Shown here one piece after another: positions 1 to 64,000 of a stretch of 64,000 nucleotides of DNA. The stretch covers positions 2,372,282-2,436,281 of the forward strand of contig NZ_CP028105.1 of assembly GCF_003019675.1 (NCBI RefSeq), given 5' to 3'. The DNA is from Fusobacterium ulcerans (lineage in GTDB: Bacteria; Fusobacteriota; Fusobacteriia; Fusobacteriales; Fusobacteriaceae). The first letter of the stretch is position 1. Each line of letters opens with the position of its first letter. A program made the position numbers and the translations under genes. The notes beneath the pieces are model-generated. The model had not been told where the DNA came from. It searched no databases and was given only the letters and a program-made list of their open reading frames with translations.

Positions 1-1
1 T

Positions 2-1357
2 ACTTTAAATAGATATGGTAAAAATAATGTAGCTAAAGGATGGCTGGTAATAGCTTCCTTGTATTTTTATTCATATTTTCACCTTTCATATTTATATTTA
101 ATTTTAACTTCAATAATAATAAATTATTTTATTGGAAATAAATTAAATCATAAAAGTTTGACTGGAAAAGAAAGAAAAATATGGATGATAGTAGGAGTAA
201 TATTTAATTTAGGGTTATTAGGATATTTTAAATATTATGATTTCTTTGTAGAAAATATAAATACAGTATTTAGAACAAATTTTACCTTATTACATATACT
301 GCTGCCATTAGGAATATCATTTTTTACATTTCAACAGCTTTCATTTATAATAGACAGTTACAATGAAAAAAGTATGAAATATGATTTTTTAAGTTATTGT
401 CTATTTGTAACATTTTTTCCACAGTTAATAGCAGGACCAATAGTACTGCCAAATGAAATGCTTCCACAATTTGAAGATAAAAGAAATAAGGTGATAAATT
501 ATGAAAATATGAATAGAGGACTATATATGTTTTCTATAGGACTAGCTAAAAAAGTAATATTAGCAGATACAATAGCAAATTTTGCAAATGCAGGATTTGA
601 TCAAATGGAAACATTAAATATTATAGAAGCATGGATGACTTCAATATCATATACATTACAGCTATATTTTGATTTTAGTGGGTATTGTGATATGGCAATG
701 GGAATAGCGCTGATGTTTAACATAATATTACCATTAAATTTCAATTCACCATATAAATCAGCAAATATACAGGAATTCTGGAAAAAATGGCATATGACAT
801 TGGGAAGATTTATGACAAATTATTTATATATTCCACTTGGAGGAAATAGATTAGGAGAAAGAAAAACCCTAAGAAATCTATTTATAGTATTCATGGCAAG
901 TGGAATATGGCATGGAGCAGGCTGGAACTTTGTTATATGGGGAGGCTTACATGGAATATGCATTCTAGTACATAGAATATGGAAAAATAGTGGAAGAAAG
1001 ATGAATAAATTACTAGGATGGTTTATAACAATAAATTTAGTAAATATATTTTGGGTATTTTTTAGAGCAGAAACATTAAGCGGAGCACTAAAAGTATTAA
1101 AAGGAATGTTAAAAATAAGAAGTTTAAAAGAAATGTTGAGTATCGAATATAAAACATTTCTTTATAATGATTTAGGAAATAAACTTTCTTTTTTCATTTT
1201 AGTTTTATCTGGAATAATAGTGTTATTTGGAAAAAATACAAAAGAAGAAGAGAAATTAAATAAAAAAATATTTTATTTTTTTAAAAGTATATTTTGTATA
1301 ACTTTAGGAATATTATTTTTGAATAGAATTTCAACATTTTTATATTTTAATTTTTAG
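2..1357 (+). CDS. MBOAT family O-acyltransferase (AlgI/DltB-like), 5' end cut by window edge
   Basis: Polytopic membrane enzyme that moves acyl (usually acetyl) groups across the membrane onto a surface polymer. The frame is open from base 2 with no stop, and the residues before the TTG at 59 continue the hydrophobic N-terminus, so the gene begins outside the window and that TTG is not its start. Family signatures are clear: FWKKWHMTLGRF followed by NYLYIPLGGNR, and GIWHGAGWNFVIWGGLHG, which carries the catalytic His. Several transmembrane stretches are evident, including the C-terminal end. The next gene follows after 8 bases and encodes an SGNH-like partner, the usual pairing (DltB/DltD, AlgI/AlgJ). 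The acceptor polymer cannot be told from the sequence; the family call is firm. Confidence 0.9.
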   Translation, partial: TLNRYGKNNVAKGWLVIASLYFYSYFHLSYLYLILTSIIINYFIGNKLNHKSLTGKERKIWMIVGVIFNLGLLGYFKYYDFFVENINTVFRTNFTLLHILLPLGISFFTFQQLSFIIDSYNEKSMKYDFLSYCLFVTFFPQLIAGPIVLPNEMLPQFEDKRNKVINYENMNRGLYMFSIGLAKKVILADTIANFANAGFDQMETLNIIEAWMTSISYTLQLYFDFSGYCDMAMGIALMFNIILPLNFNSPYKSANIQEFWKKWHMTLGRFMTNYLYIPLGGNRLGERKTLRNLFIVFMASGIWHGAGWNFVIWGGLHGICILVHRIWKNSGRKMNKLLGWFITINLVNIFWVFFRAETLSGALKVLKGMLKIRSLKEMLSIEYKTFLYNDLGNKLSFFILVLSGIIVLFGKNTKEEEKLNKKIFYFFKSIFCITLGILFLNRISTFLYFNF

Positions 1358-1365
1358 GAGAAGAA

Positions 1366-2418
1366 ATGAAAAATAATGAGAAAAATATATTTATTATTAG
1401 GATATTTTTAATATTTATAGCAATTGGAATTTTAATAATTTTTAATTATTTAATTGATCCATTTCAACAATATAGAGTTCCTAAATTTTATACTCTTGCA
1501 AATTATCGTGAGAATGAAAGAGCTTTAAATTCAGGATTGATAAAAAACAGTGATTACGACTCCGTAATTATAGGGAGTTCAATGACTAGAAATTTTGATA
1601 CTAATTATTTAAATGAATTATTAGGATGGAAAAGTTTAAAATTAACAATGAGTTCAGCTTCACAAAAAGATATAGAAAAAACTTTAGGTTTTGTTAATAA
1701 AAATAGAAAGATAAATAATATTTTATTAGGGATAGATATTATAACTTTTTTTCAAAATGCCAATTCTGAAAGAGTAGCATTTCCAGAGTATATGTATGAT
1801 AAAAATTCTTTAAAAAACAATATTAAATATCTTTGGAATTTGACAGTATTAAAAGAAAGTATGAAAATAATAAAAATGAATTTTTTAGATAAAAAAAGTA
1901 TTGAAAAAACATTCCCATTAGGATACAGATATATATATTCAAAAGAAGAAGTTTTAAAAAATCAAAAAGGAGAGATATTAAATCATAATTACTCTTTGAA
2001 TAATCCAGATAAAAATATAATAAAAAATATGGAAAATAATTATAAAGAGAATCTTAAAAAAATTTTAGAAGAAAATAAAGATAAAAAAATTGTTGTATTC
2101 TTCCCACCATATTCAATTTTATACTATGATGAATTAATCATAAATAATCAAATAAAAGAATATATATTTTTTAAAAAATATTTAATAATGGAATTATTAA
2201 AATATAAAAATGTAGAAATCTTTGATTTTCAAGATATAAAAAAAATAATTTTTAATTTAGATAATTATGGAGATAAGATGCATTTTTCACCTGAAATAAG
2301 TCAGAAGTTATTGGAATTTATATCACTAAATCAGGAAAAAATAAATAATGAAAAAGAAATGAATGAAAAAATAAAATCTTTGATAGAAGAAAGTAAAAAT
2401 ATTGAAGGAAATATTTAA
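1366..2418 (+). CDS. Membrane-anchored SGNH/GDSL-hydrolase-like protein, partner of the MBOAT acyltransferase
   Basis: 350 residues with one N-terminal transmembrane helix (about residues 8-28) and the remainder expected outside the cytoplasmic membrane. It shows the block VIIGSSMTRNF near residues 67-77, where the serine resembles the SGNH nucleophile, and DKMHFSPE near the C-terminus, a DxxH pair like the Asp/His of SGNH enzymes. This layout is that of DltD/AlgJ/AlgX-type proteins that work with MBOAT enzymes in O-acylation of polysaccharides. It follows the MBOAT gene by 8 bases with GGAGAAG just before the ATG. The C-terminal 30 residues are a Lys/Glu-rich probable coiled coil. Function is inferred from these motifs and the neighbour; overall similarity to named families is low. 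Confidence 0.65.
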   Translation: MKNNEKNIFIIRIFLIFIAIGILIIFNYLIDPFQQYRVPKFYTLANYRENERALNSGLIKNSDYDSVIIGSSMTRNFDTNYLNELLGWKSLKLTMSSASQKDIEKTLGFVNKNRKINNILLGIDIITFFQNANSERVAFPEYMYDKNSLKNNIKYLWNLTVLKESMKIIKMNFLDKKSIEKTFPLGYRYIYSKEEVLKNQKGEILNHNYSLNNPDKNIIKNMENNYKENLKKILEENKDKKIVVFFPPYSILYYDELIINNQIKEYIFFKKYLIMELLKYKNVEIFDFQDIKKIIFNLDNYGDKMHFSPEISQKLLEFISLNQEKINNEKEMNEKIKSLIEESKNIEGNI

Positions 2419-2442
2419 AAGACAAAACAACCAAAACCCAAA

Positions 2443-2480
2443 GTCTCTCAACTAAAAATAACTGAGAGGCTTTTTTCTTT
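2443..2480 (+). terminator. Rho-independent terminator after the acylation genes
   Basis: Eight-pair stem GTCTCTCA (2443-2450) with TGAGAGGC (2463-2470), 12-base loop, then a T-rich tract at 2471-2480. It separates the acylation pair from the cobalamin operon. Confidence 0.85.
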
Positions 2481-2526
2481 ATCATAGAGTATAAGCAGAA
2501 AATCAAGTGTAAAATCTAGAAAAATA

Positions 2527-2535
2527 TGATATAAT
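2527..2535 (+). promoter_or_regulatory. Extended -10 promoter for the cobU operon
   Basis: TGATATAAT is an exact extended -10 (TGnTATAAT), 35 bases before the cobU start. No good -35 hexamer lies 16-18 bases upstream, which is usual for extended -10 promoters. There is no cobalamin riboswitch between the terminator at 2480 and the gene. Confidence 0.6.
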
Positions 2536-2569
2536 TAATTCATTGAAATAAAATAGAGGAGATGGCAAA

Positions 2570-3133
2570 TTGGGAAGAATTATTTACTTCACTGGGGGAT
2601 CTCGAAGTGGAAAAAGCAGACATGCAGAGGAGTATATAGCTGACATGGGGTATAGAGATAAAATATATCTGGCAACTGCAATCATATTTGATGATGAAAT
2701 GAGAGCTCGTGTAGCTAAGCATAGAGAACAGCGAGGGGAGAACTGGACTACTGTAGAGGGATACAAAAATACAGTTGAACTTGTAAAACCTCACATGAAG
2801 CAGGGGGGAGTTATACTTCTGGACTGTCTGACAAATATGGTAACTAACCTCATGATAATGGAGAAAGAATATGACTGGGATCATATGCCTGATGAAGAAC
2901 TTACATCAATAGAAAACAACATAAAAAAAGAAGTAGAAGAACTTCTGGAATATATAAGATCATCAGATCAGGATATTGTAATAGTTTCCAATGAAATAGG
3001 TATGGGAATAGTTCCTGCTTATGCTTTGGGGAGACATTTTAGAGATATATGCGGAAGAATGAATCAATTAGCAGCAGCAAAAGCTGATGAAGCATACTTT
3101 GTAGTTTCTGGGATAAAAATGAAATTAAAATAG
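2570..3133 (+). CDS. cobU: Adenosylcobinamide kinase / adenosylcobinamide-phosphate guanylyltransferase
   Basis: Bifunctional cytosolic enzyme of late cobalamin synthesis: phosphorylates adenosylcobinamide and then transfers GMP to give AdoCbi-GDP. The P-loop GGSRSGKS starts at residue 9. KHREQRGENW contains the histidine expected to carry the GMP intermediate. LLDCLTNMVTN and VSNEIGMGIVP are typical CobU blocks. At 187 residues it has normal family length. The start is TTG at 2570, about 8 bases after an AGAGGAG site. It is the first gene of a co-directional run with cobS, a phosphatase gene and cobT, the classical nucleotide loop assembly set. Confidence 0.95.
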   Translation: MGRIIYFTGGSRSGKSRHAEEYIADMGYRDKIYLATAIIFDDEMRARVAKHREQRGENWTTVEGYKNTVELVKPHMKQGGVILLDCLTNMVTNLMIMEKEYDWDHMPDEELTSIENNIKKEVEELLEYIRSSDQDIVIVSNEIGMGIVPAYALGRHFRDICGRMNQLAAAKADEAYFVVSGIKMKLK

Positions 3134-3150
3134 TTTTAGGAGGATATTTA

Positions 3151-3918
3151 ATGAAAGGAATATTGTTACTTTTTAGATTTATGACTAGACTTCCTATTGG
3201 AGTTGATCCAAAATTTGATTCTGATGAGTTAGGAAAGAGCATGAAATTTTTTCCAGTAATTGGAATGATAATAGGTCTTATACTTTTTGGAGCATTCTGG
3301 CTGCTATATACTGTAGTATATTCACCAATGGTCATGGCAGTACTGCTTGTAACTATAGAGGTAATACTTACAGGGGGACTTCATCTGGATGGCCTGGCAG
3401 ACACATTTGATGGGATATTCAGCTATAGAAGCAAACAAAAAATGCTTGATATAATGAAAGATTCGAGATTAGGTACTAATGGAGGGCTTGTTCTTATACT
3501 ATATTTTATGTTAAAAGTAGTTCTTCTTGTAGAGATATCAGAATTTGCTGGACTTAATATGGGAATATTACTTCTAATAGTTCCAGTGATAGCAAGATTA
3601 AACAGTGTAGTAAATTGTGCATCAGCACCATATGCTAGATCTACTGGAATGGGAAAAACTTTTGTAGATTATACTGATGCTGGAGGAGTAGTTGTTGCTA
3701 CAGTATTAACAGCAGCTTTTGTAGGAGGGGCAGCTTACTTATTCGGACTTCCTTATACTATTTTAATTGTTATTCCAATAATAATGCTTCTTGGATTCTT
3801 CTATGCAAAATTGATGACTAGAAAAATCGGTGGAATCACAGGGGATACATTAGGAGCAGTAGTTGAGCTTTCAGAAATAATTGCTATGTTTGTTATTTAC
3901 ATATTAGCAGCTGTATAG
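3151..3918 (+). CDS. cobS: Adenosylcobinamide-GDP ribazoletransferase (cobalamin synthase)
   Basis: Integral membrane enzyme that joins AdoCbi-GDP with alpha-ribazole (or its phosphate) to give adenosylcobalamin (phosphate). 255 residues with several membrane helices. The hallmark GGLHLDGLADTFDG, with the acidic residues that bind metal, starts near residue 75, and KIGGITGDTLGAVVELSE near the end is a second conserved block. It follows cobU by 17 bases with a strong AGGAGG site, and its stop codon abuts the next gene. Length and motifs are as expected. Confidence 0.95.
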   Translation: MKGILLLFRFMTRLPIGVDPKFDSDELGKSMKFFPVIGMIIGLILFGAFWLLYTVVYSPMVMAVLLVTIEVILTGGLHLDGLADTFDGIFSYRSKQKMLDIMKDSRLGTNGGLVLILYFMLKVVLLVEISEFAGLNMGILLLIVPVIARLNSVVNCASAPYARSTGMGKTFVDYTDAGGVVVATVLTAAFVGGAAYLFGLPYTILIVIPIIMLLGFFYAKLMTRKIGGITGDTLGAVVELSEIIAMFVIYILAAV

Positions 3919-3927
3919 GTGATAGAA

Positions 3928-4509
3928 GTGGGTAAACTGATAATTGTCAGACATGGGCAGACACAGATGAATGTTGAAGGAATATTCTTTGGGAAGCTTG
4001 ATCCAGGTCTGAATGAAATGGGAAGAGTGCAGTGTAAAAAAGCTGGAGATGTGTTGAAAAAACATGGATATGATGCAGTTTATTCAAGTGATCTGTTAAG
4101 AGCAGCAGAGACAGCAGAACTGGTAAATTATCTCAGTCTTCCAATAACATTTGATAAAAGACTTCAGGAGATAGATTTTGGAATATTTGAAGGAATGAGC
4201 TACAAAGAGATAGAGGAAAAGTATCCTGTAGAGTGTGAAAAGAGCAAAAACGAATGGAAAACTTTTGATTTTGTTACTGGAGAAAGCCTTGAAAAGCTTC
4301 AAAGCAGAGCTATAGAATTTATAGAAAGTCTGGATAAAACAAAAAATAATTTAGTGGTAACTCACTGGGGTGTTATCAACTGTATATTAAGCTGGTATTT
4401 TTCAGATAAACTAGAAAGTTACTGGAAATATAGTGTGGAAAATGGAGGTATCTGTATAATAGAATTTGCAGATGGGTTCCCAATACTAAAAGGACTAAAC
4501 ATAGGGTGA
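3928..4509 (+). CDS. cobC: Histidine phosphatase family protein, probable alpha-ribazole phosphatase
   Basis: Phosphoglycerate-mutase-fold phosphatase. [11 protein letters not shown] near the N-terminus holds the catalytic His and Arg, [10 protein letters not shown] is the second conserved block, and VVTHWGVIN supplies the C-terminal catalytic His. The position between cobS and cobT points to removal of the phosphate from alpha-ribazole phosphate or adenosylcobalamin phosphate; the fold alone does not fix the substrate. Two GTG codons are possible starts. The one at 3919 directly abuts the cobS stop with no ribosome site, while the one at 3928 follows AGGTGAT at a workable distance and is preferred, giving 193 residues. 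Confidence 0.85.
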
Positions 4510-4513
4510 TGAA

Positions 4514-5569
4514 ATGAAAGAGTTAAGAAAAATTATTGGAGAAATAGAAGGTGCAGACAAAGAGGCTGTAAAAGCAGCACAGGAAGAACTTGACAGAAAA
4601 ATGAAGCCTAATGGGAGCCTTGGAACTCTTGAAGATATAGCTATAAAACTAGCAGGAATCAGTGGGTTTCCTGTAAAGAAAATAAATAAAAGATGTCATA
4701 TAGTAGCATCAGCAGATAATGGTGTAATAGAGGAAGGAATTTCTTCATGCCCTTTGGAATATACACGTATAGTATCTGAAGCTATGCTTAATAGAATAGC
4801 GGCAATAGGTCTTTTGACAAGAACTATAGGGGTAGATTTCAACCTTGTAGATATTGGGATAAAAGATTCGATTCCTAGAGATTATCCTAATCTATACAGA
4901 AAAAATGTAAAAAAAGGAACTAATAATTTCTATAAAGAACCTGCAATGACACAGGAAGAATGTGTAAAAGCAATAATGGTGGGAATAGAATTAATAAATG
5001 AAAAAGTAGAAGCAGGGTATGATATTTTTTCAAATGGAGAAATGGGAATAGGAAATACTTCCACAAGTTCAGCAGTTCTATACTCTTTTACAAAAGGGGA
5101 TATAGATAAAATAGTTGGCAGAGGGGGAGGACTTTCTGACAGCGGCCTTGTAAAAAAGAAAAAAATAATAGTGGAGTCTTGTGAAAAATATGATACATTT
5201 AATATGGATCCAATAGATGTACTGGCTCATGTAGGTGGATTGGATATAGCATGTATGGTAGGAATGTATATAGGAGCAGCCAGATACAGAAAACCTATGC
5301 TTGTAGATGGATTTATATCAAGTGTAGCAGCTTTAGTAGCTTGCAAAATAGAACCAAAGATAAAAGATTATATAATTGCAACTCATATGAGTGAAGAGCC
5401 TGGAATGGAATTAGTATTGAAAGAGCTTGGAGAAGAGGCATTTTTCAATATGAGAATGAGACTGGGAGAGGGAACAGGAGCAGTTCTTGCTTACCCTATA
5501 ATTGATTGTGCAATAGAAGTAATAAATGGAATGAAAACACCAACAGCAGTATATGATCTTTTCCTATAG
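4514..5569 (+). CDS. cobT: Nicotinate-nucleotide--dimethylbenzimidazole phosphoribosyltransferase
   Basis: Cytosolic enzyme that transfers phosphoribose from nicotinate mononucleotide to the lower-ligand base, making alpha-ribazole phosphate. 351 residues, the family length. Conserved blocks: [18 protein letters not shown] near the N-terminus, [40 protein letters not shown] and [10 protein letters not shown], where the acidic residues correspond to the catalytic glutamate region. It begins 5 bases after the phosphatase stop with GGGTGAT as its ribosome site. No lower-ligand synthesis gene is visible here, so the base may be salvaged. Confidence 0.95.
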
Positions 5570-5577
5570 GTGGAGGT

Positions 5578-6267
5578 ATGGAAAAATATTCTCCAGAGGG
5601 GCATAGAAAAAGGCTCAAAGAAAAATATATGAAAAGTGGATATGAAGCTTTTCATGAATATGAAATATTAGAGATACTGCTCACATATTCTATTCCAAGA
5701 AAAGATGTAAAACCAATAGCAAAAAACCTTTTGGAAGTATTTGGGTCAACAGGAAAAATATTTGGTGCAGATATAAAGGAATTGCTAAAGGTAGATGGAA
5801 TAGGAGAAAGCACTGCTGTATTTCTCAAATTAATGGGAGATATAGCTAAGAATAGTTACAAAGAAAATTTGAAAGATAATGATATTTTAAATATAAAGAG
5901 TAAAAATGATCTTATATCCTATTTAAGAGGAGATATTGGTTTTTCTAAAAGAGAAGAATTTAAAGTGTTGTTTTTAAATTCAGCAAATAATTTAATAGCA
6001 AGTGAAACGCTTTTTTATGGTACAATAGATAAAAGTGCAGTTTATCCAAGAGAGATAGTGGAGAGGACAATAAGGAATGGAGCTAAATCAGTGGTTTTTG
6101 CTCATAATCATCCCTCTGGGAACATAAGTCCATCTAAGCAGGATATAGAACTGACACAACATATGTATGACAGTCTTAAAACTTTAGATATAAGGCTGAT
6201 TGATCATATAATAATTACAAAAAATTCCTACTTTAGTTTTTTAGAAGAAGGATTGATAGAATATTAG
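5578..6267 (+). CDS. radC: RadC family JAB-domain protein
   Basis: 229 residues in the standard RadC arrangement. An N-terminal helix-hairpin-helix region (LLKVDGIGESTAVFLKL, about residues 63-80) is followed by a JAB/MPN metalloprotease-like domain with the zinc motif FAHNHPSGNISPSKQD (about residues 176-191), where two His and one Asp are the ligands. The cellular role of RadC is not settled; the old link with recombination repair is doubtful. It starts 9 bases after cobT with GGAGG at close range and is probably cotranscribed with the cobalamin genes, without any known functional tie. Confidence 0.93.
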   Translation: MEKYSPEGHRKRLKEKYMKSGYEAFHEYEILEILLTYSIPRKDVKPIAKNLLEVFGSTGKIFGADIKELLKVDGIGESTAVFLKLMGDIAKNSYKENLKDNDILNIKSKNDLISYLRGDIGFSKREEFKVLFLNSANNLIASETLFYGTIDKSAVYPREIVERTIRNGAKSVVFAHNHPSGNISPSKQDIELTQHMYDSLKTLDIRLIDHIIITKNSYFSFLEEGLIEY

Positions 6268-6276
6268 GAGGAATTA

Positions 6277-7218
6277 ATGGAAGAAAACAGAGTAGAGCAG
6301 GAAATTGTTTCAACTGAAACTGTAGCTGCTCCAGCAGAAAAAAAGCTATATAAAGTACTTGGAGTAATGTTTGAGATAACTAAAAAAAGATATTACTTTG
6401 AAGTTGTAGATGATATTGAGTATAAAAAAGGCGATAAAGTAATAGTTGATACAGTTAGAGGAAAAGAGATAGGGGTTGTCTATGGAGAACCTATGATGAT
6501 GAAAGAAGAACAGCTTGTCCTTCCTTTAAAGCCTGTTATAAAAAAAGCTGACGAGCAGGAAATAAAAAGATACAATGAATTGAAAGAGGAATCAGCTAAA
6601 GCAAATGCTCAGTGTAAAGAGAGAATAATACATCATAAACTTCCTATGAAACTGGTAGGAACAGAGTATACATTTGATAAAACTAAGCTTATATTCTATT
6701 TTACTGCTGAAGGAAGAATAGATTTTAGAGAACTTGTAAAAGATCTGGCTAATATTTTTAAACTTAGAATAGAACTTAGACAGATTGGTGTAAGAGATGA
6801 AGCAAGAATATTAGGAACAATTGGTATTTGTGGAAAAGAACTATGTTGCAGAACTTTTATAAATAAATTTGATTCTGTATCTATAAAAATGGCAAGAGAT
6901 CAGGGGCTTGTAATAAACCCTGCTAAAATATCAGGAGTATGTGGAAGACTTCTATGCTGTATAAACTATGAATATAGTCAGTATGAGCAGGTGTTGAGAA
7001 GTTACCCAGCTGTAAATCAACAAGTGAGAACTGAAAAAGGAGATGGAAAAGTTATAAGTATAAGTCCATTGAATGGTTTCCTTTTTGTTGATGTGGAAAA
7101 TATAGGTATTATGAAATTTGAGATCGATGAAGTAAAGTTCAACAGAAAAGAGGCAAGTAAGCTGAAAAGTGAAAAAACTCGTGAAGAACTTGAACATAAG
7201 GAACTTGAAAAGGAGTAA
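6277..7218 (+). CDS. ricT: PSP1 domain protein RicT (YaaT)
   Basis: 313 residues with the PSP1 C-terminal domain. Two cysteine blocks, GICGKELCC and SGVCGRLLCC (around residues 186-232), are the family signature and in Bacillus take part in iron-sulfur binding by the RicT-RicA-RicF complex, which stimulates RNase Y-dependent mRNA maturation. The N-terminal 20 residues are a variable acidic lead-in; the C-terminal tail is a Lys/Glu-rich helix. It is preceded by an AGGAGG site and its last codons provide the ribosome site for the next gene. No ricA or ricF gene is in the window. Confidence 0.9.
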   Translation: MEENRVEQEIVSTETVAAPAEKKLYKVLGVMFEITKKRYYFEVVDDIEYKKGDKVIVDTVRGKEIGVVYGEPMMMKEEQLVLPLKPVIKKADEQEIKRYNELKEESAKANAQCKERIIHHKLPMKLVGTEYTFDKTKLIFYFTAEGRIDFRELVKDLANIFKLRIELRQIGVRDEARILGTIGICGKELCCRTFINKFDSVSIKMARDQGLVINPAKISGVCGRLLCCINYEYSQYEQVLRSYPAVNQQVRTEKGDGKVISISPLNGFLFVDVENIGIMKFEIDEVKFNRKEASKLKSEKTREELEHKELEKE

Positions 7219-7220
7219 AA

Positions 7221-7898
7221 ATGTTAGCAAATGAAGATATTACATTGCTAGCTGGAAAATATAAGCTTATTCAGAAAAAGGATGGGTTTAGATTTTCTGT
7301 AGATGCAGTAATTTTATCAGACTTTTTTGCTTATCCTAAAAAAGGAAAAATATTGGATATAGGAACTGGGAATGGTGTCATTCCTATACTTCTTTCTTCA
7401 AAAGAAAAGGGAGAAGATATAACTGGTATAGATATACAGGAAGAAAATATTGAACTGGCAGAAAAAAATATTGAACTTAACTGCCTTAAAGAAAATATAA
7501 AAATAGTACATGGTGATGTCAAAGAATATTCTATGGGAAATTCTTTTGATTATATAGTTTCAAATCCTCCATATATGGAAGTGGATGGAAAGAAACAAAA
7601 TATCCTTAGCTGCAAATCTATAGCGAGACATGAGATAAAATTGAATCTTTCTCAACTGGTGCAGAGTGCAAAAAGACTTTTAAAACCAGTGGGAAGTTTC
7701 TCTTTAGTTCATAGGAGTTATAGATTCACAGATATATCAAGAATTCTTGAAGATAGTGGGTTCTCTCTTAAAAGAGTGAGATTTGTTTATTTTTCTAAGG
7801 AAAAAAATTCAAACCTTGTTCTGATCGAAGCCTGGAAGGGCAAGAAATGCAAATTGGAGATTGAACCGCCGCTTTACTTAGAGGAGAGTGGTTACTGA
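7221..7898 (+). CDS. TrmN6/YfiC-type tRNA1(Val) adenine-N6 methyltransferase
   Basis: SAM-dependent methyltransferase of 225 residues. ILDIGTGNGVIPILLS near residue 43 is the SAM-binding glycine loop, GIDIQEENIELAEKN is motif II, and SNPPYMEVDG is the NPPY motif of amino-N6-adenine methyltransferases. The family member in E. coli modifies A37 of tRNA1(Val). It starts 2 bases after ricT using an AAGGAG that lies inside the ricT coding end, so the two are translationally coupled. The general enzyme class is certain; the exact tRNA target is inferred by family. Confidence 0.88.
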   Translation: MLANEDITLLAGKYKLIQKKDGFRFSVDAVILSDFFAYPKKGKILDIGTGNGVIPILLSSKEKGEDITGIDIQEENIELAEKNIELNCLKENIKIVHGDVKEYSMGNSFDYIVSNPPYMEVDGKKQNILSCKSIARHEIKLNLSQLVQSAKRLLKPVGSFSLVHRSYRFTDISRILEDSGFSLKRVRFVYFSKEKNSNLVLIEAWKGKKCKLEIEPPLYLEESGY

Positions 7899-7986
7899 AG
7901 ACAGGAAGCTATAAGATAGAGTTTTGAGGATTTTTAAAAATATGTAATTAAAAAAATTAGAAGGAGAATATTTTTAGAGGTGACAA

Positions 7987-8415
7987 ATGGAACTTTTACA
8001 ATTTTTAGAAGAAAATGATTTAGAAGCATTTAAAGAAAATTTAGATATGGACAGTGTTGAAGAAACAGATGAAAATGGAAATACTATTTTACATTATTGT
8101 GTTGAAGATGGAGCATATGATTTTATAGATGCTTTAGTATATTGTGGTGCTGATCCTAATGCTAAAAATAAAGATGGAGATACACCTATGCATATAGCAG
8201 CTATAAAAGATTTAGGAAAGATAATGGAACTTCTTATAGAATTTGGTGGAGAAGTTAATATCAAGAATAATCATCAAAGAACTGCTTTAAATCTTGCTAC
8301 TGCTTCAAAAGCAAGGAGTGTTCTAAAAGTTATAGAAAATAGTGGAATGGACTATTCAGCTATGGTGGGGAGAGAAAAAATCGCTCATCATAAAAGATTA
8401 GAAGAAGAATATTAA
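7987..8415 (+). CDS. Small ankyrin-repeat protein
   Basis: 142 residues, largely ankyrin repeats: DENGNTILHYCVEDGAYDFI, then a unit beginning NKDGDTPMHIAAIKD, then a unit beginning NHQRTALNLATASKA. No signal peptide or other domain, so a cytosolic protein-binding role is likely but the partner is unknown. An AGAGGTGA site precedes the ATG. It lies 88 bases after the methyltransferase gene and closes the operon, as a terminator follows immediately. Confidence 0.8.
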   Translation: MELLQFLEENDLEAFKENLDMDSVEETDENGNTILHYCVEDGAYDFIDALVYCGADPNAKNKDGDTPMHIAAIKDLGKIMELLIEFGGEVNIKNNHQRTALNLATASKARSVLKVIENSGMDYSAMVGREKIAHHKRLEEEY

Positions 8416-8420
8416 AATTT

Positions 8421-8445
8421 AGGGATAGAAATATCCCTTTTTTTT
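8421..8445 (+). terminator. Rho-independent terminator closing the cobU-ankyrin operon
   Basis: AGGGATA / TATCCCT stem at 8421-8438 with a 4-base GAAA loop, followed by an unbroken T tract to 8445. Confidence 0.85.
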
Positions 8446-8815
8446 ATGTTTTTTTATAAAGAAAGAGTTGAAAAAGCTGGAATAAATTTTAAAAATTTTC
8501 TAATAGAAAGATTTGTTATTAATTTTCAAATTTTTAGAATCTATTTTTAATTTTGAGACAGTAGTATTTTTTATAGATTAAAATGGATTAGAGAGGTTCT
8601 AATAGTTGAAAATCAAAAGAGAAAATAATATAGTTTAAGAGTAGTGAAAATTAGAAGAAAAGTCGTAATTAATGAGGTGAAACAGCTCGTTAAAAATCGC
8701 TACTGTCTGAGTGAAACGAGTTTAGCGATTTAGGGGTGGTGAACAATATTAATAGACTTTATTTCTACTGTAGCTAGTCTTAAACTAAAAATAAGAGTCA
8801 AATTTAAAGGATAAT
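8446..8815. other. Non-coding interval with a structured, repeat-like element
   Basis: No coding frame with a ribosome site is visible. Most of the interval is AT-rich, but about 8670-8740 is less so and strongly structured. AAATCGCTA (8694-8702) is complementary to TAGCGATTT (8723-8731), and CTCGTT (8686-8691) to AACGAG (8715-8720); the two pairings interleave, as in an H-type pseudoknot. CTACTGTCT (8700-8708) is also the exact complement of AGACAGTAG at 8556-8564. GTGAAAC (8711-8717) can form a GAA-capped mini-hairpin. This may be a dispersed intergenic repeat or a small structured RNA; no promoter was found for it. Confidence 0.5.
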
Positions 8816-8860
8816 AAAAAAGTTTTAGGAATCTTTAATAAACAACTCCTAAAACTTTTT
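8816..8860 (-). terminator. Terminator of the purine operon (minus strand)
   Basis: AAAAAGTTTTAGGA and TCCTAAAACTTTTT form a 14-pair stem around a 16-base loop. Read on the minus strand it lies just beyond the permease stop and ends in a run of T. The plus-strand reading also ends in T, so it may work both ways. Confidence 0.85.
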
Positions 8861-8882
8861 AATTTTCTATAATTTCAATATT

Positions 8883-10190
8883 TTATTTTATAAAATAGAA
8901 CACCATAATAGCTGCAAGTACATATAACCCAATACTTACATCTTTACCTTTTCCAGCTCCTAGTTTAACCACTGCATAAGAAATTATTCCAGCACCAACA
9001 CCATTAGAAATACTGTTAGTAAATGCTGTACAGATAACCATAAAGAACACAGGGAAAGATTCTGTAAAATTATCATATTCAATATTTCTCATTCCACCAA
9101 GCATAAGTATCCCCATTATGATAAGAGCTGGAGCAGTTGCAGCAGCAGGCACCATAAGAGCCAGTGGACTCAAAAATAAACTGAAGAAGAATAATACTCC
9201 TGTAGAAACAGCAGTAAGCCCTGTTCTACCTCCAGCCCCAACACCAGCAGCAGACTCAACAAATGTAGTGATAGTAGTAGTTCCCATAGCAGCTCCAACT
9301 ACTGTACCTAGAGCATCTACTAGGAAAGGTTTCTGAATATCAGGAAGATCTCCATTTTCATCCAAAAGACCAGCTTTTTCAGATACTCCCAATAATGTTC
9401 CCAATGTAGAGAAAAAATCTCCAACAAAGAATACAAACAGTATAGGAAGAACTTTTATGCTGAATATATTTGAAAAATCAAGTTTAAAAGCAATATCACT
9501 GATAGTGCTTGGCATAGCTATAAAGCTGGCAGGAATTTTAGTTACACCTAAAGGAATACCTATAAGAGTAGCAGAAACTATTCCAAGAAGCATATCACAC
9601 TTTACTCTTCTGGCAGCAAGTATAGCTGTTACAAAAATACCAAAAAGTGCTGTCATAGCTGCTGGATTGCTCAAATCTCCTATTGAAACAGAACCATTAA
9701 CAGCTTTCATAAGTCCACCGTTTTTGAATCCCAGTTCAATAAGGAAAATTCCAACTGCTGCTCCTATCCCGAGCTTTAAACTCTTAGGAAGAAATTTTAC
9801 AATAACTTCTCTAAAACCAAATATAGACATAATCAGGAAGATTATTCCAGATACAAAGTTCATAGCAAGACCTTGCTGCCATGTTACAGCTCCACTTCCA
9901 ACTAATGTCATAGCAAGGAAAGCATTACTTCCCATAGCTGGTGCAAGAGCAAAAGGAAGCTTGGCATATAATCCCATAAGCAGTGTAAAAACACAAGATG
10001 TGATAGCAGTAACTGTGAATACTTCATTGGCAGGCATTCCTGCACTTTTCATAATCATGGGATGAACTATCAAAATATATGACATAGTCATAAAAGTAGC
10101 TAATCCAGCACCCATCTCAACTTTGATGTTGCTTCCTCTCTCTGTTATCTTGAAATACTTATCCAAGAAACCTTCATTTTTGCTGTTCAT
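8883..10190 (-). CDS. NCS2 family purine permease (AzgA/PbuG-like)
   Basis: 435-residue polytopic membrane transporter for hypoxanthine, guanine and/or adenine, driven by the proton gradient in characterised relatives. Signature stretches: GLATFMTMSYILIVHP near the N-terminus, LGSNAF-like APAMGSNAFLAMTLVG, and FFVGDFFSTLGTLLGVSEKAGLLDENGDLP in the middle, followed by GTTTITTFVESAAGVGAGGRTGL, which is characteristic of the AzgA/PbuG branch. The ATG at 10190 is preferred over an upstream TTG at 10214, because GGGGG lies between them. It is immediately downstream of adenine deaminase on the same strand, fitting adenine uptake and conversion to hypoxanthine. Confidence 0.9.
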   Translation of the reverse strand: MNSKNEGFLDKYFKITERGSNIKVEMGAGLATFMTMSYILIVHPMIMKSAGMPANEVFTVTAITSCVFTLLMGLYAKLPFALAPAMGSNAFLAMTLVGSGAVTWQQGLAMNFVSGIIFLIMSIFGFREVIVKFLPKSLKLGIGAAVGIFLIELGFKNGGLMKAVNGSVSIGDLSNPAAMTALFGIFVTAILAARRVKCDMLLGIVSATLIGIPLGVTKIPASFIAMPSTISDIAFKLDFSNIFSIKVLPILFVFFVGDFFSTLGTLLGVSEKAGLLDENGDLPDIQKPFLVDALGTVVGAAMGTTTITTFVESAAGVGAGGRTGLTAVSTGVLFFFSLFLSPLALMVPAAATAPALIIMGILMLGGMRNIEYDNFTESFPVFFMVICTAFTNSISNGVGAGIISYAVVKLGAGKGKDVSIGLYVLAAIMVFYFIK

Positions 10191-10224
10191 TTTTTTGTTT
10201 TTCCCCCTTGTCAAAAAATATTAT

Positions 10225-11979
10225 TTAAAATTGTTTGATAACTTTTTGGTTAACTACATCTATAAGACCAAGATCACTCATTTTTACCTCTGGAATAACA
10301 ATAAGAGCTAAAGTGCTAGGTCTAGTTATAGGGCTGTCAGTTTCTATACCATAAGTTCTAAGCAGAGCATTCATTCTTTGAATATCCAAGCTTACATCTT
10401 TAGCTGGTTTTTGAGAAAGCATCCCAGCTATTGGGAAAGGAAGCTCATCAACTATTTTTCCATTTTCAGCCACAACTACTCCTCCACCTATTTCAGCTAT
10501 TCTTTTAGAGATAGCTACAGCATCTTGAGGATCGTTGTATATAATAGTAATGTTATGAGAGTCGTGAGAGTAAGTAGTTCCTACAGCACCTTTTGCCATA
10601 TAGAAATTCTCAACTACAGCTAGGGCAATATTATCATTGTGATATCTGTTAGCAATAGATACAAAGTTTAATTCAGTTCCACTAAGGTCGATATATCCGT
10701 CTTTTACAGGAACTTCAAATACTTTTTTTCTAGTGATGCTTCTTACTCTGTCAGTATATTCCATACCAATAATTTCTATTTTTCCATTCTCTACAGGAAC
10801 TTTTATTTTAAAATCTTCTGCTGAGAAATCTTTTATATTTACAGTATTTCTATTTTCTATTTCAATGACAGGCTTTTTAATTTCAACAGTCATCTGATTA
10901 TTTTCTGCAACTAACTTACCTTTATAATATACAGAACTTACATTGATATCTTTAAGATTGTCAAAAACTACCATATCAGCAAAATATCCAGGAGCAACAG
11001 CACCTAGTTTTTCCAGATGGTAAGCTTGAGCAGCATTTAAAGTGACAGCTCTTATTGCTTCTATTGGATCAAGTCCAGCTTTTACAGCAATTCTTACGCA
11101 ATCATTTATATGACCTTTTTCAAGAATATCTTTAGGCTCTCTGTCATCTGTACACAAAGTTAAGTTTCTAGGTGACTGCAAGTCTTTGATATTTTCAACT
11201 ATAGAAGTAATATTTTTTGACATAGAGCTTTCTCTGGCATCTACTATCATTCCTTTTCTTATCTTTTCCTTTGCATGAATTCCATTTCTTACTTCATGGC
11301 ATGACACAGGACCACCACATAAATAAGCTGAAAGATCTTTACCAATTACTTCTGGAGCATGTCCTTGAAGGAACTTATCTTTTTGATATGCAGCATCTAT
11401 TATATCTTCCATTCTTTTATCAGAATTAATGACACCAACATAGTCCATTACCTCTCCCAATCCAAGAATTCTATCTTTATCCAGCATTTTATCTATCATA
11501 TCAGCTGTAAGTTCAGCCCCAGTAGTTTCAAGACCTACTACTGATGGTACACATGAAGGAATAAGGAAATATTGATTCATAGGAAGATTTTCAGAAGCTT
11601 CAAGCATATAGTCAACTCCCTCTTCTCCCAGAGCATTTCCTATTTCATGAGGATCAGCTATTATAGTAGTAGTTCCCTTTGGAATAACAGCTTCAGCAAA
11701 GTGGTATGGAGTCAAATGACTGCTCTCTATATGAAGATGAGAATCAATAAACCCAGGAGCAAGATATTTTCCTTTCAAGTCCACTACTTTCTCAGCTTTT
11801 TTATTTTTATCATTTTCAATTTCTACTACATCTGCAATATATTCGTTGTATAGATATACATTAGCCATATAGATTTCCCCAGAAAATACATTTACAAGAT
11901 TAGCATTTTCCAATTTCAAAGTTGCTTCTCTTTTTCCAAGGGCAGTCTCTATAAGTTTTCTTCTATCTATTTTATTCAT
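10225..11979 (-). CDS. ade: Adenine deaminase
   Basis: Metal-dependent amidohydrolase that converts adenine to hypoxanthine and ammonia. 584 residues, normal for the AdeC family. The N-terminal metal site GFIDSHLHIESS and the block ADPHEIGNALGEEGVDYML are present, as are GHAPEVIGKDLSAYLCGG, SCHEVRNG and CTDDREP. The C-terminal adenine-deaminase domain includes YSHDSHNI and IAEIGGGVVVAENGKIV. AAGGAGG precedes the ATG. The permease gene follows 34 bases later, so the two form a purine salvage unit, transcribed away from the sigma-54 activator gene. Confidence 0.95.
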   Translation of the reverse strand: MNKIDRRKLIETALGKREATLKLENANLVNVFSGEIYMANVYLYNEYIADVVEIENDKNKKAEKVVDLKGKYLAPGFIDSHLHIESSHLTPYHFAEAVIPKGTTTIIADPHEIGNALGEEGVDYMLEASENLPMNQYFLIPSCVPSVVGLETTGAELTADMIDKMLDKDRILGLGEVMDYVGVINSDKRMEDIIDAAYQKDKFLQGHAPEVIGKDLSAYLCGGPVSCHEVRNGIHAKEKIRKGMIVDARESSMSKNITSIVENIKDLQSPRNLTLCTDDREPKDILEKGHINDCVRIAVKAGLDPIEAIRAVTLNAAQAYHLEKLGAVAPGYFADMVVFDNLKDINVSSVYYKGKLVAENNQMTVEIKKPVIEIENRNTVNIKDFSAEDFKIKVPVENGKIEIIGMEYTDRVRSITRKKVFEVPVKDGYIDLSGTELNFVSIANRYHNDNIALAVVENFYMAKGAVGTTYSHDSHNITIIYNDPQDAVAISKRIAEIGGGVVVAENGKIVDELPFPIAGMLSQKPAKDVSLDIQRMNALLRTYGIETDSPITRPSTLALIVIPEVKMSDLGLIDVVNQKVIKQF

Positions 11980-12025
11980 TTATTCCTCCTTGAATGAAAT
12001 TATATCATTTTTAAAAATATACTAT

Positions 12026-12054
12026 ATTATATACTAAATTTTGAAAAACGTAAA
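12026..12054 (-). promoter_or_regulatory. Promoter of the ade-permease operon
   Basis: On the minus strand TTTACG (12049-12054) and TATAAT (12026-12031) are 17 bases apart, about 47 bases upstream of the ade start. The -10 is exact; the -35 matches 4 of 6. Confidence 0.45.
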
Positions 12055-12208
12055 TAAATACATTTCAAGCATAATTAAATAAGGGCTTTTAATTTTAAAA
12101 TAAAAAAATTGTTTTATAGGTACTATATAAAGTTTTTTAATGTTTGATAATTCTTTTTATAAAAAAAGATAAAATTTTCCATCAATGTCTATCATTACGC
12201 TAAAATGT

Positions 12209-12237
12209 TTTAAAAATATTATAAAATATGCTATTAT
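12209..12237 (+). promoter_or_regulatory. Candidate promoter of the sigma-54 activator gene
   Basis: TTTAAA (12209-12214) and TATTAT (12232-12237) with a 17-base spacer; a TG one base before the -10 makes it extended. It lies about 50 bases before the start codon. The -35 is weak. Confidence 0.4.
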
Positions 12238-12286
12238 AGTAATAGATGTATAATAAAAATAACTGGGGGAAAATTAAGGAGCAGCC

Positions 12287-13681
12287 ATGGAACTTATAAA
12301 AAATCTTTTTGGGGAAAAAGGTTATATCGATGGAATAACAATTATAGACACAAAAGGGGAAATACTTTTTACAGTTAAATTTAATAGTAAACTTAATAAC
12401 AATAGTGAAGGTTATGAAGTAATAGGAAAAAATTTCTATGAAATATATGAAAATCTTTCTGGAAATAAAAGCAGCATGTATAGAGCTATGGAATTGGAAA
12501 TGCCCATATATGTTAAAAATCAAAAATTAAAGCCTAGAAATCATAAAGAAATATTAATTTCTTCATTATCAATACCAATTAAGTCAGGAGGCAGGGTAGT
12601 AGGAGCCATTGATTTATCCTCTGAAGAGATAACTGATCCTAAAAGATTTGAAAAAGATACTGAAATAAGCTTAGATGAATTAAAAAAAATAAATTTAAAA
12701 GATCTTTCTTTAAATAAGAATGGGGCGAGATATACTCTTGATGATATTATAACTAACAACTTTGAAATGAAGCAATTGAAAGAATTTATAAAAACGATAT
12801 CTGATTCATATCTTCCAGTAATGATTTATGGAGAAACTGGAACTGGAAAAGAGCTTTTTGCTCAGGCTATACATAATGAAAGTAAAAGAAAAGATAAGCC
12901 TTTTATTGCTCAAAACTGTGCAGCTATACCAGAAAACCTTCTTGAAAGTATATTCTTTGGGACAGCTAAGGGAGCATTTACAGGGGCAGTAGACAGTCCG
13001 GGACTTTTAGAGACAGCAGATGGGGGAACTATTTTTTTAGATGAAATCAACTCTATGCCTATGAATTTGCAGTCTAAATTATTGAGAGCCCTACAGGAGA
13101 ATAAAATAAGAAGAATAGGAGCAAAGGATGTAATAGATATCAATGTAAAAATAATTGCAGCTTTAAATAAAGATCCTATGAAAGCAATAGAGGACAATGA
13201 ATTAAGGATGGACCTTTACTATAGACTGAGTGTTTTAAATATAACTATTCCTCCATTAAGAGAGAGAAAAGATGATATCTCTGTTCTTGTAAATTATTTT
13301 GTAGCTAAATATAATGAACTTCTTGAAAAGAATGTAAGATATATTTCCAGTGAAATATGCCAGACATTCCAGACATATGACTGGCCGGGAAATATAAGAG
13401 AGATAGAGCATATAGTAGCTTTTGGTATGAGTGTTATAAGACCAGATGAGGAAAAACTTGAATTTTCAGATTTAGAAAGAAAATGGATAGAGATAACAGG
13501 AAAGAAAAAGCAGAAAACAGAGCTTCCTGTTAAAGATTTGAAAACAATGGTAGAGGAATATGAAAAAAATGTAATAGAAAAAGTTTTGGAAATGTCTATG
13601 CACAATATATCAAAGGCTTCATTAATATTAAAGATACCAAGACAAACTTTACAAAGAAAAATAAAACAATATGAATTGTAG
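12287..13681 (+). CDS. Sigma-54-dependent transcriptional activator with PAS sensor domain
   Basis: 464 residues in the bacterial enhancer-binding protein order. An N-terminal PAS-like sensor (about 1-110) is followed by an AAA+ ATPase with Walker A GETGTGKE (about residue 182), GAFTGA (about residue 229) that contacts sigma-54, and Walker B GGTIFLDEIN. The end is a Fis-type helix-turn-helix (NISKASLILKIPRQTLQRKIK). There is no receiver domain, so it probably senses a ligand directly, as RocR-type regulators of amino acid catabolism do. An AAGGAG site precedes the ATG. The adjacent alanine dehydrogenase gene has a -24/-12 promoter, making it the likely target. Confidence 0.92.
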   Translation: MELIKNLFGEKGYIDGITIIDTKGEILFTVKFNSKLNNNSEGYEVIGKNFYEIYENLSGNKSSMYRAMELEMPIYVKNQKLKPRNHKEILISSLSIPIKSGGRVVGAIDLSSEEITDPKRFEKDTEISLDELKKINLKDLSLNKNGARYTLDDIITNNFEMKQLKEFIKTISDSYLPVMIYGETGTGKELFAQAIHNESKRKDKPFIAQNCAAIPENLLESIFFGTAKGAFTGAVDSPGLLETADGGTIFLDEINSMPMNLQSKLLRALQENKIRRIGAKDVIDINVKIIAALNKDPMKAIEDNELRMDLYYRLSVLNITIPPLRERKDDISVLVNYFVAKYNELLEKNVRYISSEICQTFQTYDWPGNIREIEHIVAFGMSVIRPDEEKLEFSDLERKWIEITGKKKQKTELPVKDLKTMVEEYEKNVIEKVLEMSMHNISKASLILKIPRQTLQRKIKQYEL

Positions 13682-13693
13682 GGAGTGAGGATA

Positions 13694-13993
13694 TTGAAAA
13701 AGAAATTTGCGTTTATACTTATGGGAAATCATTATACTCCAGAGGTACATAAGGCTGTATTTGAAACTGAAAATCAAGTTACTTATATATGTACTATAAA
13801 GAATTTTGATGAAATGGAAGACAAAATAAAATATCTTGTGGAAGAGGGAGTTGGAGCAATAGAACTATGTGGTGCTTTTGGAAAAGAAAAAGCAGATGAA
13901 GTAGTTAAAATGACAGATAATAAAGTAGCTGTTGGGTATATTGTACATGATCCTTCTCTGGATCCTTTGTTTAAGAAATTTTTTGGTAATTAA
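13694..13993 (+). CDS. DUF6506 family protein
   Basis: About 99 residues, resembling the small family DUF6506 of unknown function. Blocks: KFAFILMGNHYTPEVHKAVFE, EGVGAIELCGAFGKEKADEV and VAVGYIVHDPSLDPLFKKFF. No signal peptide or membrane helix, so cytosolic. A GTG at 13685 overlaps the only ribosome site (GGGAG, 13681-13685), so the TTG at 13694, 8 bases beyond that site, is the better start. It begins almost at the stop of the activator gene and is followed by a terminator, so it is cotranscribed with the regulator rather than with ald. Confidence 0.75.
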   Translation: MKKKFAFILMGNHYTPEVHKAVFETENQVTYICTIKNFDEMEDKIKYLVEEGVGAIELCGAFGKEKADEVVKMTDNKVAVGYIVHDPSLDPLFKKFFGN

Positions 13994-14020
13994 TACAAAA
14001 AAATGGATATAAAGTTATTC

Positions 14021-14060
14021 AGCCTAGAAATTTTGTAATTAAATTTCTGGGCTTTTCTTT
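14021..14060 (+). terminator. Terminator after the activator-DUF6506 pair
   Basis: AGCCTAGAAATTT (14021-14033) pairs with AAATTTCTGGGCT (14041-14053), 13 positions with one wobble, then a T-rich tail. It isolates the regulator unit from ald. Confidence 0.85.
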
Positions 14061-14255
14061 TCTTTGCTCAAATATGATTAAAAAATCAAAAACTGGCATT
14101 GGATTGCCCGAATGTGAGCAATATATACAATTTATGGCGAACTGAATGATATCTTTTAGTTTGTAAATGAAACAAAAAGTTGAAAAATAAGAAAACAAAT
14201 TTTGTAATAATGACATATTTTATCACTTTCAGATCACAAAAAAAATATTATTTTT
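14061..14255. other. Upstream regulatory region of ald
   Basis: Together with the preceding terminator and the following promoter this makes a gene-free stretch of about 320 bases. It contains a dyad ATTGC (14103-14107) / GCAAT (14118-14122) with 10 bases between arms, about 140 bases upstream of the -24/-12 promoter, the usual distance for an enhancer bound by a sigma-54 activator. The rest is AT-rich and could bend for DNA looping. No gene seen. Confidence 0.45.
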
Positions 14256-14271
14256 TGGCATGGTTATTGCT
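14256..14271 (+). promoter_or_regulatory. Sigma-54 (-24/-12) promoter of ald
   Basis: TGGCATGGTTATTGCT matches the TGGCACRNNNNTTGCW consensus except at one position, with the diagnostic GG and GC separated by exactly 10 bases. The expected start of transcription is near 14282, about 33 bases before the ATG of ald. The gene upstream encodes a GAFTGA-bearing activator. Confidence 0.85.
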
Positions 14272-14314
14272 TTATATTAAGGCATAAATAAAGCAACATA
14301 CCAAGGAGGATAAA

Positions 14315-15481
14315 ATGAAAGTAGGATTATTAAAAGATATTAAAGATGGAGAGTTCAGAACAATAATGACACCTAACGAGGCAGCAGAATTAGTTTCTCT
14401 GGGAGCAGAAGTATATGTAGAGACTGGTGCAGGAGAAGGAGCAAGTTTTGAGGATGCAGATTATGTGAAAGCAGGAGCAAAAATAGCAAAAGATATGAAA
14501 GAGATCTATGCAACTTGTGACTTTGTTACAAAAGTAAAAGAGTTGGAAGAGTGTGAATTTGATCTTTTAAGGGAAGGACAAATAATATTCACTTGTCTTC
14601 ACCCAGCAGCTTCAAAAGATGAAGTAGATGTTTTATTAAAATCAAAAGTTATAGCTTTTACAGCAGAGGATACTCATAGATATGGATCACCTAACTGTGA
14701 AATAGCTGGTAAATTAGGTCTTTTAAAAGGAGCAGAGCATCTATTAAGAACTAATGGAGGATCTGGACAACTAATTTGTGGAGCAGGGGGAGCACCAGCA
14801 GCTAATATCCTTATTATAGGAGCTGGACTTGCAGGAACTGGAGCACTTCAATTAGCTTACGGATTGGGAGCTAACATAACAGTTATGGATATAAATGTAA
14901 AAATACTAAGAGATTTAATAGAAAGATATCCAGGAATCAATACAATGATATCTAACTCAGCAAACATAAAAGCTTTAATGCCAAATCTTGATATAATAGT
15001 AAACTGTGTAAAATGGCCTAAACATAGAAAAGATCATCTAGTAACTAGAGAAATGCTTTCTATGATGAAAAAAGGATCAGTAATTGTAGACGTAAGTGCT
15101 GACGTTGGTGGAGCTATTGAAACTTACCATCATACTACTCATGAAAATCCAACATTTGTTGTAGATGGAATAGTACACTATGGAGTAGATAATATCCCGG
15201 GAGCAGCTTCAAAAACTACATCAATAGCTTATGCTGCAAGTGTTATAGAACATTTCAAGTCAATAGTTCAAAATGGTGTAAAAGAAGCATGCAGACTTAA
15301 TGGATATCTTAGAAGAAGTATGACTTCATATATGGGTGTACTTACTCATGAAGAAACATCAGCTATTCAAGGAAGAGAGTGGGTAACTCCAGAAGAAATG
15401 TTAGGATTGGAAGAAGGAACTTACAGTATAGCTCCTAAAGCTACAAGCACTTCATCAAAACCTACAACTTGCAAAAAATAG
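14315..15481 (+). CDS. ald: Alanine dehydrogenase
   Basis: NAD-dependent oxidative deamination of L-alanine to pyruvate and ammonia. Conserved parts: KVGLLKDIKDGEFRTIMTPNEA at the N-terminus, VTKVKEL with the substrate-binding Lys, FTCLHPAAS with the catalytic His, Rossmann motif IIGAGLAGTGALQLAYGLGA, and VDVSADVGGAIET, whose Asp corresponds to the catalytic one. The family is usually about 370 residues; this one has 388 with a Ser/Thr/Lys-rich tail (about the last 18 residues) that looks non-conserved. AAGGAGG precedes the ATG. Its -24/-12 promoter makes it the direct sigma-54 target, feeding pyruvate to the PFOR-Pta-AckA route. Confidence 0.93.
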   Translation: MKVGLLKDIKDGEFRTIMTPNEAAELVSLGAEVYVETGAGEGASFEDADYVKAGAKIAKDMKEIYATCDFVTKVKELEECEFDLLREGQIIFTCLHPAASKDEVDVLLKSKVIAFTAEDTHRYGSPNCEIAGKLGLLKGAEHLLRTNGGSGQLICGAGGAPAANILIIGAGLAGTGALQLAYGLGANITVMDINVKILRDLIERYPGINTMISNSANIKALMPNLDIIVNCVKWPKHRKDHLVTREMLSMMKKGSVIVDVSADVGGAIETYHHTTHENPTFVVDGIVHYGVDNIPGAASKTTSIAYAASVIEHFKSIVQNGVKEACRLNGYLRRSMTSYMGVLTHEETSAIQGREWVTPEEMLGLEEGTYSIAPKATSTSSKPTTCKK

Positions 15482-15510
15482 ACAGTCAGATACTCAAACA
15501 TAGATTGTAT

Positions 15511-15580
15511 TTTAGAAGAATGGATAGAGTAAGAAAAAAGCTAAGACCAGAGCATTTCACTTTATCCATTTTTTTCTAAA
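15511..15580 (+). terminator. Hairpin between ald and the glutamate symporter (terminator or attenuator)
   Basis: TTTAGAA-AATGGATA-AGT (from 15511) is complementary to ACT-TATCCATT-TTCTAAA (to 15580) with small bulges. The inner arms AATGGATA / TATCCATT are followed by T at 15571-15575, giving terminator form, while the outer arms could form a larger stem. It may reduce readthrough into the symporter gene. Confidence 0.55.
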
Positions 15581-15617
15581 AAAGAAAAATGGGGAAATTT
15601 ATTTATAGGAGGTAATT

Positions 15618-17015
15618 ATGGATTTTAGTATTGAAGTATTGTTTTTGGATTTAATGAAAGCAGCAGTGCTTATTTTTTTAGGACATATGTTAAGAAGTAA
15701 AGTCAAGTTTCTACAAAACCTGTATATACCATCAAGTTTGATAGCAGGATTTATAGGGTTGGCTATAGGACCATACGGAGTAAATATTCTTCGTTTTTCC
15801 AGCCATATGGGAAATTATACATCAGCATTTATGGTTATTGTATTCTCAGCGATTGCTTATGGAAGTTTCTCTGTAGTTAAAGAAGAGAAGAGACTTGGGG
15901 AATTAAAAGAATCAAAAGGGGAAAGTTTAAAAAGAATACTTGCTTTATATGTTTATCGTTCTATTGCCTCAATATTGGTATACATAGTTCCAATTGGTGT
16001 GGGAGTATATATTATAGATAAATTTATTATGAAACTTCCAGAAGGATTTACTATCCTTGTTGGTGGAGGATTTGTAGGAGGACATGGTACTAACGCAGCA
16101 TTTGGATCAGCAGTAACAGAAGCAACTGGATGGGCAGGAGCTACAGACGTTGGAATGACATTTGCTACAGTAGGGGTTCTTGTAGGACTTATTGGTGGAA
16201 TAATAATGATAAAAAATGCTACTAATAAGAAATATACAAGTTTTGTAAATAGATTTGATGCTCTGCCTGAGCAATTTAAAACAGGTTGGATGCCAGAAAA
16301 TAATGAGCCTGAAATGGGTAAGGAAATGGTAAGTCCAATAGCTTTAGATCCATTAGCTTGGAGTTTCTTAATGATAATAATTCCAACTGGGCTTGCTTAT
16401 GCAACTATTAAGTATGTAAGAATTTATCTTGCTACAATGCCTACATATTTATGGGCTTTCCTTATAGCAGTAGCTATGACACAATTATTGAAATATTCTG
16501 GAATTGGAAAACATGTAGATAAGCGTTCTATATCAAGAATAAGTGGAAGTGCAACTGATTTCCTTGTATTCTTCGGAGTAGCAGGAATTAAAATTGAAAT
16601 AGTTATGCAGTTTGCAATGCCGATTATAGTTTTATCAGCTATGGCTCTTGGAAGTTTATTGCTTTGTATGTATTTTATAGGACCTCGTCTAAACAACAAA
16701 TACTGGTTTGAGCGTTGTATATTTGTATATGGATATTGTACAGGAGTATATGCAATAGGACTGACACTTCTAAGAATATGTGATCCAGAAGGAAAATCAA
16801 AGACTTTAGAAGATGCAGCAGTAACTTCACCAATAGACTTTGTTGAGTACTATACTCTGCTTTTAGGACCAATTCTATTGAGTACTGGAAGAGTAAATAC
16901 CTTTATGACAGTTATGGTTATAACATTGGTAGTAAGTTTTATAGCAGCATTTGTATTAAAATTATGGAATGTTCCACAGAAAGAAAGAATCAGTGATGCA
17001 GAATTAGAAATATAA
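15618..17015 (+). CDS. gltS: Sodium/glutamate symporter (GltS family)
   Basis: 465-residue integral membrane protein with at least ten hydrophobic helices. The two inverted-repeat re-entrant loops of the GltS family are recognisable: GGGFVGGHGTNAAFG in the first half and related small-residue segments in the second. GltS members carry glutamate with sodium. Length is somewhat above E. coli GltS (about 400). AGGAGG lies just before the ATG. It stands between alanine dehydrogenase and glutamate dehydrogenase, so glutamate uptake for fermentation is the natural role; the exact substrate is inferred from family and neighbours. Confidence 0.85.
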   Translation: MDFSIEVLFLDLMKAAVLIFLGHMLRSKVKFLQNLYIPSSLIAGFIGLAIGPYGVNILRFSSHMGNYTSAFMVIVFSAIAYGSFSVVKEEKRLGELKESKGESLKRILALYVYRSIASILVYIVPIGVGVYIIDKFIMKLPEGFTILVGGGFVGGHGTNAAFGSAVTEATGWAGATDVGMTFATVGVLVGLIGGIIMIKNATNKKYTSFVNRFDALPEQFKTGWMPENNEPEMGKEMVSPIALDPLAWSFLMIIIPTGLAYATIKYVRIYLATMPTYLWAFLIAVAMTQLLKYSGIGKHVDKRSISRISGSATDFLVFFGVAGIKIEIVMQFAMPIIVLSAMALGSLLLCMYFIGPRLNNKYWFERCIFVYGYCTGVYAIGLTLLRICDPEGKSKTLEDAAVTSPIDFVEYYTLLLGPILLSTGRVNTFMTVMVITLVVSFIAAFVLKLWNVPQKERISDAELEI

Positions 17016-17027
17016 ATTCAATTTTGA

Positions 17028-17056
17028 AGCATAGAATTTTAAAAATTCTATGCTTT
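17028..17056 (+). terminator. Hairpin after gltS
   Basis: AAGCATAGAATTT (17028-17040) and AAATTCTATGCTT (17044-17056) form a perfect 13-pair stem with a 3-base loop, but only a very short T run follows. It may be a weak terminator or an mRNA end-protecting stem. Confidence 0.6.
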
Positions 17057-17084
17057 AAAAAAATATTTTCATTTTTTACAAATA

Positions 17085-17105
17085 TATACTATAATATGGT
17101 ATATT
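17085..17105. promoter_or_regulatory. Dyad covering the -10 of the gdhA promoter
   Basis: ATATAC (17085-17090) and GTATAT (17100-17105) are the ends of an imperfect 21-base palindrome with TATAAT (17091-17096) inside it. A TATAAT overlapped by a dyad is a typical repressor layout. The start codon is 22 bases further on. The region is AT-rich, so the dyad is only suggestive. Confidence 0.4.
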
Positions 17106-17126
17106 TTTAATATGAGGAGGAAACAT

Positions 17127-18476
17127 ATGGGAGTGTCAGCAAAAGAATACGTAGAAAAAGTAATTGAAAAAGTAAAAGCAAAAAATCCAGGGGAAAAGGA
17201 ATTTGTACAGGCAGTAGAGGAAGTTTTAACTAGTCTAACTCCATTTATTGCAGAAAATCCTCAATATATTCAACAAAATATTCTTGAGAGAATAGTTGAA
17301 CCTGAAAGACAAATAATATTTAGAGTACCATGGGAAGATGACAATGGAAATATTCAAGTAAATAGAGGATTCAGAGTAGAATTCAATGGTGTTATAGGAC
17401 CATATAAAGGGGGACTTAGATTCCATCCTTCAGTAGCATTGGATTCTATGAAGTTTTTGGCTTTTGAACAAACATTCAAAAATTCATTGACAGGACTTCC
17501 AATAGGTGGAGGAAAAGGAGGAAGTGACTTTAACTCTACAGATAAATCAGACAGAGAGATAAAAAGATTCTGCGAGAGCTTTATGACAGAACTTTATCGT
17601 CATATAGGACCAGATAAAGACGTTCCAGCAGGGGATATAGGTGTAAGTGGAAGAGAGATAGGATATCTTTTTGGACATTACAGAAGAATAAAAGGTGCTT
17701 ATGAAAATGGAGTACTTACTGGAAAAAATCAAAATTATGGTGGAAGTAAAATAAGACCAGAGGCAACTGGATATGGAGTAACTTATTTCATTCAAGAGAT
17801 GTTAAAAGATATGGGAGAATCTATTGAAGGAAAAATTGTAGCTATATCAGGATATGGAAATGTTGCATGGGGAGCTGCTAAGAAAATGGCAGAGCTTGGA
17901 GCAAAGGTAGTTACTATTTCTGGTTCTAAAGGATATGTATATGATCCTGATGGAATAAAAGGTGAAAAAGTAGATTATATGCTTGAAGTAAGAGGAAATA
18001 AAGATGTATCTTTAAAAGATTTTGCTGAGAAATTTAACCTTGAATACTTTGAAGGGAAAAAACCTTGGGAAAGAAAAGTTGATATAGTTGTTCCATGTGC
18101 TATTCAAAATGAAATACTTCTTGAAGATGCTCAAAAAATAGTTGAAAATGGAGTAAAAATAGTTTGTGAGGGAGCTAATATGCCATGCAGTGCTGAAGCT
18201 ATTGAACTATTTGAAAAACATGGAATTGGATTTGGAGCTGCAAAAGCTGCTAATGCTGGAGGAGTTGCAGTATCAGCTTTAGAAATGTCTCAAAATAGTT
18301 TGAGATATCAATGGTCTGAAGAGGAAGTAGACAGCAAACTTCATGACATAATGAAAGATATTTACAAAAAATCTAAAGAAATGAGTGTTCAATATAATGT
18401 AAGTTTAGCTAAAGGTGCAAATATAGCTGGATTTAAAAAAGTTGCAGACACTATGTTAATGCAGGGAAATTATTAA
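17127..18476 (+). CDS. gdhA: Glutamate dehydrogenase
   Basis: Hexameric-type enzyme for reversible oxidative deamination of glutamate to 2-oxoglutarate and ammonia. 449 residues, matching the E. coli-type short GDH. Conserved parts: PWEDDNGNIQVNRGFRVEFNG, GPYKGGLRFHPSV (substrate Lys), LPIGGGKGGSDF with the catalytic Lys, PAGDIGVSGREIGYL, and Rossmann loop ISGYGNVAWGAA. An ATG at 17112 is too early: the AGGAGG lies just inside it, and the ATG at 17127 sits 6 bases after that site. Coenzyme preference cannot be settled by eye. It is followed by the fused Nfn gene. Confidence 0.95.
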   Translation: MGVSAKEYVEKVIEKVKAKNPGEKEFVQAVEEVLTSLTPFIAENPQYIQQNILERIVEPERQIIFRVPWEDDNGNIQVNRGFRVEFNGVIGPYKGGLRFHPSVALDSMKFLAFEQTFKNSLTGLPIGGGKGGSDFNSTDKSDREIKRFCESFMTELYRHIGPDKDVPAGDIGVSGREIGYLFGHYRRIKGAYENGVLTGKNQNYGGSKIRPEATGYGVTYFIQEMLKDMGESIEGKIVAISGYGNVAWGAAKKMAELGAKVVTISGSKGYVYDPDGIKGEKVDYMLEVRGNKDVSLKDFAEKFNLEYFEGKKPWERKVDIVVPCAIQNEILLEDAQKIVENGVKIVCEGANMPCSAEAIELFEKHGIGFGAAKAANAGGVAVSALEMSQNSLRYQWSEEEVDSKLHDIMKDIYKKSKEMSVQYNVSLAKGANIAGFKKVADTMLMQGNY

Positions 18477-18500
18477 TTTGAAATAGAAAAGAACTAAGAT

Positions 18501-18530
18501 AGAGAGCAGTTCATTTGGATTGCTCTCTTC
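18501..18530 (+). terminator. Weak terminator-like hairpin after gdhA
   Basis: AGAGAGCA (18501-18508) pairs with TGCTCTCT (18521-18528) over a 12-base loop, followed by TCTTCTTG. The poor T tail suggests partial readthrough into the Nfn gene. Confidence 0.5.
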
Positions 18531-18557
18531 TTGCATAGATAAAATGGCGGTGAAATT

Positions 18558-20825
18558 ATGTATAAAATAGTAGAAAAGAAATGGCTTACACCAATCATCT
18601 GTTATATGGATGTAGAAGCACCTGATCTGGCAGCATCAGCTCAGCCGGGGCAGTTTCTTATCATTAAGACAGATGCTAAGGGGGAACGTATCCCTTTGAC
18701 TATATGCGACTATGACAGGAAAAAAGGAACAGTAGCTATTGTTTTTCAAGTGCTTGGAGAGAGTACTAAGAAAATGGGAGAATTTGAAAAGGGAGAATAT
18801 TTTGCTGATGTAGTAGGTCCTCTTGGACAGCCAAGCGAGCTTATACATACAGATATGGAAGAGCTGAAAAAGAAAAAATATCTCTTTGTAGCTGGGGGAG
18901 TAGGAACAGCTCCAGTATACCCACAAGTAAAATGGATGAAAGAAAATGGTATAGATGCTGATGTAATAATTGGTACAAGAAGCAGAGATACTTTAATATT
19001 TGAAGATGGAATGAAATCTGTATCAGGTAATCTCTATGTATGTACAGATGATGGAACATATGGGAGAAAAGGAATGGTTACAGATGTAATAGACGACCTT
19101 TTAAAAGAAGGAAAGCATTATGATCATGCTATTGTAATCGGACCTATGATAATGATGAAGTTTGCATCTAAAAAATGCAGAGAAAATAATATTCCAAATA
19201 CAGTAAGTCTAAATCCTTTAATGGTAGATGGAACTGGAATGTGTGGTGCATGCAGAGTAACAATAGAGGGAAGAGTCAAATTTGCCTGTGTAGATGGACC
19301 GGAATTTGATGGAGATCAAGTAAACTTTGATGAAGCAATGAGAAGACAGAATATGTATAAGACAGAAGAGGGAAGAAATATTCTCATGATAGAAGATGGA
19401 GAAACTCATCACAACCCTTCTTGTCCTAATCATGAAATAGTAGTGGATAAAAAGAAAAGAGTACCTGTGAGAGAGCAGGAACCTGATATAAGAAACAAGA
19501 ACTTTGAAGAAGTATGTTACGGATATAACATGGAGGAGGCTCAGGCAGAAGCTTCAAGATGCATCAACTGTAAAAATCCTCTATGTGTGCAGGGATGTCC
19601 TGTATCAATAGATATACCAGCTTTTATTAAAAAGATAAAAGAAGGAGATATGGCAGGAGCAGGAAGAATAATAGCTGAATACTCAAATCTTCCAGCAGTA
19701 TGTGGAAGAGTATGTCCACAGGAAACTCAATGTGAAGGAAAATGTATACTAGGAATAAAAGGTGAGCCTGTATCTATTGGTAAATTAGAGAGATTCGTAG
19801 GAGACTGGGTAATAGCCAATGGAATAGAATATGAGATAAAAGAAAAGAATAACAAGAAAGTTGCAGTCATAGGAGGAGGACCAGCAGGACTTACAGCAGC
19901 AGGAGACTTGGCTAAGATGGGATATGATGTAACTATTTATGAAGCGCTTCACAAACTGGGAGGAGTATTAAGCTATGGGATTCCAGAGTTCAGACTTCCA
20001 AAGGAAAAAGTAGTGGATAAGGAAATAGAAAATCTGTATAAGCTGGGAGTAAAAGTAGTAACTAATGCTGTAGTAGGAAGAACTTTTACAATAGATGAAC
20101 TCTTGGACAGAAAGGGATTCTCAGCAGTATTCATAGGAAGCGGAGCAGGACTCCCAAGATTTATGAATATCCCCGGAGAAAACTATAATGGGGTAATATC
20201 AGCAAATGAATTTTTAACAAGGGTAAACCTTATGAGAGCTAATAAATCTGATTATGCAACACCTATAAAAATAGGTAAGAGAGTAATAGTAGTAGGTGGA
20301 GGAAACGTTGCTATGGATGCTGCCAGAACTGCTAAGAGGCTGGGAGCAGATACAACAGTAGTCTACAGAAGAGGAGAAGCAGAACTACCAGCTAGAAGAG
20401 AAGAGGTAGAACATGCTAAAGAAGAGGGAATTAAATTCCATTTTCTAGTATCACCTACAGAAGTAGTTGGAGATGAAAAAGGCTGGGTAAAAGAGATCAA
20501 ATGTATAAGAATGGAGCTTGGAGAACCAGATGAAAGTGGTAGAGCAAAATTCTCACCAATAGAGAACAGCGAATTTATAATAGAAGCAGAAACAGTAATA
20601 ATGTCACTGGGAACATCACCAAATCCACTTATAGCTTCAACAACAGAAAACCTTAAAGTCAATAGATGGAAGGGAATAGAAGCAGAAGAGGAAACTGGAA
20701 GGACTTCAAGAGAGGGAGTATTTGCAGGGGGAGATGCAGTAACAGGAGCAGCTACAGTAATACTTGCAATGGAAGCAGGAAAGAAAGCAGCAGCAGAAAT
20801 AGATAATTATTTGAAAAATAAATAA
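18558..20825 (+). CDS. Fused NfnA-NfnB type NADH-dependent ferredoxin:NADP+ oxidoreductase
   Basis: 755 residues joining two proteins that are often separate. Residues about 1-290 are the ferredoxin-NADP reductase-like subunit (NfnA/SudB/PyrK-like), with FAD and NAD binding parts, VAGGVGTAPVYPQ, and the iron-sulfur site GTGMCGACRV...FACVDGPEFD. Residues about 300-755 are the glutamate-synthase-small-subunit-like protein (NfnB/SudA), with Cys blocks CINCKNPLCVQGCP and CGRVCPQETQCEGKC and two GxGxxG folds (VIGGGPAGLTAAG, VVGGGNVAMDAA). Known Nfn complexes couple NADH and ferredoxin with NADPH by electron bifurcation; sulfide dehydrogenase or glutamate synthase labels are alternatives. The place after gdhA suits redox balancing of glutamate oxidation. 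Confidence 0.85.
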   Translation: MYKIVEKKWLTPIICYMDVEAPDLAASAQPGQFLIIKTDAKGERIPLTICDYDRKKGTVAIVFQVLGESTKKMGEFEKGEYFADVVGPLGQPSELIHTDMEELKKKKYLFVAGGVGTAPVYPQVKWMKENGIDADVIIGTRSRDTLIFEDGMKSVSGNLYVCTDDGTYGRKGMVTDVIDDLLKEGKHYDHAIVIGPMIMMKFASKKCRENNIPNTVSLNPLMVDGTGMCGACRVTIEGRVKFACVDGPEFDGDQVNFDEAMRRQNMYKTEEGRNILMIEDGETHHNPSCPNHEIVVDKKKRVPVREQEPDIRNKNFEEVCYGYNMEEAQAEASRCINCKNPLCVQGCPVSIDIPAFIKKIKEGDMAGAGRIIAEYSNLPAVCGRVCPQETQCEGKCILGIKGEPVSIGKLERFVGDWVIANGIEYEIKEKNNKKVAVIGGGPAGLTAAGDLAKMGYDVTIYEALHKLGGVLSYGIPEFRLPKEKVVDKEIENLYKLGVKVVTNAVVGRTFTIDELLDRKGFSAVFIGSGAGLPRFMNIPGENYNGVISANEFLTRVNLMRANKSDYATPIKIGKRVIVVGGGNVAMDAARTAKRLGADTTVVYRRGEAELPARREEVEHAKEEGIKFHFLVSPTEVVGDEKGWVKEIKCIRMELGEPDESGRAKFSPIENSEFIIEAETVIMSLGTSPNPLIASTTENLKVNRWKGIEAEEETGRTSREGVFAGGDAVTGAATVILAMEAGKKAAAEIDNYLKNK

Positions 20826-20831
20826 AAAAAG

Positions 20832-20858
20832 TGGTGACTGAATAGGTCACCATATTTT
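20832..20858 (+). terminator. Terminator between convergent nfn and ZIP genes
   Basis: TGGTGAC (20832-20838) and GTCACCA (20846-20852) with a 7-base loop; A-rich on one side and T-rich on the other, so it can serve both strands. The last bases overlap the minus-strand ZIP gene end. Confidence 0.75.
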
Positions 20859-21634
20859 TATATTACATGAGTTAAAGGCATTAAAATAATACCTGCAAAA
20901 GTAGCTATTAATGCTTCTTTAGTGTACCCATACTGTCTAGAACTTGGAAGAAGTTCTTCAATAGCTATGTAAAGCATAATTCCTGAAATAACTCCAAATA
21001 TCATTCCTAGAGTAAGATCATTAATATAAGGCTTTAATATTAGGAAAGCTAAAGTAGCTCCAATCGGCTCTGCTATTCCTGATAAAAAAGTATACTTAAA
21101 AGCTTTCATCTTGCTTCCAGTAGCAAAATAAATAGGCATAGCTACAGAGATTCCCTCTGGAATATTGTGCATAGCTATAGCCAAAGCAATAGAGATACCT
21201 AAAGTCATATTTTCATAACCAGCCATAAATGTTGCTATTCCTTCTGGAAAGTTATGAAGCCCTATTGCCAGAGTAGATACAAACCCAACTCTGAAAAGAT
21301 TTTCATGCTGTTTTCCATCTCCATGAGGTTCATTTTCATGGGGAACAAATTTATCCAGCATAGCTGCCAATAGCACTCCTATAAGAAGGAATATGACTCC
21401 CAAAACTACGCCCATTTTGTCTCCAGCATATGCTGCTAAAAGAATATTTGCATTAGGCATAAGATCAGTAAAAGATACACTTATCATAACTCCCCCAGCA
21501 AATCCTAATGAAATAGTTACCAGTTTTTCACTTTTTTTGTTAGTTAAAAATATTATGAAAGCCCCAAGCAGTGTTGACATTCCAGCTAAGAAAGATAAAA
21601 TCAATGCTCTTGTCGCTGCTACATCTTCAAACAT
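20858..21634 (-). CDS. ZIP family metal transporter (ZupT-like)
   Basis: 258-residue membrane protein, the size of E. coli ZupT. Two metal-site helices are clear: IGLHNFPEGIATF and IAMHNIPEGISVAM, with the His, Asn/Glu and Pro-Glu-Gly pattern of ZIP transporters. An internal loop HENEPHGDGKQHEN is His-rich, as is usual for ZIP cytoplasmic loops. It probably imports zinc and other divalent metals. GAAAGGAAG precedes the ATG. It converges with the Nfn gene and has no evident functional tie with its neighbours. Confidence 0.9.
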   Translation of the reverse strand: MFEDVAATRALILSFLAGMSTLLGAFIIFLTNKKSEKLVTISLGFAGGVMISVSFTDLMPNANILLAAYAGDKMGVVLGVIFLLIGVLLAAMLDKFVPHENEPHGDGKQHENLFRVGFVSTLAIGLHNFPEGIATFMAGYENMTLGISIALAIAMHNIPEGISVAMPIYFATGSKMKAFKYTFLSGIAEPIGATLAFLILKPYINDLTLGMIFGVISGIMLYIAIEELLPSSRQYGYTKEALIATFAGIILMPLTHVI

Positions 21635-21711
21635 TTATTCACTTCCTTTCTTTAAATTACGAGATTTTATATATTATTACAAAAAATACCTCATAATTCC
21701 TTTATAATTTA

Positions 21712-22602
21712 TTAATCATTTTTTAAAAGTTCATAGCTGCTTGAAATAGTTGGCATCTTTAAAACATCAAGCATTCTCTCAAGAAGAACCCCTTCTCTGT
21801 TTGGATATTTGAATCCATAACTTGCCAGTATACATTGAGTAATGAACTGAACTCCTCTTTCTATAGCAATAGGAAGACTGTCTCCTTGCAGAAGGCTTCC
21901 TATAACAACGCTTGTATAAGCATCTCCAGTACCTGGATAAGAAGCAGGAATATATTTACAGCTTACTTTCCAGAAAACATTATTTTCTCTGTCATAAGCT
22001 ACAACATTTGTTTTTCTGTCAGTAGAATGAGAATCTTCATCAGGAACACTTGTAGCTATTACTATTTTTGGTCCCATAGCTGCCAGCTCAATAAGCCATT
22101 CTTTCACTTCAGATTCACTTATTTCTTTTTTGTATTCCTTATCTAAAAGAAAAGTAACCTCTGTAAAGTTAGGAGTGATTATATCAGCCTTTCCAATTAG
22201 CTTTTTCATTTCCTCTACCATCTCGTTTCCCATTGTTCCATAAAGTCTTCCATTATCTCCTAGTACTGGATCTATAACAGTAAGATTATTTTTATGTCCA
22301 AAGAAATCTACAAAGTCAGCTACTATTTTTATTTGTCTAGGAGACCCTAAGAATCCAGAGTATATACAATCAAATTCAAGTCCTAGCTTTTTCCAGTGAG
22401 CTATATGCTGTTCCATGTAATCAGTAAGATCAAGGAAGCTAAATCCTTCAAATCCTCCAGTATGAGTAGAAAGTACTGCTGTTGGAACAGGACATACCTG
22501 TAATTTCATGCTTGAAAGTATGGGTATAATACTTGTTAATGAAGATCTTCCATAACCAGAAAGATCATGAATAGCTGCTACTTTTTTTACTATATTATCC
22601 AT
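21712..22602 (-). CDS. Pyridoxamine/pyridoxal kinase
   Basis: Ribokinase-fold B6 vitamer kinase, 296 residues, most like PdxY/pyridoxamine kinases. Features: AAIHDLSGYGRSSLTSIIPILS at the N-terminus, PTAVLSTHTGGFEGF with the pyridoxal-binding residues, VIDPVLGDNGRLYGT in the middle, ITPNFTEVTFLL, and the C-terminal catalytic YPGTGDAYTSVVIG, where GTGD holds the catalytic Asp. AAGGGGAAT precedes the ATG. It is transcribed separately from the ZIP gene and serves cofactor salvage. Confidence 0.9.
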   Translation of the reverse strand: MDNIVKKVAAIHDLSGYGRSSLTSIIPILSSMKLQVCPVPTAVLSTHTGGFEGFSFLDLTDYMEQHIAHWKKLGLEFDCIYSGFLGSPRQIKIVADFVDFFGHKNNLTVIDPVLGDNGRLYGTMGNEMVEEMKKLIGKADIITPNFTEVTFLLDKEYKKEISESEVKEWLIELAAMGPKIVIATSVPDEDSHSTDRKTNVVAYDRENNVFWKVSCKYIPASYPGTGDAYTSVVIGSLLQGDSLPIAIERGVQFITQCILASYGFKYPNREGVLLERMLDVLKMPTISSSYELLKND

Positions 22603-22750
22603 TTTATTCCCCTTTTATTTTAGTTTGTATATTTTTATTTCGCTATAATTTTATTTTAAGATTATTTATTTCCATAATTATTATACAATATTTTGCTGAA
22701 ATAAGCTATAAGAGAGTAAAAAAAGCTATTTACAAGAAGTTTTCTATTTT

Positions 22751-23350
22751 TTATTTTATCTTTATTCCAATAATCAGAGCTATGTCCATAGTTTGAGTTA
22801 TACTGAGCTGCATGCCTCGTAATTCACTGTAATTATCTGATACTCTTATATTTTCTATAATACAGCTAGAAAAATCAATTCCCTTCAAAGGAGTCTTAAA
22901 AAAGTCTGTATTAGAAAAATTTACATTGTCTAATTTGATTTTTTTCATTTTTATTTCAGAGAGGAAGCCATAATTAAAGAAACTATCTCTGATATTCATA
23001 CTCACCCAAAGAGAGTTGGAATAGTTAGCATAGAAAAAAGAGCTTTTGTTTATATCAATATTTTTAAATATACTTTGGTTAAAATCACATCCATCACCAT
23101 TACAGTCAGTAACAGTGCTTGAGTTCCAATAAGATGAAATAAATTTACAATTTTTAAAACTGCATTTAGTCATCTCTACATGAGAAAAAGAAGAATTTGT
23201 AAAATCACAATTTTCAAATTTACATTCTTGAAATATGCTATTTTCAAAATCGATTCTTTTTAGATTCATATTAGCAATAGACTCTTGGTAATATTCTCCA
23301 CAAACTGAAATTTCCTCTTCAATAGCTTTAAGTATATCCTGCTCCAGCAT
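22751..23350 (-). CDS. Pentapeptide-repeat protein
   Basis: 199 residues. After an N-terminal helix of about 35 residues comes a run of A(D/N)LxX-like five-residue units in degenerate form, such as FENSIFQECKFENCDFTNSSF and CDFNQSIFKNIDINKSSFF, expected to form a right-handed quadrilateral beta helix. The end LRGMQLSITQTMDIALIIGIKI is a short helix that occurs in many such proteins. No signal peptide. Relatives include gyrase-protecting Qnr proteins, but the repeat is too generic to claim that role here. AAAAGGAGT precedes the ATG. Confidence 0.75.
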   Translation of the reverse strand: MLEQDILKAIEEEISVCGEYYQESIANMNLKRIDFENSIFQECKFENCDFTNSSFSHVEMTKCSFKNCKFISSYWNSSTVTDCNGDGCDFNQSIFKNIDINKSSFFYANYSNSLWVSMNIRDSFFNYGFLSEIKMKKIKLDNVNFSNTDFFKTPLKGIDFSSCIIENIRVSDNYSELRGMQLSITQTMDIALIIGIKIK

Positions 23351-23393
23351 AATAACTCCTTTTTATTAATATATTTATTCAACTTATTATACC

Positions 23394-23425
23394 ATAAAAA
23401 AAGAGACTGACCAGAGGTCAGTCTC
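23394..23425 (-). terminator. Terminator of the pyruvate:ferredoxin oxidoreductase gene
   Basis: Perfect 10-pair stem GAGACTGACC (23403-23412) / GGTCAGTCTC (23416-23425), 3-base loop; on the minus strand it is followed by a run of seven T. Confidence 0.92.
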
Positions 23426-23452
23426 AAAAATACTTAGATATTTAAATCTTTA

Positions 23453-26400
23453 TTATTTTTTTTCAGAAGCAAAGTCCATAGAAGCAAGTCTGTTATATTG
23501 TCTCCATCTTCTTTGAGCTTCAAATTTGTTTAATTCAAATAGTTCTTTAGCGTGAGCTGGGTTAGCTTTAGAAAGAGTAGCGTATCTTACTTCTCCTAAT
23601 AAGTACTCTTCATATTTATCCCAGTTAGGTTCTTTAGAATCTATTTGTAATGGGTTTTTACCTTCTGCTTCAAGAGTTGGATTGTATCTGAAGATTGGCC
23701 AGTATCCACATTCAGTAGCAAGTTTCATCTCGTTTTGAACTTTAGACATACCTTTCTTTAATCCGTGGTTGATACATGGAGCATAAGCTATGATTAGAGA
23801 TGGGCCATTATATGCTTCAGCCTCTTTAAGAGCTTTTAGGTATTGTTGTTGATTTGCACCCATACAAACTTGTGCAACATAGATATGTCCATAAGACATA
23901 GCTATAGCAGCAAGGTCTTTTTTCTTAACTGATTTACCAGCAGCAGCGAATTTTGCAATTGCTCCTGTAGGTGTTGATTTAGAAGCTTGTCCTCCAGTAT
24001 TAGAGTAAACTTCTGTATCTAGAACTACAATGTTTATATCTTCATTAGAAGCTAAAACGTGGTCAACTCCACCATAACCGATGTCATATGCCCAACCGTC
24101 TCCTCCGAAGATCCATTGAGATTTTTTGATTAAGTATTGTTTTAAGCTTAAGATTTCTTTACAGATTTCACAGTCTTTTCCTTCAAGAGCAGCAATTATT
24201 TTAGCTGAAACTTCTTGAGTTTTAGCAGCTGATGATCTGTTTTCAATCCATTCTTTGAATAGTTCAGCAACTTCTGCTGGAACTTTATCCATATTTACTT
24301 CCATTATGTTTTGAAGTCTATCTCTCATAGCTTCAACTGCAACGTGCATTCCCATTCCGAATTCAGCATTGTCTTCGAATAGAGATGAAGCCCATGATGG
24401 TCCATGTCCATTTTTGTTAGTTGTATATGGAGTAGCAGGAGCAGATCCACTGTATATTGAAGAACATCCAGTAGCATTAGCTATCATCATTCTGTCTCCG
24501 AATAATTGAGTGATTGCTTTAAGGTATGGAGTTTCTCCACATCCTGGACAAGCACCGTGGAATTCGAATAATGGTTGAGCAAATTGAGATCCTTTTACAG
24601 TATCTTTAGACATTAAGTCGCTTCTGTATTCAACATTGTTGAATAGGTATCCAGCTTTTCTGTCTTCTCCAGCCTCTAGAGAATCAGCAATAGGTTTCAT
24701 AACTAGAGCTTTTTCTTTAGCAGGACATGTATTAGCACAAGATCCACATCCAGTACAATCTAGAGCAGAAACTTGCATTCTATATTCAAATCCTTCTAAT
24801 CCTTTTCCAATTGGTTTTATAGTTTTTAATTCAACTGGAGAAGCTGCTTTTTCTTCAGCAGTCATTAAGAATGGTCTTAAAACTGCGTGAGGACATACAT
24901 ATGAACATTGGTTACATTGGATACAGTTTTCAGCAATCCATACAGGAACGTGAACTGCGATTCCTCTTTTTTCGAAAGCAGAAGTTCCGTTTTCAAAAGT
25001 ACCATCTTCGTATCCATCAAATGCAGATACTGGTAAGTCATATCCTTTTATAGCATTAACTGGTTTAGCAATTCTTTCTACGAATTTCTCAGTTTTAGTC
25101 ATTTCGCTGCTGCAAGTTCCACAACAACAGTTTTCATGTTCGTGTCCTGAGCAATCACAAGTAACATCAAGATCAGCCCAAGCTGGATCTACTGGAACTT
25201 CGATTAATCCTTCTGCTCCTTTATCGATAGCGCTATAGTTCATTTGAACGATATCGTCACCTTTTTTAGCATAAGATTTTTTAGCGTAGTCTTTCATATA
25301 TTGTTGAGCTTCTTCAAATGGAATGATATCAGCTAGTTTGAAGAAAGCAGCTTGCATGATTGTATTAGTTCTTTGTCCTAATCCAATTTCTTCAGCTAGA
25401 GCAGTAGCGTTGATTATGAATAATCTAGCTCCATTTTTAGCTAAATCTTTTTTAACTTTAGCTGGGATTTCTTTTACAGCTTCTTCTGGAGACCAAATAC
25501 AGTTGATCAAGAAAGATCCACCTTTTCTGATTCCTGAAGTCATATCATATAGATGTAAGTAAGCTGGTACTGAACAAGCAACGAAACTTGGGTTAGAAAT
25601 TAGGTAACTTGCTTTGATAGGAGTTTTTCCAAATCTTAAGTGAGATCTAGTAACTCCTCCTGATTTTTTAGAGTCATATGCGAAGTATCCTTGAGCATAT
25701 AAATCAGTTTTGTCTCCAATGATTTTGATAGAGTTTTTGTTAGCTCCAACTGTACCGTCAGCTCCAAGTCCAAAGAATAGACATTCTTTAACGTCTGGGC
25801 TAGTAACAGATATAGGTGCTCCAACTTCTAGTGAAGTGAAAGTAACGTCATCAACGATACCAACAGTAAATTTATTTTTAGGTTGATCTAATTTTAAGTT
25901 TTCAAATACTGCAACTACTTGAGCAGGTGTAGTATCTTTAGAAGATAGTCCATATCTTCCTCCAACGATTACTGGAGCGTTTTCTTTTCCGTAGAAAATA
26001 GATTGGATATCTTGTAATAAAGGTTCTCCAACTGATCCAGGTTCTTTAGTTCTATCTAATACAGCTATTTTCTTAACTGTTTTAGGGAATACATCAAAGA
26101 AATATTTTTCAGAGAATGGTCTGAATAAGTGAACAGAAACTATTCCAACTTTTTCTCCTTTAGCATTTAAATAATCAATTGTTTCTTCAGATATAGGGCA
26201 GATAGATCCCATAGCTATGATGATTCTTTCTGCATCTGGAGCTCCATAATAGTTGAAAGGTTTGTAATCTCTTCCAGTTGCTTTAGAAATTTCAGCCATG
26301 TAGTGAGCAACTACATCAGGTACTGCATCATAGAATTTATTTTGAGCTTCTCTAGCTTGGAAATAAATGTCATCATTTTCAGCAGTTCCTCTAGTTACTG

Positions 26401-27037
26401 GATGCTCAGGGTTAAGAGCTCTTTCTCTGAAAGCTTGAACTTCGTTCATGTCTATTAAGTTTTTGAAAACTTCATAGTCAATAACTTCTACTTTTTGAAT
26501 TTCGTGAGAAGTTCTGAATCCATCAAAGAAGTGCATGAAAGGAATTCTTGTTTTGATAGCTGCTAAGTGAGCTACTCCTGCAAGGTCCATAACTTCTTGA
26601 ACTGAGTTAGTTGCTAACATAGCAAATCCAGTTTGTCTAGCAGCATATATATCTTGATGGTCTCCGAAGATAGATAATGCTTGAGCAGATAGTGCTCTTG
26701 CTGATACATGGATAACTCCTGGAAGAAGTTCTCCAGCTATTTTATACATGTTAGGTATTTTTAATAATAATCCTTGAGAAGCAGTATAAGTTGTTGTTAG
26801 TGCTCCTGCTTGTAAAGACCCGTGTACAGTTCCAGCAGCTCCTGCTTCAGATTGCATTTCTACTACTTTTACTGGTACTCCGAAAATATTTTTCATTCCT
26901 TTTGAAGCCCATTCATCTGTGTATTCTGCCATTGGAGATGATGGAGTGATTGGGTAGATTCCAGCTACTTCTGTGAACGCATATGAAGCGTACGCAGCAG
27001 CTTGGTTACCGTCCATAGTCTGCATTTTTTTAACCAT
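23453..27037 (-). CDS. nifJ: Pyruvate:ferredoxin (flavodoxin) oxidoreductase, one-chain type
   Basis: 1194 residues containing all PFOR domains in order: N-terminal pyrimidine-binding domain (AAYASYAFTEVAGIYPITPSSPMAEY), the transketolase-C-like part, the gamma domain, a ferredoxin domain with CIQCNQCSYVCP and CTGCGSCANTCP, and the thiamine pyrophosphate domain with CPGCGETPYLK, GDGWAYDIGYGG and EVYSNTGGQ. It oxidises pyruvate and CoA to acetyl-CoA, CO2 and reduced ferredoxin in the cytosol. Between the gamma and ferredoxin domains there is a short insertion (about residues 627-642) with six Cys and two His, which I do not recall from standard PFORs. GGAGG precedes the ATG. pta-ackA lie immediately upstream on the same strand. 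Confidence 0.96.
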   Translation of the reverse strand: MVKKMQTMDGNQAAAYASYAFTEVAGIYPITPSSPMAEYTDEWASKGMKNIFGVPVKVVEMQSEAGAAGTVHGSLQAGALTTTYTASQGLLLKIPNMYKIAGELLPGVIHVSARALSAQALSIFGDHQDIYAARQTGFAMLATNSVQEVMDLAGVAHLAAIKTRIPFMHFFDGFRTSHEIQKVEVIDYEVFKNLIDMNEVQAFRERALNPEHPVTRGTAENDDIYFQAREAQNKFYDAVPDVVAHYMAEISKATGRDYKPFNYYGAPDAERIIIAMGSICPISEETIDYLNAKGEKVGIVSVHLFRPFSEKYFFDVFPKTVKKIAVLDRTKEPGSVGEPLLQDIQSIFYGKENAPVIVGGRYGLSSKDTTPAQVVAVFENLKLDQPKNKFTVGIVDDVTFTSLEVGAPISVTSPDVKECLFFGLGADGTVGANKNSIKIIGDKTDLYAQGYFAYDSKKSGGVTRSHLRFGKTPIKASYLISNPSFVACSVPAYLHLYDMTSGIRKGGSFLINCIWSPEEAVKEIPAKVKKDLAKNGARLFIINATALAEEIGLGQRTNTIMQAAFFKLADIIPFEEAQQYMKDYAKKSYAKKGDDIVQMNYSAIDKGAEGLIEVPVDPAWADLDVTCDCSGHEHENCCCGTCSSEMTKTEKFVERIAKPVNAIKGYDLPVSAFDGYEDGTFENGTSAFEKRGIAVHVPVWIAENCIQCNQCSYVCPHAVLRPFLMTAEEKAASPVELKTIKPIGKGLEGFEYRMQVSALDCTGCGSCANTCPAKEKALVMKPIADSLEAGEDRKAGYLFNNVEYRSDLMSKDTVKGSQFAQPLFEFHGACPGCGETPYLKAITQLFGDRMMIANATGCSSIYSGSAPATPYTTNKNGHGPSWASSLFEDNAEFGMGMHVAVEAMRDRLQNIMEVNMDKVPAEVAELFKEWIENRSSAAKTQEVSAKIIAALEGKDCEICKEILSLKQYLIKKSQWIFGGDGWAYDIGYGGVDHVLASNEDINIVVLDTEVYSNTGGQASKSTPTGAIAKFAAAGKSVKKKDLAAIAMSYGHIYVAQVCMGANQQQYLKALKEAEAYNGPSLIIAYAPCINHGLKKGMSKVQNEMKLATECGYWPIFRYNPTLEAEGKNPLQIDSKEPNWDKYEEYLLGEVRYATLSKANPAHAKELFELNKFEAQRRWRQYNRLASMDFASEKK

Positions 27038-27090
27038 TACAATATCCTCCTATAATTTTAAAGTATTTTAAAAAAATTACTCTACTATAT

Positions 27091-27118
27091 ATTTTAAATC
27101 ATTATTAAAATTTGTCAA
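27091..27118 (-). promoter_or_regulatory. Promoter of the pyruvate:ferredoxin oxidoreductase gene
   Basis: Minus strand: exact TTGACA (27113-27118), 16-base spacer and TAAAAT (27091-27096), leaving a leader of about 45-50 bases. It allows expression independent of pta-ackA. Confidence 0.65.
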
Positions 27119-27154
27119 TTATAAATTCACTTTTTTTTGATATTTTTTAACAAA

Positions 27155-28357
27155 TTATTTTCCTGCAACAATTTTATAAGTATCTCTAGCTATTACAAGC
27201 TCTTCATTTGTAGGTATTTTATAAACTAAAACTTTAGAATCTTCAGTAGAAAGTTTTACATTTCCTTTTTTTCTAACTGAGTTAACTTCTTTATCAATCT
27301 TTGCTCCCATGAATTCAAGTCCACTGATTACAGATTCTCTTATTCCAGCAGCATTTTCTCCAATTCCTCCAGCGAAGCAGATTGCGTCTACTCCACCCAT
27401 AGCAGCAGCATAAGCTCCTATGTAAGATTTGATTTTGTAGATAAACATTTCTTCAGCAAGTATAGCTCTTTCGTCTCCTTCAGCTACACCGTTTTCCATA
27501 TCTCTACAGTCAGAAGATTTTCCATAGATTCCCAATATTCCAGATTCTTTGTTTAATCTGTTATCCATTTCTTTATCAGTTAATCCTCTTTTGTTTTTGA
27601 TGAATAGAACAGCAGCAGGATCGATATCTCCACATCTAGTTCCCATCATAAGACCTTGTAATGGAGTAAGTCCCATTGAAGTGTCTACGCATTTTCCATC
27701 TACTACAGCAGACATAGAGGCTCCGTTTCCTAAGTGGCAAACAATTATTTTAGAGTGCTCAGGATTTCCCATGATCTCTCTCATTGTTTCAGAAACATAA
27801 AGATGAGATGTTCCGTGGAATCCATATTTTCTAACTTTTAAATCTTTGTAATCTTCATATGGTAAAGCATACATATATGCTTTTGCTGGCATTGTTTGAT
27901 GGAATGCAGTATCAAAAACTCCTACATTAGGTTTACCAGGCATAAGAGCCATGCAAGTTCTAACACCCATTAAGTTAGCTGGGTTGTGTAGAGGTGCAAG
28001 GTCATTGTTTTCTTCAACAGCTTTCATAACATCTTCATTTAATAATACTGATGAAGCAAATGTTTCTCCACCATGTACCATTCTATGTCCGATAGCTCCA
28101 ACTTCTTCAACAGAAGCGATAACTCCGTTTTCTTTATCAACTATAGCGTTGATTACTAATTCTAATGCTTCTTTATGAGTAGGCATAGGTTTTTTGATTT
28201 CGATTTCAAAATCTTTAGCAGGTACTTCATATTCCATTCTAGAACCATCAATTCCGATTCTTTCACAAAGTCCTTTTGCAAATACTTCTTTAGTTTCAGG
28301 GTTCATCAATTGATATTTTAATGATGAACTTCCACAGTTTATTACTAAAACTTTCAT
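27155..28357 (-). CDS. ackA: Acetate kinase
   Basis: Converts acetyl phosphate and ADP to acetate and ATP in the cytosol. 400 residues, the family norm. Signatures: KVLVINCGSSSLKYQL at the N-terminus, GHRMVHGGE, FDTAFHQTMP with the catalytic Asp/His region, KYGFHGTSH, CHLGNGAS, GLTPLQGLMMGTRCGDIDP and FAGGIGENA. A TTG six codons earlier overlaps the GGAGGT site; the ATG at 28357 lies 9-10 bases after it and is the start. It follows pta by 33 bases and completes the acetate branch. Confidence 0.97.
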   Translation of the reverse strand: MKVLVINCGSSSLKYQLMNPETKEVFAKGLCERIGIDGSRMEYEVPAKDFEIEIKKPMPTHKEALELVINAIVDKENGVIASVEEVGAIGHRMVHGGETFASSVLLNEDVMKAVEENNDLAPLHNPANLMGVRTCMALMPGKPNVGVFDTAFHQTMPAKAYMYALPYEDYKDLKVRKYGFHGTSHLYVSETMREIMGNPEHSKIIVCHLGNGASMSAVVDGKCVDTSMGLTPLQGLMMGTRCGDIDPAAVLFIKNKRGLTDKEMDNRLNKESGILGIYGKSSDCRDMENGVAEGDERAILAEEMFIYKIKSYIGAYAAAMGGVDAICFAGGIGENAAGIRESVISGLEFMGAKIDKEVNSVRKKGNVKLSTEDSKVLVYKIPTNEELVIARDTYKIVAGK

Positions 28358-28390
28358 TATACGTTTAACCTCCAAGATTATATTTTTTTA

Positions 28391-29389
28391 TTATTCAGCT
28401 GCTTGAACTGCTGTAATTGCTACTAGGTTTACGATGTCATCTACTGAACATCCTCTTGATAAGTCATTGATAGGAGATGCAAGTCCTTGAATTAATGGAC
28501 CATAAGCATTAGCACCAGCTAATCTTTGAACTAGTTTGTATCCAATGTTTCCAGCTGCAAGGTTAGGGAAAACTAATATGTTAGCACTTCCAGCAACTTT
28601 AGACTCAGGACATTTTTTCATTGCTACTGATTTAACGATAGCAGCATCAGCCTGTATCTCAGCTTCGTAAGGGAATGTAACTCCTCTTTCTTTTAAGATA
28701 TTTCCAGCTTCTTTTACTACATCGATATCAGGGTGGTTTGCAGAACCTTTAGTTGAGAAAGTCATTAAAGCAACTTTTCCCTCCATTCCTACTACATTTT
28801 TAGCAGTAACAACTGAAGCTTCAGCAATATCTGCTAATTGCTCAGAAGTTGGAACTGGGATAACTGAACAGTCTCCAAATAGTAAAACTTCTCCATAAGT
28901 TTCTTGTCTTTCTGTAAGTTCCATAACAAACATAGAAGAAACAGTTTTTATTCCAGGTTTAGTTCCTATGATTTGTAGTCCAGCTCTTAATACATCAGCT
29001 GTAGGTGAATCTGATCCAGATACCATAGCATCAGCATCTTTCATTTTTACCATCATAGCTCCATAGAAGTTAGAATCAGTTGACATGATTTCTTTAGCTT
29101 TTTCAAAAGTCATTCCTTTTTTTGCTCTTAATTCAGCAAATTTAGTTGCATATTCGTCTAATTTTGGAGAATTAGCGATTTCGATTATTTCTACACCTTT
29201 TAAAGATATTCCTAAGTCGTTAGCAACTCTTTCCATATCTTCTTTAATTCCTAAAACTACAGGTTTAGCTACTCCTAATTCAACTATTTTAGCCGCAGCA
29301 GTAACTACTCTTTCATCTTTTCCTTCTGGTAATACAACTGTTTTACCAACTGTTCTTGCTTTTTCTCTTATTTTAACTAAAAAACTCAA
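28391..29389 (-). CDS. pta: Phosphate acetyltransferase
   Basis: Exchanges CoA of acetyl-CoA for phosphate, giving acetyl phosphate. 332 residues, the short catalytic-domain-only form. Blocks: TVVLPEGKDERVVTAA, GSDSPTADVLRAGLQIIGT, VMELTERQETYGEVLLFGDC, ALMTFSTKGSA, EIQADAAI and AGSANILVFPNLAAGNIGYKLVQRLAGANAYGPLIQG. A GTG at 29398 abuts AAGGAA, so the TTG at 29389, nine bases beyond it, is the likely start. It heads the minus-strand unit with ackA. Confidence 0.96.
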   Translation of the reverse strand: MSFLVKIREKARTVGKTVVLPEGKDERVVTAAAKIVELGVAKPVVLGIKEDMERVANDLGISLKGVEIIEIANSPKLDEYATKFAELRAKKGMTFEKAKEIMSTDSNFYGAMMVKMKDADAMVSGSDSPTADVLRAGLQIIGTKPGIKTVSSMFVMELTERQETYGEVLLFGDCSVIPVPTSEQLADIAEASVVTAKNVVGMEGKVALMTFSTKGSANHPDIDVVKEAGNILKERGVTFPYEAEIQADAAIVKSVAMKKCPESKVAGSANILVFPNLAAGNIGYKLVQRLAGANAYGPLIQGLASPINDLSRGCSVDDIVNLVAITAVQAAE

Positions 29390-29543
29390 AACAATCACTT
29401 CCTTAATATTATTTATTTTTTATCTTTTTATCTTTTCATGTTCAGAGGACATACTTATCCCTTAAGTGTTAAATATATACTAACAAATTTTAACTATAAT
29501 TACAATTAATTTTGAAAAACATATACAAAATAAAAGTATATTA

Positions 29544-30704
29544 TTAGTCGAATATAGCTTGTATATATTCTTTTGCATCAAACTTCCTTAAATCTTCAAT
29601 CTTTTCGCCTACTCCAATAAACTTAATTGGTTTTTTAATCTCTTCAGATATACTGAACACAATCCCCCCTTTAGCAGTTCCATCTAATTTAGTTATTATG
29701 AAACCAGTTAAATCAGTTACTTCATTGAAAACTTTTGCTTGTGAAAGTCCATTCTGACCAGTGGTACCATCTATTACCAGAATAGATTCATAATGCTGAT
29801 CACCTAATTTTTTCTTAATGATATTATGAATTTTTTCTAATTCTTTCATTAAGTTATTTTTATTATGAAGCCTTCCAGCAGTGTCTATGATAGCTATATC
29901 TGCTCCCCTTGCTTCAGCAGCGGCAAGGGTATCAAAGACAACAGCCCCAGGATCAGAACCTTGTGTACTTTTAACTATTTCAGCACCAGATCTTTTTGCC
30001 CATTCTTCAAGCTGTTCAATTGCAGCAGCTCTAAATGTATCACCAGCACCTAGTATAACTTTTTTACCATCTTTTACGAATTTAGAAGCTAGTTTACCAA
30101 TAGTAGTAGTTTTTCCTACTCCATTTACACCAACTACAAGAATAACATTTAATTTACCATCTTCTATAACTATATCATTTCCCTCTTTGATAAGGAAACC
30201 TTCCATAACTTCTTTTAAGACAGGATAAATATCCTTAGGATCTTTTATTCCTCTCTTTTTTACTTCTTTTTCTAAAGCACCAACTATTTTTACTGTCATA
30301 TCCATACCAATATCAGACTGGATAAGGATATCTTCTAACTCTTCATACATTTCAAAATCTATTACACTTCTTCCTAAGATAAAAGATTTTAACTTACCAA
30401 ATAATCCCTCTCTAGATTTAAAAAGTTTATCTTTGAGGGAAGTAAAAAATCCTTTGCTCTCCTCTTCTTTTTTTATTTCTGGAATAGGGTCTTTTAACTC
30501 TTCCATTTTTTCTTCAAGTACAGGTTCAGTTAAATCTTCCTCTTTTTCTTCAGGAATAGATTCGATTATTTCTTTTTCTATTTCAAGTTCTGATTTTTCT
30601 TTATTTTCTTCAAGAATTTCAGAGATTTCAACACCAGCAACAGTGACATTACTCTTCTCTTCTTCATTCTTATCTTTCTTAAAAAGTTTGCTGAAAAAAC
30701 CCAT
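29544..30704 (-). CDS. ftsY: Signal recognition particle receptor FtsY
   Basis: SRP GTPase that docks ribosome-SRP complexes at the membrane. 386 residues: an acidic, Lys/Glu-rich A region (about 1-90), an N domain of helices, then the G domain with GVNGVGKTTTIGKLA (P-loop), GDTFRAAAIEQL, DTAGRLHNKNNLMKEL and TKLDGTAKGG. The C-terminal GVGEKIEDLRKFDAKEYI is the closing helix. AGGAGGAC precedes the ATG. It stands alone between pta and the FAD protein. Confidence 0.95.
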   Translation of the reverse strand: MGFFSKLFKKDKNEEEKSNVTVAGVEISEILEENKEKSELEIEKEIIESIPEEKEEDLTEPVLEEKMEELKDPIPEIKKEEESKGFFTSLKDKLFKSREGLFGKLKSFILGRSVIDFEMYEELEDILIQSDIGMDMTVKIVGALEKEVKKRGIKDPKDIYPVLKEVMEGFLIKEGNDIVIEDGKLNVILVVGVNGVGKTTTIGKLASKFVKDGKKVILGAGDTFRAAAIEQLEEWAKRSGAEIVKSTQGSDPGAVVFDTLAAAEARGADIAIIDTAGRLHNKNNLMKELEKIHNIIKKKLGDQHYESILVIDGTTGQNGLSQAKVFNEVTDLTGFIITKLDGTAKGGIVFSISEEIKKPIKFIGVGEKIEDLRKFDAKEYIQAIFD

Positions 30705-30826
30705 TTATTATGTCCTCCTAAAAATAACTTCTTTTCATTAATTTTACCATACTTTATACAGTTTTTCAATTTAAAAGAGTGAAAATGAATCCAAATGTGA
30801 GCATTTTTCTTTCTTTGCACAGTGAA

Positions 30827-30879
30827 ATAAAAAAATAACACTGGCTATAAAATTTTTAATTTCATAGAACAGTGTTATT
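30827..30879 (-). terminator. Terminator of the FAD-protein gene
   Basis: Perfect 10-pair stem AATAACACTG (30834-30843) / CAGTGTTATT (30870-30879); the 26-base loop contains a further CTAT/ATAG pairing. On the minus strand it is followed by a T run. It ends the long minus-strand train of repair and translation genes. Confidence 0.8.
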
Positions 30880-30886
30880 ATAAATA

Positions 30887-32281
30887 TTATAATTTAGTTA
30901 AAATATTTCTTACAGCTAATATTCCCATTACAGCAGCAATGTTCAATCCGCTTCCATAACCAGAACTGTCTCCAGCAGCATAAAGACCTTTTATACTTGT
31001 TTCCATCTCTTTAGTTATTTCTATTCTTGTACTTCTGAATTTTATTTCTGGAAAATAAAGTAAAAGATCACCAGAAGCAAATCCAGGAGTAATTTTATCA
31101 AGAACTTCAATAAATTCCATTATATTGTCTAGAAGTCTTTGAGGACATGCCAGAGCAATATCTCCAGCAACATAATCTTCAGTAGTTGGAATAATATTTA
31201 ATCTTGAAAGTTTTTCATCAGTTGATCTTCTTCCAGCTTTTAAGTCTATATATGACTGAACTAAAAGTTTACCACCAGTAAGCATTGATGACATTTTAGC
31301 TATTGCAGTTGCATATTCAAATGGTTGATTGAATGGCTCTGTAAATTTTTTAGTACATAATAAAGCTAGATTTGTATTAGTAGATTTTCTATCTTTATAA
31401 GCATGTCCATTTGCAAGAACGAAATCATCCTCATATTTTTCAGCAGCAATAAATCCACTAGGGTTACTACAGAAAGTTCTCATTTTATCTCTATAGTTTC
31501 TAGAGTAATAAATCATCTTTGCTTCATAGAAATTTTCATTGATTTCTTTCATAATAATATCAGGAATTTCAGCTCTTACTCCAATATCGATAGCACCATT
31601 TTCATATTTTATATCATGCTCTTTGCAAAGATCCATCATCTTTTGGGCACCACTTCTTCCCATTCCAATGACTACATGATCTGAATAATACTCTTCTCTT
31701 TTTCCTTTGTGAGTTACTGCTACTCCTTTTATTGTTTTATCTTCAATAATAAGGCTTTCTATCTCTCTTTCAGTAGCAAATTCTACGCCTTTTTCAATTA
31801 AATAATCTATGAGCTGAGTATATAATTTTCTTGAACCATCAGTTCCTAAGTGCATAGTAGGAGTATCAACAAGCTGAATACCATTTTCTATACATCCTCT
31901 TTTTATTTTTTCCATGACAGAATTATAATTCATTCCTGCTGGTTTTTCATTAAATCCAAATTTTCTATATATATTTACTACATCCTGAATAGTATCATTA
32001 ACTATTTTTTTTCCTGTTACATTGTGTACATCTCCTCCTACTCTGTAATCCATATTGAATTTTGAGTCGGAAAAAGCTCCAGCACCACTTACTCCATAGA
32101 TTATTGAGCAAGTAGGACAATTTACACATTTTCCAAGAGTTTCTTTAGGGCATACCCTCTGTTTAAGCATTCTTCCCTTATCTATAATCAGTATTTTAAC
32201 TCCATCCTTTTTTTCTACAGCTTCATAAGCACCAAATACCCCTGCTTGTCCACCGCCTAAAAAGATAATGTCATATTTCAC
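30887..32281 (-). CDS. FAD-dependent oxidoreductase of the COG2509 type, function unknown
   Basis: 464 residues with an N-terminal dinucleotide fold (IIFLGGGQAGVFGAYEAVEK) and a C-terminal FAD-closing segment (GLYAAGDSSGYGSGLNIAAVMG). Between them is a cysteine set, VCPKETLGKCVNCPTCSIIYG (about residues 40-60), and the block GVSGAGAFSDSKFN. This matches the conserved but uncharacterised flavoprotein family often annotated as FAD-dependent dehydrogenase. The preferred start is the GTG at 32281, seven bases after GGAGGT; a GTG at 32299 overlaps that site. It is the last gene of a long minus-strand run. Substrate unknown. Confidence 0.8.
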   Translation of the reverse strand: MKYDIIFLGGGQAGVFGAYEAVEKKDGVKILIIDKGRMLKQRVCPKETLGKCVNCPTCSIIYGVSGAGAFSDSKFNMDYRVGGDVHNVTGKKIVNDTIQDVVNIYRKFGFNEKPAGMNYNSVMEKIKRGCIENGIQLVDTPTMHLGTDGSRKLYTQLIDYLIEKGVEFATEREIESLIIEDKTIKGVAVTHKGKREEYYSDHVVIGMGRSGAQKMMDLCKEHDIKYENGAIDIGVRAEIPDIIMKEINENFYEAKMIYYSRNYRDKMRTFCSNPSGFIAAEKYEDDFVLANGHAYKDRKSTNTNLALLCTKKFTEPFNQPFEYATAIAKMSSMLTGGKLLVQSYIDLKAGRRSTDEKLSRLNIIPTTEDYVAGDIALACPQRLLDNIMEFIEVLDKITPGFASGDLLLYFPEIKFRSTRIEITKEMETSIKGLYAAGDSSGYGSGLNIAAVMGILAVRNILTKL

Positions 32282-32308
32282 TATTTTAACCTCCAGCACA
32301 ATTCTTTT

Positions 32309-32788
32309 TTAATGTTCACACCAATTCATATTTTGTGAAAAAACATTGAATGGCAGGTTGGCATGGATCTCCCCTGTGCGACCAGAGTAGTCATAATTCC
32401 ATCCCCCTATATTTGTTCCATTCCTAAAATCATTTGTATTGTAAACTTCATTACTACTATTTACTCTTTCATTTTCTGGAGTCTTAGGAATGCTGTTTCT
32501 CCCATATATTTCTGCAAAGGAAATAGTTTCTCCAGTGGGAGTTTTAAAATCTAAAATTTTAAGATTATCCTTTGCTCCATCTTTAGTGAGATCAGGGTAA
32601 TCTTTAGTTAGAGTATAATATTTTTCAAGGGCTATTCTAAGTTCTCTCAAATTTTTTAGAGTAGCTTCTGCTTTTCTAGCTTCTTTTAAGTCATTTATAT
32701 TGTAGATACCTATTAGAATTATTACTGCTATTCCTAAAATAACAGTACCAGTTCCCAACATTACTTTCCAATCAAAATTTTTTTTCAT
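32309..32788 (-). CDS. Pilin-like membrane-anchored protein, function unknown
   Basis: 159 residues: a short positive N-terminus, one hydrophobic helix (about residues 10-28), then KEARKAEATLKNLRELRIALEKYYTLTKDYPDLT, which has the pattern of a type IV pilin or type II pseudopilin (long N-terminal helix, then ALxxYYxxxxxYP). The rest is a small C-terminal domain with GTNIGGWNYDYSGRTGEI, also reminiscent of pseudopilins. No canonical prepilin peptidase site with Glu at position 5 is present, so export or assembly may differ. No other pilus or secretion gene is nearby. It sits in the gene train between the yqeH-type GTPase and the FAD protein. Confidence 0.55.
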   Translation of the reverse strand: MKKNFDWKVMLGTGTVILGIAVIILIGIYNINDLKEARKAEATLKNLRELRIALEKYYTLTKDYPDLTKDGAKDNLKILDFKTPTGETISFAEIYGRNSIPKTPENERVNSSNEVYNTNDFRNGTNIGGWNYDYSGRTGEIHANLPFNVFSQNMNWCEH

Positions 32789-32797
32789 TGCTGTTCC

Positions 32798-33910
32798 TTA
32801 TCTTTTTGGTTTAATAAAAGCATCTCTTACAATTATTCCAGCTTCTTTAGGAAGAGTGACTTCAATTTCTAAAGGACCTCTTTTTACTGATATCCATCCC
32901 AATCCTTTAAATACCAATTCTTCTCCAGCCTGTACTTTTATTTTTTTCTTTATCATTTCCAATTTTTTATATTGATCTCTGCAATTATCACATGGAGGAT
33001 AAAGCAGATCTTTTCTACCAGAAGTCAGAAGTTCTTTTAATCTTTCTGTATTTGTTTCATGGAAAGTTACATCTTTTGCAGCATAAAGAGAGAAGATAGG
33101 CATAGTGTCATCTTCATTTAAAACTCTAAACCAAAGTAATTCTCCAATTAAAAGAGCTCTTCCTTTTTTTACTTTAAAAGTTTTTCTAGAAATTTCACCA
33201 GATGGAACCATTTTTAAGTTGCATTCCTCACATACTAAATCTGAAATACGACCTTCAGGAATAAGTCCAGGAGTATCTACTAATACAATGTTTGTATGAG
33301 GAATTTGGTTTTTTACACTTTTAAGTGTAGTACCTGGATATTTAGAAACTGTTACTTTTTTAGCTCCTAAAAGTCTATTTACAATACTTGATTTTCCAAC
33401 ATTAGTAACACCAAGAACTATAGCTTCCACTCCATCAGGATAGAAATGCTTTATTTTTTTAAATATACCATTAATTCCATAACCATTTTTACTGCTTACA
33501 ATTGCAATATCAAGAGGAGCAATTCCCTCTTCTGCCAATCTGTCTTTTACCCAATCAGATACTTCAGAAGGATGTTTGTCATCAGGGATAAGATCCAGTT
33601 TATTGATAACTACTATTGAGTCCATTTCTCTAAGAACATCAAGTATTTCATCATCAAAAGAACCTTCAAAATCTATTATATCAAATACTGCTACAGCTAA
33701 TTTAGAATACTGCATAGCTTCCTGTACTTCTTTTCTGTAATCATCTTTGTTTAATCTTACAGGCATATATTTACCATAATTTTTTATTTTAAAACATCTC
33801 TGGCAGTAATGATCACCATTTTCTTGAAGTTTTCCTTCTGGTAAATATCCACTTTTATTTGCATCCTCACTTTGTAATTCTATTCCACACCCAACACATT
33901 TTTTGCCCAT
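32798..33910 (-). CDS. yqeH: YqeH-type circularly permuted ribosome biogenesis GTPase
   Basis: 370 residues. An N-terminal zinc finger (CVGCG ... HYCQRC) precedes a circularly permuted GTPase domain: NKLDLIP (G4) comes before GVTNVGKSSIVNRLL (G1) and DTPGLIPEG (G3). In Bacillus YqeH assists 30S subunit assembly. The ATG at 33910 is chosen because it lies eight bases from AAGGAG; another ATG six bases upstream is too close. It occupies the position next to hslV where many Firmicutes have hslU. Confidence 0.92.
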   Translation of the reverse strand: MGKKCVGCGIELQSEDANKSGYLPEGKLQENGDHYCQRCFKIKNYGKYMPVRLNKDDYRKEVQEAMQYSKLAVAVFDIIDFEGSFDDEILDVLREMDSIVVINKLDLIPDDKHPSEVSDWVKDRLAEEGIAPLDIAIVSSKNGYGINGIFKKIKHFYPDGVEAIVLGVTNVGKSSIVNRLLGAKKVTVSKYPGTTLKSVKNQIPHTNIVLVDTPGLIPEGRISDLVCEECNLKMVPSGEISRKTFKVKKGRALLIGELLWFRVLNEDDTMPIFSLYAAKDVTFHETNTERLKELLTSGRKDLLYPPCDNCRDQYKKLEMIKKKIKVQAGEELVFKGLGWISVKRGPLEIEVTLPKEAGIIVRDAFIKPKR

Positions 33911-33922
33911 ACACATCTCTCC

Positions 33923-34456
33923 TTAACTTAATACATCATAAACTATATTCAAATTTGTATAAATACACATTTCACCAGCTATTTCCATAGCTTCCACTGC
34001 TATTTCTTCAGCAGACATATCCTTGTTGTTCCTTATAAGAGCTCTGGCAGCAGCATAAGCATAGTTACCACCGCTTCCAATAGCAGCTACATCTCCATCA
34101 GGTTCTATTACATCACCATTACCTGAAAGAATCAGTATCATATTTTTATCAGCTACAATAAGCATAGCATCTAAAACTCTTAGAGCTTTATCTGTTCTCC
34201 AGTCCTTTGCAAGTTCCACAGAGGCTTTTTTTAAATTTCCTCCAAACTCATCTAATTTATTTTCAAATTTATCCATTAGTGCAAAAGCATCAGCAGCAGC
34301 TCCTGCAAATCCAGCTAAAACTTCATAATCACCTATTTTACGTATTTTTTTTGCATTGCCTTTGAAAACTACCTCTCCAAAAGTGACTTGTCCATCACCT
34401 GCAACAGCAACTTTTCCATCTTTTTTTACTGCTATAATTGTAGTAGCTCTTATCAT
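33923..34456 (-). CDS. hslV: ATP-dependent protease peptidase subunit HslV (ClpQ)
   Basis: Threonine protease of the HslUV complex, 177 residues. The sequence begins [27 protein letters not shown]; the catalytic Thr is exposed after removal of the first residues, and [11 protein letters not shown] carries the catalytic Lys. [16 protein letters not shown] near the C-terminus is conserved. GAGGAG precedes the ATG. Order upstream (topA, trmFO, Xer, hslV) is the same as in Bacillus and relatives, but the ATPase gene hslU, which normally follows, is absent here. It may be elsewhere in the genome. Confidence 0.93.
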
Positions 34457-34470
34457 AATGTTTCACTCCT

Positions 34471-35355
34471 CTAACTTTGATTCATAAAGTCAAATGGTAT
34501 TTTATATAAAATTTCCTGATATATTTTGGTACTCTCTATTGTAACATGTCCCATAAGTTCTTGCAAAAAATTAAGGCTCATTCCTTTAGTTAATAAATGA
34601 ACCGCAAAAGTATGCCTAAAACTATAGGGGCTGATTTCTCTTGTAATTCCAGCTCTGGCAGCATATCTATCAACTATTCTTCTTAATGATCTGTCACTCA
34701 ATCTGCTGCCAGAACCATTGACAAAAAGAATACTTGAGTTATATTTATCTCCATATTTTTCTTTTTTTGCTTCTACATATCTTTTGAAATATTCTCTAGT
34801 TCTTTGACTGAAAAATACATATCTATTAGCTTTGCCATTAGAGACTAAAAGAGTTCTGCTGTCAAGATCAAAAACCTGTTCACCAATACTGAGCATTTCA
34901 GTAGAAGTTATACCACTTGAATAAAGCAATTCAAGTATTAATCTATCTCTTAACCCATTTGCATTATCTGTATTTATTACATCTCTAAGCTTATTTATTT
35001 CTTCTAAAGTAAGGATATCTGGTTTTTCTGCTTCAAAAGAAGGAGAATTAATTATTTCAATAGGATTATTCTTAATGAGATTATTTTTCATTAAATATTT
35101 AAAAAATGATCTTAAGGATGAAAGTTTTCTATTGATTGATCTTTTTCCTACTTCGTTTTTTTGAAGAGCTATGATAAATCCCCTGAGCATAACAGGAGTT
35201 ATTTTTGAAGCTTCTTCAATTTTTTCTATATTTTTTAGATATTCACTAAGTTGAGAAAGATCTTTTTTTAGAGATTTAATAGTATTAAGACTTTTATTTT
35301 CTCCAAATTCAGCATAATATAAAAAATCTTTTATATTTTTATCTAAGTTTTCCAT
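34471..35355 (-). CDS. XerC/CodV-position tyrosine recombinase-like protein with altered active site
   Basis: 294 residues with an N-terminal SAM-like core-binding domain and a C-terminal tyrosine recombinase domain. Aligning conserved blocks by eye: the first catalytic Arg, normally in the G-L-R-V-S-E-L motif, is missing (SSGITSTEMLSIG); Lys is present (NGKANRYV); the HxLRH block reads PYSFRHTFA, with Tyr in place of the first His; GH and the nucleophile Tyr (TKIYQEI) are kept. Strand exchange may therefore be impaired or altered. The ATG at 35355 lies after GGGAGG; an ATG at 35379 has no spaced site. Its place between trmFO and hslV matches codV/xerC of Bacillus. Confidence 0.8.
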   Translation of the reverse strand: MENLDKNIKDFLYYAEFGENKSLNTIKSLKKDLSQLSEYLKNIEKIEEASKITPVMLRGFIIALQKNEVGKRSINRKLSSLRSFFKYLMKNNLIKNNPIEIINSPSFEAEKPDILTLEEINKLRDVINTDNANGLRDRLILELLYSSGITSTEMLSIGEQVFDLDSRTLLVSNGKANRYVFFSQRTREYFKRYVEAKKEKYGDKYNSSILFVNGSGSRLSDRSLRRIVDRYAARAGITREISPYSFRHTFAVHLLTKGMSLNFLQELMGHVTIESTKIYQEILYKIPFDFMNQS

Positions 35356-35413
35356 CTTTCCTCCCAGTATATCTGACATCCTCTTATATTATAGCCTATA
35401 TTAAGAAATATTT

Positions 35414-36727
35414 CTATGCTAGTTCTTTTATTTTACTTTCCAAATGATCTAAAGCTATTTTAGAAATAGCATTGTATCTTTCTTTTTTATCTCTTATTCT
35501 TATTCCATCAAGAGATCTTATAATTCCAAAGTTAGGTCCCATAGGCTGAAAATTCTTTTTTTCTTCAGTGACATATTTTATCATTGCACCAATGGCACTT
35601 CTGTCATCTAATATAAAAGGAGCTTTTCCTAATAATTTATGAGCAATATTGATAGCAGCCATAGCACCAGTAGATATAGAAGAAACATAACCTTCGCTTC
35701 CTGTTATTTGACCAGCAAAATAGATATTATCTTTTGTTTTTAATTTTAATGTTTCATCTAACAATCTTGATGAATCTATAAATGTATTTCTGTGCATAAC
35801 TCCATATCTTATGAAATCGGCATTTTCAAGTCCAGGAATCATAGAGAAAACTCTTTTTTGTTCTCCCCATTTAAGATTTGTCTGAAATCCTACAATATTA
35901 TATAATTTTCCTTCTTTATCATCTTGTCTAAGCTGAACAACAGCATAGTCCATTTTATCAGTTTTAGGGTTGATAAGCCCTTTAGGTTTTAATGGACCAA
36001 ATACAAGAGTTCTTTCACCTGTCATTGCTATTCTTTCTACAGGCATACATGCTTCAAAAAGTTTTTCTTCTTCAAAAGTTTTTAGAGGAGCTCTCTCTGC
36101 TGTTATTAAAGCATTATAAAAAGCATAGTATTCCTCTTTATTCATAGGACAGTTGATATATTCCCCTTCTCCTTTTCCATAACGAGACTGACGATAAGCT
36201 TTTTCCATGTCGATAGATTCTAAAGTAACAATGGGAGCAGCAGCATCATAAAAATAAAGATGATCACTATGAGTAAGTTCAGCTATTTTTTTAGATAATA
36301 TTTCAGAAGTAAGAGGTCCAGAAGCAATAAGAACTATTTGATCTTCCGGTATTTCAGTAAATTCTTCTTCGATTATCTCTACATTTTCCATATTTCTCAA
36401 ATATTCAGTTATCTCTATTGAAAATCCATCTCTGTCTACAGCTAATGCTTGCCCAGCAGGAACTCTATTTTTGTCAGCTATTTTTATAAGAAGAGAGTCA
36501 AGTTTTCTCAATTCTTCTTTCATAAGTCCAGAAGCATTAGCAAGATTATCCCCACCTAAAGAATTGCTGCAAACAAGTTCAGCGAAATATTTATTTTTAT
36601 GTGCTTCTGTCATTTTTTTAGATTTCATTTCATAAAGTTTTACTTTTATTCCTCTTTTAGCCAGTTGATACGCAGCTTCACAGCCAGCTAATCCAGCTCC
36701 AACTATGATAACTTCTTTATTATTCAT
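35414..36727 (-). CDS. trmFO: FADH2/folate-dependent tRNA uridine-54 C5-methyltransferase
   Basis: Makes ribothymidine at position 54 of tRNA using methylenetetrahydrofolate. 437 residues, the family length. VIIVGAGLAGCEAAYQLAKRG is the FAD-binding loop; FAELVCSNSLGG contains a conserved Cys; GPLTSEIL, FYDAAAPIV, CMPVERIA and FAGQITGSEGYVSS are all characteristic of TrmFO (Gid). The ATG at 36727 has GAGGAG five bases before it; the frame extends upstream but without a ribosome site. Confidence 0.95.
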   Translation of the reverse strand: MNNKEVIIVGAGLAGCEAAYQLAKRGIKVKLYEMKSKKMTEAHKNKYFAELVCSNSLGGDNLANASGLMKEELRKLDSLLIKIADKNRVPAGQALAVDRDGFSIEITEYLRNMENVEIIEEEFTEIPEDQIVLIASGPLTSEILSKKIAELTHSDHLYFYDAAAPIVTLESIDMEKAYRQSRYGKGEGEYINCPMNKEEYYAFYNALITAERAPLKTFEEEKLFEACMPVERIAMTGERTLVFGPLKPKGLINPKTDKMDYAVVQLRQDDKEGKLYNIVGFQTNLKWGEQKRVFSMIPGLENADFIRYGVMHRNTFIDSSRLLDETLKLKTKDNIYFAGQITGSEGYVSSISTGAMAAINIAHKLLGKAPFILDDRSAIGAMIKYVTEEKKNFQPMGPNFGIIRSLDGIRIRDKKERYNAISKIALDHLESKIKELA

Positions 36728-36761
36728 TGTTTCTCCTCTAAAATTTATTTCCAAACTCAAA

Positions 36762-36785
36762 GAGCTCACCCCTAAGGGTGAGTTC
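36762..36785 (-). terminator. Hairpin between topA and trmFO
   Basis: GAGCTCACCC (36762-36771) and GGGTGAGTTC (36776-36785) form a 10-position stem with one mismatch and a 4-base loop. Only a three-T run follows on the minus strand, so it may attenuate or process rather than stop transcription. Confidence 0.5.
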
Positions 36786-36787
36786 TT

Positions 36788-39043
36788 CTATTTTTTATTT
36801 TCTATTTTTTTTATATTTTTACATTCAGGGTATCCAGTACAAGCAAGGAATTTACCCCATCTACCTCTATTTATTTTAAATGGTCTTCCACATTTTTCAC
36901 ATTTACCAGCAGCTTTTAGTATCTTTTCTTCCTCATCAGTGATTTTCTTTAGTTCAGCTTTAAGCTGTACAATTCCATCTTTTTCCACTATCTGATTGTT
37001 AGCCAGCATTTTTCTGATTTCAGTAGGAAGAGGAGTTCTTATGTTGTCTTCAGCAAACTTTTCACTTTCAAGATAACTTCCGAATCTACCAAATTTTAAA
37101 AGATACATAGCACCACTGTCTGTGTATACATCAGTAGGTCTTCCTTTTTTAGCTTTTACTATTTCTTCTACTTTTTCCTTAACAAATATTTTACCATTTT
37201 TTATATCTTCAGCAGGTATTTCTACCCCTTTAAGAGATATTTTTTCTTTGCAGTCTTCAGATTCGTTAGGACATGCAAGATATCTTCCAAATCTTCCTGT
37301 TTTAAGGATCATATTACCTTTTCCACATGGACAAGGAACATCAGATTCGATTATTCTTGCCATTTCTTCTTCAACTGTAATTTTAAATTTATCTATATAA
37401 TGTTTAAGCTCTTTGTAGAATACTGAAAGAAGATTTACCCAATCTTTTTCCCCTTCAGCAACTTCATCAAGCTGATTTTCAAGTTCAGCAGTAAATTTAA
37501 CATTCATTATATTAGGGAAGTTTTCATCTAATTTATCTTTTATTTCATACCCTAATGCAGTAGGACTAAAACTTTTTCCTTCAACTACTACATATTCTCT
37601 TTTCTTTAAAGTTTCAATGATAGCAGCATATGTAGAAGGTCTTCCGATCCCTTCAGCTTCCAGTTTTTTAACCAGAGAAGATTCGGTAAATCTTGAAGGT
37701 GGTTTAGTGAAGTCTTCTTTAATAAGAAGTTTTTCTAATTTAAGAATATCTCCTTCTTTTATAGTAGGGAATTCTCCAAGAGGAAGATCTTCCTCTTCTT
37801 TAAATATTTTATAGTATCCATCAAATATTATTTTATTGATAGTTCCTCTAAAATCAAATTTTTCATAATTACAGATTATTTCAAACTGCTCATATTTCAT
37901 AGGAGCAAGCTGAGATATAAGGAATCTGTCCCAAATAAGCTTATATAGTTTATGTTGGTCTTTATCTAAAGTTCCTTTTAAACTATCTGGAGTAAGAGAA
38001 ATATCAGTAGGTCTGATAGCCTCATGGGCATCTTGTATTTTTTGCTTACTTTTAACAGCTTTTTGTACTCCAAGGTATTCTTTTCCAAAATTTTCAAGTA
38101 TATAATTCTTTGCCATCTCTACAGCATCTTCAGATATTCTTGTAGAGTCAGTTCTCATATATGTTATAAGTCCTTTATGATTTCCATCTATATCTATACC
38201 TTCATACAAACCTTGAGCTACTCTCATAGTTTTAGAAGCTGAAAAACCAAGATAAGATGAAGATAATTGTTGAAGAGTACTTGTTTTTAAAGGCAGAGGA
38301 GAATTTTTACTTTTCTTAGAAACTTTAGCTTCAATTACAGTAAAATCTTTTTTCTCTACTTTTTTGATTTCTTTAACAACATTTTCATCAGTAAGTTTTT
38401 CGAATTTCTTATTGTCCACTCTGTATAAAGAAAGTTTTAATTTATTTAAAAACTCCCCTTTTACTTCCCAGAATTTAACTGGAATGAATTTTTTTATTTC
38501 ATCTTCTAAATCACAGATAAGTTTTAAAGCAACTGATTGAACTCTTCCAGCTGAAGTATTTGAAGAGATACTTTTCCATAGTAGTGAACTTATACCATAT
38601 CCCACTAATCTATCAAGTATTCTTCTGGCCTGTTGAGCATTTACTTTATCCATATCAATTTTTCTGGCATGAGATATAGAGTCTTTAATAGCTGTTTCAG
38701 TTATTTCATTAAATTCTATTCTGTTGCTGTCTTTTTCATCAAGTTTTAAAGCATGGGCTATATGCCAGGCAATAGCTTCCCCTTCTCTATCCGGGTCGGA
38801 AGCCAGATAGACTTTATCAGATTTTTTAGCAAGATCCTTTAAGTTTTTGATTACATCTCCCTTTCCCTTTATAGTAGAATAAGAAGGTTGAAAATTATTT
38901 TCTACATCTACACCAAGTTTACTTTTAGGAAGATCTCTCACATGACCAAAGGAAGCAACTACATGGAATTTTTTTCCTAAGATTTTTTCTATTGTTTTAG
39001 CCTTAGCTGGGGATTCAACTATAACTAAATTCTTTTTAACCAA
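36788..39043 (-). CDS. topA: DNA topoisomerase I
   Basis: Type IA topoisomerase that relaxes negative supercoils. About 751 residues. TOPRIM domain at the start (LVIVESPAKAKTIEKIL, then ASDPDREGEAIAWH with the acidic metal residues), the catalytic Tyr in GLITYMRTDSTRIS (about residue 300), and two C-terminal zinc-ribbon-type units (CPCGKGNMILKTGRFGRYLACP and CEKCGRPFKINRGRWGKFLAC). The likely start is TTG at 39043, which lies after AGGGGTGAAGAA; a GTG at 39052 is inside that site. It follows dprA on the same strand, a widespread pairing. Confidence 0.95.
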   Translation of the reverse strand: MVKKNLVIVESPAKAKTIEKILGKKFHVVASFGHVRDLPKSKLGVDVENNFQPSYSTIKGKGDVIKNLKDLAKKSDKVYLASDPDREGEAIAWHIAHALKLDEKDSNRIEFNEITETAIKDSISHARKIDMDKVNAQQARRILDRLVGYGISSLLWKSISSNTSAGRVQSVALKLICDLEDEIKKFIPVKFWEVKGEFLNKLKLSLYRVDNKKFEKLTDENVVKEIKKVEKKDFTVIEAKVSKKSKNSPLPLKTSTLQQLSSSYLGFSASKTMRVAQGLYEGIDIDGNHKGLITYMRTDSTRISEDAVEMAKNYILENFGKEYLGVQKAVKSKQKIQDAHEAIRPTDISLTPDSLKGTLDKDQHKLYKLIWDRFLISQLAPMKYEQFEIICNYEKFDFRGTINKIIFDGYYKIFKEEEDLPLGEFPTIKEGDILKLEKLLIKEDFTKPPSRFTESSLVKKLEAEGIGRPSTYAAIIETLKKREYVVVEGKSFSPTALGYEIKDKLDENFPNIMNVKFTAELENQLDEVAEGEKDWVNLLSVFYKELKHYIDKFKITVEEEMARIIESDVPCPCGKGNMILKTGRFGRYLACPNESEDCKEKISLKGVEIPAEDIKNGKIFVKEKVEEIVKAKKGRPTDVYTDSGAMYLLKFGRFGSYLESEKFAEDNIRTPLPTEIRKMLANNQIVEKDGIVQLKAELKKITDEEEKILKAAGKCEKCGRPFKINRGRWGKFLACTGYPECKNIKKIENKK

Positions 39044-39137
39044 ATTCTTCACCCCTATCTAAATTCAAATTTTTGTTTACTATATTTCCGTTTCATTTTA
39101 CTAAAAAATAATAAAAAAAGCAACAAACAATTATATT

Positions 39138-40199
39138 TTAGTTTTTTCTTCTGTACTTTCCACCAGGAATGCTTACTATAGCATGTTTTATTTCAAGGTC
39201 CATAAGTATAGATAAAATCTCGCCTGCCTTAAATGAAGACTCTAAAATAAGTTCATCTAAATTCTTTTCTTTTTCAAGTAAAAAAAATATTTTTTCTTCA
39301 TAGGAAGTAAGAGATAAATTGCTGTTTTTATTATTTTTTATTTCCCATCCATACTCTGTAATTATATCTTTTATATCTGTTGTCAGTTTTGCTTGACTAT
39401 TTTTTATAAGATTGTTGCATCCTTCAGATGAAGGAGAAAAAATATCTCCTGGAACAGCAAATACTTCTCTTCCTTCTTCCAAAGCTAATTCAGCAGTAAT
39501 TAAACTGCCGCCTTTTTTCTGACTTTCTATTACAAGAATTCCTCTGGATAATCCGACTATTATTCTATTTCTCATGGGAAAGTTGTACCCAATAGGTTCT
39601 GTTCCAAGAGGATATTCACTGATTATTAATCCAGATCTTTCTATTTGCTCCCATAGTATTCTATTTTCTTTTGGGTAAATAATATCTAGTCCACTGCCTA
39701 CTACTGCAATGGTTTTACCAGATTTTTCTAAAGTTCGTTTGTGGCAGATGCTGTCTATTCCAAGAGCTAATCCGCTGACAGTAGTGATTTCATTACTCAC
39801 AAGGTCTTCAGTCATTTTTTCACATGTTATTCTTCCATAGGAAGTTGCTTTTCTTGTACCTACAACTCCTATTTTTCTGTTTTCTAAAAGAGAAATATCT
39901 CCTTTATAATACAGAAATACAGGAGGCTGACTTATATTTCTTAAGTCTTCTGGGTAATTCTTGCTTTTTAAATTTAATACTTTTACTCTGTTTTTCTTTA
40001 AAGCCTCTATTTCTTCATTGAGAGATAAATTTTTAGAATTAAGAATTTTCTTATATTCTGTATCATCAATGTTAAAATATTTTCTCAGCTGGAATTCATC
40101 CAGTTTAAATATATCCAAGTATTCCTCAAAAGCTGACATTAAATTACGGATAACACTGTCTTTGACACCTGCTGCCCTTAATTTATACCATTCCAACAA
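39138..40199 (-). CDS. dprA: DNA processing protein DprA (Smf)
   Basis: Loads RecA on incoming single-stranded DNA during natural transformation. About 353 residues. An N-terminal SAM-like region is followed by the Rossmann-type core: VGVVGTRKATSYGR, VSGLALGIDSICHK, VGSGLDIIYPKEN, SEYPLGTEP, FPMRNRIIVGLSRG and GGSLITAELALEEGREVFAVPGD. A C-terminal winged-helix part (ILSILMDLEIKHAIVSIPGGKYRR) is present. The ribosome site GAGGTGATC is an exact match to the 16S tail; the TTG at 40199 or the next TTG at 40196 is the start, the GTG at 40205 being inside the site. Confidence 0.92.
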   Translation of the reverse strand: MLEWYKLRAAGVKDSVIRNLMSAFEEYLDIFKLDEFQLRKYFNIDDTEYKKILNSKNLSLNEEIEALKKNRVKVLNLKSKNYPEDLRNISQPPVFLYYKGDISLLENRKIGVVGTRKATSYGRITCEKMTEDLVSNEITTVSGLALGIDSICHKRTLEKSGKTIAVVGSGLDIIYPKENRILWEQIERSGLIISEYPLGTEPIGYNFPMRNRIIVGLSRGILVIESQKKGGSLITAELALEEGREVFAVPGDIFSPSSEGCNNLIKNSQAKLTTDIKDIITEYGWEIKNNKNSNLSLTSYEEKIFFLLEKEKNLDELILESSFKAGEILSILMDLEIKHAIVSIPGGKYRRKN

Positions 40200-40207
40200 G
40201 ATCACCT

Positions 40208-40858
40208 CTATTTTATTTTTGCATAAACTTTTACCAAAAGTTCTCTTATTGTCTTAGAACCAGGGTATAAATTTCTTCCTCTTTCAAGAATATTTCGTGC
40301 ATCTGTATATCTTTCAGTTGCCATATAAATATCTCCCATACCAGCATATACATATTCATCTTGTCTATAATTTAAGTACTGTTTAAAATCACTTAAAGCA
40401 CTGTCATAATTTTGAAGGTTTCTATTAGCAATACCTCTTCCAAGATAAGCTTCATAAAAAGAGGAATCAATATTTAAAGCATCATTATACAATGAAATTG
40501 CTTCTTCATTTCTTCCAAGAAATCTTGCTGTAGTAGCAGCTCCAAAGACATTTCTTATATCAGTTTTATCCATAGAAAATATTTTTCTTGCACGATCATA
40601 CTCATTCATTCTGAAATATTGATTTGCCAGTTGGAATATTACCTCTGTATTTCCATTTACAGATTCAATATAGTTTTTTAATTCTTCCTCAAATTCTCTA
40701 TTAAGTCTTTTCAGTCTTCCTCTGTCTCTTTCAGCGTTCATTTTCGTGTCTATGTTTCTCAAAGCTTCATTCCTATATTCGTATATAGGCGTGACTTCTT
40801 CTGAGAAGGCTAGAGATGCTGACAATAGTATAAATATACTAATAAGTATCTTTTTCAT
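40208..40858 (-). CDS. Exported tetratricopeptide-repeat protein
   Basis: 216 residues with a clear N-terminal signal peptide (KKILISIFILLSASLAFSEE; cleavage likely after Ala or Ser near residue 18-19). The mature part begins with a charged coiled-coil-like stretch, then TPR units such as TEVIFQLANQYFRMNEYDRARKIF, AISLYNDALNIDSSFYEAYLGRGIANRN and YVYAGMGDIYMATERYTDARNIL. A periplasmic scaffold or protein-interaction role is likely; the partner is unknown. Its start overlaps the end of xseA by 20 bases, so it is translationally coupled within the train. Confidence 0.8.
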   Translation of the reverse strand: MKKILISIFILLSASLAFSEEVTPIYEYRNEALRNIDTKMNAERDRGRLKRLNREFEEELKNYIESVNGNTEVIFQLANQYFRMNEYDRARKIFSMDKTDIRNVFGAATTARFLGRNEEAISLYNDALNIDSSFYEAYLGRGIANRNLQNYDSALSDFKQYLNYRQDEYVYAGMGDIYMATERYTDARNILERGRNLYPGSKTIRELLVKVYAKIK

Positions 40859-42059
40859 TTTTTATCTCCTTTACAATTCCTTTTATTAAACCATCAGTCA
40901 TTTTAATATCAATTTCATCATCTATTAATAAATCACTGACTTTTTTTATTGAAGTTCCCTTTTTAGTAACCACACTGTAACCTCTTTTTAGAGTTTCAAG
41001 TGGATTTAAATTAACTATTTTGTTTATTCTATTGTTTAGATTATTTTGAAGATTTTGTATATGACGTTCAAATGATTTTTTCAAAAGAATTTCTTTTTCT
41101 ATTACTTCTTGATTTTTTTCTTCTATATTTCTTTTGAAATTTTTTATGTAGTAATTATTCTCTCTTTTTTCTAGTTCTCTTTTTAAAATTTCCATATAAC
41201 TTTTCATGAGAGATTTTAAATATCTGTTTCTATCTTCAATAGATTCTAAAGTTTTTTTTCGTTCAGGAACTGAAAGTTCTACAGCCTGAGTAGGGGTGGC
41301 AGCTCTGGCATCAGCTGTGAGATCGCTGAGGAGATAATCTATTTCATGACCTACAGCAGATATAATAGGCTTTTCAGAATTGTAGAAAGCAAGAGCTACT
41401 TCTTTTTCATTAAAGGACCATAGATCTTCTATACTTCCTCCACCTCTTCCAGCTATTATTAAATCAATCCCTTCTATTTTATTTAATGTTTTAATACCTT
41501 TTACAATTTCTTCCTTTGCTCCAATTCCTTGTACTTTAGCAGGATATACATAAATATTTATGGTATCATCTCTTTTTTTAATTGTTTTTATTATGTCTTG
41601 TATAGCTGCTCCTGTATATGCAGTAACAACTCCAATATTTTTGGGATATTTAGGAAGTAGTTTTTTATGAGCTGGGTCAAAATAACCTTGATCTGCCATC
41701 TCTTTTTTTAGTTTTTCCAGTTTGGCAAAAAGTTCTCCCAATTCATTCTTTTTCTCAATATGCCTTACAAGTATCTGGAAGTCTCCTCTGTTTTCATAAA
41801 ATCCAACATCTCCAAATATTTTTACAGAGTCACCATCTTTTAAATCTTCAGCAATTCTTTTGAATTTATATTTGAAAGCAGCACACTTCACCTGAGCTTC
41901 TTTATCTTTCAGATTGAAATAGAGATGCCCGCTTTTATAATAGGTCACACCTGACATTTCTCCTTCAAGAAAAAATTCTCTCAAGTCACTGTTTTCTTCC
42001 AAATAGTTTTTTACTTTTTTATTAAATTCGCTTACACTATAAGTTCTTTCTTCAAACAT
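40839..42059 (-). CDS. xseA: Exodeoxyribonuclease VII large subunit
   Basis: 406 residues. N-terminal OB-fold (YSVSEFNKKVKNYLEENSDLREFFLEGEMSGVTYYKSGHLYFNLKD), the catalytic domain with GVVTAYTGAAIQDII, LIIAGRGGGSIEDLWSFNEKEVA and ISAVGHEIDYLLSDLTADARAATPTQAVEL, then long C-terminal coiled coils and the ending LKRGYSVVTKKG. It degrades single-stranded DNA with XseB, whose gene is not nearby. It starts 14 bases after uvrB with AAGGAG. Confidence 0.95.
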   Translation of the reverse strand: MFEERTYSVSEFNKKVKNYLEENSDLREFFLEGEMSGVTYYKSGHLYFNLKDKEAQVKCAAFKYKFKRIAEDLKDGDSVKIFGDVGFYENRGDFQILVRHIEKKNELGELFAKLEKLKKEMADQGYFDPAHKKLLPKYPKNIGVVTAYTGAAIQDIIKTIKKRDDTINIYVYPAKVQGIGAKEEIVKGIKTLNKIEGIDLIIAGRGGGSIEDLWSFNEKEVALAFYNSEKPIISAVGHEIDYLLSDLTADARAATPTQAVELSVPERKKTLESIEDRNRYLKSLMKSYMEILKRELEKRENNYYIKNFKRNIEEKNQEVIEKEILLKKSFERHIQNLQNNLNNRINKIVNLNPLETLKRGYSVVTKKGTSIKKVSDLLIDDEIDIKMTDGLIKGIVKEIKNEKDTY

Positions 42060-42073
42060 TAAAAACTCCTTGT

Positions 42074-44056
42074 TTAAAAGTCTAATAACAGTTTTTTAAG
42101 TTTAGTCATTTCATCTCTTTTTATAATAGCATTTTCAAAGTCCAATTCCTTAGAAAGTTTTGCTATTTGTTTTTGAAGCTTTATTATTTCTTTCTCAATA
42201 TCTTTTCTAGAAGTGAATGTTTTCTTATCTTTTCCTTCAGTTTCATTGATATCTAATCCATAATCAAGGTTAATTAAATCTTCACTGATTTCTTTAACAA
42301 TAGTTTTAGGATCTATATTATTAAATACATTATATTCATTTTGTATTTTTCTTCTTCTGTTAGTTTCATCAATAGCCTGTTTCATCGAATCAGTCATTAC
42401 GTCTCCATAGAGTATAACACGCCCTTCTATATTTCTGGCTGCTCTACCTATTGTCTGTACCAATGATCTTCTGCTTCTTAGAAAACCTTCTTTGTCAGCT
42501 TCCAGTATTGCTACAAGAGAAACTTCTGGGATATCCAGTCCTTCTCTTAATAGATTGATTCCAACTAAAGCATCAAATTCACCTTTTCTTAATCCTTTAA
42601 TTATATCTATTCTTTCCAGTGTATCTATATCAGAGTGCATATATTTTACTCTTACACCAAATCCAAGATAGTATTCAGTAAGTTCTTCAGCCATTTTTTT
42701 AGTAAGAGTAGTAACTAGAACCCTTTCTTTTTTATCAGCTCTTATTCTTATTTCTTCAAGAAGGTCATCTACCTGATTTTTAGTTGGTCTTACTTCTATT
42801 ATAGGATCAAGTATTCCAGTAGGCCTTATGAGTTGTTCAGCAATATGACCATGAGAAGATTCTACTTCAAAATCTCCAGGAGTAGCTGATACAAATACTG
42901 ATTGATCAGAAATTTTTCTAAATTCTTCAAATTTTAAAGGTCTGTTGTCAAGAGCAGCTTTTAATCTGAATCCATTTTCAACAAGAGCAGTTTTTCTGGC
43001 TCTGTCTCCATTATACATTCCTCTTATTTGTGGAATAGATATATGAGATTCATCTATAAATATAAGGAAGTCTTTTGGAAAATATTCAAGAAGGGTATCA
43101 GGAGTTTCTCCTTCTTTTTTTCCAGAAAGATATCTGGAATAATTTTCTATACCTTTGCAATATCCGATTTCTCTTATCATTTCTATATCATATTCAGTTC
43201 TCTGTTTTAATCTTTGAGCTTCAAGAAGTTTTCCTCTTTTCTCAAAGGCTTCTACTTCTATTTTTAAATCTTTTTGTATTTCAGCAAGAATTCTTTCATT
43301 ATCTCCATCAGCTGTAAGATATTGAGTAGCAGGATAAAGGACAATTCTTTCCAGATTTTTTCTTATTTTTTGTCCTGTAAGAGTATTGATTTCAGATATC
43401 TCTTCCAGATCATCTCCCCAGTATTCCAGTCTATATCCAGTTTCCATATATGATGGATATATATCAATAACATCACCTTTTATTCTAAACTTTCCTCTTT
43501 CAAAAGCTATGTCGTTTCTTTCATATCTAATGCTTATAAGTCTTTCGATAAGTTCTTTTCTGTCTATTCCAGTCTGTCTGTCTATTGGTATAGTCATTTT
43601 TCTATATGTCTCAGCAGATCCCAATCCATATATAGCAGAGACGGAAGCTACAATTATTACATCTCTTCTGTTCATAAGGGCAGCAGTTGCAGCATGTCTC
43701 AGTTTTTCTATTTCATCATTGATAGAAGAATCCTTTTCAATATATGTATCAGTAGTAGCTATATAAGCTTCTGGCTGATAATAATCATAATATGATACGA
43801 AATATTCTACAGCATTATCAGGAAAAAAACTTTTATATTCTGAATAAAGCTGAGCAGCTAGTGTTTTATTAGGAGCAAGGATCAAGGCAGGTCTTTGAGT
43901 TTTTTCTATGATATTGGCCACAGTAAAAGTTTTTCCTGAACCAGTAACTCCAAGAAGTACCTGATTTTTTACTCCATTGTTTATGTTATCAGTTATTTTT
44001 TTTATTGCCTCTGGCTGATCACCAGTAGGACTATACTTTGAATGTATTTTAAACAT
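42074..44056 (-). CDS. uvrB: Excinuclease ABC subunit B
   Basis: Damage-verification helicase of nucleotide excision repair, 660 residues. Walker A GVTGSGKTFTVANII, the beta-hairpin region YYDYYQPEAYIATTDTYIEKDSSIN, Walker B-like FIDESHISIPQIRGMYNGD, helicase motif VGINLLREGLDIPEVSLVAILEADKEGFLRS and QTIGRAARN. The C-terminal UVR domain for UvrC contact is at the very end. The ATG at 44056 gives the usual MFKIHSKYSPTGDQPEAI beginning; an upstream GTG at 44068 is within GAGGTGAG. It heads the long minus-strand gene train. Confidence 0.96.
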   Translation of the reverse strand: MFKIHSKYSPTGDQPEAIKKITDNINNGVKNQVLLGVTGSGKTFTVANIIEKTQRPALILAPNKTLAAQLYSEYKSFFPDNAVEYFVSYYDYYQPEAYIATTDTYIEKDSSINDEIEKLRHAATAALMNRRDVIIVASVSAIYGLGSAETYRKMTIPIDRQTGIDRKELIERLISIRYERNDIAFERGKFRIKGDVIDIYPSYMETGYRLEYWGDDLEEISEINTLTGQKIRKNLERIVLYPATQYLTADGDNERILAEIQKDLKIEVEAFEKRGKLLEAQRLKQRTEYDIEMIREIGYCKGIENYSRYLSGKKEGETPDTLLEYFPKDFLIFIDESHISIPQIRGMYNGDRARKTALVENGFRLKAALDNRPLKFEEFRKISDQSVFVSATPGDFEVESSHGHIAEQLIRPTGILDPIIEVRPTKNQVDDLLEEIRIRADKKERVLVTTLTKKMAEELTEYYLGFGVRVKYMHSDIDTLERIDIIKGLRKGEFDALVGINLLREGLDIPEVSLVAILEADKEGFLRSRRSLVQTIGRAARNIEGRVILYGDVMTDSMKQAIDETNRRRKIQNEYNVFNNIDPKTIVKEISEDLINLDYGLDINETEGKDKKTFTSRKDIEKEIIKLQKQIAKLSKELDFENAIIKRDEMTKLKKLLLDF

Positions 44057-44090
44057 AATTATACTCACCTCTATTATTTCCTATTTTTTA

Positions 44091-44099
44091 ATTATACCA
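44091..44099 (-). promoter_or_regulatory. Extended -10 promoter of the uvrB gene train
   Basis: On the minus strand TGGTATAAT is an exact extended -10, about 35 bases before the uvrB start. No clear -35 is visible. Confidence 0.55.
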
Positions 44100-44184
44100 T
44101 AAACTTTTTATATATCTATCTTTTTTCATTAATATACATCCTTAATTTTATTTTGTTATTCAAATAATTTTATTTTAAAATATA

Positions 44185-44213
44185 TTGAAAATAATTGTAA
44201 ATGATGATATAAT
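44185..44213 (+). promoter_or_regulatory. Promoter of the DUF2023 gene
   Basis: TTGAAA (44185-44190), a 17-base spacer and TATAAT (44208-44213), with TG one base before the -10. A strong housekeeping-type promoter; its start would give a leader of about 20 bases containing AGGAGG. Confidence 0.75.
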
Positions 44214-44240
44214 CAATTATAAATTTTTAGGAGGTAGAGC

Positions 44241-44570
44241 ATGGAAGTTTTTATACATCACATATATGAATATCAAAAAGGAATTAGAAATCTGATATTA
44301 CATACTACAGAAAAAAATAACATAGAGATTATAAAAGAAAAATTAAGTGCTGAAAATATAGATTATATAATATATCCTTTAGGAAAGCAAAGAATAAATG
44401 TATTCTTTGGAGCAAAGGAATGTGTAGAGGTAATAAAAAATATAAATAAAGTTTCTTTAACAGCTTATACTCCAGAAGAGGATTTTATACTTGGAATAAT
44501 GCTTGGATATGATAGAAGAAGACAGTGTGAAAGATTTTTAAAATTTAAAGAAAAAGCTATTAGTGCATAA
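44241..44570 (+). CDS. DUF2023 family protein
   Basis: 109 residues, resembling DUF2023, small proteins of unknown function. Recognisable features: FIHHIYEYQKGIRNLILHTT at the start, YIIYPLGKQRINVFFG in the middle and TPEEDFILGIMLGYDRRRQCERFLKF at the end. No signal peptide or membrane helix. Its family is often beside flavodoxin genes in other bacteria; here it stands alone with its own promoter and terminator, between uvrB and the sugar-acid genes. Confidence 0.85.
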   Translation: MEVFIHHIYEYQKGIRNLILHTTEKNNIEIIKEKLSAENIDYIIYPLGKQRINVFFGAKECVEVIKNINKVSLTAYTPEEDFILGIMLGYDRRRQCERFLKFKEKAISA

Positions 44571-44602
44571 AAAAGGAAACTACCAAAGCAGTTTCCTTTT
44601 TT
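44569..44602 (+). terminator. Terminator of the DUF2023 gene
   Basis: AAAAAAGGAAACT / AGTTTCCTTTTTT, 13 pairs with an 8-base loop; the U tract is part of the stem's 3' arm. A-rich 5' arm means it may also stop minus-strand transcripts coming from the sugar-acid operon. Confidence 0.88.
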
Positions 44603-44775
44603 GATTAATATTATAATTTTAAATTTGATATATTTTATTTGTTCTCATTAAAAATATTTTCTTTTTCAAGATATTTAAAATTAGTATTTAAATTGCTTAA
44701 AATATTTTTAATCTTTTGCTTCATTATATTAATAGCTATTTTGTATAATAAAATATTTCCATCAAATTTTACTTT

Positions 44776-45546
44776 TTATCTTACAAGCCATCCTCCATCG
44801 ATTGCTAAGATATGTCCATTTACATAATCAGAAGCCTTACTTGCCAGAAATACTACTCCTCCTACTAAATCAGAAGTTTCACCCCATCTTTCAGCAGGAA
44901 TTCTATTTAATATTTCCTTTTCTCTCACTTCATCAGCTCTAATAGGTGCTGTGTTAGCAGTTTTTATATATCCAGGAGCCACTGCATTGATCTGTATATT
45001 TTTCCCTGCCAGTTCATTAGCAAAGGCTTTTGTAAGACCTGCAACTCCATGTTTGCTTGCTGTATAAGATGGAACAAATTTTCCTCCTTGAAATGAAAGC
45101 ATAGAAGCTATATTTATTATTTTTCCATGTCCTTGTTTTGCCATTTCAACAGCAGCAGTTTTAGATAAATAATATACAGCAGATAGGTTAATATCCAAAA
45201 CTGTTTTCCAGTCATCATTTGACCCCTCTAATAAAGGAGATCTTTTTATTGTTCCAGCATTATTGACAAGGATATCTATTTTACCATAAGTTTTTATACA
45301 TTCAGATACAGCTGACATAGCATTTTCTTCCTTAGATAAATCTCCTGTTGAAAAACGTGCTTCCTTCCCAAATTTTGCCACTTCTTCAATGAGAGAATCC
45401 ATATCTCTGTTGCTATGTGCATAAATAAATATATCTGCTCCAGCAGCAGCAAGAGCTAAAGCTATTTCTCTTCCTATACCAGTATTTCCTCCAGTTATCA
45501 TAGCAACTTTTCCTTGTAAACTGAAGAAATCTAATGAAAAATTCAT
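44776..45546 (-). CDS. kduD: 2-dehydro-3-deoxy-D-gluconate 5-dehydrogenase (KduD-like SDR)
   Basis: Short-chain dehydrogenase of 256 residues. Cofactor loop ITGGNTGIGREIALALA, NNAG (LVNNAGTIKR), catalytic Ser in INIASMLSFQGG and YTASK as the Tyr/Lys pair. The beginning FSLDFFSLQGKVAMITGG and the end DYVNGHILAIDGGWLVR are typical of KduD, which converts 2,5-diketo-3-deoxygluconate to 2-keto-3-deoxygluconate (KDG). It is last in the transporter operon, and kdgK and eda for KDG use lie across the regulator gene. SDR substrates are hard to fix from sequence, but the context supports this one. kduI is not in the window. Confidence 0.82.
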   Translation of the reverse strand: MNFSLDFFSLQGKVAMITGGNTGIGREIALALAAAGADIFIYAHSNRDMDSLIEEVAKFGKEARFSTGDLSKEENAMSAVSECIKTYGKIDILVNNAGTIKRSPLLEGSNDDWKTVLDINLSAVYYLSKTAAVEMAKQGHGKIINIASMLSFQGGKFVPSYTASKHGVAGLTKAFANELAGKNIQINAVAPGYIKTANTAPIRADEVREKEILNRIPAERWGETSDLVGGVVFLASKASDYVNGHILAIDGGWLVR

Positions 45547-45561
45547 ATCCTCATCTCCTTT

Positions 45562-47028
45562 TTATTTTTTCTTTTTTAAAGCTGATATCATAGAAAGAAC
45601 AGTTAAAATTAAAAATACTACTGTAATTGGTCTAGTATATAGGAAACTGTAAGATCCCTCATACATCAAAACTGCTTTTCTCAAGTTAGTTTCAAGCATT
45701 GGTCCTAAGATAACAGCCAGAACTATTGGAGAGCTAGGCATTTTTATTTTTGACATAATATATCCAATAATACCAAAGACAAAAGTAACTCCTACATCAA
45801 ATAAGCTGTTGTTCATAGAGTATGATCCAATAGTTGAAAGAATCAATATAGCAGGAATCATCAAAGTTTTTGGAATTTCTACAATTCTGCTGTAGAACTT
45901 GATACCTGCTAATCCTATAAATAATAGAAGAATATTTCCAATTATCATAGAACTGAATAATCCATAAACTATTTCAGGGTTTTGTTCAAAAAGAAGCGGA
46001 CCTGGAGTTAACCCTTGAATAATAAGTGCTCCTAATAGAACAGCAGCAACAGCATCTCCAGGAACTCCAAGAGTAAGCAATGGAACTAATGCTCCACCAG
46101 TAACTCCGTTGTTACCAGCTTCAGGAGCTGATATACCAACAAGGCTTCCTTCTCCAAATTTTTCATTTTTATTACTTCTTTTTGCTTCATTGTAACATAC
46201 AAAGGCAGCGATATCAGCACCAGCACCAGGAATAGATCCTATGAAAGTTCCGATAGCTCCGCATTTAAGTATAGTAGGAAGACAATGTTTTATCTCTTTC
46301 CAGTTCATATAGTTTTTATCCATAACTATATCTGTTTTTATTTCTTTTTCTCCTACTAAAGTTTCTATTTGATTGAAAACTTCTGATACAGCAAATAGTC
46401 CTATAAGAACAGGAATAACTGAAAATCCATTAAGAAGATCAACTACTCCGAAAGTAAATCTTGGGTAGCTTGTAATAGCATCCATACCAAAACAAGATAT
46501 CAATAACCCTATCATTCCAGCAATTATTCCCTTTAAGAAATTTTCAGCTGATATACTTGCAATAATAGTAAGTCCAAATAGGGCTAACGCAAAATATTCA
46601 GGAGCAGAGAATCTCAAAGCAAATTTTGCCAGTACAGGTGATATAGTAACAAGAGCAAGACAGCTGATGAGCCCTCCTAATGCAGAAGCAATAGTAGAAG
46701 CACTAAGAGCCTTTGTAGGATATCCTTTTTTTACTAAAGCATAACCATCAAAGCAAGTAGCAGCTGATGCCGGAGTTCCAGGAGTATTCAAAAGAATAGC
46801 AGAGATAGATCCTCCATAAATAGCTCCAATATATATTCCAACAAGCATTATAAGACCAGTAACCGCATCCATTCCAAAAGTAAATGGAAGAAGGATAGCG
46901 ACTCCCATTGTAGCAGTAAGACCTGGAAGAGCTCCAATAACAATCCCTCCAGTTACTCCAAGAACCAGATAAAATAAATTACCTAGCAAAAGAGCAGTAG
47001 ATAAACCTTGTATTAAGTGACCAAACAT
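45562..47028 (-). CDS. tctA: Tripartite tricarboxylate transporter, large membrane subunit (TctA)
   Basis: 488 residues, about twelve membrane helices. Family signatures: GIVIGALPGLTATMGVAILLPFTFGMD near the start, YGGSISAILLNTPGTPASAATCFDGY and a second copy IGSIPGAGADIAAFVCYNEAKRS ... GVTGGALVPLLTLGVPGDAVAAVLLGAL. Works with TctB and the binding protein TctC as a secondary, ion-coupled uptake system. The co-transcribed kduD and the nearby eda-kdgK indicate a sugar acid rather than citrate as cargo (inference). AGGGGGAA precedes the ATG. Confidence 0.92.
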   Translation of the reverse strand: MFGHLIQGLSTALLLGNLFYLVLGVTGGIVIGALPGLTATMGVAILLPFTFGMDAVTGLIMLVGIYIGAIYGGSISAILLNTPGTPASAATCFDGYALVKKGYPTKALSASTIASALGGLISCLALVTISPVLAKFALRFSAPEYFALALFGLTIIASISAENFLKGIIAGMIGLLISCFGMDAITSYPRFTFGVVDLLNGFSVIPVLIGLFAVSEVFNQIETLVGEKEIKTDIVMDKNYMNWKEIKHCLPTILKCGAIGTFIGSIPGAGADIAAFVCYNEAKRSNKNEKFGEGSLVGISAPEAGNNGVTGGALVPLLTLGVPGDAVAAVLLGALIIQGLTPGPLLFEQNPEIVYGLFSSMIIGNILLLFIGLAGIKFYSRIVEIPKTLMIPAILILSTIGSYSMNNSLFDVGVTFVFGIIGYIMSKIKMPSSPIVLAVILGPMLETNLRKAVLMYEGSYSFLYTRPITVVFLILTVLSMISALKKKK

Positions 47029-47051
47029 CTATATTTTCCCCCTTATTTTAA

Positions 47052-47492
47052 TTAAATAAACAATCCAGTAGGCAAAGATACTTTAAAAGCATAAGTAAAT
47101 AATAAATATAAAGCTATAGGGAATGCTATTGCAAATATTATATTTAATATTTTTGACTTACTCTTCAAAATAGTTATTACAACAAAAGCAAAAATTACAG
47201 TAGATACTAAATAACCAATTCTGTCTATAAGAAATATATATACAGCAAAAGCAAAAATAACCATAAAAGTATATTTCATATTTGGATTGTAAATACTTTT
47301 TTTATCTTTATTTTTTATGCTTCCTACAAAAAGCATAGCAGAAAGTATAAATAAAATAACTGCAATAACCTTAGGGAAGAAGTCAGGACCTAATCCAGAG
47401 TTTCCAATAAAAGCCATGTTAAATTGAGTAGATGAATAAAAAATAAAAGCACTCACTATACATAAAAATGCAGAAAAAACAGTTTCTAACAA
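47052..47492 (-). CDS. tctB: Tripartite tricarboxylate transporter, small membrane subunit (TctB)
   Basis: 146 residues with four predicted membrane helices; the pattern GLGPDFFPKVIAVILFILSAMLFVGS near the N-terminus is typical of TctB. The start is TTG at 47492, seven bases after GGGGG. It lies between tctC and tctA, 23 bases upstream of the latter. This subunit diverges fast, so recognition relies partly on topology and position. Confidence 0.85.
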   Translation of the reverse strand: MLETVFSAFLCIVSAFIFYSSTQFNMAFIGNSGLGPDFFPKVIAVILFILSAMLFVGSIKNKDKKSIYNPNMKYTFMVIFAFAVYIFLIDRIGYLVSTVIFAFVVITILKSKSKILNIIFAIAFPIALYLLFTYAFKVSLPTGLFI

Positions 47493-47515
47493 AATTAATC
47501 CCCCTTTTACGAAAT

Positions 47516-47562
47516 GTGGGTGACTTATAAGTAGAAATTTAATCTAGCTTTTGGTCACCCAC
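47516..47562 (-). repeat. Stem-loop between tctC and tctB
   Basis: GTGGGTGAC (47516-47524) and GTCACCCAC (47554-47562) are perfect complements with a 29-base loop. No T tract follows on the minus strand, so rather than a terminator it may protect the tctC message end, giving more binding protein than membrane subunits. Confidence 0.6.
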
Positions 47563-47593
47563 TTCCATACATTAATTTAAGAATTCTTTATGA

Positions 47594-48520
47594 TTATTTT
47601 AAAGATTTAACTATAGAATCTATTGTAGCAGTATCTTCTATTATAAATGTTTCGAAATCTTTTCCATTTAGGTATTTAATTCCAAATGTAGAGTTATTCA
47701 TGAAATCTTTAAAATCATCTGACTCAACAGATTTTTTAATAGCAGCATCAAGAGTAGCAACTATCTCAGGAGAAGTTCCTTTAGGTACTGCAATACCTCT
47801 CCAAGTACCAGAAACAACATCATGTCCTAATTCTTTTAATGTAGCAACTTCTGGAAGGCTTTCTATTCTAGTATCAGCCATGATTCCTAAAGCTCTTAAT
47901 TGACCAGCTTTAAGTTGTCCAATAGCTTCTCCCGGTCCCATTAGAGAGAAGTCAGCATGTTTTCCTAATAATGCAGGGATAACTTCCCCAGCTCCATTGT
48001 AAGGAATATGGTTGAATTTTACTCCAGCTTCATTTTCTATAGCTAAAGCATAGAAATTAGGTTTAGCTGTACTTGCAAATTTTATTTTTTCAGGATTTGC
48101 TTTTGCATCTGCTAAAAGATCATCTAAAGTTTGATATTTAGAATCTTTTTCAACTAATACAACAGCTGGATCCATATTTACTAAAGATACTAATGCAAAA
48201 TCTTTGTAACTGATAGGAGAAAGATTCATTAAAGGTAATGAAACTATTTCTCTAGTTATCATAGTAATTGTATATCCATCTTTTTTTTGAGTAGCTCCAA
48301 AAGTCATTCCAACAGCTCCAGCTCCACCAGTTTTGTTAACGATAACTACTGAAGTACCAAGCTCTTTTTCCATAAGACTTCCCAGTTTTCTAGCAACTGC
48401 ATCTGTTCCTCCACCAGCACTGAATGGTACAACCATGTTAATGTTTTTACTAGGATAAGCTTTAGCAAAAGCACAAGCAGCCATTAAAGTGAAAATAATC
48501 ATCATAAGTTTTTTTCTCAT
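47594..48520 (-). CDS. tctC: Tripartite tricarboxylate transporter substrate-binding protein (TctC/Bug)
   Basis: 308 residues with a signal peptide (RKKLMMIIFTLMAACAFAKA, cleaved near residue 19-20). The mature protein begins YPSKNINMVVPFSAGGGTDAVARKL, the hallmark of Bug-type binding proteins, and has VNKTGGAGAVGM and NHIPYNGAGEVIPALLGKHADFSLMG, the two other conserved ligand loops. A strong GAGGAGGAC precedes the ATG. Bug proteins bind carboxylates and other small acids, so the ligand is not fixed by family. It is the first gene of the minus-strand operon that ends with kduD. Confidence 0.92.
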   Translation of the reverse strand: MRKKLMMIIFTLMAACAFAKAYPSKNINMVVPFSAGGGTDAVARKLGSLMEKELGTSVVIVNKTGGAGAVGMTFGATQKKDGYTITMITREIVSLPLMNLSPISYKDFALVSLVNMDPAVVLVEKDSKYQTLDDLLADAKANPEKIKFASTAKPNFYALAIENEAGVKFNHIPYNGAGEVIPALLGKHADFSLMGPGEAIGQLKAGQLRALGIMADTRIESLPEVATLKELGHDVVSGTWRGIAVPKGTSPEIVATLDAAIKKSVESDDFKDFMNNSTFGIKYLNGKDFETFIIEDTATIDSIVKSLK

Positions 48521-48703
48521 AAATCTGTCCTCCTCAGTTTTACTAATATGACAAAATTTTCAAAGTATATATTGTGTACACTGTATTGAAATAGAAATTT
48601 TTGTTATATTAGATTTCTTTTTATATTATTTTTAATTAAACATCTTATAATCTATTTATAACCCAATATTACTAAAAAGTACAATAAAAAAATAAAGAAA
48701 AAA

Positions 48704-48717
48704 TTTCATATATGAAA
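48704..48717. promoter_or_regulatory. IclR-type operator copy 1
   Basis: TTTCATATATGAAA, a perfect 14-base palindrome between tctC and the regulator gene, just upstream of the possible tctC promoter. Same motif as at 48792, 49785 and 49880. Confidence 0.7.
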
Positions 48718-48791
48718 CAAAACTTGAGAAACCTAGATAAAACTTTAATAGAATCATAGAATAGCTATAAAAAAAATATAAAAAAGTTAGT

Positions 48792-48805
48792 TCCATATAT
48801 GGAAA
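48792..48805. promoter_or_regulatory. IclR-type operator copy 2 at the regulator promoter
   Basis: TTCCATATATGGAA, a perfect palindrome that ends 8 bases before the TATAAT at 48814-48819 and overlaps its -35 position. This placement suggests autoregulation of the IclR gene. Confidence 0.7.
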
Positions 48806-48907
48806 AATATAGTATAATATATTATAGATTTTTTTGAAAATATCTCATTTTTAATGGTTTAATTATATAAATTTTAAAACAAAAACCTAATCAAAAAGGG
48901 AGGGAAA

Positions 48908-49666
48908 ATGGAAACAGAGAAAAAAGTTCCTGCAATTGAAAAAGCAGACAAGATATTTAAATATCTTTACTATAAAGAATCAGCAACTCAGGCAGATATT
49001 TCTAAAGACTTAGGAATACCTAAAGCAACAACAAACAGACTTTTGTCAGTTCTTACAGAGCTTAAATATTTGAATCTGGAAGGAAGAGAATATAAAATAG
49101 GAGAGAAGTTCTACTTTTTTTCAAATAAGCATGAGAGATATACTTTGATTAAAAATATTGCATATCCATATCTGGAAGAATTATCTTTAAAATTTAAGGA
49201 AACATTTAAAATAAGTGTTTTAGATGAAGATAAAATAAGAAGTATAGGAAAAGTAGAAAGCAGTGATTTTATCAAAATATCAGTTTCTGAAAATGCAATA
49301 TTCCCATTGCATGCAGGAGCAGCAAGTAAACTTTTAATCTGTCAGCTCAGTGAGGGAAGATTGAATAAACTTTTAGAAAAAACTCTTCCTAAATATACAG
49401 AAAATACTATAACTGATAGAGAGGAATTGAAAAGAGAACTTCTTAAAATAAATATAAATAAACTTTCTTTTGATAATATGGAGCATTCAGTGAATATAAG
49501 AGCTGTGGCAGTCCCTATATTAGATAGTAAAAATAGGATAGTAGCTGCTGTGAGCTGTCCATGCTTTCCAGATTCTCTTACAGATGAAAGAGCATTGAAG
49601 ATAGCTGAATCTATGAGAAAATCATGTGAAGAGATATCAAAAAGACTAGAGTATTTTAATAAATAA
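48908..49666 (+). CDS. IclR family transcriptional regulator (KdgR-like)
   Basis: 252 residues. N-terminal winged helix-turn-helix ATQADISKDLGIPKATTNRLLSVLTELKYL (about residues 22-52), then the IclR effector domain with FPLHAGAASKLLIC, VNIRAVAVPILDSKNRIVAAVSCPCF. IclR relatives that control KDG pathways (KdgR) respond to KDG. It is flanked by a divergent transporter-kduD operon and by eda-kdgK, and the same palindrome stands before all three units, so it is probably the regulator of the set. Whether it represses or activates is not visible, though operator positions over promoter elements favour repression. Confidence 0.87.
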   Translation: METEKKVPAIEKADKIFKYLYYKESATQADISKDLGIPKATTNRLLSVLTELKYLNLEGREYKIGEKFYFFSNKHERYTLIKNIAYPYLEELSLKFKETFKISVLDEDKIRSIGKVESSDFIKISVSENAIFPLHAGAASKLLICQLSEGRLNKLLEKTLPKYTENTITDREELKRELLKININKLSFDNMEHSVNIRAVAVPILDSKNRIVAAVSCPCFPDSLTDERALKIAESMRKSCEEISKRLEYFNK

Positions 49667-49684
49667 ATTTCAATATATTAATAT

Positions 49685-49728
49685 AAAGATGATGTTAGGT
49701 TTTTAATTAAACTTAAATCATCTTTTTT
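49685..49728 (+). terminator. Terminator of the IclR regulator gene
   Basis: AAAGATGAT (49685-49693) pairs with ATCATCTTT (49717-49725) and a T run continues to 49728. The 23-base loop has minor internal pairing. Confidence 0.75.
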
Positions 49729-49784
49729 ATTTAAGGAAATCTGCTAAAAATATTGAACTAATTTTGATAATATATAATGAAAAA

Positions 49785-49798
49785 TTTCATATATGAAA
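49785..49798. promoter_or_regulatory. IclR-type operator copy 3, within an eda promoter
   Basis: TTTCATATATGAAA, identical with copy 1, exactly between ATGAAA (49777) and TATAAT (49800), a position where a bound protein would block RNA polymerase. Confidence 0.7.
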
Positions 49799-49879
49799 CT
49801 ATAATTAGAAAAATATTTTTTTGTTTTTCCTGTTTTTAGCATTTTTAATACTTTAAAATTTTTTATCTTTTCTTTTTAA

Positions 49880-49893
49880 TTTCATATATGGAA
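49880..49893. promoter_or_regulatory. IclR-type operator copy 4, upstream of eda
   Basis: TTTCATATATGGAA, a hybrid of the two half-site versions, 20 bases upstream of the TTGAAT/TATAAA promoter of eda. Confidence 0.65.
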
Positions 49894-49913
49894 TTTTATC
49901 TGAGATATTGAGA

Positions 49914-49942
49914 TTGAATTTTTAAATTTTTTAAAGTATAAA
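49914..49942 (+). promoter_or_regulatory. Promoter of eda-kdgK
   Basis: TTGAAT (49914-49919) and TATAAA (49937-49942) with a 17-base spacer, giving a leader of about 60 bases. Confidence 0.5.
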
Positions 49943-50010
49943 TAAAATATAGAAAAGAATAACAAAACATTTCAATATAAATCAAAATAAAATATTTTAG
50001 GAGGAAAGTC

Positions 50011-50646
50011 ATGTTGAAAAAAAGTAAAATTTTAAAAAAAATAACTGATATAGGAATAGTAGCAGTAGTAAGAAGTGAAACTATAGAAGAAGGAATCAGA
50101 ATTTCTAAAGCATGTGTAGAAGGAGGAATTCCAGCAATAGAAGTTACATATACTGTCCCAGGAGCTACTGAAGTAATAAAAGCTCTTAAAGAACAGTTTA
50201 CTTCTGATGAATTAGTAATAGGTGCTGGAACTGTATTAGATGCAGCCACTGCTAGAATAGCTATTTTAGCTGGATCAGAATTTATAGTTTCTCCTGCATT
50301 TGATGAAGAGACTGCAAAATTATGTAATCTGTATCAAGTTCCATATATGCCTGGATGTATGACAATTACTGAAATAACTAAAGCTATGCAGTATGGAGCA
50401 GACATTGTAAAACTTTTCCCAGGAAGTGCTTTTGGACCTTCATTTGTAAAAGCTGTAAAAGCTCCACTTCCTCAGGCTAATATTATGCCTACTGGAGGAG
50501 TAAGTTTAGAAAATATAGATGAATGGTTTAAAAATGGTGTAGTAGCTGTAGGAGCAGGTGGAAAACTAGCTTCTGGATCTAGTGAAGATATTATAACTAC
50601 TGCTAAAGCATTTGTAGAAAAAATAAAAGAGATAAGAAATAAATAA
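50011..50646 (+). CDS. eda: 2-keto-3-deoxy-6-phosphogluconate aldolase
   Basis: Class I aldolase, 211 residues, cleaving KDPG to pyruvate and glyceraldehyde-3-phosphate; many members also act on 4-hydroxy-2-oxoglutarate. IGIVAVVRSETIEEGI carries the Arg of the active site, AIEVTYTVPGA the Glu, and the Schiff-base Lys is in DIVKLFPGSAFGPSFVKAVKAPLP. The GAGTVLDAAT and PTGGVSLENI blocks are conserved. A strong AGGAGG site precedes the ATG. It is followed 26 bases later by kdgK and belongs to the same operator-marked regulon. Confidence 0.94.
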   Translation: MLKKSKILKKITDIGIVAVVRSETIEEGIRISKACVEGGIPAIEVTYTVPGATEVIKALKEQFTSDELVIGAGTVLDAATARIAILAGSEFIVSPAFDEETAKLCNLYQVPYMPGCMTITEITKAMQYGADIVKLFPGSAFGPSFVKAVKAPLPQANIMPTGGVSLENIDEWFKNGVVAVGAGGKLASGSSEDIITTAKAFVEKIKEIRNK

Positions 50647-50672
50647 TCTGGTATAGTGGAGGAAAGACTGCA

Positions 50673-51710
50673 ATGGAGAAAATATTTGATTTTAAAAATA
50701 AAGAATTTGGATTAGTATGCAGTGGGGAAATGATAATGAGGCTTTCTCCTTTGAATAATGAAATGCTGGTTCAAGGACATATGCTTGAAAAGCAAATGGG
50801 AGGGGCAGAATTCAATGTAGCCAGTGGAGTATCTATACTTGGAGAAAAAACTGCTGTTGTGACAAAACTTCCAAAAAATGAATTAGGAAAATTTGCAAAG
50901 AAGATAATAGATTCAAACGGAGTAAGTGATGAATTTGTAGTGTATGATGAATCTAAAAATAAGAGACTGGCCATCTACTATTATGAGTATGGATCATCAC
51001 CAAGAAAACCAAATGTTACATATGACAGACAAAATTCATCATTTCAGTCTTTTAAGGCAGATGAAGTAAAGAGTTCAGTATATAATAGAGCAGAAATCTT
51101 TCATACAAGTGGAATAACTTTAGGATTGTGTGAAACTTCAAATAAATTGACTTATGATCTTATCAAAAATTTTAAAGATGGAGGAGCACTAATATCTTTT
51201 GATGTAAACTTCAGAAGAAATCTTTGGACTGAAGAAGAAGCAAGAATTGAGATTGAAAAATTGCTTCCATTTGTTGATATACTTTTTGCTTCTGAAGAAA
51301 CTTTTAGAAAAATGTTTCAGAAAACAGGAAATTTAGAAGAGATTATAAGAGCTTTTGCAAAAGAATTTAATATATCATTTATTGCTTCTACTCAAAGAAC
51401 AGTAAATTCTCCAAAATCTCATAATTTTACTTCATTAATATATAACAGAAAAAATGATACTTTCTATTGTGAATCTCCATATGAAAATATAGAGATAGTA
51501 GATAGAATAGGAAGTGGAGATGCTTATGTAGCAGGAGTACTATATGGAATCCTTAAACATAACAATCCAGAAAAAGCAATGAAATATGGAAATGCTAATT
51601 CAGTATTGAAAAATACTATAATAGGAGATATATCTTGTGCAGATGTTACCCTTGTAGAAAGTATAATAGCTGATCATGAGAATGGAAATACAACTGAGAT
51701 GAATAGATAA
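50673..51710 (+). CDS. kdgK: 2-keto-3-deoxygluconate kinase
   Basis: PfkB-family sugar kinase, 345 residues, phosphorylating KDG to KDPG. Substrate region MEKQMGGAEFNVASGVSILGEKTAVVTKLP, and the C-terminal catalytic motif EIVDRIGSGDAYVAGVLYGIL, where GSGDA holds the catalytic Asp. SFDVNFRRNLW is a family block near the middle. PfkB kinases vary in substrate, but pairing with eda and kduD supports KDG. It ends the operon, with a terminator following. Confidence 0.88.
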   Translation: MEKIFDFKNKEFGLVCSGEMIMRLSPLNNEMLVQGHMLEKQMGGAEFNVASGVSILGEKTAVVTKLPKNELGKFAKKIIDSNGVSDEFVVYDESKNKRLAIYYYEYGSSPRKPNVTYDRQNSSFQSFKADEVKSSVYNRAEIFHTSGITLGLCETSNKLTYDLIKNFKDGGALISFDVNFRRNLWTEEEARIEIEKLLPFVDILFASEETFRKMFQKTGNLEEIIRAFAKEFNISFIASTQRTVNSPKSHNFTSLIYNRKNDTFYCESPYENIEIVDRIGSGDAYVAGVLYGILKHNNPEKAMKYGNANSVLKNTIIGDISCADVTLVESIIADHENGNTTEMNR

Positions 51711-51748
51711 TTAAGCCACCTGACTTTAAGTTAATTTATAAAAAAGAG

Positions 51749-51786
51749 AGAGATCTAAAATTTATATAATTTTAGATCTCTTTTTC
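51749..51786 (+). terminator. Terminator of eda-kdgK
   Basis: Perfect 14-pair stem AGAGATCTAAAATT (51749-51762) / AATTTTAGATCTCT (51768-51781), 5-base loop, T tract after. Confidence 0.93.
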
Positions 51787-52148
51787 TATTTTATTGATTA
51801 AAATTTACAATTAGACAAAATATTTTAAAAAATTAAGCTGTTGAAAAACAGTTTTTTTATTTTCTGAGCCAATATAAATCTTTAAATTTAAACAATTTTG
51901 TGATTGTTTTGTGTTTTTTAAGTGAAATTATTGATTGACAAAGAGAAATAATAATATTATAATCAACTCATAGTTTTCTATAAAACTAAAAATAACTATT
52001 AATTGTTTGTTTTGATAAAAAATAAAAAATAATATATTTTAATTGGAAAATAAAATTAAATAAATAAATATTTTTATTTTATATTAAAATTTATAAATAA
52101 TTTGATTTAAATATACAATTTATAATTAAAAATAAGGGGAAAAGAAAA
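51787..52148. other. Promoter region and long leader of the polysaccharide locus
   Basis: No gene. 51838-51858 is a small CTGTT/AACAG hairpin with a GAAA loop and seven T, perhaps a second terminator. A consensus promoter follows at 51935-51963. After it comes a leader of roughly 180 bases that is almost entirely A and T. TAGTTTT (51971-51977) / AAAACTA (51982-51988) would form a 7-pair hairpin right at the 5' end of the transcript. GGGGAAAAG near 52136 serves the first gene. No ops/JUMPstart element seen. Confidence 0.6.
51935..51963 (+). promoter_or_regulatory. Consensus housekeeping promoter of the polysaccharide locus
   Basis: Exact TTGACA (51935-51940), 17-base spacer, exact TATAAT (51958-51963). 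The only promoter in the window with both hexamers perfect; start expected near 51970. Confidence 0.88.
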
Positions 52149-53510
52149 GTGAAAAGACAGAGTTCAAAGATTTTAATGATAGTATTACAGTTTTTATTCT
52201 ATTTTTTAATAAATAAAATATTTAAAGTACCAGACAGAATTATGTATAACACTTTCTTTATCTATCTTGCATTAAACCTTACTAAAAATATGTATTCCTT
52301 TAAAACTATACTAATATGGGAAGAACTGAAAAAACAAATTTTTGTTCATACAGAATATCTCATAATTATGCTGATAAATGATGTGGCATTCTGGGAAAGT
52401 AAATATATACCAGTTCATCTGATAGTGGGAATAACATTTACCTTCTTTAACTTAATCATAATAAAAATCATAAGAAATATATTTAGAAAATCATTGGAAA
52501 AAAGGCTTCTTATTATAGGGGTTGGAAATACAGCCAGAGAACTGACTCATGTAATAAAGGAAAATAATTTTACAATGTATAACTTATTGGGATATATATC
52601 AGCTAATTCTTTAGAAGGAGTTAATCAAAGTATAAGAGTAGAGGAAGAAAAGATACTTGGAAACTGCAGTGATATAGAAAGAGTAATAGAAGAGAATGAT
52701 ATAAATGAAGTGATAATAGCCCTTCCACTAGCAGATAATAAACAGATGTCAGAGATAATAAATAGATTGGATGGAAAAGTAAATAAGATAAAATTTACCC
52801 CAGAATTAAATGGAACATATACTTTTAATTCAAATATAGAAGACTATGATGGAATAATGCTTGTGTCTTCATACAATGGAATGAATAGAAGAACAAATAA
52901 ATTTCTAAAAAGAAGTTTTGATATAGTGACAGGAATAGTAGGATACTTAGTTCTTTCTATACTTTACCTTATATATGCGCCAAAGATAAAAAGGGATGGA
53001 GGAAAAGCAATGTTTCTCCATACAAGGATAGGACAATATCTAAAAACTTTTAAGATGTATAAGTTCAGAACCATGTATGCTGATGCAGAGAAAAGACTGG
53101 AAGAAATGTTATCAAAGGATGAAAAACTAAAAGAGGAATTCTATAAGAACTTTAAGTTAAAAGATGATCCAAGAATAACAGAGGTGGGAAAATTTTTAAG
53201 AAAGACATCATTAGATGAATTTCCACAATTTATAAATGTGATAAAGGGAGAAATGTCATTTGTAGGTCCAAGACCTGTAGTGCAAAAAGAAGTTGATATG
53301 TATTATGGAGAAGAAAACAGCAGAAAGATATTTATGGTAAAACCAGGAATAACAGGAATGTGGCAGGCAAATGGAAGGTCAGATGTAGAGAACTATGATG
53401 AGAGAATAGCACTGGATCTTTATTATATAAGAAACTGGTCATTGTGGTTGGACATAATAATAACAGTGAAAACGATAAAAAATGTTATTGAGAAAAAGGG
53501 AGCATATTAA
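52149..53510 (+). CDS. Polyprenyl-phosphate sugar-1-phosphate transferase (WcaJ/WbaP type)
   Basis: Begins glycan assembly by moving a hexose-1-phosphate from a nucleotide sugar to undecaprenyl phosphate. 453 residues: an N-terminal part with about four membrane helices, a CoA-binding-like Rossmann region (RLLIIGVGNTARELTHVI), a fifth helix before KRSFDIVTGIVGYLVLS, and the catalytic domain with YKFRTMYADAEKRL, DDPRITEVGKFLRKTSLDEFPQFINVIKGEMSFVGPRPV and VKPGITGMWQANGRSDV. The start is GTG at 52149 after AAGGGG. It is first in the polysaccharide operon. The sugar moved (glucose, galactose or other) cannot be read from sequence. Confidence 0.92.
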   Translation: MKRQSSKILMIVLQFLFYFLINKIFKVPDRIMYNTFFIYLALNLTKNMYSFKTILIWEELKKQIFVHTEYLIIMLINDVAFWESKYIPVHLIVGITFTFFNLIIIKIIRNIFRKSLEKRLLIIGVGNTARELTHVIKENNFTMYNLLGYISANSLEGVNQSIRVEEEKILGNCSDIERVIEENDINEVIIALPLADNKQMSEIINRLDGKVNKIKFTPELNGTYTFNSNIEDYDGIMLVSSYNGMNRRTNKFLKRSFDIVTGIVGYLVLSILYLIYAPKIKRDGGKAMFLHTRIGQYLKTFKMYKFRTMYADAEKRLEEMLSKDEKLKEEFYKNFKLKDDPRITEVGKFLRKTSLDEFPQFINVIKGEMSFVGPRPVVQKEVDMYYGEENSRKIFMVKPGITGMWQANGRSDVENYDERIALDLYYIRNWSLWLDIIITVKTIKNVIEKKGAY

Positions 53511-53513
53511 AGA

Positions 53514-56590
<3,077 letters not shown>

Positions 56591-56607
<17 letters not shown>

Positions 56608-57625
56608 TGGAAGATTTTTAACTCAAAATATTACAGGGGTTCAAAGATTTGCTCATGAAATAGTTAAAGAATTAGATAAGATTGTAAAAAAGAATGAAAT
56701 AGTAATTTTAATACCTAAAAATATATTATTTAAAGATTTAAAGTATAAAAATATTGAAATAAAAAAAGTAGGAATTTTAAAAGGACATTTATGGGAACAG
56801 TTAGAGCTGCCTTATTATGTTTGGAGAAATCAAGGAAGATTACTGAGTTTATGCAATACTGCACCAATAATAAATACAGGAATAGTAAATATATGTGATA
56901 TTTCTCCAAAAATAAATCCTAATTTTTTTTCAAAAAAATTTTCAATCTTTTACAAAGTTTTGTATTGGTTTATAACAAAAACTTCTCTTAAAATTTTAAC
57001 AATATCAAACTTTTCAAAAGTAGAAATAATAGAAAACTATAAAATTAATCCTAATAAAATAAATGTTATTCATTGTGGATGGCAACACATGAATGGAGTA
57101 ATTGAAGATAAAAAAATACTAGAAAAATTACAATTAAAAAATAAAGAATTTTATTTAGGAGTTTCAAGTATTAATCCTAATAAAAACTTTAAATATATTA
57201 TAGAGCTAGCTAAGTTATATCCTGAAAAAATATTTGTAATAGCAGGAAAATTGAATCAAAAAGTTTTTGGAGATATGAATTTAGAGAAAATAGAAAATCT
57301 GGTTTGGGCAGGTTATGTAACAGATGAAGAATTAAAAGCTTTGTATAAAAATACCTTGGGCTTTATATACCCTTCATTTTATGAAGGATTTGGAATACCA
57401 CCATTAGAAGCATTGGCATGTGGATGTAAAAAAGTATGTGTATCAAATACAAGTTGTTTACCAGAAATATTTGAAGATAGTGTAATTTATTTAAATCCAT
57501 ATAAAGTAGAAAATATATTAAATGAAACAGAAATCATAAAAGAAGAGAATATAAGAAAAATATTAAATAAATATTCTTGGGAAAAAAGTGCTAAGAAAAT
57601 ACATGAAGTATTTGGAGAAAAATAA
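56591..57625 (+). CDS. Glycosyltransferase, GT4 type
   Basis: 344 residues, GT-B fold. INGRFLTQNITGVQRFAHEIVKELD at the start is the typical opening of a group of GT4 mannosyl/rhamnosyl transferases; HLWEQLELPYYVWR follows. The donor domain has GVSSINPNKNFKYIIELAKLY, WAGYVTDEELKALYKNTLGFIYPSFYEGFGIPPLEALACGCKKVCVSNTSCLPEI, with the E-x7-E pattern clear. It overlaps rmd by 17 bases and abuts the polymerase gene. More AT-rich than gmd and rmd. Linkage and sugar unknown. Confidence 0.87.
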
Positions 57626-58752
57626 TGAAAATAATTTATAGAAAAATAAGTGCTCATTTATTTTTTATTTTTTTTACTTGTATTATTTTTTCTCCTTATG
57701 TAAAAGGAAAAACAATATATTTATATGGGATAATTCCATTTTTTGATTTTTTTTACCTAAGGTGGCTTGGAAGAGAAAAAATTAATACAAGACTATTAAT
57801 AGCATGGTTTTGGTTTATTATTATTTTAGTATTATATGGAGATTTTGAATTTATAGTAAGAATTTTTTTTATAATTGGGACATTATATTATTTATTCTAT
57901 TTGAAATCAATAAAATTATTTTCAATTTTTTATAATTATATATTTTTGAATATTTTTATAGGAATATTACAATTTATTTTTATCTATATCAATCCTAAAA
58001 TTGCTTATTTATTAGGACCTGAAAATTTAGCTAAAACTTTTTTAGGAAGTTTTGCTGGTCCAGCAAACGCTAATTTTTTTTCAATAGGTTTATTAAAAAG
58101 AGCTAGCGGGTTATCTAGAGAAGTTGGATTTTTTGCAAGTTTGATGGTTATAACAATTATTTTGTATATAGAAGATAAAGATATAAAAAAAGATAAATGG
58201 AAAAGTATTTTATTAATTATAGGATTTATTATAAGTATGAGTAAAATGTCCCCTTTATTATTTGTATATTTTGCTATAAAGAAAATGGAAAAATATTTAA
58301 ATAAAATACCATTGATTATTAGTACTTTAATGATAATAATATTTTTGATAATTTTTTCAAAATATCTTTTTGAAAAAGGATTTTTTATTCCAAGACATGA
58401 AACATGGAATCATAGATTAGGTGGATATTTTATTATTTTAAAATATAATTTATATCATTTAATATTTCCTATAAAAACAATAAGTGAAATTTTAAATAAT
58501 TATCCAAATTTATTATTTTTAAAAGAATTAAGTAGTTTAAAAATATTTACAAGTATTAGTGAAATAATATTGCATCATGGAATTATAATATTTTTTACAG
58601 GAATTTTGTTGCTAAAAAAATTAAAATTGAAGACAAGTGATTTTTTGTTATTAACATTGTTAACTTTTAATACTGGGTACATAACTGTGACGTCTTATGC
58701 AATATTAACATATTTTTATGTCTTTTATAAAAAAAGAAAGGAATTTAAATAG
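57625..58752 (+). CDS. Probable O-antigen/polysaccharide polymerase (Wzy-like)
   Basis: 375 residues, nearly all hydrophobic, with about ten predicted membrane helices and a longer extracytoplasmic loop near residues 255-310 (PRHETWNHRLGGYFIILKYN region), as in Wzy proteins. KRASGLSREVGFFASLMVI in the middle has the conserved basic-residue pattern of the O-antigen ligase/polymerase superfamily. Sequence similarity within this family is low, so the call rests on topology, motif and the position among glycosyltransferases. Start overlaps the previous stop (TAATG). One of the most AT-rich genes in the window. Confidence 0.75.
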   Translation: MKIIYRKISAHLFFIFFTCIIFSPYVKGKTIYLYGIIPFFDFFYLRWLGREKINTRLLIAWFWFIIILVLYGDFEFIVRIFFIIGTLYYLFYLKSIKLFSIFYNYIFLNIFIGILQFIFIYINPKIAYLLGPENLAKTFLGSFAGPANANFFSIGLLKRASGLSREVGFFASLMVITIILYIEDKDIKKDKWKSILLIIGFIISMSKMSPLLFVYFAIKKMEKYLNKIPLIISTLMIIIFLIIFSKYLFEKGFFIPRHETWNHRLGGYFIILKYNLYHLIFPIKTISEILNNYPNLLFLKELSSLKIFTSISEIILHHGIIIFFTGILLLKKLKLKTSDFLLLTLLTFNTGYITVTSYAILTYFYVFYKKRKEFK

Positions 58753-58759
58753 AAAAGCG

Positions 58760-60475
58760 ATGAATAAAAAATATAAGAATTGGAAAGAAAATAAATACCT
58801 TTCTGAAAATGAAAAAATAGAAATAAAAAAATTGAATGGGAAAGGAGTAAAAGATAGTTTCTATAAATACCTTGAATTTGGAACTGGAGGAATGAGAGGA
58901 ATAATGGGTATGGGAACTAATCGTATGAATATATATATGATTAGAAAAGCTACTCAAGGACTTTCAAACTATTTAATCAATTCAAGTGGTGAATTTGGAA
59001 AGAATAAAGGTGTTGTAATTGCATATGACTGTCGTATTAATTCATATGAATTTGCTTTGAACTCAGCCTTGGTTCTATGTGCTAATGGAATAAAAACATA
59101 TCTGTTTTCTTCATTAAGAAGTACTCCAGAACTTTCATTTGCTGTAAGAGAACTAGGGTGTCAGGCTGGAATAATGATAACTGCTTCACATAACCCCAAG
59201 GAATACAACGGATATAAAGTATATTGGGAAGATGGAGGGCAATTAGTAGAACCTCAAGCTTCTGGAATAATAGAAGAAGTAAATAAAACTGATGAATTTG
59301 AAGATGTAAAGATTATAACTCAAGAGGAAGCAGAAAAGTTGGGGTTATTAAATATTTTAAATGATGAGTTAGATAGTAAATATTTAGAAAATGTGAAGAA
59401 AGAGTCTATTCTAAAAGATTTATCTGATAAAGAAAATTTTAAATTAGTATATTCACCTCTTCATGGAACAGGTGGAAGACCAGTAAAAAGACTGTTAAAT
59501 GAATTGGGATATAAAAATATACATATAGTTGAGGCGCAGGAGAAGCCAGATGGAGAATTTCCAACTTGTTCATATGCTAATCCAGAAGAAAAAAGTGTAT
59601 TTGATCTTTCAATAAAGTTGGCTGAAGAAACAGGAGCTAAAGTGTGTTTAGCAAATGATCCAGATACAGATAGAACTGGAATGATGGTAAAAGAAGATAA
59701 TGAGTGGATATATTTAAATGGAAACCAGATAGGAATGCTTCTTTTAAAATATATTTTAGATAATAAAAAAGATATACCTGAAAATGGAGCAGTAGTTACA
59801 ACAATAGTTTCTGCTCCAATATTAGATAAGATAGCTGAAGAAAGAAATTTAAAAGTATTTAGAACTCTTACAGGGTTTAAATATATAGGAGAAAAGATAA
59901 GAGAATTTGAAGAGGGAAAATATGATAATTCTTTTGTATTTGGAATGGAAGAATCTATTGGATATCTGAAAGGAACTTATGTAAGAGATAAAGATGGAAT
60001 ACTTGGAGTAATGCTTTTAACTGAAATGACAGCATATTTTGAAAGTATAGGAACATCTCCAGTAAAAGAACTAGAAAAACTTTATGATAAATATGGTTGG
60101 TATAGTGAAATAACATATCCAGTAAAAAGAGAAGGAATACAAGGAACAGAAGAAATAAAAAAGATGATGGAAGAACTTAGAAAAAGAGATTTAAAAGTTC
60201 TTTTAGATAAGAAGATAAATATAGTAAAAGATTATAAAGTAAAAAAAGAGAAGAATTATTTAAATAATTCAGAATCAGAATTATTTCTTCCAGAGTCAGA
60301 TGTTATCCAATATATTTTAGAAGATGAAACATATATAACAGTAAGACCATCAGGAACTGAACCAAAGATAAAATATTACATCTATACTAGAGAAAAAAGT
60401 AAGGAAGAAGCAGATAAAAAATTAGAAGATATATTAAATAACTTTAAAAAGTATATGGAATCACTTTTAAATTAG
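58760..60475 (+). CDS. Phosphoglucomutase/phosphomannomutase
   Basis: Alpha-D-phosphohexomutase of 571 residues, the long (Pgm/PMM type) family form. Substrate loop EFGTGGMRGIMG, active-site phosphoserine in MITASHNPKEYNGYK, metal loop ANDPDTDRTGMMV, sugar loop FGMEESIGYLKGTYVRDKDG, phosphate loop RPSGTEPKIKYYIY. In this operon it can supply mannose-1-phosphate for ManC (or glucose-1-phosphate). The frame is open from 58718, overlapping the polymerase gene, but the ATG at 58760 starts the conserved part; its ribosome site is weak. Confidence 0.92.
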   Translation: MNKKYKNWKENKYLSENEKIEIKKLNGKGVKDSFYKYLEFGTGGMRGIMGMGTNRMNIYMIRKATQGLSNYLINSSGEFGKNKGVVIAYDCRINSYEFALNSALVLCANGIKTYLFSSLRSTPELSFAVRELGCQAGIMITASHNPKEYNGYKVYWEDGGQLVEPQASGIIEEVNKTDEFEDVKIITQEEAEKLGLLNILNDELDSKYLENVKKESILKDLSDKENFKLVYSPLHGTGGRPVKRLLNELGYKNIHIVEAQEKPDGEFPTCSYANPEEKSVFDLSIKLAEETGAKVCLANDPDTDRTGMMVKEDNEWIYLNGNQIGMLLLKYILDNKKDIPENGAVVTTIVSAPILDKIAEERNLKVFRTLTGFKYIGEKIREFEEGKYDNSFVFGMEESIGYLKGTYVRDKDGILGVMLLTEMTAYFESIGTSPVKELEKLYDKYGWYSEITYPVKREGIQGTEEIKKMMEELRKRDLKVLLDKKINIVKDYKVKKEKNYLNNSESELFLPESDVIQYILEDETYITVRPSGTEPKIKYYIYTREKSKEEADKKLEDILNNFKKYMESLLN

Positions 60476-60488
60476 GAGGAAAAGAACA

Positions 60489-61562
60489 ATGTTGACAGCA
60501 ATTATTATGGCAGGAGGAAGTGGAGAGAGATTCTGGCCATTATCAACACCAGAAAGACCAAAGCAGCTTCTAAAAATATTTTCAGATAAAACAATGATAA
60601 GAGAAACTGTTGACAGGATACTCCCTATAATAGAAGCAGAAAATATATTTATAGCAACAAATATCATACAAGCAAAAGAGATAGAAAAAGAATTAAGCGA
60701 TATTCCCAAAGAAAATATAATAATAGAACCAGCTTTTAAAGATACAGCAGCAGCAATAGGATATTCATCTTTAATAATAGAAAACAGATTTAAAAATAGA
60801 TTAAAAGATGGGGAAAAACTGGAAGTAGTGGTGCTAGCTTCAGATCATTTAATTAAGGAAGAAGAAGAATTTAGAAAAGTCATACTAATTGCAGCAAAAG
60901 AAGCAAAAGAAAATGGAATGATAGTTACTTTAGGGATAAAGCCAGATAAACCAGAAACAGGATATGGATATATAGAAGTGAAGGATGATGAAATAGAACT
61001 TAATTCTATATGTAAAGTAAAAAGATTCAGGGAAAAACCAAGCCAGGAGTTAGCAGAAAGCTATTTAGTAAGTGGAAAATATCTATGGAACAGTGGAATG
61101 TTTATATTTACAACAGATACAATATTTAAAAATTTTGAAGTATTGATGGAAGAACATTCAACAATACTTAAAGAAATAGAAAAAGAATTTAAAGAAAATT
61201 TAACAGGAGAAGAACTTAGTAACAAAGTAAAGAAATACTTTGATAAATTTGAAAAAATATCAATAGATTTTGGAATAATGGAATATTCAAAGAATATACG
61301 AGTGATACCAGTGGATATAGGTTGGAATGATATAGGAAGCTTTAATGCTTTTGATGAGATATTTGAAAAAGATGAAAATGGAAATGTAGTGAGAGGAAAA
61401 GAGATAAGAGAATTGGATTCAAGAAACAATATAGTGATATCAGATGATTTGAATATATCATTATTAGGAATAGAAAATTTAGTGATAGTAAAAAATAGCA
61501 ATAATTTGTTAATAACAAAACGTGAAAAAATACAGGATATTAAAAAATTACTAAAATTATAA
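60489..61562 (+). CDS. manC: Mannose-1-phosphate guanylyltransferase
   Basis: Makes GDP-mannose from GTP and mannose-1-phosphate. 357 residues, the short form lacking the phosphomannose isomerase cupin domain found in longer ManC/AlgA proteins. AIIMAGGSGERFWPLSTPERPKQLLKI is the nucleotide-binding signature; VVLASDHLI, ETGYGYIEV, FREKPSQELAESYLVSGKYLWNSGMFIF and VDIGWNDIGSFNAFDEI are conserved. AGGAGG precedes the ATG. Its product feeds gmd and rmd in the same operon. Confidence 0.95.
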   Translation: MLTAIIMAGGSGERFWPLSTPERPKQLLKIFSDKTMIRETVDRILPIIEAENIFIATNIIQAKEIEKELSDIPKENIIIEPAFKDTAAAIGYSSLIIENRFKNRLKDGEKLEVVVLASDHLIKEEEEFRKVILIAAKEAKENGMIVTLGIKPDKPETGYGYIEVKDDEIELNSICKVKRFREKPSQELAESYLVSGKYLWNSGMFIFTTDTIFKNFEVLMEEHSTILKEIEKEFKENLTGEELSNKVKKYFDKFEKISIDFGIMEYSKNIRVIPVDIGWNDIGSFNAFDEIFEKDENGNVVRGKEIRELDSRNNIVISDDLNISLLGIENLVIVKNSNNLLITKREKIQDIKKLLKL

Positions 61563-61584
61563 AATTTTATAATGAAGGAAAGTA

Positions 61585-61614
61585 ATGAAATATAAAAGGA
61601 TTTTTGATATATAA
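61585..61614 (+). pseudogene. Nine-codon stub resembling the N-terminus of a sugar-phosphate transferase
   Basis: ATG with GAAGGAAAG at a good distance begins MKYKRIFDI and then TAA. These nine residues are what many WbaP/CpsE-type initiating transferases begin with (M-K-x-K-R-x-F-D-I followed by a membrane helix), and the present locus already has such a transferase at 52149. The reading stops before the helix. It may be the remnant of a second initiating transferase gene lost by recombination, or chance. Confidence 0.4.
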
Positions 61615-61682
61615 ATACAAGAATAATATATTTTGAATCTGTGCCTATTAGGCAAAATATAATTATTTACAAGGAAGTGATC

Positions 61683-62777
61683 ATGATAAAAAAGATGTTA
61701 TTTATTTCTTCAACAGATATTAATGAAACAAACTTTGGAGGGAATATTTGTAGTTATAGAAATTATAAAATTATGGAGAATTTTTTTTTAATAGATTTAA
61801 TAAATTTTTCAAAACTAGATAATAAAAATCAATTTAAAGCTCCTAAAAATAAGTTTTTTACTTTATTGAATAATATATTTAACTATGCTGGATTACTAAC
61901 CTATTCATCAGAAAAAATGATACTAGATTCAATAAAAAAAAAGAAATATGAAATTATTTTTTTAGAAAGCTCTAATTTTGGAAAATTAGCTAAAAAAATA
62001 AAGAAAATTAACAATAATATAAAAATTATAACTTTTTTTCAAAATATTGAATATGATTTCATAAAATCACGTATAAAAAGAGAAGGAAAAATATATTATA
62101 TTCAGTTAAAAGCTACATATTATAATGAAAAATTAGCTGTGAAATTTTCAGATTATTTAATTACTTTAAATAATAGAGATAGTGGAAGACTATTAGAAAA
62201 ATATGGAAGAAATAGTAATTTTGAATTACCAATAACTTTAAACGATAAGGTTATAAAAAATAATTTTAAGATAGAAAATAGCTATATTTTATTTGTAGGG
62301 TCGCTTTTTTTTGCTAATTATTATGGAATAAAATGGTTTATAGAAAATGTTATGCCTTATATTGAGGATAAAAAACTTTTAATAGTAGGAAAAGGATTTG
62401 AAAAAAAGAAAAAAGAATTACAAAGAAAAAATGTTGAAGTTATTGGAACTGTAAATAATCTTGAAAAATATTATACAAATGCTATTTGTATGGTAATGCC
62501 CATATTTGATGGTGCAGGAATGAAAGTTAAAACAGCAGAAGCTATGATGTATGGAAAGACTATTTATGGAACAAAAGAAGCTTTTGAAGGATATGATGTT
62601 GATTATGAAAAAATTGGAGGACTTTGTCAGACAGAGAAAGATTTTATTGATAAAATTAATAAAGATAAAGGGATAAAGTTTAATTTTTATTCTAGAAAAA
62701 AATTTGAAGAAAAGTATTCAAATGAATCAGCCTTAAAAAGTATGGACATTTTTTTAAAAGAAAATGATTTAATTTAG
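61683..62777 (+). CDS. Glycosyltransferase, GT4 type
   Basis: 364 residues, GT-B fold. MLFISSTDINETNFGGNICSYRNYKIM at the start is the acceptor-side beginning; LLIVGKGFEKKKKELQRKNVEVIGTVNNLEKYYTNAICMVMPIFDGAGMKVKTAEAMMYGKTIYGTKEAFEGYD is the donor domain, with the GAGMKVKTAEAM pattern of PslH-like enzymes. The ATG at 61683 follows AAGGAAGTGAT; the open frame upstream has no ribosome site. Very AT-rich, as is the polymerase gene. Substrate unknown. Confidence 0.83.
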   Translation: MIKKMLFISSTDINETNFGGNICSYRNYKIMENFFLIDLINFSKLDNKNQFKAPKNKFFTLLNNIFNYAGLLTYSSEKMILDSIKKKKYEIIFLESSNFGKLAKKIKKINNNIKIITFFQNIEYDFIKSRIKREGKIYYIQLKATYYNEKLAVKFSDYLITLNNRDSGRLLEKYGRNSNFELPITLNDKVIKNNFKIENSYILFVGSLFFANYYGIKWFIENVMPYIEDKKLLIVGKGFEKKKKELQRKNVEVIGTVNNLEKYYTNAICMVMPIFDGAGMKVKTAEAMMYGKTIYGTKEAFEGYDVDYEKIGGLCQTEKDFIDKINKDKGIKFNFYSRKKFEEKYSNESALKSMDIFLKENDLI

Positions 62778-62974
62778 AAAAATAATTAAAAATAAAATTT
62801 AAAAAGAAAGAATAACAGAAATAAAAACTATAACAAACTTATAAAAATTTAGATATTTTTTACATAATCAATGTAGTTTTTATAAAAAAATTAAGTATTA
62901 AAAAATAATATAAGTTAACTTTGAATAATGTGATATATATAAATAAATTGTTAAAGAAAGGAAAAAAATTAAGA
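62778..62974. other. AT-rich gap with an inverted repeat
   Basis: Nothing coding is visible. ATAAAAACTA (62821-62830) and TAGTTTTTAT (62874-62883) are perfect complements 43 bases apart. The second arm is followed by AAAAAAA. It could be a weak transcriptional pause or a recombination scar between cassettes. Confidence 0.4.
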
Positions 62975-63883
62975 ATGAGAATATCAGTAATAATTCCAAG
63001 TTATAATAGAGCACATATTTTAGAAAAAACGATTCCAACTTATTTCCAACCTGGAGTAGAAGAAGTACTACTTATAGATGATTGCTCTACAGATAGTACA
63101 AAAAAAGTAGCAGAAAAATTGAAAAAAATTTTTCCTAAATTAAAATATTATAGAATGGAAAAAAATTCAAAACAAACTGGTGCAAAAAATAAAGGGATAG
63201 AATTAGCAGATAAAAATAATGAATATATTTATTTTGGAGACGATGATGCATTATTAATGGAGAATTCTATTAAATTTTTAACTGAAACAATGAAAAAATA
63301 TAATGCTGATTTAGTTGGAGCAAAAGCATTATATTTTAAAAATAAAAAAGAACTGAGAAATATAGACAAGTTTATAAAAAAATTTAAAAAAATAACTAAT
63401 AAAAAAATAGTTGATTTTAATAAATTATACTTTAATTTTGAGAAAGAAACAGAAATTCCAGTAGAAATTCCAGTAACTCATGCATATTTTTTGATAAAAA
63501 AAGAAGCAATAGGAGAAGTTAGATTTTCTTTAGACTATAAAGGAAATTGTTTCAGAGAAGAAACAGATTTCATATTACAAATTTATAAACAAGGAAAAAA
63601 AATAATGTATGATAGTAGAGCTATAGGAATAAATTTACCAAGAATAGAAGCATCAGGAGGGGCACACTTAAAAGGTATAATAGGAAAGATAAAATGGAAT
63701 TATTCAGCAATAAAAAATAATAATATTTTTATAGAAAAACATTATGAATACTTAAAGGAAAATAAGCTAGTAAAAAGAAGTAAAATTAATTTAAAAATAC
63801 TTTTTGTTTTTCAACAAATAAATATAATTTTAAAATCCCAAATTAAAAAAATAATAAACATAATAAAAATAGGAAGTTTTTAA
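62975..63883 (+). CDS. Glycosyltransferase family 2
   Basis: 302 residues, GT-A fold. RISVIIPSYNRAHILEKTIPTYF opens the domain, VEEVLLIDDCSTDSTKKVAEKL follows, and YIYFGDDDALLMENSIKFL contains the metal-binding Asp motif. CFREETDFILQIYKQGKKIMYD holds the ED-like catalytic acid region. The C-terminus is basic with a final helix. The ATG at 62975 begins the conserved fold; AAAGGA is present but rather far (13 bases). Its stop overlaps the start of the next gene. Substrate unknown. Confidence 0.85.
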   Translation: MRISVIIPSYNRAHILEKTIPTYFQPGVEEVLLIDDCSTDSTKKVAEKLKKIFPKLKYYRMEKNSKQTGAKNKGIELADKNNEYIYFGDDDALLMENSIKFLTETMKKYNADLVGAKALYFKNKKELRNIDKFIKKFKKITNKKIVDFNKLYFNFEKETEIPVEIPVTHAYFLIKKEAIGEVRFSLDYKGNCFREETDFILQIYKQGKKIMYDSRAIGINLPRIEASGGAHLKGIIGKIKWNYSAIKNNNIFIEKHYEYLKENKLVKRSKINLKILFVFQQINIILKSQIKKIINIIKIGSF

Positions 63884-64000
63884 TGAAAAATAAGTTAGAT
63901 AAAAATTTAATTTATTTTATGATTCTTTTTTTATTAATTTTAGTATTTTATTTAAATGAGATTTATAATATAAAAATAAATATTAAATTGAAAAGTACTA
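63883..64000 (+). CDS. Membrane protein, 3' end beyond the window
   Basis: ATG in TAATG overlap with the glycosyltransferase stop; 39 codons are seen and the frame stays open to the window end. MKNKLDKNLIYFMILFLLILVFYLNEIYNIKINIK shows a basic start and one membrane helix. It may be another polymerase, flippase or membrane-anchored protein of the locus; too little is visible for more. Confidence 0.55.
   Translation, partial: MKNKLDKNLIYFMILFLLILVFYLNEIYNIKINIKLKST

Follow-up and report, generated by a model that had tools for sequence, protein, structure and literature searches.

Chromosome dimers are normally resolved by the XerC/XerD pair, which the DNA pump FtsK drives. The 64,000-nt stretch of DNA analysed here (the window; C1:2372282-2436281 of a 3.54-Mb single-contig genome, G000, rated 100% complete) carries at the xerC locus a tyrosine recombinase in which catalytic residues are replaced, raising the question of what such a protein does and which enzyme resolves chromosome dimers in this organism. 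The genome belongs to a family (f1) that is probably the Fusobacteriaceae, in a phylum that is probably the Fusobacteriota.

The xerC ortholog of the window

The gene and its neighbours in the window are as follows:

34471-35355, minus strand: xerC ortholog without Arg-I and the first His of HxxRH, 294 aa (302 aa from an upstream ATG at 35379)
33923-34456, minus strand: hslV, downstream neighbour of xerC (NCBIfam PRK05456, 265.3 bits)
35414-36769, minus strand: trmFO, upstream neighbour of xerC (NCBIfam PRK05335, 657.5 bits)
36788-39052, minus strand: topA, further upstream (TIGR01051, 760.3 bits)

Upstream of xerC come trmFO and topA; on the downstream side (window positions 32798-34456), hslV is followed by yqeH, and hslU is not directly beside hslV. 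Either trmFO or hslV adjoins xerC in 37/37 family loci versus 1/23 others, the available flanks of the others being often short. The open reading frame at its full extent covers 34471-35379 (302 aa). The start at 35355 used in the preliminary description of this locus is the better one, because GGGAGG directly precedes that ATG; residue numbers nevertheless follow the 302-aa version. The positions relevant to catalysis are:

34906-34908, minus strand: codon of T158 (ACT), at the place of the catalytic Arg-I in the alignment
34831-34833, minus strand: codon of K183, probable catalytic Lys, of uncertain equivalence (shorter hairpin)
34624-34626, minus strand: codon of Y252, at the place of the first His of HxxRH in the alignment
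34612-34617, minus strand: codons of R255 and H256 (Arg-II and the next His), kept
34546-34551, minus strand: codons of G277 and H278 (GH motif), kept
34519-34521, minus strand: codon of Y287, nucleophile Tyr, kept

The window protein is a tyrosine recombinase by its domain matches (PF00589, 111.7 bits; SAM-like domain, 52.7 bits) and groups in a tree with XerC proteins from elsewhere in the phylum (SH-aLRT support 99). It falls below the NCBIfam cut-offs for both XerC (220.1 versus 335.15 bits) and XerD (220.4 versus 329.6 bits), and with T158 and Y252 it is without the complete R-K-H-R-H-Y catalytic set. The alignment bears out the two substitutions reported in the preliminary description, namely the missing Arg-I and the Tyr in place of the first HxxRH His. 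The same description had listed Lys, the second Arg, GH and the nucleophile as kept; this stands for R255, H256, G277-H278 and Y287, while Lys183 is present but of uncertain identity with the catalytic Lys, because its hairpin is one residue shorter in the alignment than that of canonical relatives. A catalytic Arg supplied from elsewhere in the fold was looked for in an alignment of 43 of the 60 XerC sequences, Arg-bearing and Arg-less ones both included, and was rejected, as no substitute stands out among the invariant positions R84, R144, R233 and R255.

The predicted structure of the window XerC (pLDDT 87.7) has its best structural match in XerA (Z 22.9, rmsd 11.3 over 265 residues) and also matches XerH (Z 20.5, rmsd 7.3 over 272 residues) and XerD (Z 16.6, rmsd 13.8 over 241 residues). 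As judged from this model, the predicted fold is intact. PDB 9i5v chain 14 (401 residues, named RaiA) also matches XerC, along residues 6-284; it looks like a fusion of a XerC-like domain with a ribosome factor.

Losses of catalytic residues in XerC and XerD

We collected XerC orthologs from 60 of the 61 genomes of the order (all but G057); for G006, where two contigs share the gene, the alignment includes only a 162-aa piece. Among the 37 family sequences, the Arg-I position holds Thr in 24, Lys in 3 and Arg in 10, so that Arg-I is lost in 27/37, and it is kept in all 23 XerC outside the family. All 12 genomes of the window genus, the window genome included, share the Thr, and the loss is therefore not a sequencing quirk. 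The first His of HxxRH is His in 12, Tyr in 23, Phe in one and Ile in one of the 37. In addition, the C-terminal tail motif is found in 0/37 family XerC versus 20/23 outside. Mapped on the XerF tree (36 genomes; XerF is described below), the Arg-I loss corresponds to two changes. G014 and G027 have lost the Arg and kept the His, hinting that the Arg may have been lost first.

The nucleophile Tyr, Arg-II and its following His are kept in 37/37 family XerC, and the GH His in 32/37. Furthermore, neither Arg-I nor the HxxRH His is lost in 10/37, and in those genomes XerC could still be active. These residues would fit a XerC that is still catalytic, either because XerF or another protein complements it or because Thr158 and Tyr252 leave it slow and half-active, cleaving one strand pair in a mixed XerC-XerF complex. 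We regard this as improbable, in view of the family-wide absence of the tail motif and of the Cre R173A and Flp R191A variants, which, according to PMC4381057, bind and synapse their sites and did not progress to strand exchange. By the same token, a XerC without Arg-I could still hold DNA.

The second member of the canonical pair is also altered in the window genome:

C1:1106363-1107145: XerD ortholog, 261 aa

This protein reads GLK instead of GLR and SMIKR instead of HxxRH, and is without the GH...Tyr segment that would carry the nucleophile. XerD was collected from 55 of the 61 genomes (37 in the family, 18 outside). Arg-I is missing from all 37 family sequences (Lys in 18, Leu in 9, Gln in 6, Ser in 2, Asn in 2) and present in 14 of the 18 outside, the remaining four being three truncated sequences and one with Met. 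The Tyr of the nucleophile segment is still found in some family XerD; in others, including those of the window genus, the segment is gone. In the f4 genomes G039, G050 and G053 (L126, L127, L128; f4 is presumably the Leptotrichiaceae), the XerD match is a 148-164 aa piece and XerC keeps its catalytic residues, possibly an independent XerD loss outside the family. The streptococcal XerD-like protein is a degenerate XerD relative in single-recombinase bacteria. Unlike that protein, P0002 scores 36.6 bits against NF002685 (cut-off 178), which we take to be the model of the streptococcal protein.

At the extreme C-terminus of XerD, Y253, I258, G259 and D260 are invariant in 34 sequences (34 of the 37 family XerD were aligned), and the motif Y..I.IGD is present in 36/37. 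In complexes of Xer or Cre, a protomer docks its C-terminal tail on the adjacent one. Judged from the alignments, XerD has kept the donor tail with a shrunken acceptor region, and XerC has kept the domain and lost the tail motif. Such a pattern fits a one-way contact, from XerD to XerC, on which selection still acts; the XerD tail could dock on the catalytic-domain fold of XerC, and the reciprocal contact would be gone.

dN/dS by the Nei-Gojobori method, in which several dS values exceed 1, is 0.044-0.112 for dead XerC (7 pairs), 0.042-0.117 for Arg-bearing XerC of the family (3 pairs), 0.027-0.101 for XerC outside the family (3 pairs), 0.050-0.248 for family XerD (10 pairs) and 0.026-0.088 for XerF (10 pairs). 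The low values make it unlikely that XerC and XerD are free-drifting pseudogenes. The lost catalytic residues, tails and segments could also mean that the two genes are decaying, functionless leftovers, kept only by operon position or for want of time. With dN/dS well below 1, both genes present in 37/37 family genomes examined and an invariant XerD tail, we consider this very unlikely. Purifying selection instead suggests that XerC and XerD probably persist as a non-catalytic DNA-binding pair.

What such a pair does is open to more than one reading. MrpR/YopR/SroF, which have the same fold, are among the structural matches of the XerC model (Z 14.4-16.3), and MrpR (YopR) of phage SPbeta likewise has a tyrosine-recombinase fold without recombination: according to PMC10516654, it is a DNA-binding repressor that no longer works as a recombinase. 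By this analogy, and with both genes under purifying selection, XerC and XerD might act as transcription factors or as nucleoid proteins, in roles that have nothing to do with dif, a serious though on balance unlikely alternative. MrpR is a phage repressor, whereas the window XerC is the chromosomal ortholog of a housekeeping recombinase, and the resemblance here is one of fold alone. Both the selection acting on XerC and its intact fold in the model fit the structural or regulatory role proposed for it in the preliminary description; the role itself we infer.

FtsK, XerF and a dif-like site

The pump that drives XerCD could hardly be found in the family. At E<=1e-30, the FtsK motor model has a match in 1/61 family genomes (G021) versus 37/37 others of the phylum. 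At E<=0.001, more family genomes have short matches, all below 37 bits. The FtsK gamma domain is matched in 1/37 family genomes (G020, at 31 bits, in a genome with 6% contamination) versus 24/24 outside, and an FtsK protein used as query at E<=1e-8 finds 1/37 family genomes (G021) versus 24/24. The single strong motor match lies in a 1639-aa frame (L242, G021:C10); the 742-aa part of it that was scanned has an FtsK/SpoIIIE motor and no gamma domain. The window genome has no gamma match and no FtsK match, the motor searches having scored its best-ranked 26 of 43 candidates at E<=1e-30 and 39 of 43 at E<=0.001. The absence rests on best-ranked candidates because the searches score a capped part of the first-look candidates, and a very divergent FtsK could have escaped them.

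The preliminary description had supposed that dimer resolution may rely on another recombinase and had proposed a genome search for another complete Xer. Such a search in the window genome finds a third protein, which we call XerF as a working name, with a dif-like site 3′ of its gene:

C1:3018774-3019772: XerF, tyrosine recombinase, 333 aa
C1:3019979-3020006: dif-like site, 28 bp, ACCACATATAA-TTAACA-TTATATGTGGT

XerF of the window genome has the full R-K-H-R-H-Y set. Among 36 XerF orthologs, the R, K, HxxRH and GH His are present in 36/36 and the Tyr in 35/36, the 36th lying beyond a contig end. At E<=1e-40, XerF is matched in 55/61 family genomes versus 0/37 others; the six family genomes without a match are 71, 93, 82, 92, 62 and 81% complete. 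XerF of G017 and G029 is only 41-42% identical, and weaker matches outside the family, at 24-34% identity, are mostly the genomes' own XerC and XerD. The idea that XerF is a duplicate of fusobacterial XerC or XerD was rejected, as it forms a separate branch 1.89 changes long (tree of 25 of the 61 genomes, some long branches flagged). The window genome also encodes two short tyrosine recombinases (L005 and L006; 234 and 198 aa), alike by eye, that may be DNA invertases.

XerF is under every curated NCBIfam cut-off among the matches listed, the best being XerA_Arch at 119.5 of 220 bits. It scores 82.6 bits against the XerS model (cut-off 267) and 29.3 bits against a XerH chain, and no XerH model is among the NCBIfam matches listed. 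Its two best solved chains are archaeal Xer/XerA. A scan of genome contigs for relatives returned nine fusobacterial loci and one Bacteroidetes locus at 23%, the organisms including Fusobacterium mortiferum, Cetobacterium, Psychrilyobacter and Ilyobacter; because the scan relies on exact peptide patterns, it may overlook more distant ones. Relatives also occur in 21 phage records, the 15 listed being 26-31% identical.

The dif-like site has an 11-6-11 layout, in which two perfectly symmetric 11-bp arms surround 6 bp. A weight matrix trained on 18 sites places such a site 67-556 bp 3′ of XerF in 23/36 loci, the window genome included. The arms are symmetric at 11/11 positions in 12 of these 23, as expected for one recombinase, which likewise argues against a catalytic XerC. 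Scores are at least 21.2 at 22/23 sites (G034 is weak at 10.5), with shuffled maxima of 4.4 to 17.4 over the 36 loci. Because 18 of the sites are training sites, the matrix is independent evidence only for G019, G022, G031, G032 and the weak G034; shuffled maxima at the first four stay at or below 9.5 (10 resamples per locus), whereas their sites score 24.7 to 27.4, and G034 scores 10.5 against 7.4. A core match on contig C19 of G034 was replaced by the match 67 bp from XerF.

The exact 18-bp core occurs once per genome in 16 family genomes, in 15 of them within 600 bp of XerF and in G021 about 4.3 kb away. With up to one mismatch, the core is found in 22/37 family genomes, with three more matches in family genomes that already have a site at XerF; outside the family there are eight matches in 7/24 genomes (exact in two genomes), and a reversed-pattern control gives three matches in 61 genomes. 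Some one-mismatch cores outside the family have flanks that are near-identical between species by eye and look like coding DNA. Six viral contigs also carry the 18-mer core. Use of the core by mobile elements was rejected, because the viral arms match at only 6 to 9 of 11 positions and no match to the Xer set is encoded in the stretches around the viral 18-mers (parts only for the three longer contigs). In nine f4 genomes a 21-mer, ATAAT(C/G/A)AG(G/A)ATTATGTAAAAT, recurs (for example at G042:C1:1732344 and G043:C1:701189); it may be the canonical XerCD dif of f4, and a control pattern also matches many genomes.

The weight-matrix scan gives no site within 600 bp of XerF in 13/36 loci. In six of these (G017, G020, G023, G026, G029 and G033), a contig ends near the xerF 3′ end, and G026 has a one-mismatch core near the end of another contig. 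Cores lie farther off in G021 (about 4.3 kb from XerF, as above) and in G016 (about 22 kb, with one mismatch). G011 has a dif-like candidate with a 7-bp spacer, and G015, G024 and G035 have weak candidates; the XerF locus of G028 has no dif-like candidate. Six draft assemblies (loci L087, L099, L102, L103, L104 and L105) stop no more than about 270 bases from the xerF 3′ end (one within the gene), and a repeat, an inversion or insertion heterogeneity may be the cause of breaks near the expected dif.

The sites are flanked by AT-rich repeats. The right repeat, AATTATTTnAAATAATT, a pattern derived by eye from the same flanks, lies at +25 to +27 in 16/24 sites, allowing up to 3 mismatches over 16 positions, and is missing at that spacing in 8/24; in G013, G016, G018 and G032, 7-26% of shuffles equal it.

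The site also lies near the predicted replication terminus. In the window genome, the GC skew turns positive near 1.358 Mb and negative between 3.01 and 3.07 Mb; at the dif-like site (3.020 Mb), it is +0.05 in the 8 kb to the left and -0.199 in the 6 kb to the right. The pattern is not perfectly clean: the skew is +0.025 in a 20-kb sample just past the site and close to zero in those at 0.257 and 3.107 Mb. Ten other genomes were selected for their long contigs; in 10/10 the skew is higher over the 20 kb to the left of the site than over the 20 kb to its right (in G032 by only 0.015), with a plus-to-minus sign change at the site in six and no sign change in four. A comparison of dif orientation with the replichores was dropped, being meaningless with arbitrary contig strands.

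That XerF falls below the curated Xer cut-offs, has phage relatives and lies beside an AT-rich palindrome that could form a hairpin would also suit a domesticated mobile-element integrase, the palindrome being its old attachment site or a terminator. We think this quite unlikely, given the family-wide retention of XerF, the dif-like 11-6-11 layout with its single-copy core, the position of the site at the skew switch, and the missing FtsK and catalytic XerD. The genome evidence, comprising an intact family-wide XerF, an adjacent dif-like site near the terminus and the loss of both XerD catalysis and FtsK, points to XerF as the other recombinase that the preliminary description had anticipated.

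Probable replacement of FtsK-XerCD by XerF/dif

Taken as a whole, the observations are best explained, and in our judgement probably correctly, by replacement of FtsK-XerCD with an FtsK-less XerF/dif system, in which XerC and XerD persist as a non-catalytic DNA-binding pair. The replacement itself is well supported by co-distribution and anatomy, as read from the genomes. In the family ancestor, a single tyrosine recombinase, XerF, would have taken over from the FtsK-XerCD machine. XerF alone would bind both 11-bp arms of the symmetric 28-bp dif near the terminus and resolve dimers without FtsK, as archaeal XerA is described as doing (PMC5357621). XerD would have lost Arg-I in every family member examined, and XerC its tail motif first, then mostly Arg-I, and then, in most of those, the HxxRH His; the window XerC would thereby have given up strand-exchange chemistry. 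The XerC-XerD pair would have been kept for binding DNA, most likely as an architectural or regulatory complex, possibly at the repeats that flank the XerF dif. A more specific version, in which the dead pair sits on these AT-rich repeats and licenses or aligns XerF recombination in FtsK's stead, is tentative, and we consider it rather doubtful.

Several known systems resemble XerF/dif in part. XerH/difH of Campylobacter and Helicobacter and XerS/difSL of streptococci likewise use a single recombinase with a site usually adjoining its gene, and the XerS site is at the terminus, near which the XerF dif also lies (for XerH and XerS, PMC2731167 and PMC5357621). XerS and XerH are, however, described as FtsK-dependent (PMC3025954 and PMC5357621), whereas FtsK is missing in the family that has XerF. 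Archaeal XerA/dif is FtsK-independent and has an 11-6-11 site (PMC5357621), the same layout as for XerF; XerF differs in being bacterial, in scoring 119.5 bits against a cut-off of 220, and in the retention of dead XerCD. In XerL/dif of the Legionellales, a single recombinase is likewise used and the dif arms are long uninterrupted inverted repeats, but in L. pneumophila xerL is more than 400 kb from dif and an FtsK homolog is present, which XerL may or may not need (PMC9765430). XerF, by contrast, lies less than 1 kb from its site in 23/36 loci, the family is without FtsK, and a dead XerC/XerD pair is retained along with XerF, unlike in XerL/dif.

Among the open-access papers listed for Fusobacterium with Xer or FtsK, we found no description of a Fusobacterium Xer/dif system or of a missing FtsK. 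The stem 'fusobacter' is absent from the main text of a dif survey (PMC3025954), a review (PMC5357621) and a further survey (PMC2731167), and PMC8138268 and PMC13342612 each have a single mention of the phylum, on another subject. Both FtsK and a catalytic XerD seem to have been lost from the family that includes Fusobacterium, and we found no account among those papers of its apparent use of one recombinase with a dif of its own. One important machine has seemingly been swapped for another, with the old parts kept for other use, which raises the question of how dimers are resolved at the right time and place without the DNA translocase FtsK. The replacement would explain the misleading annotation at the usual xerC and xerD loci, and the family would present a series of intermediates from a two-enzyme machine to a pair of pseudoenzymes.
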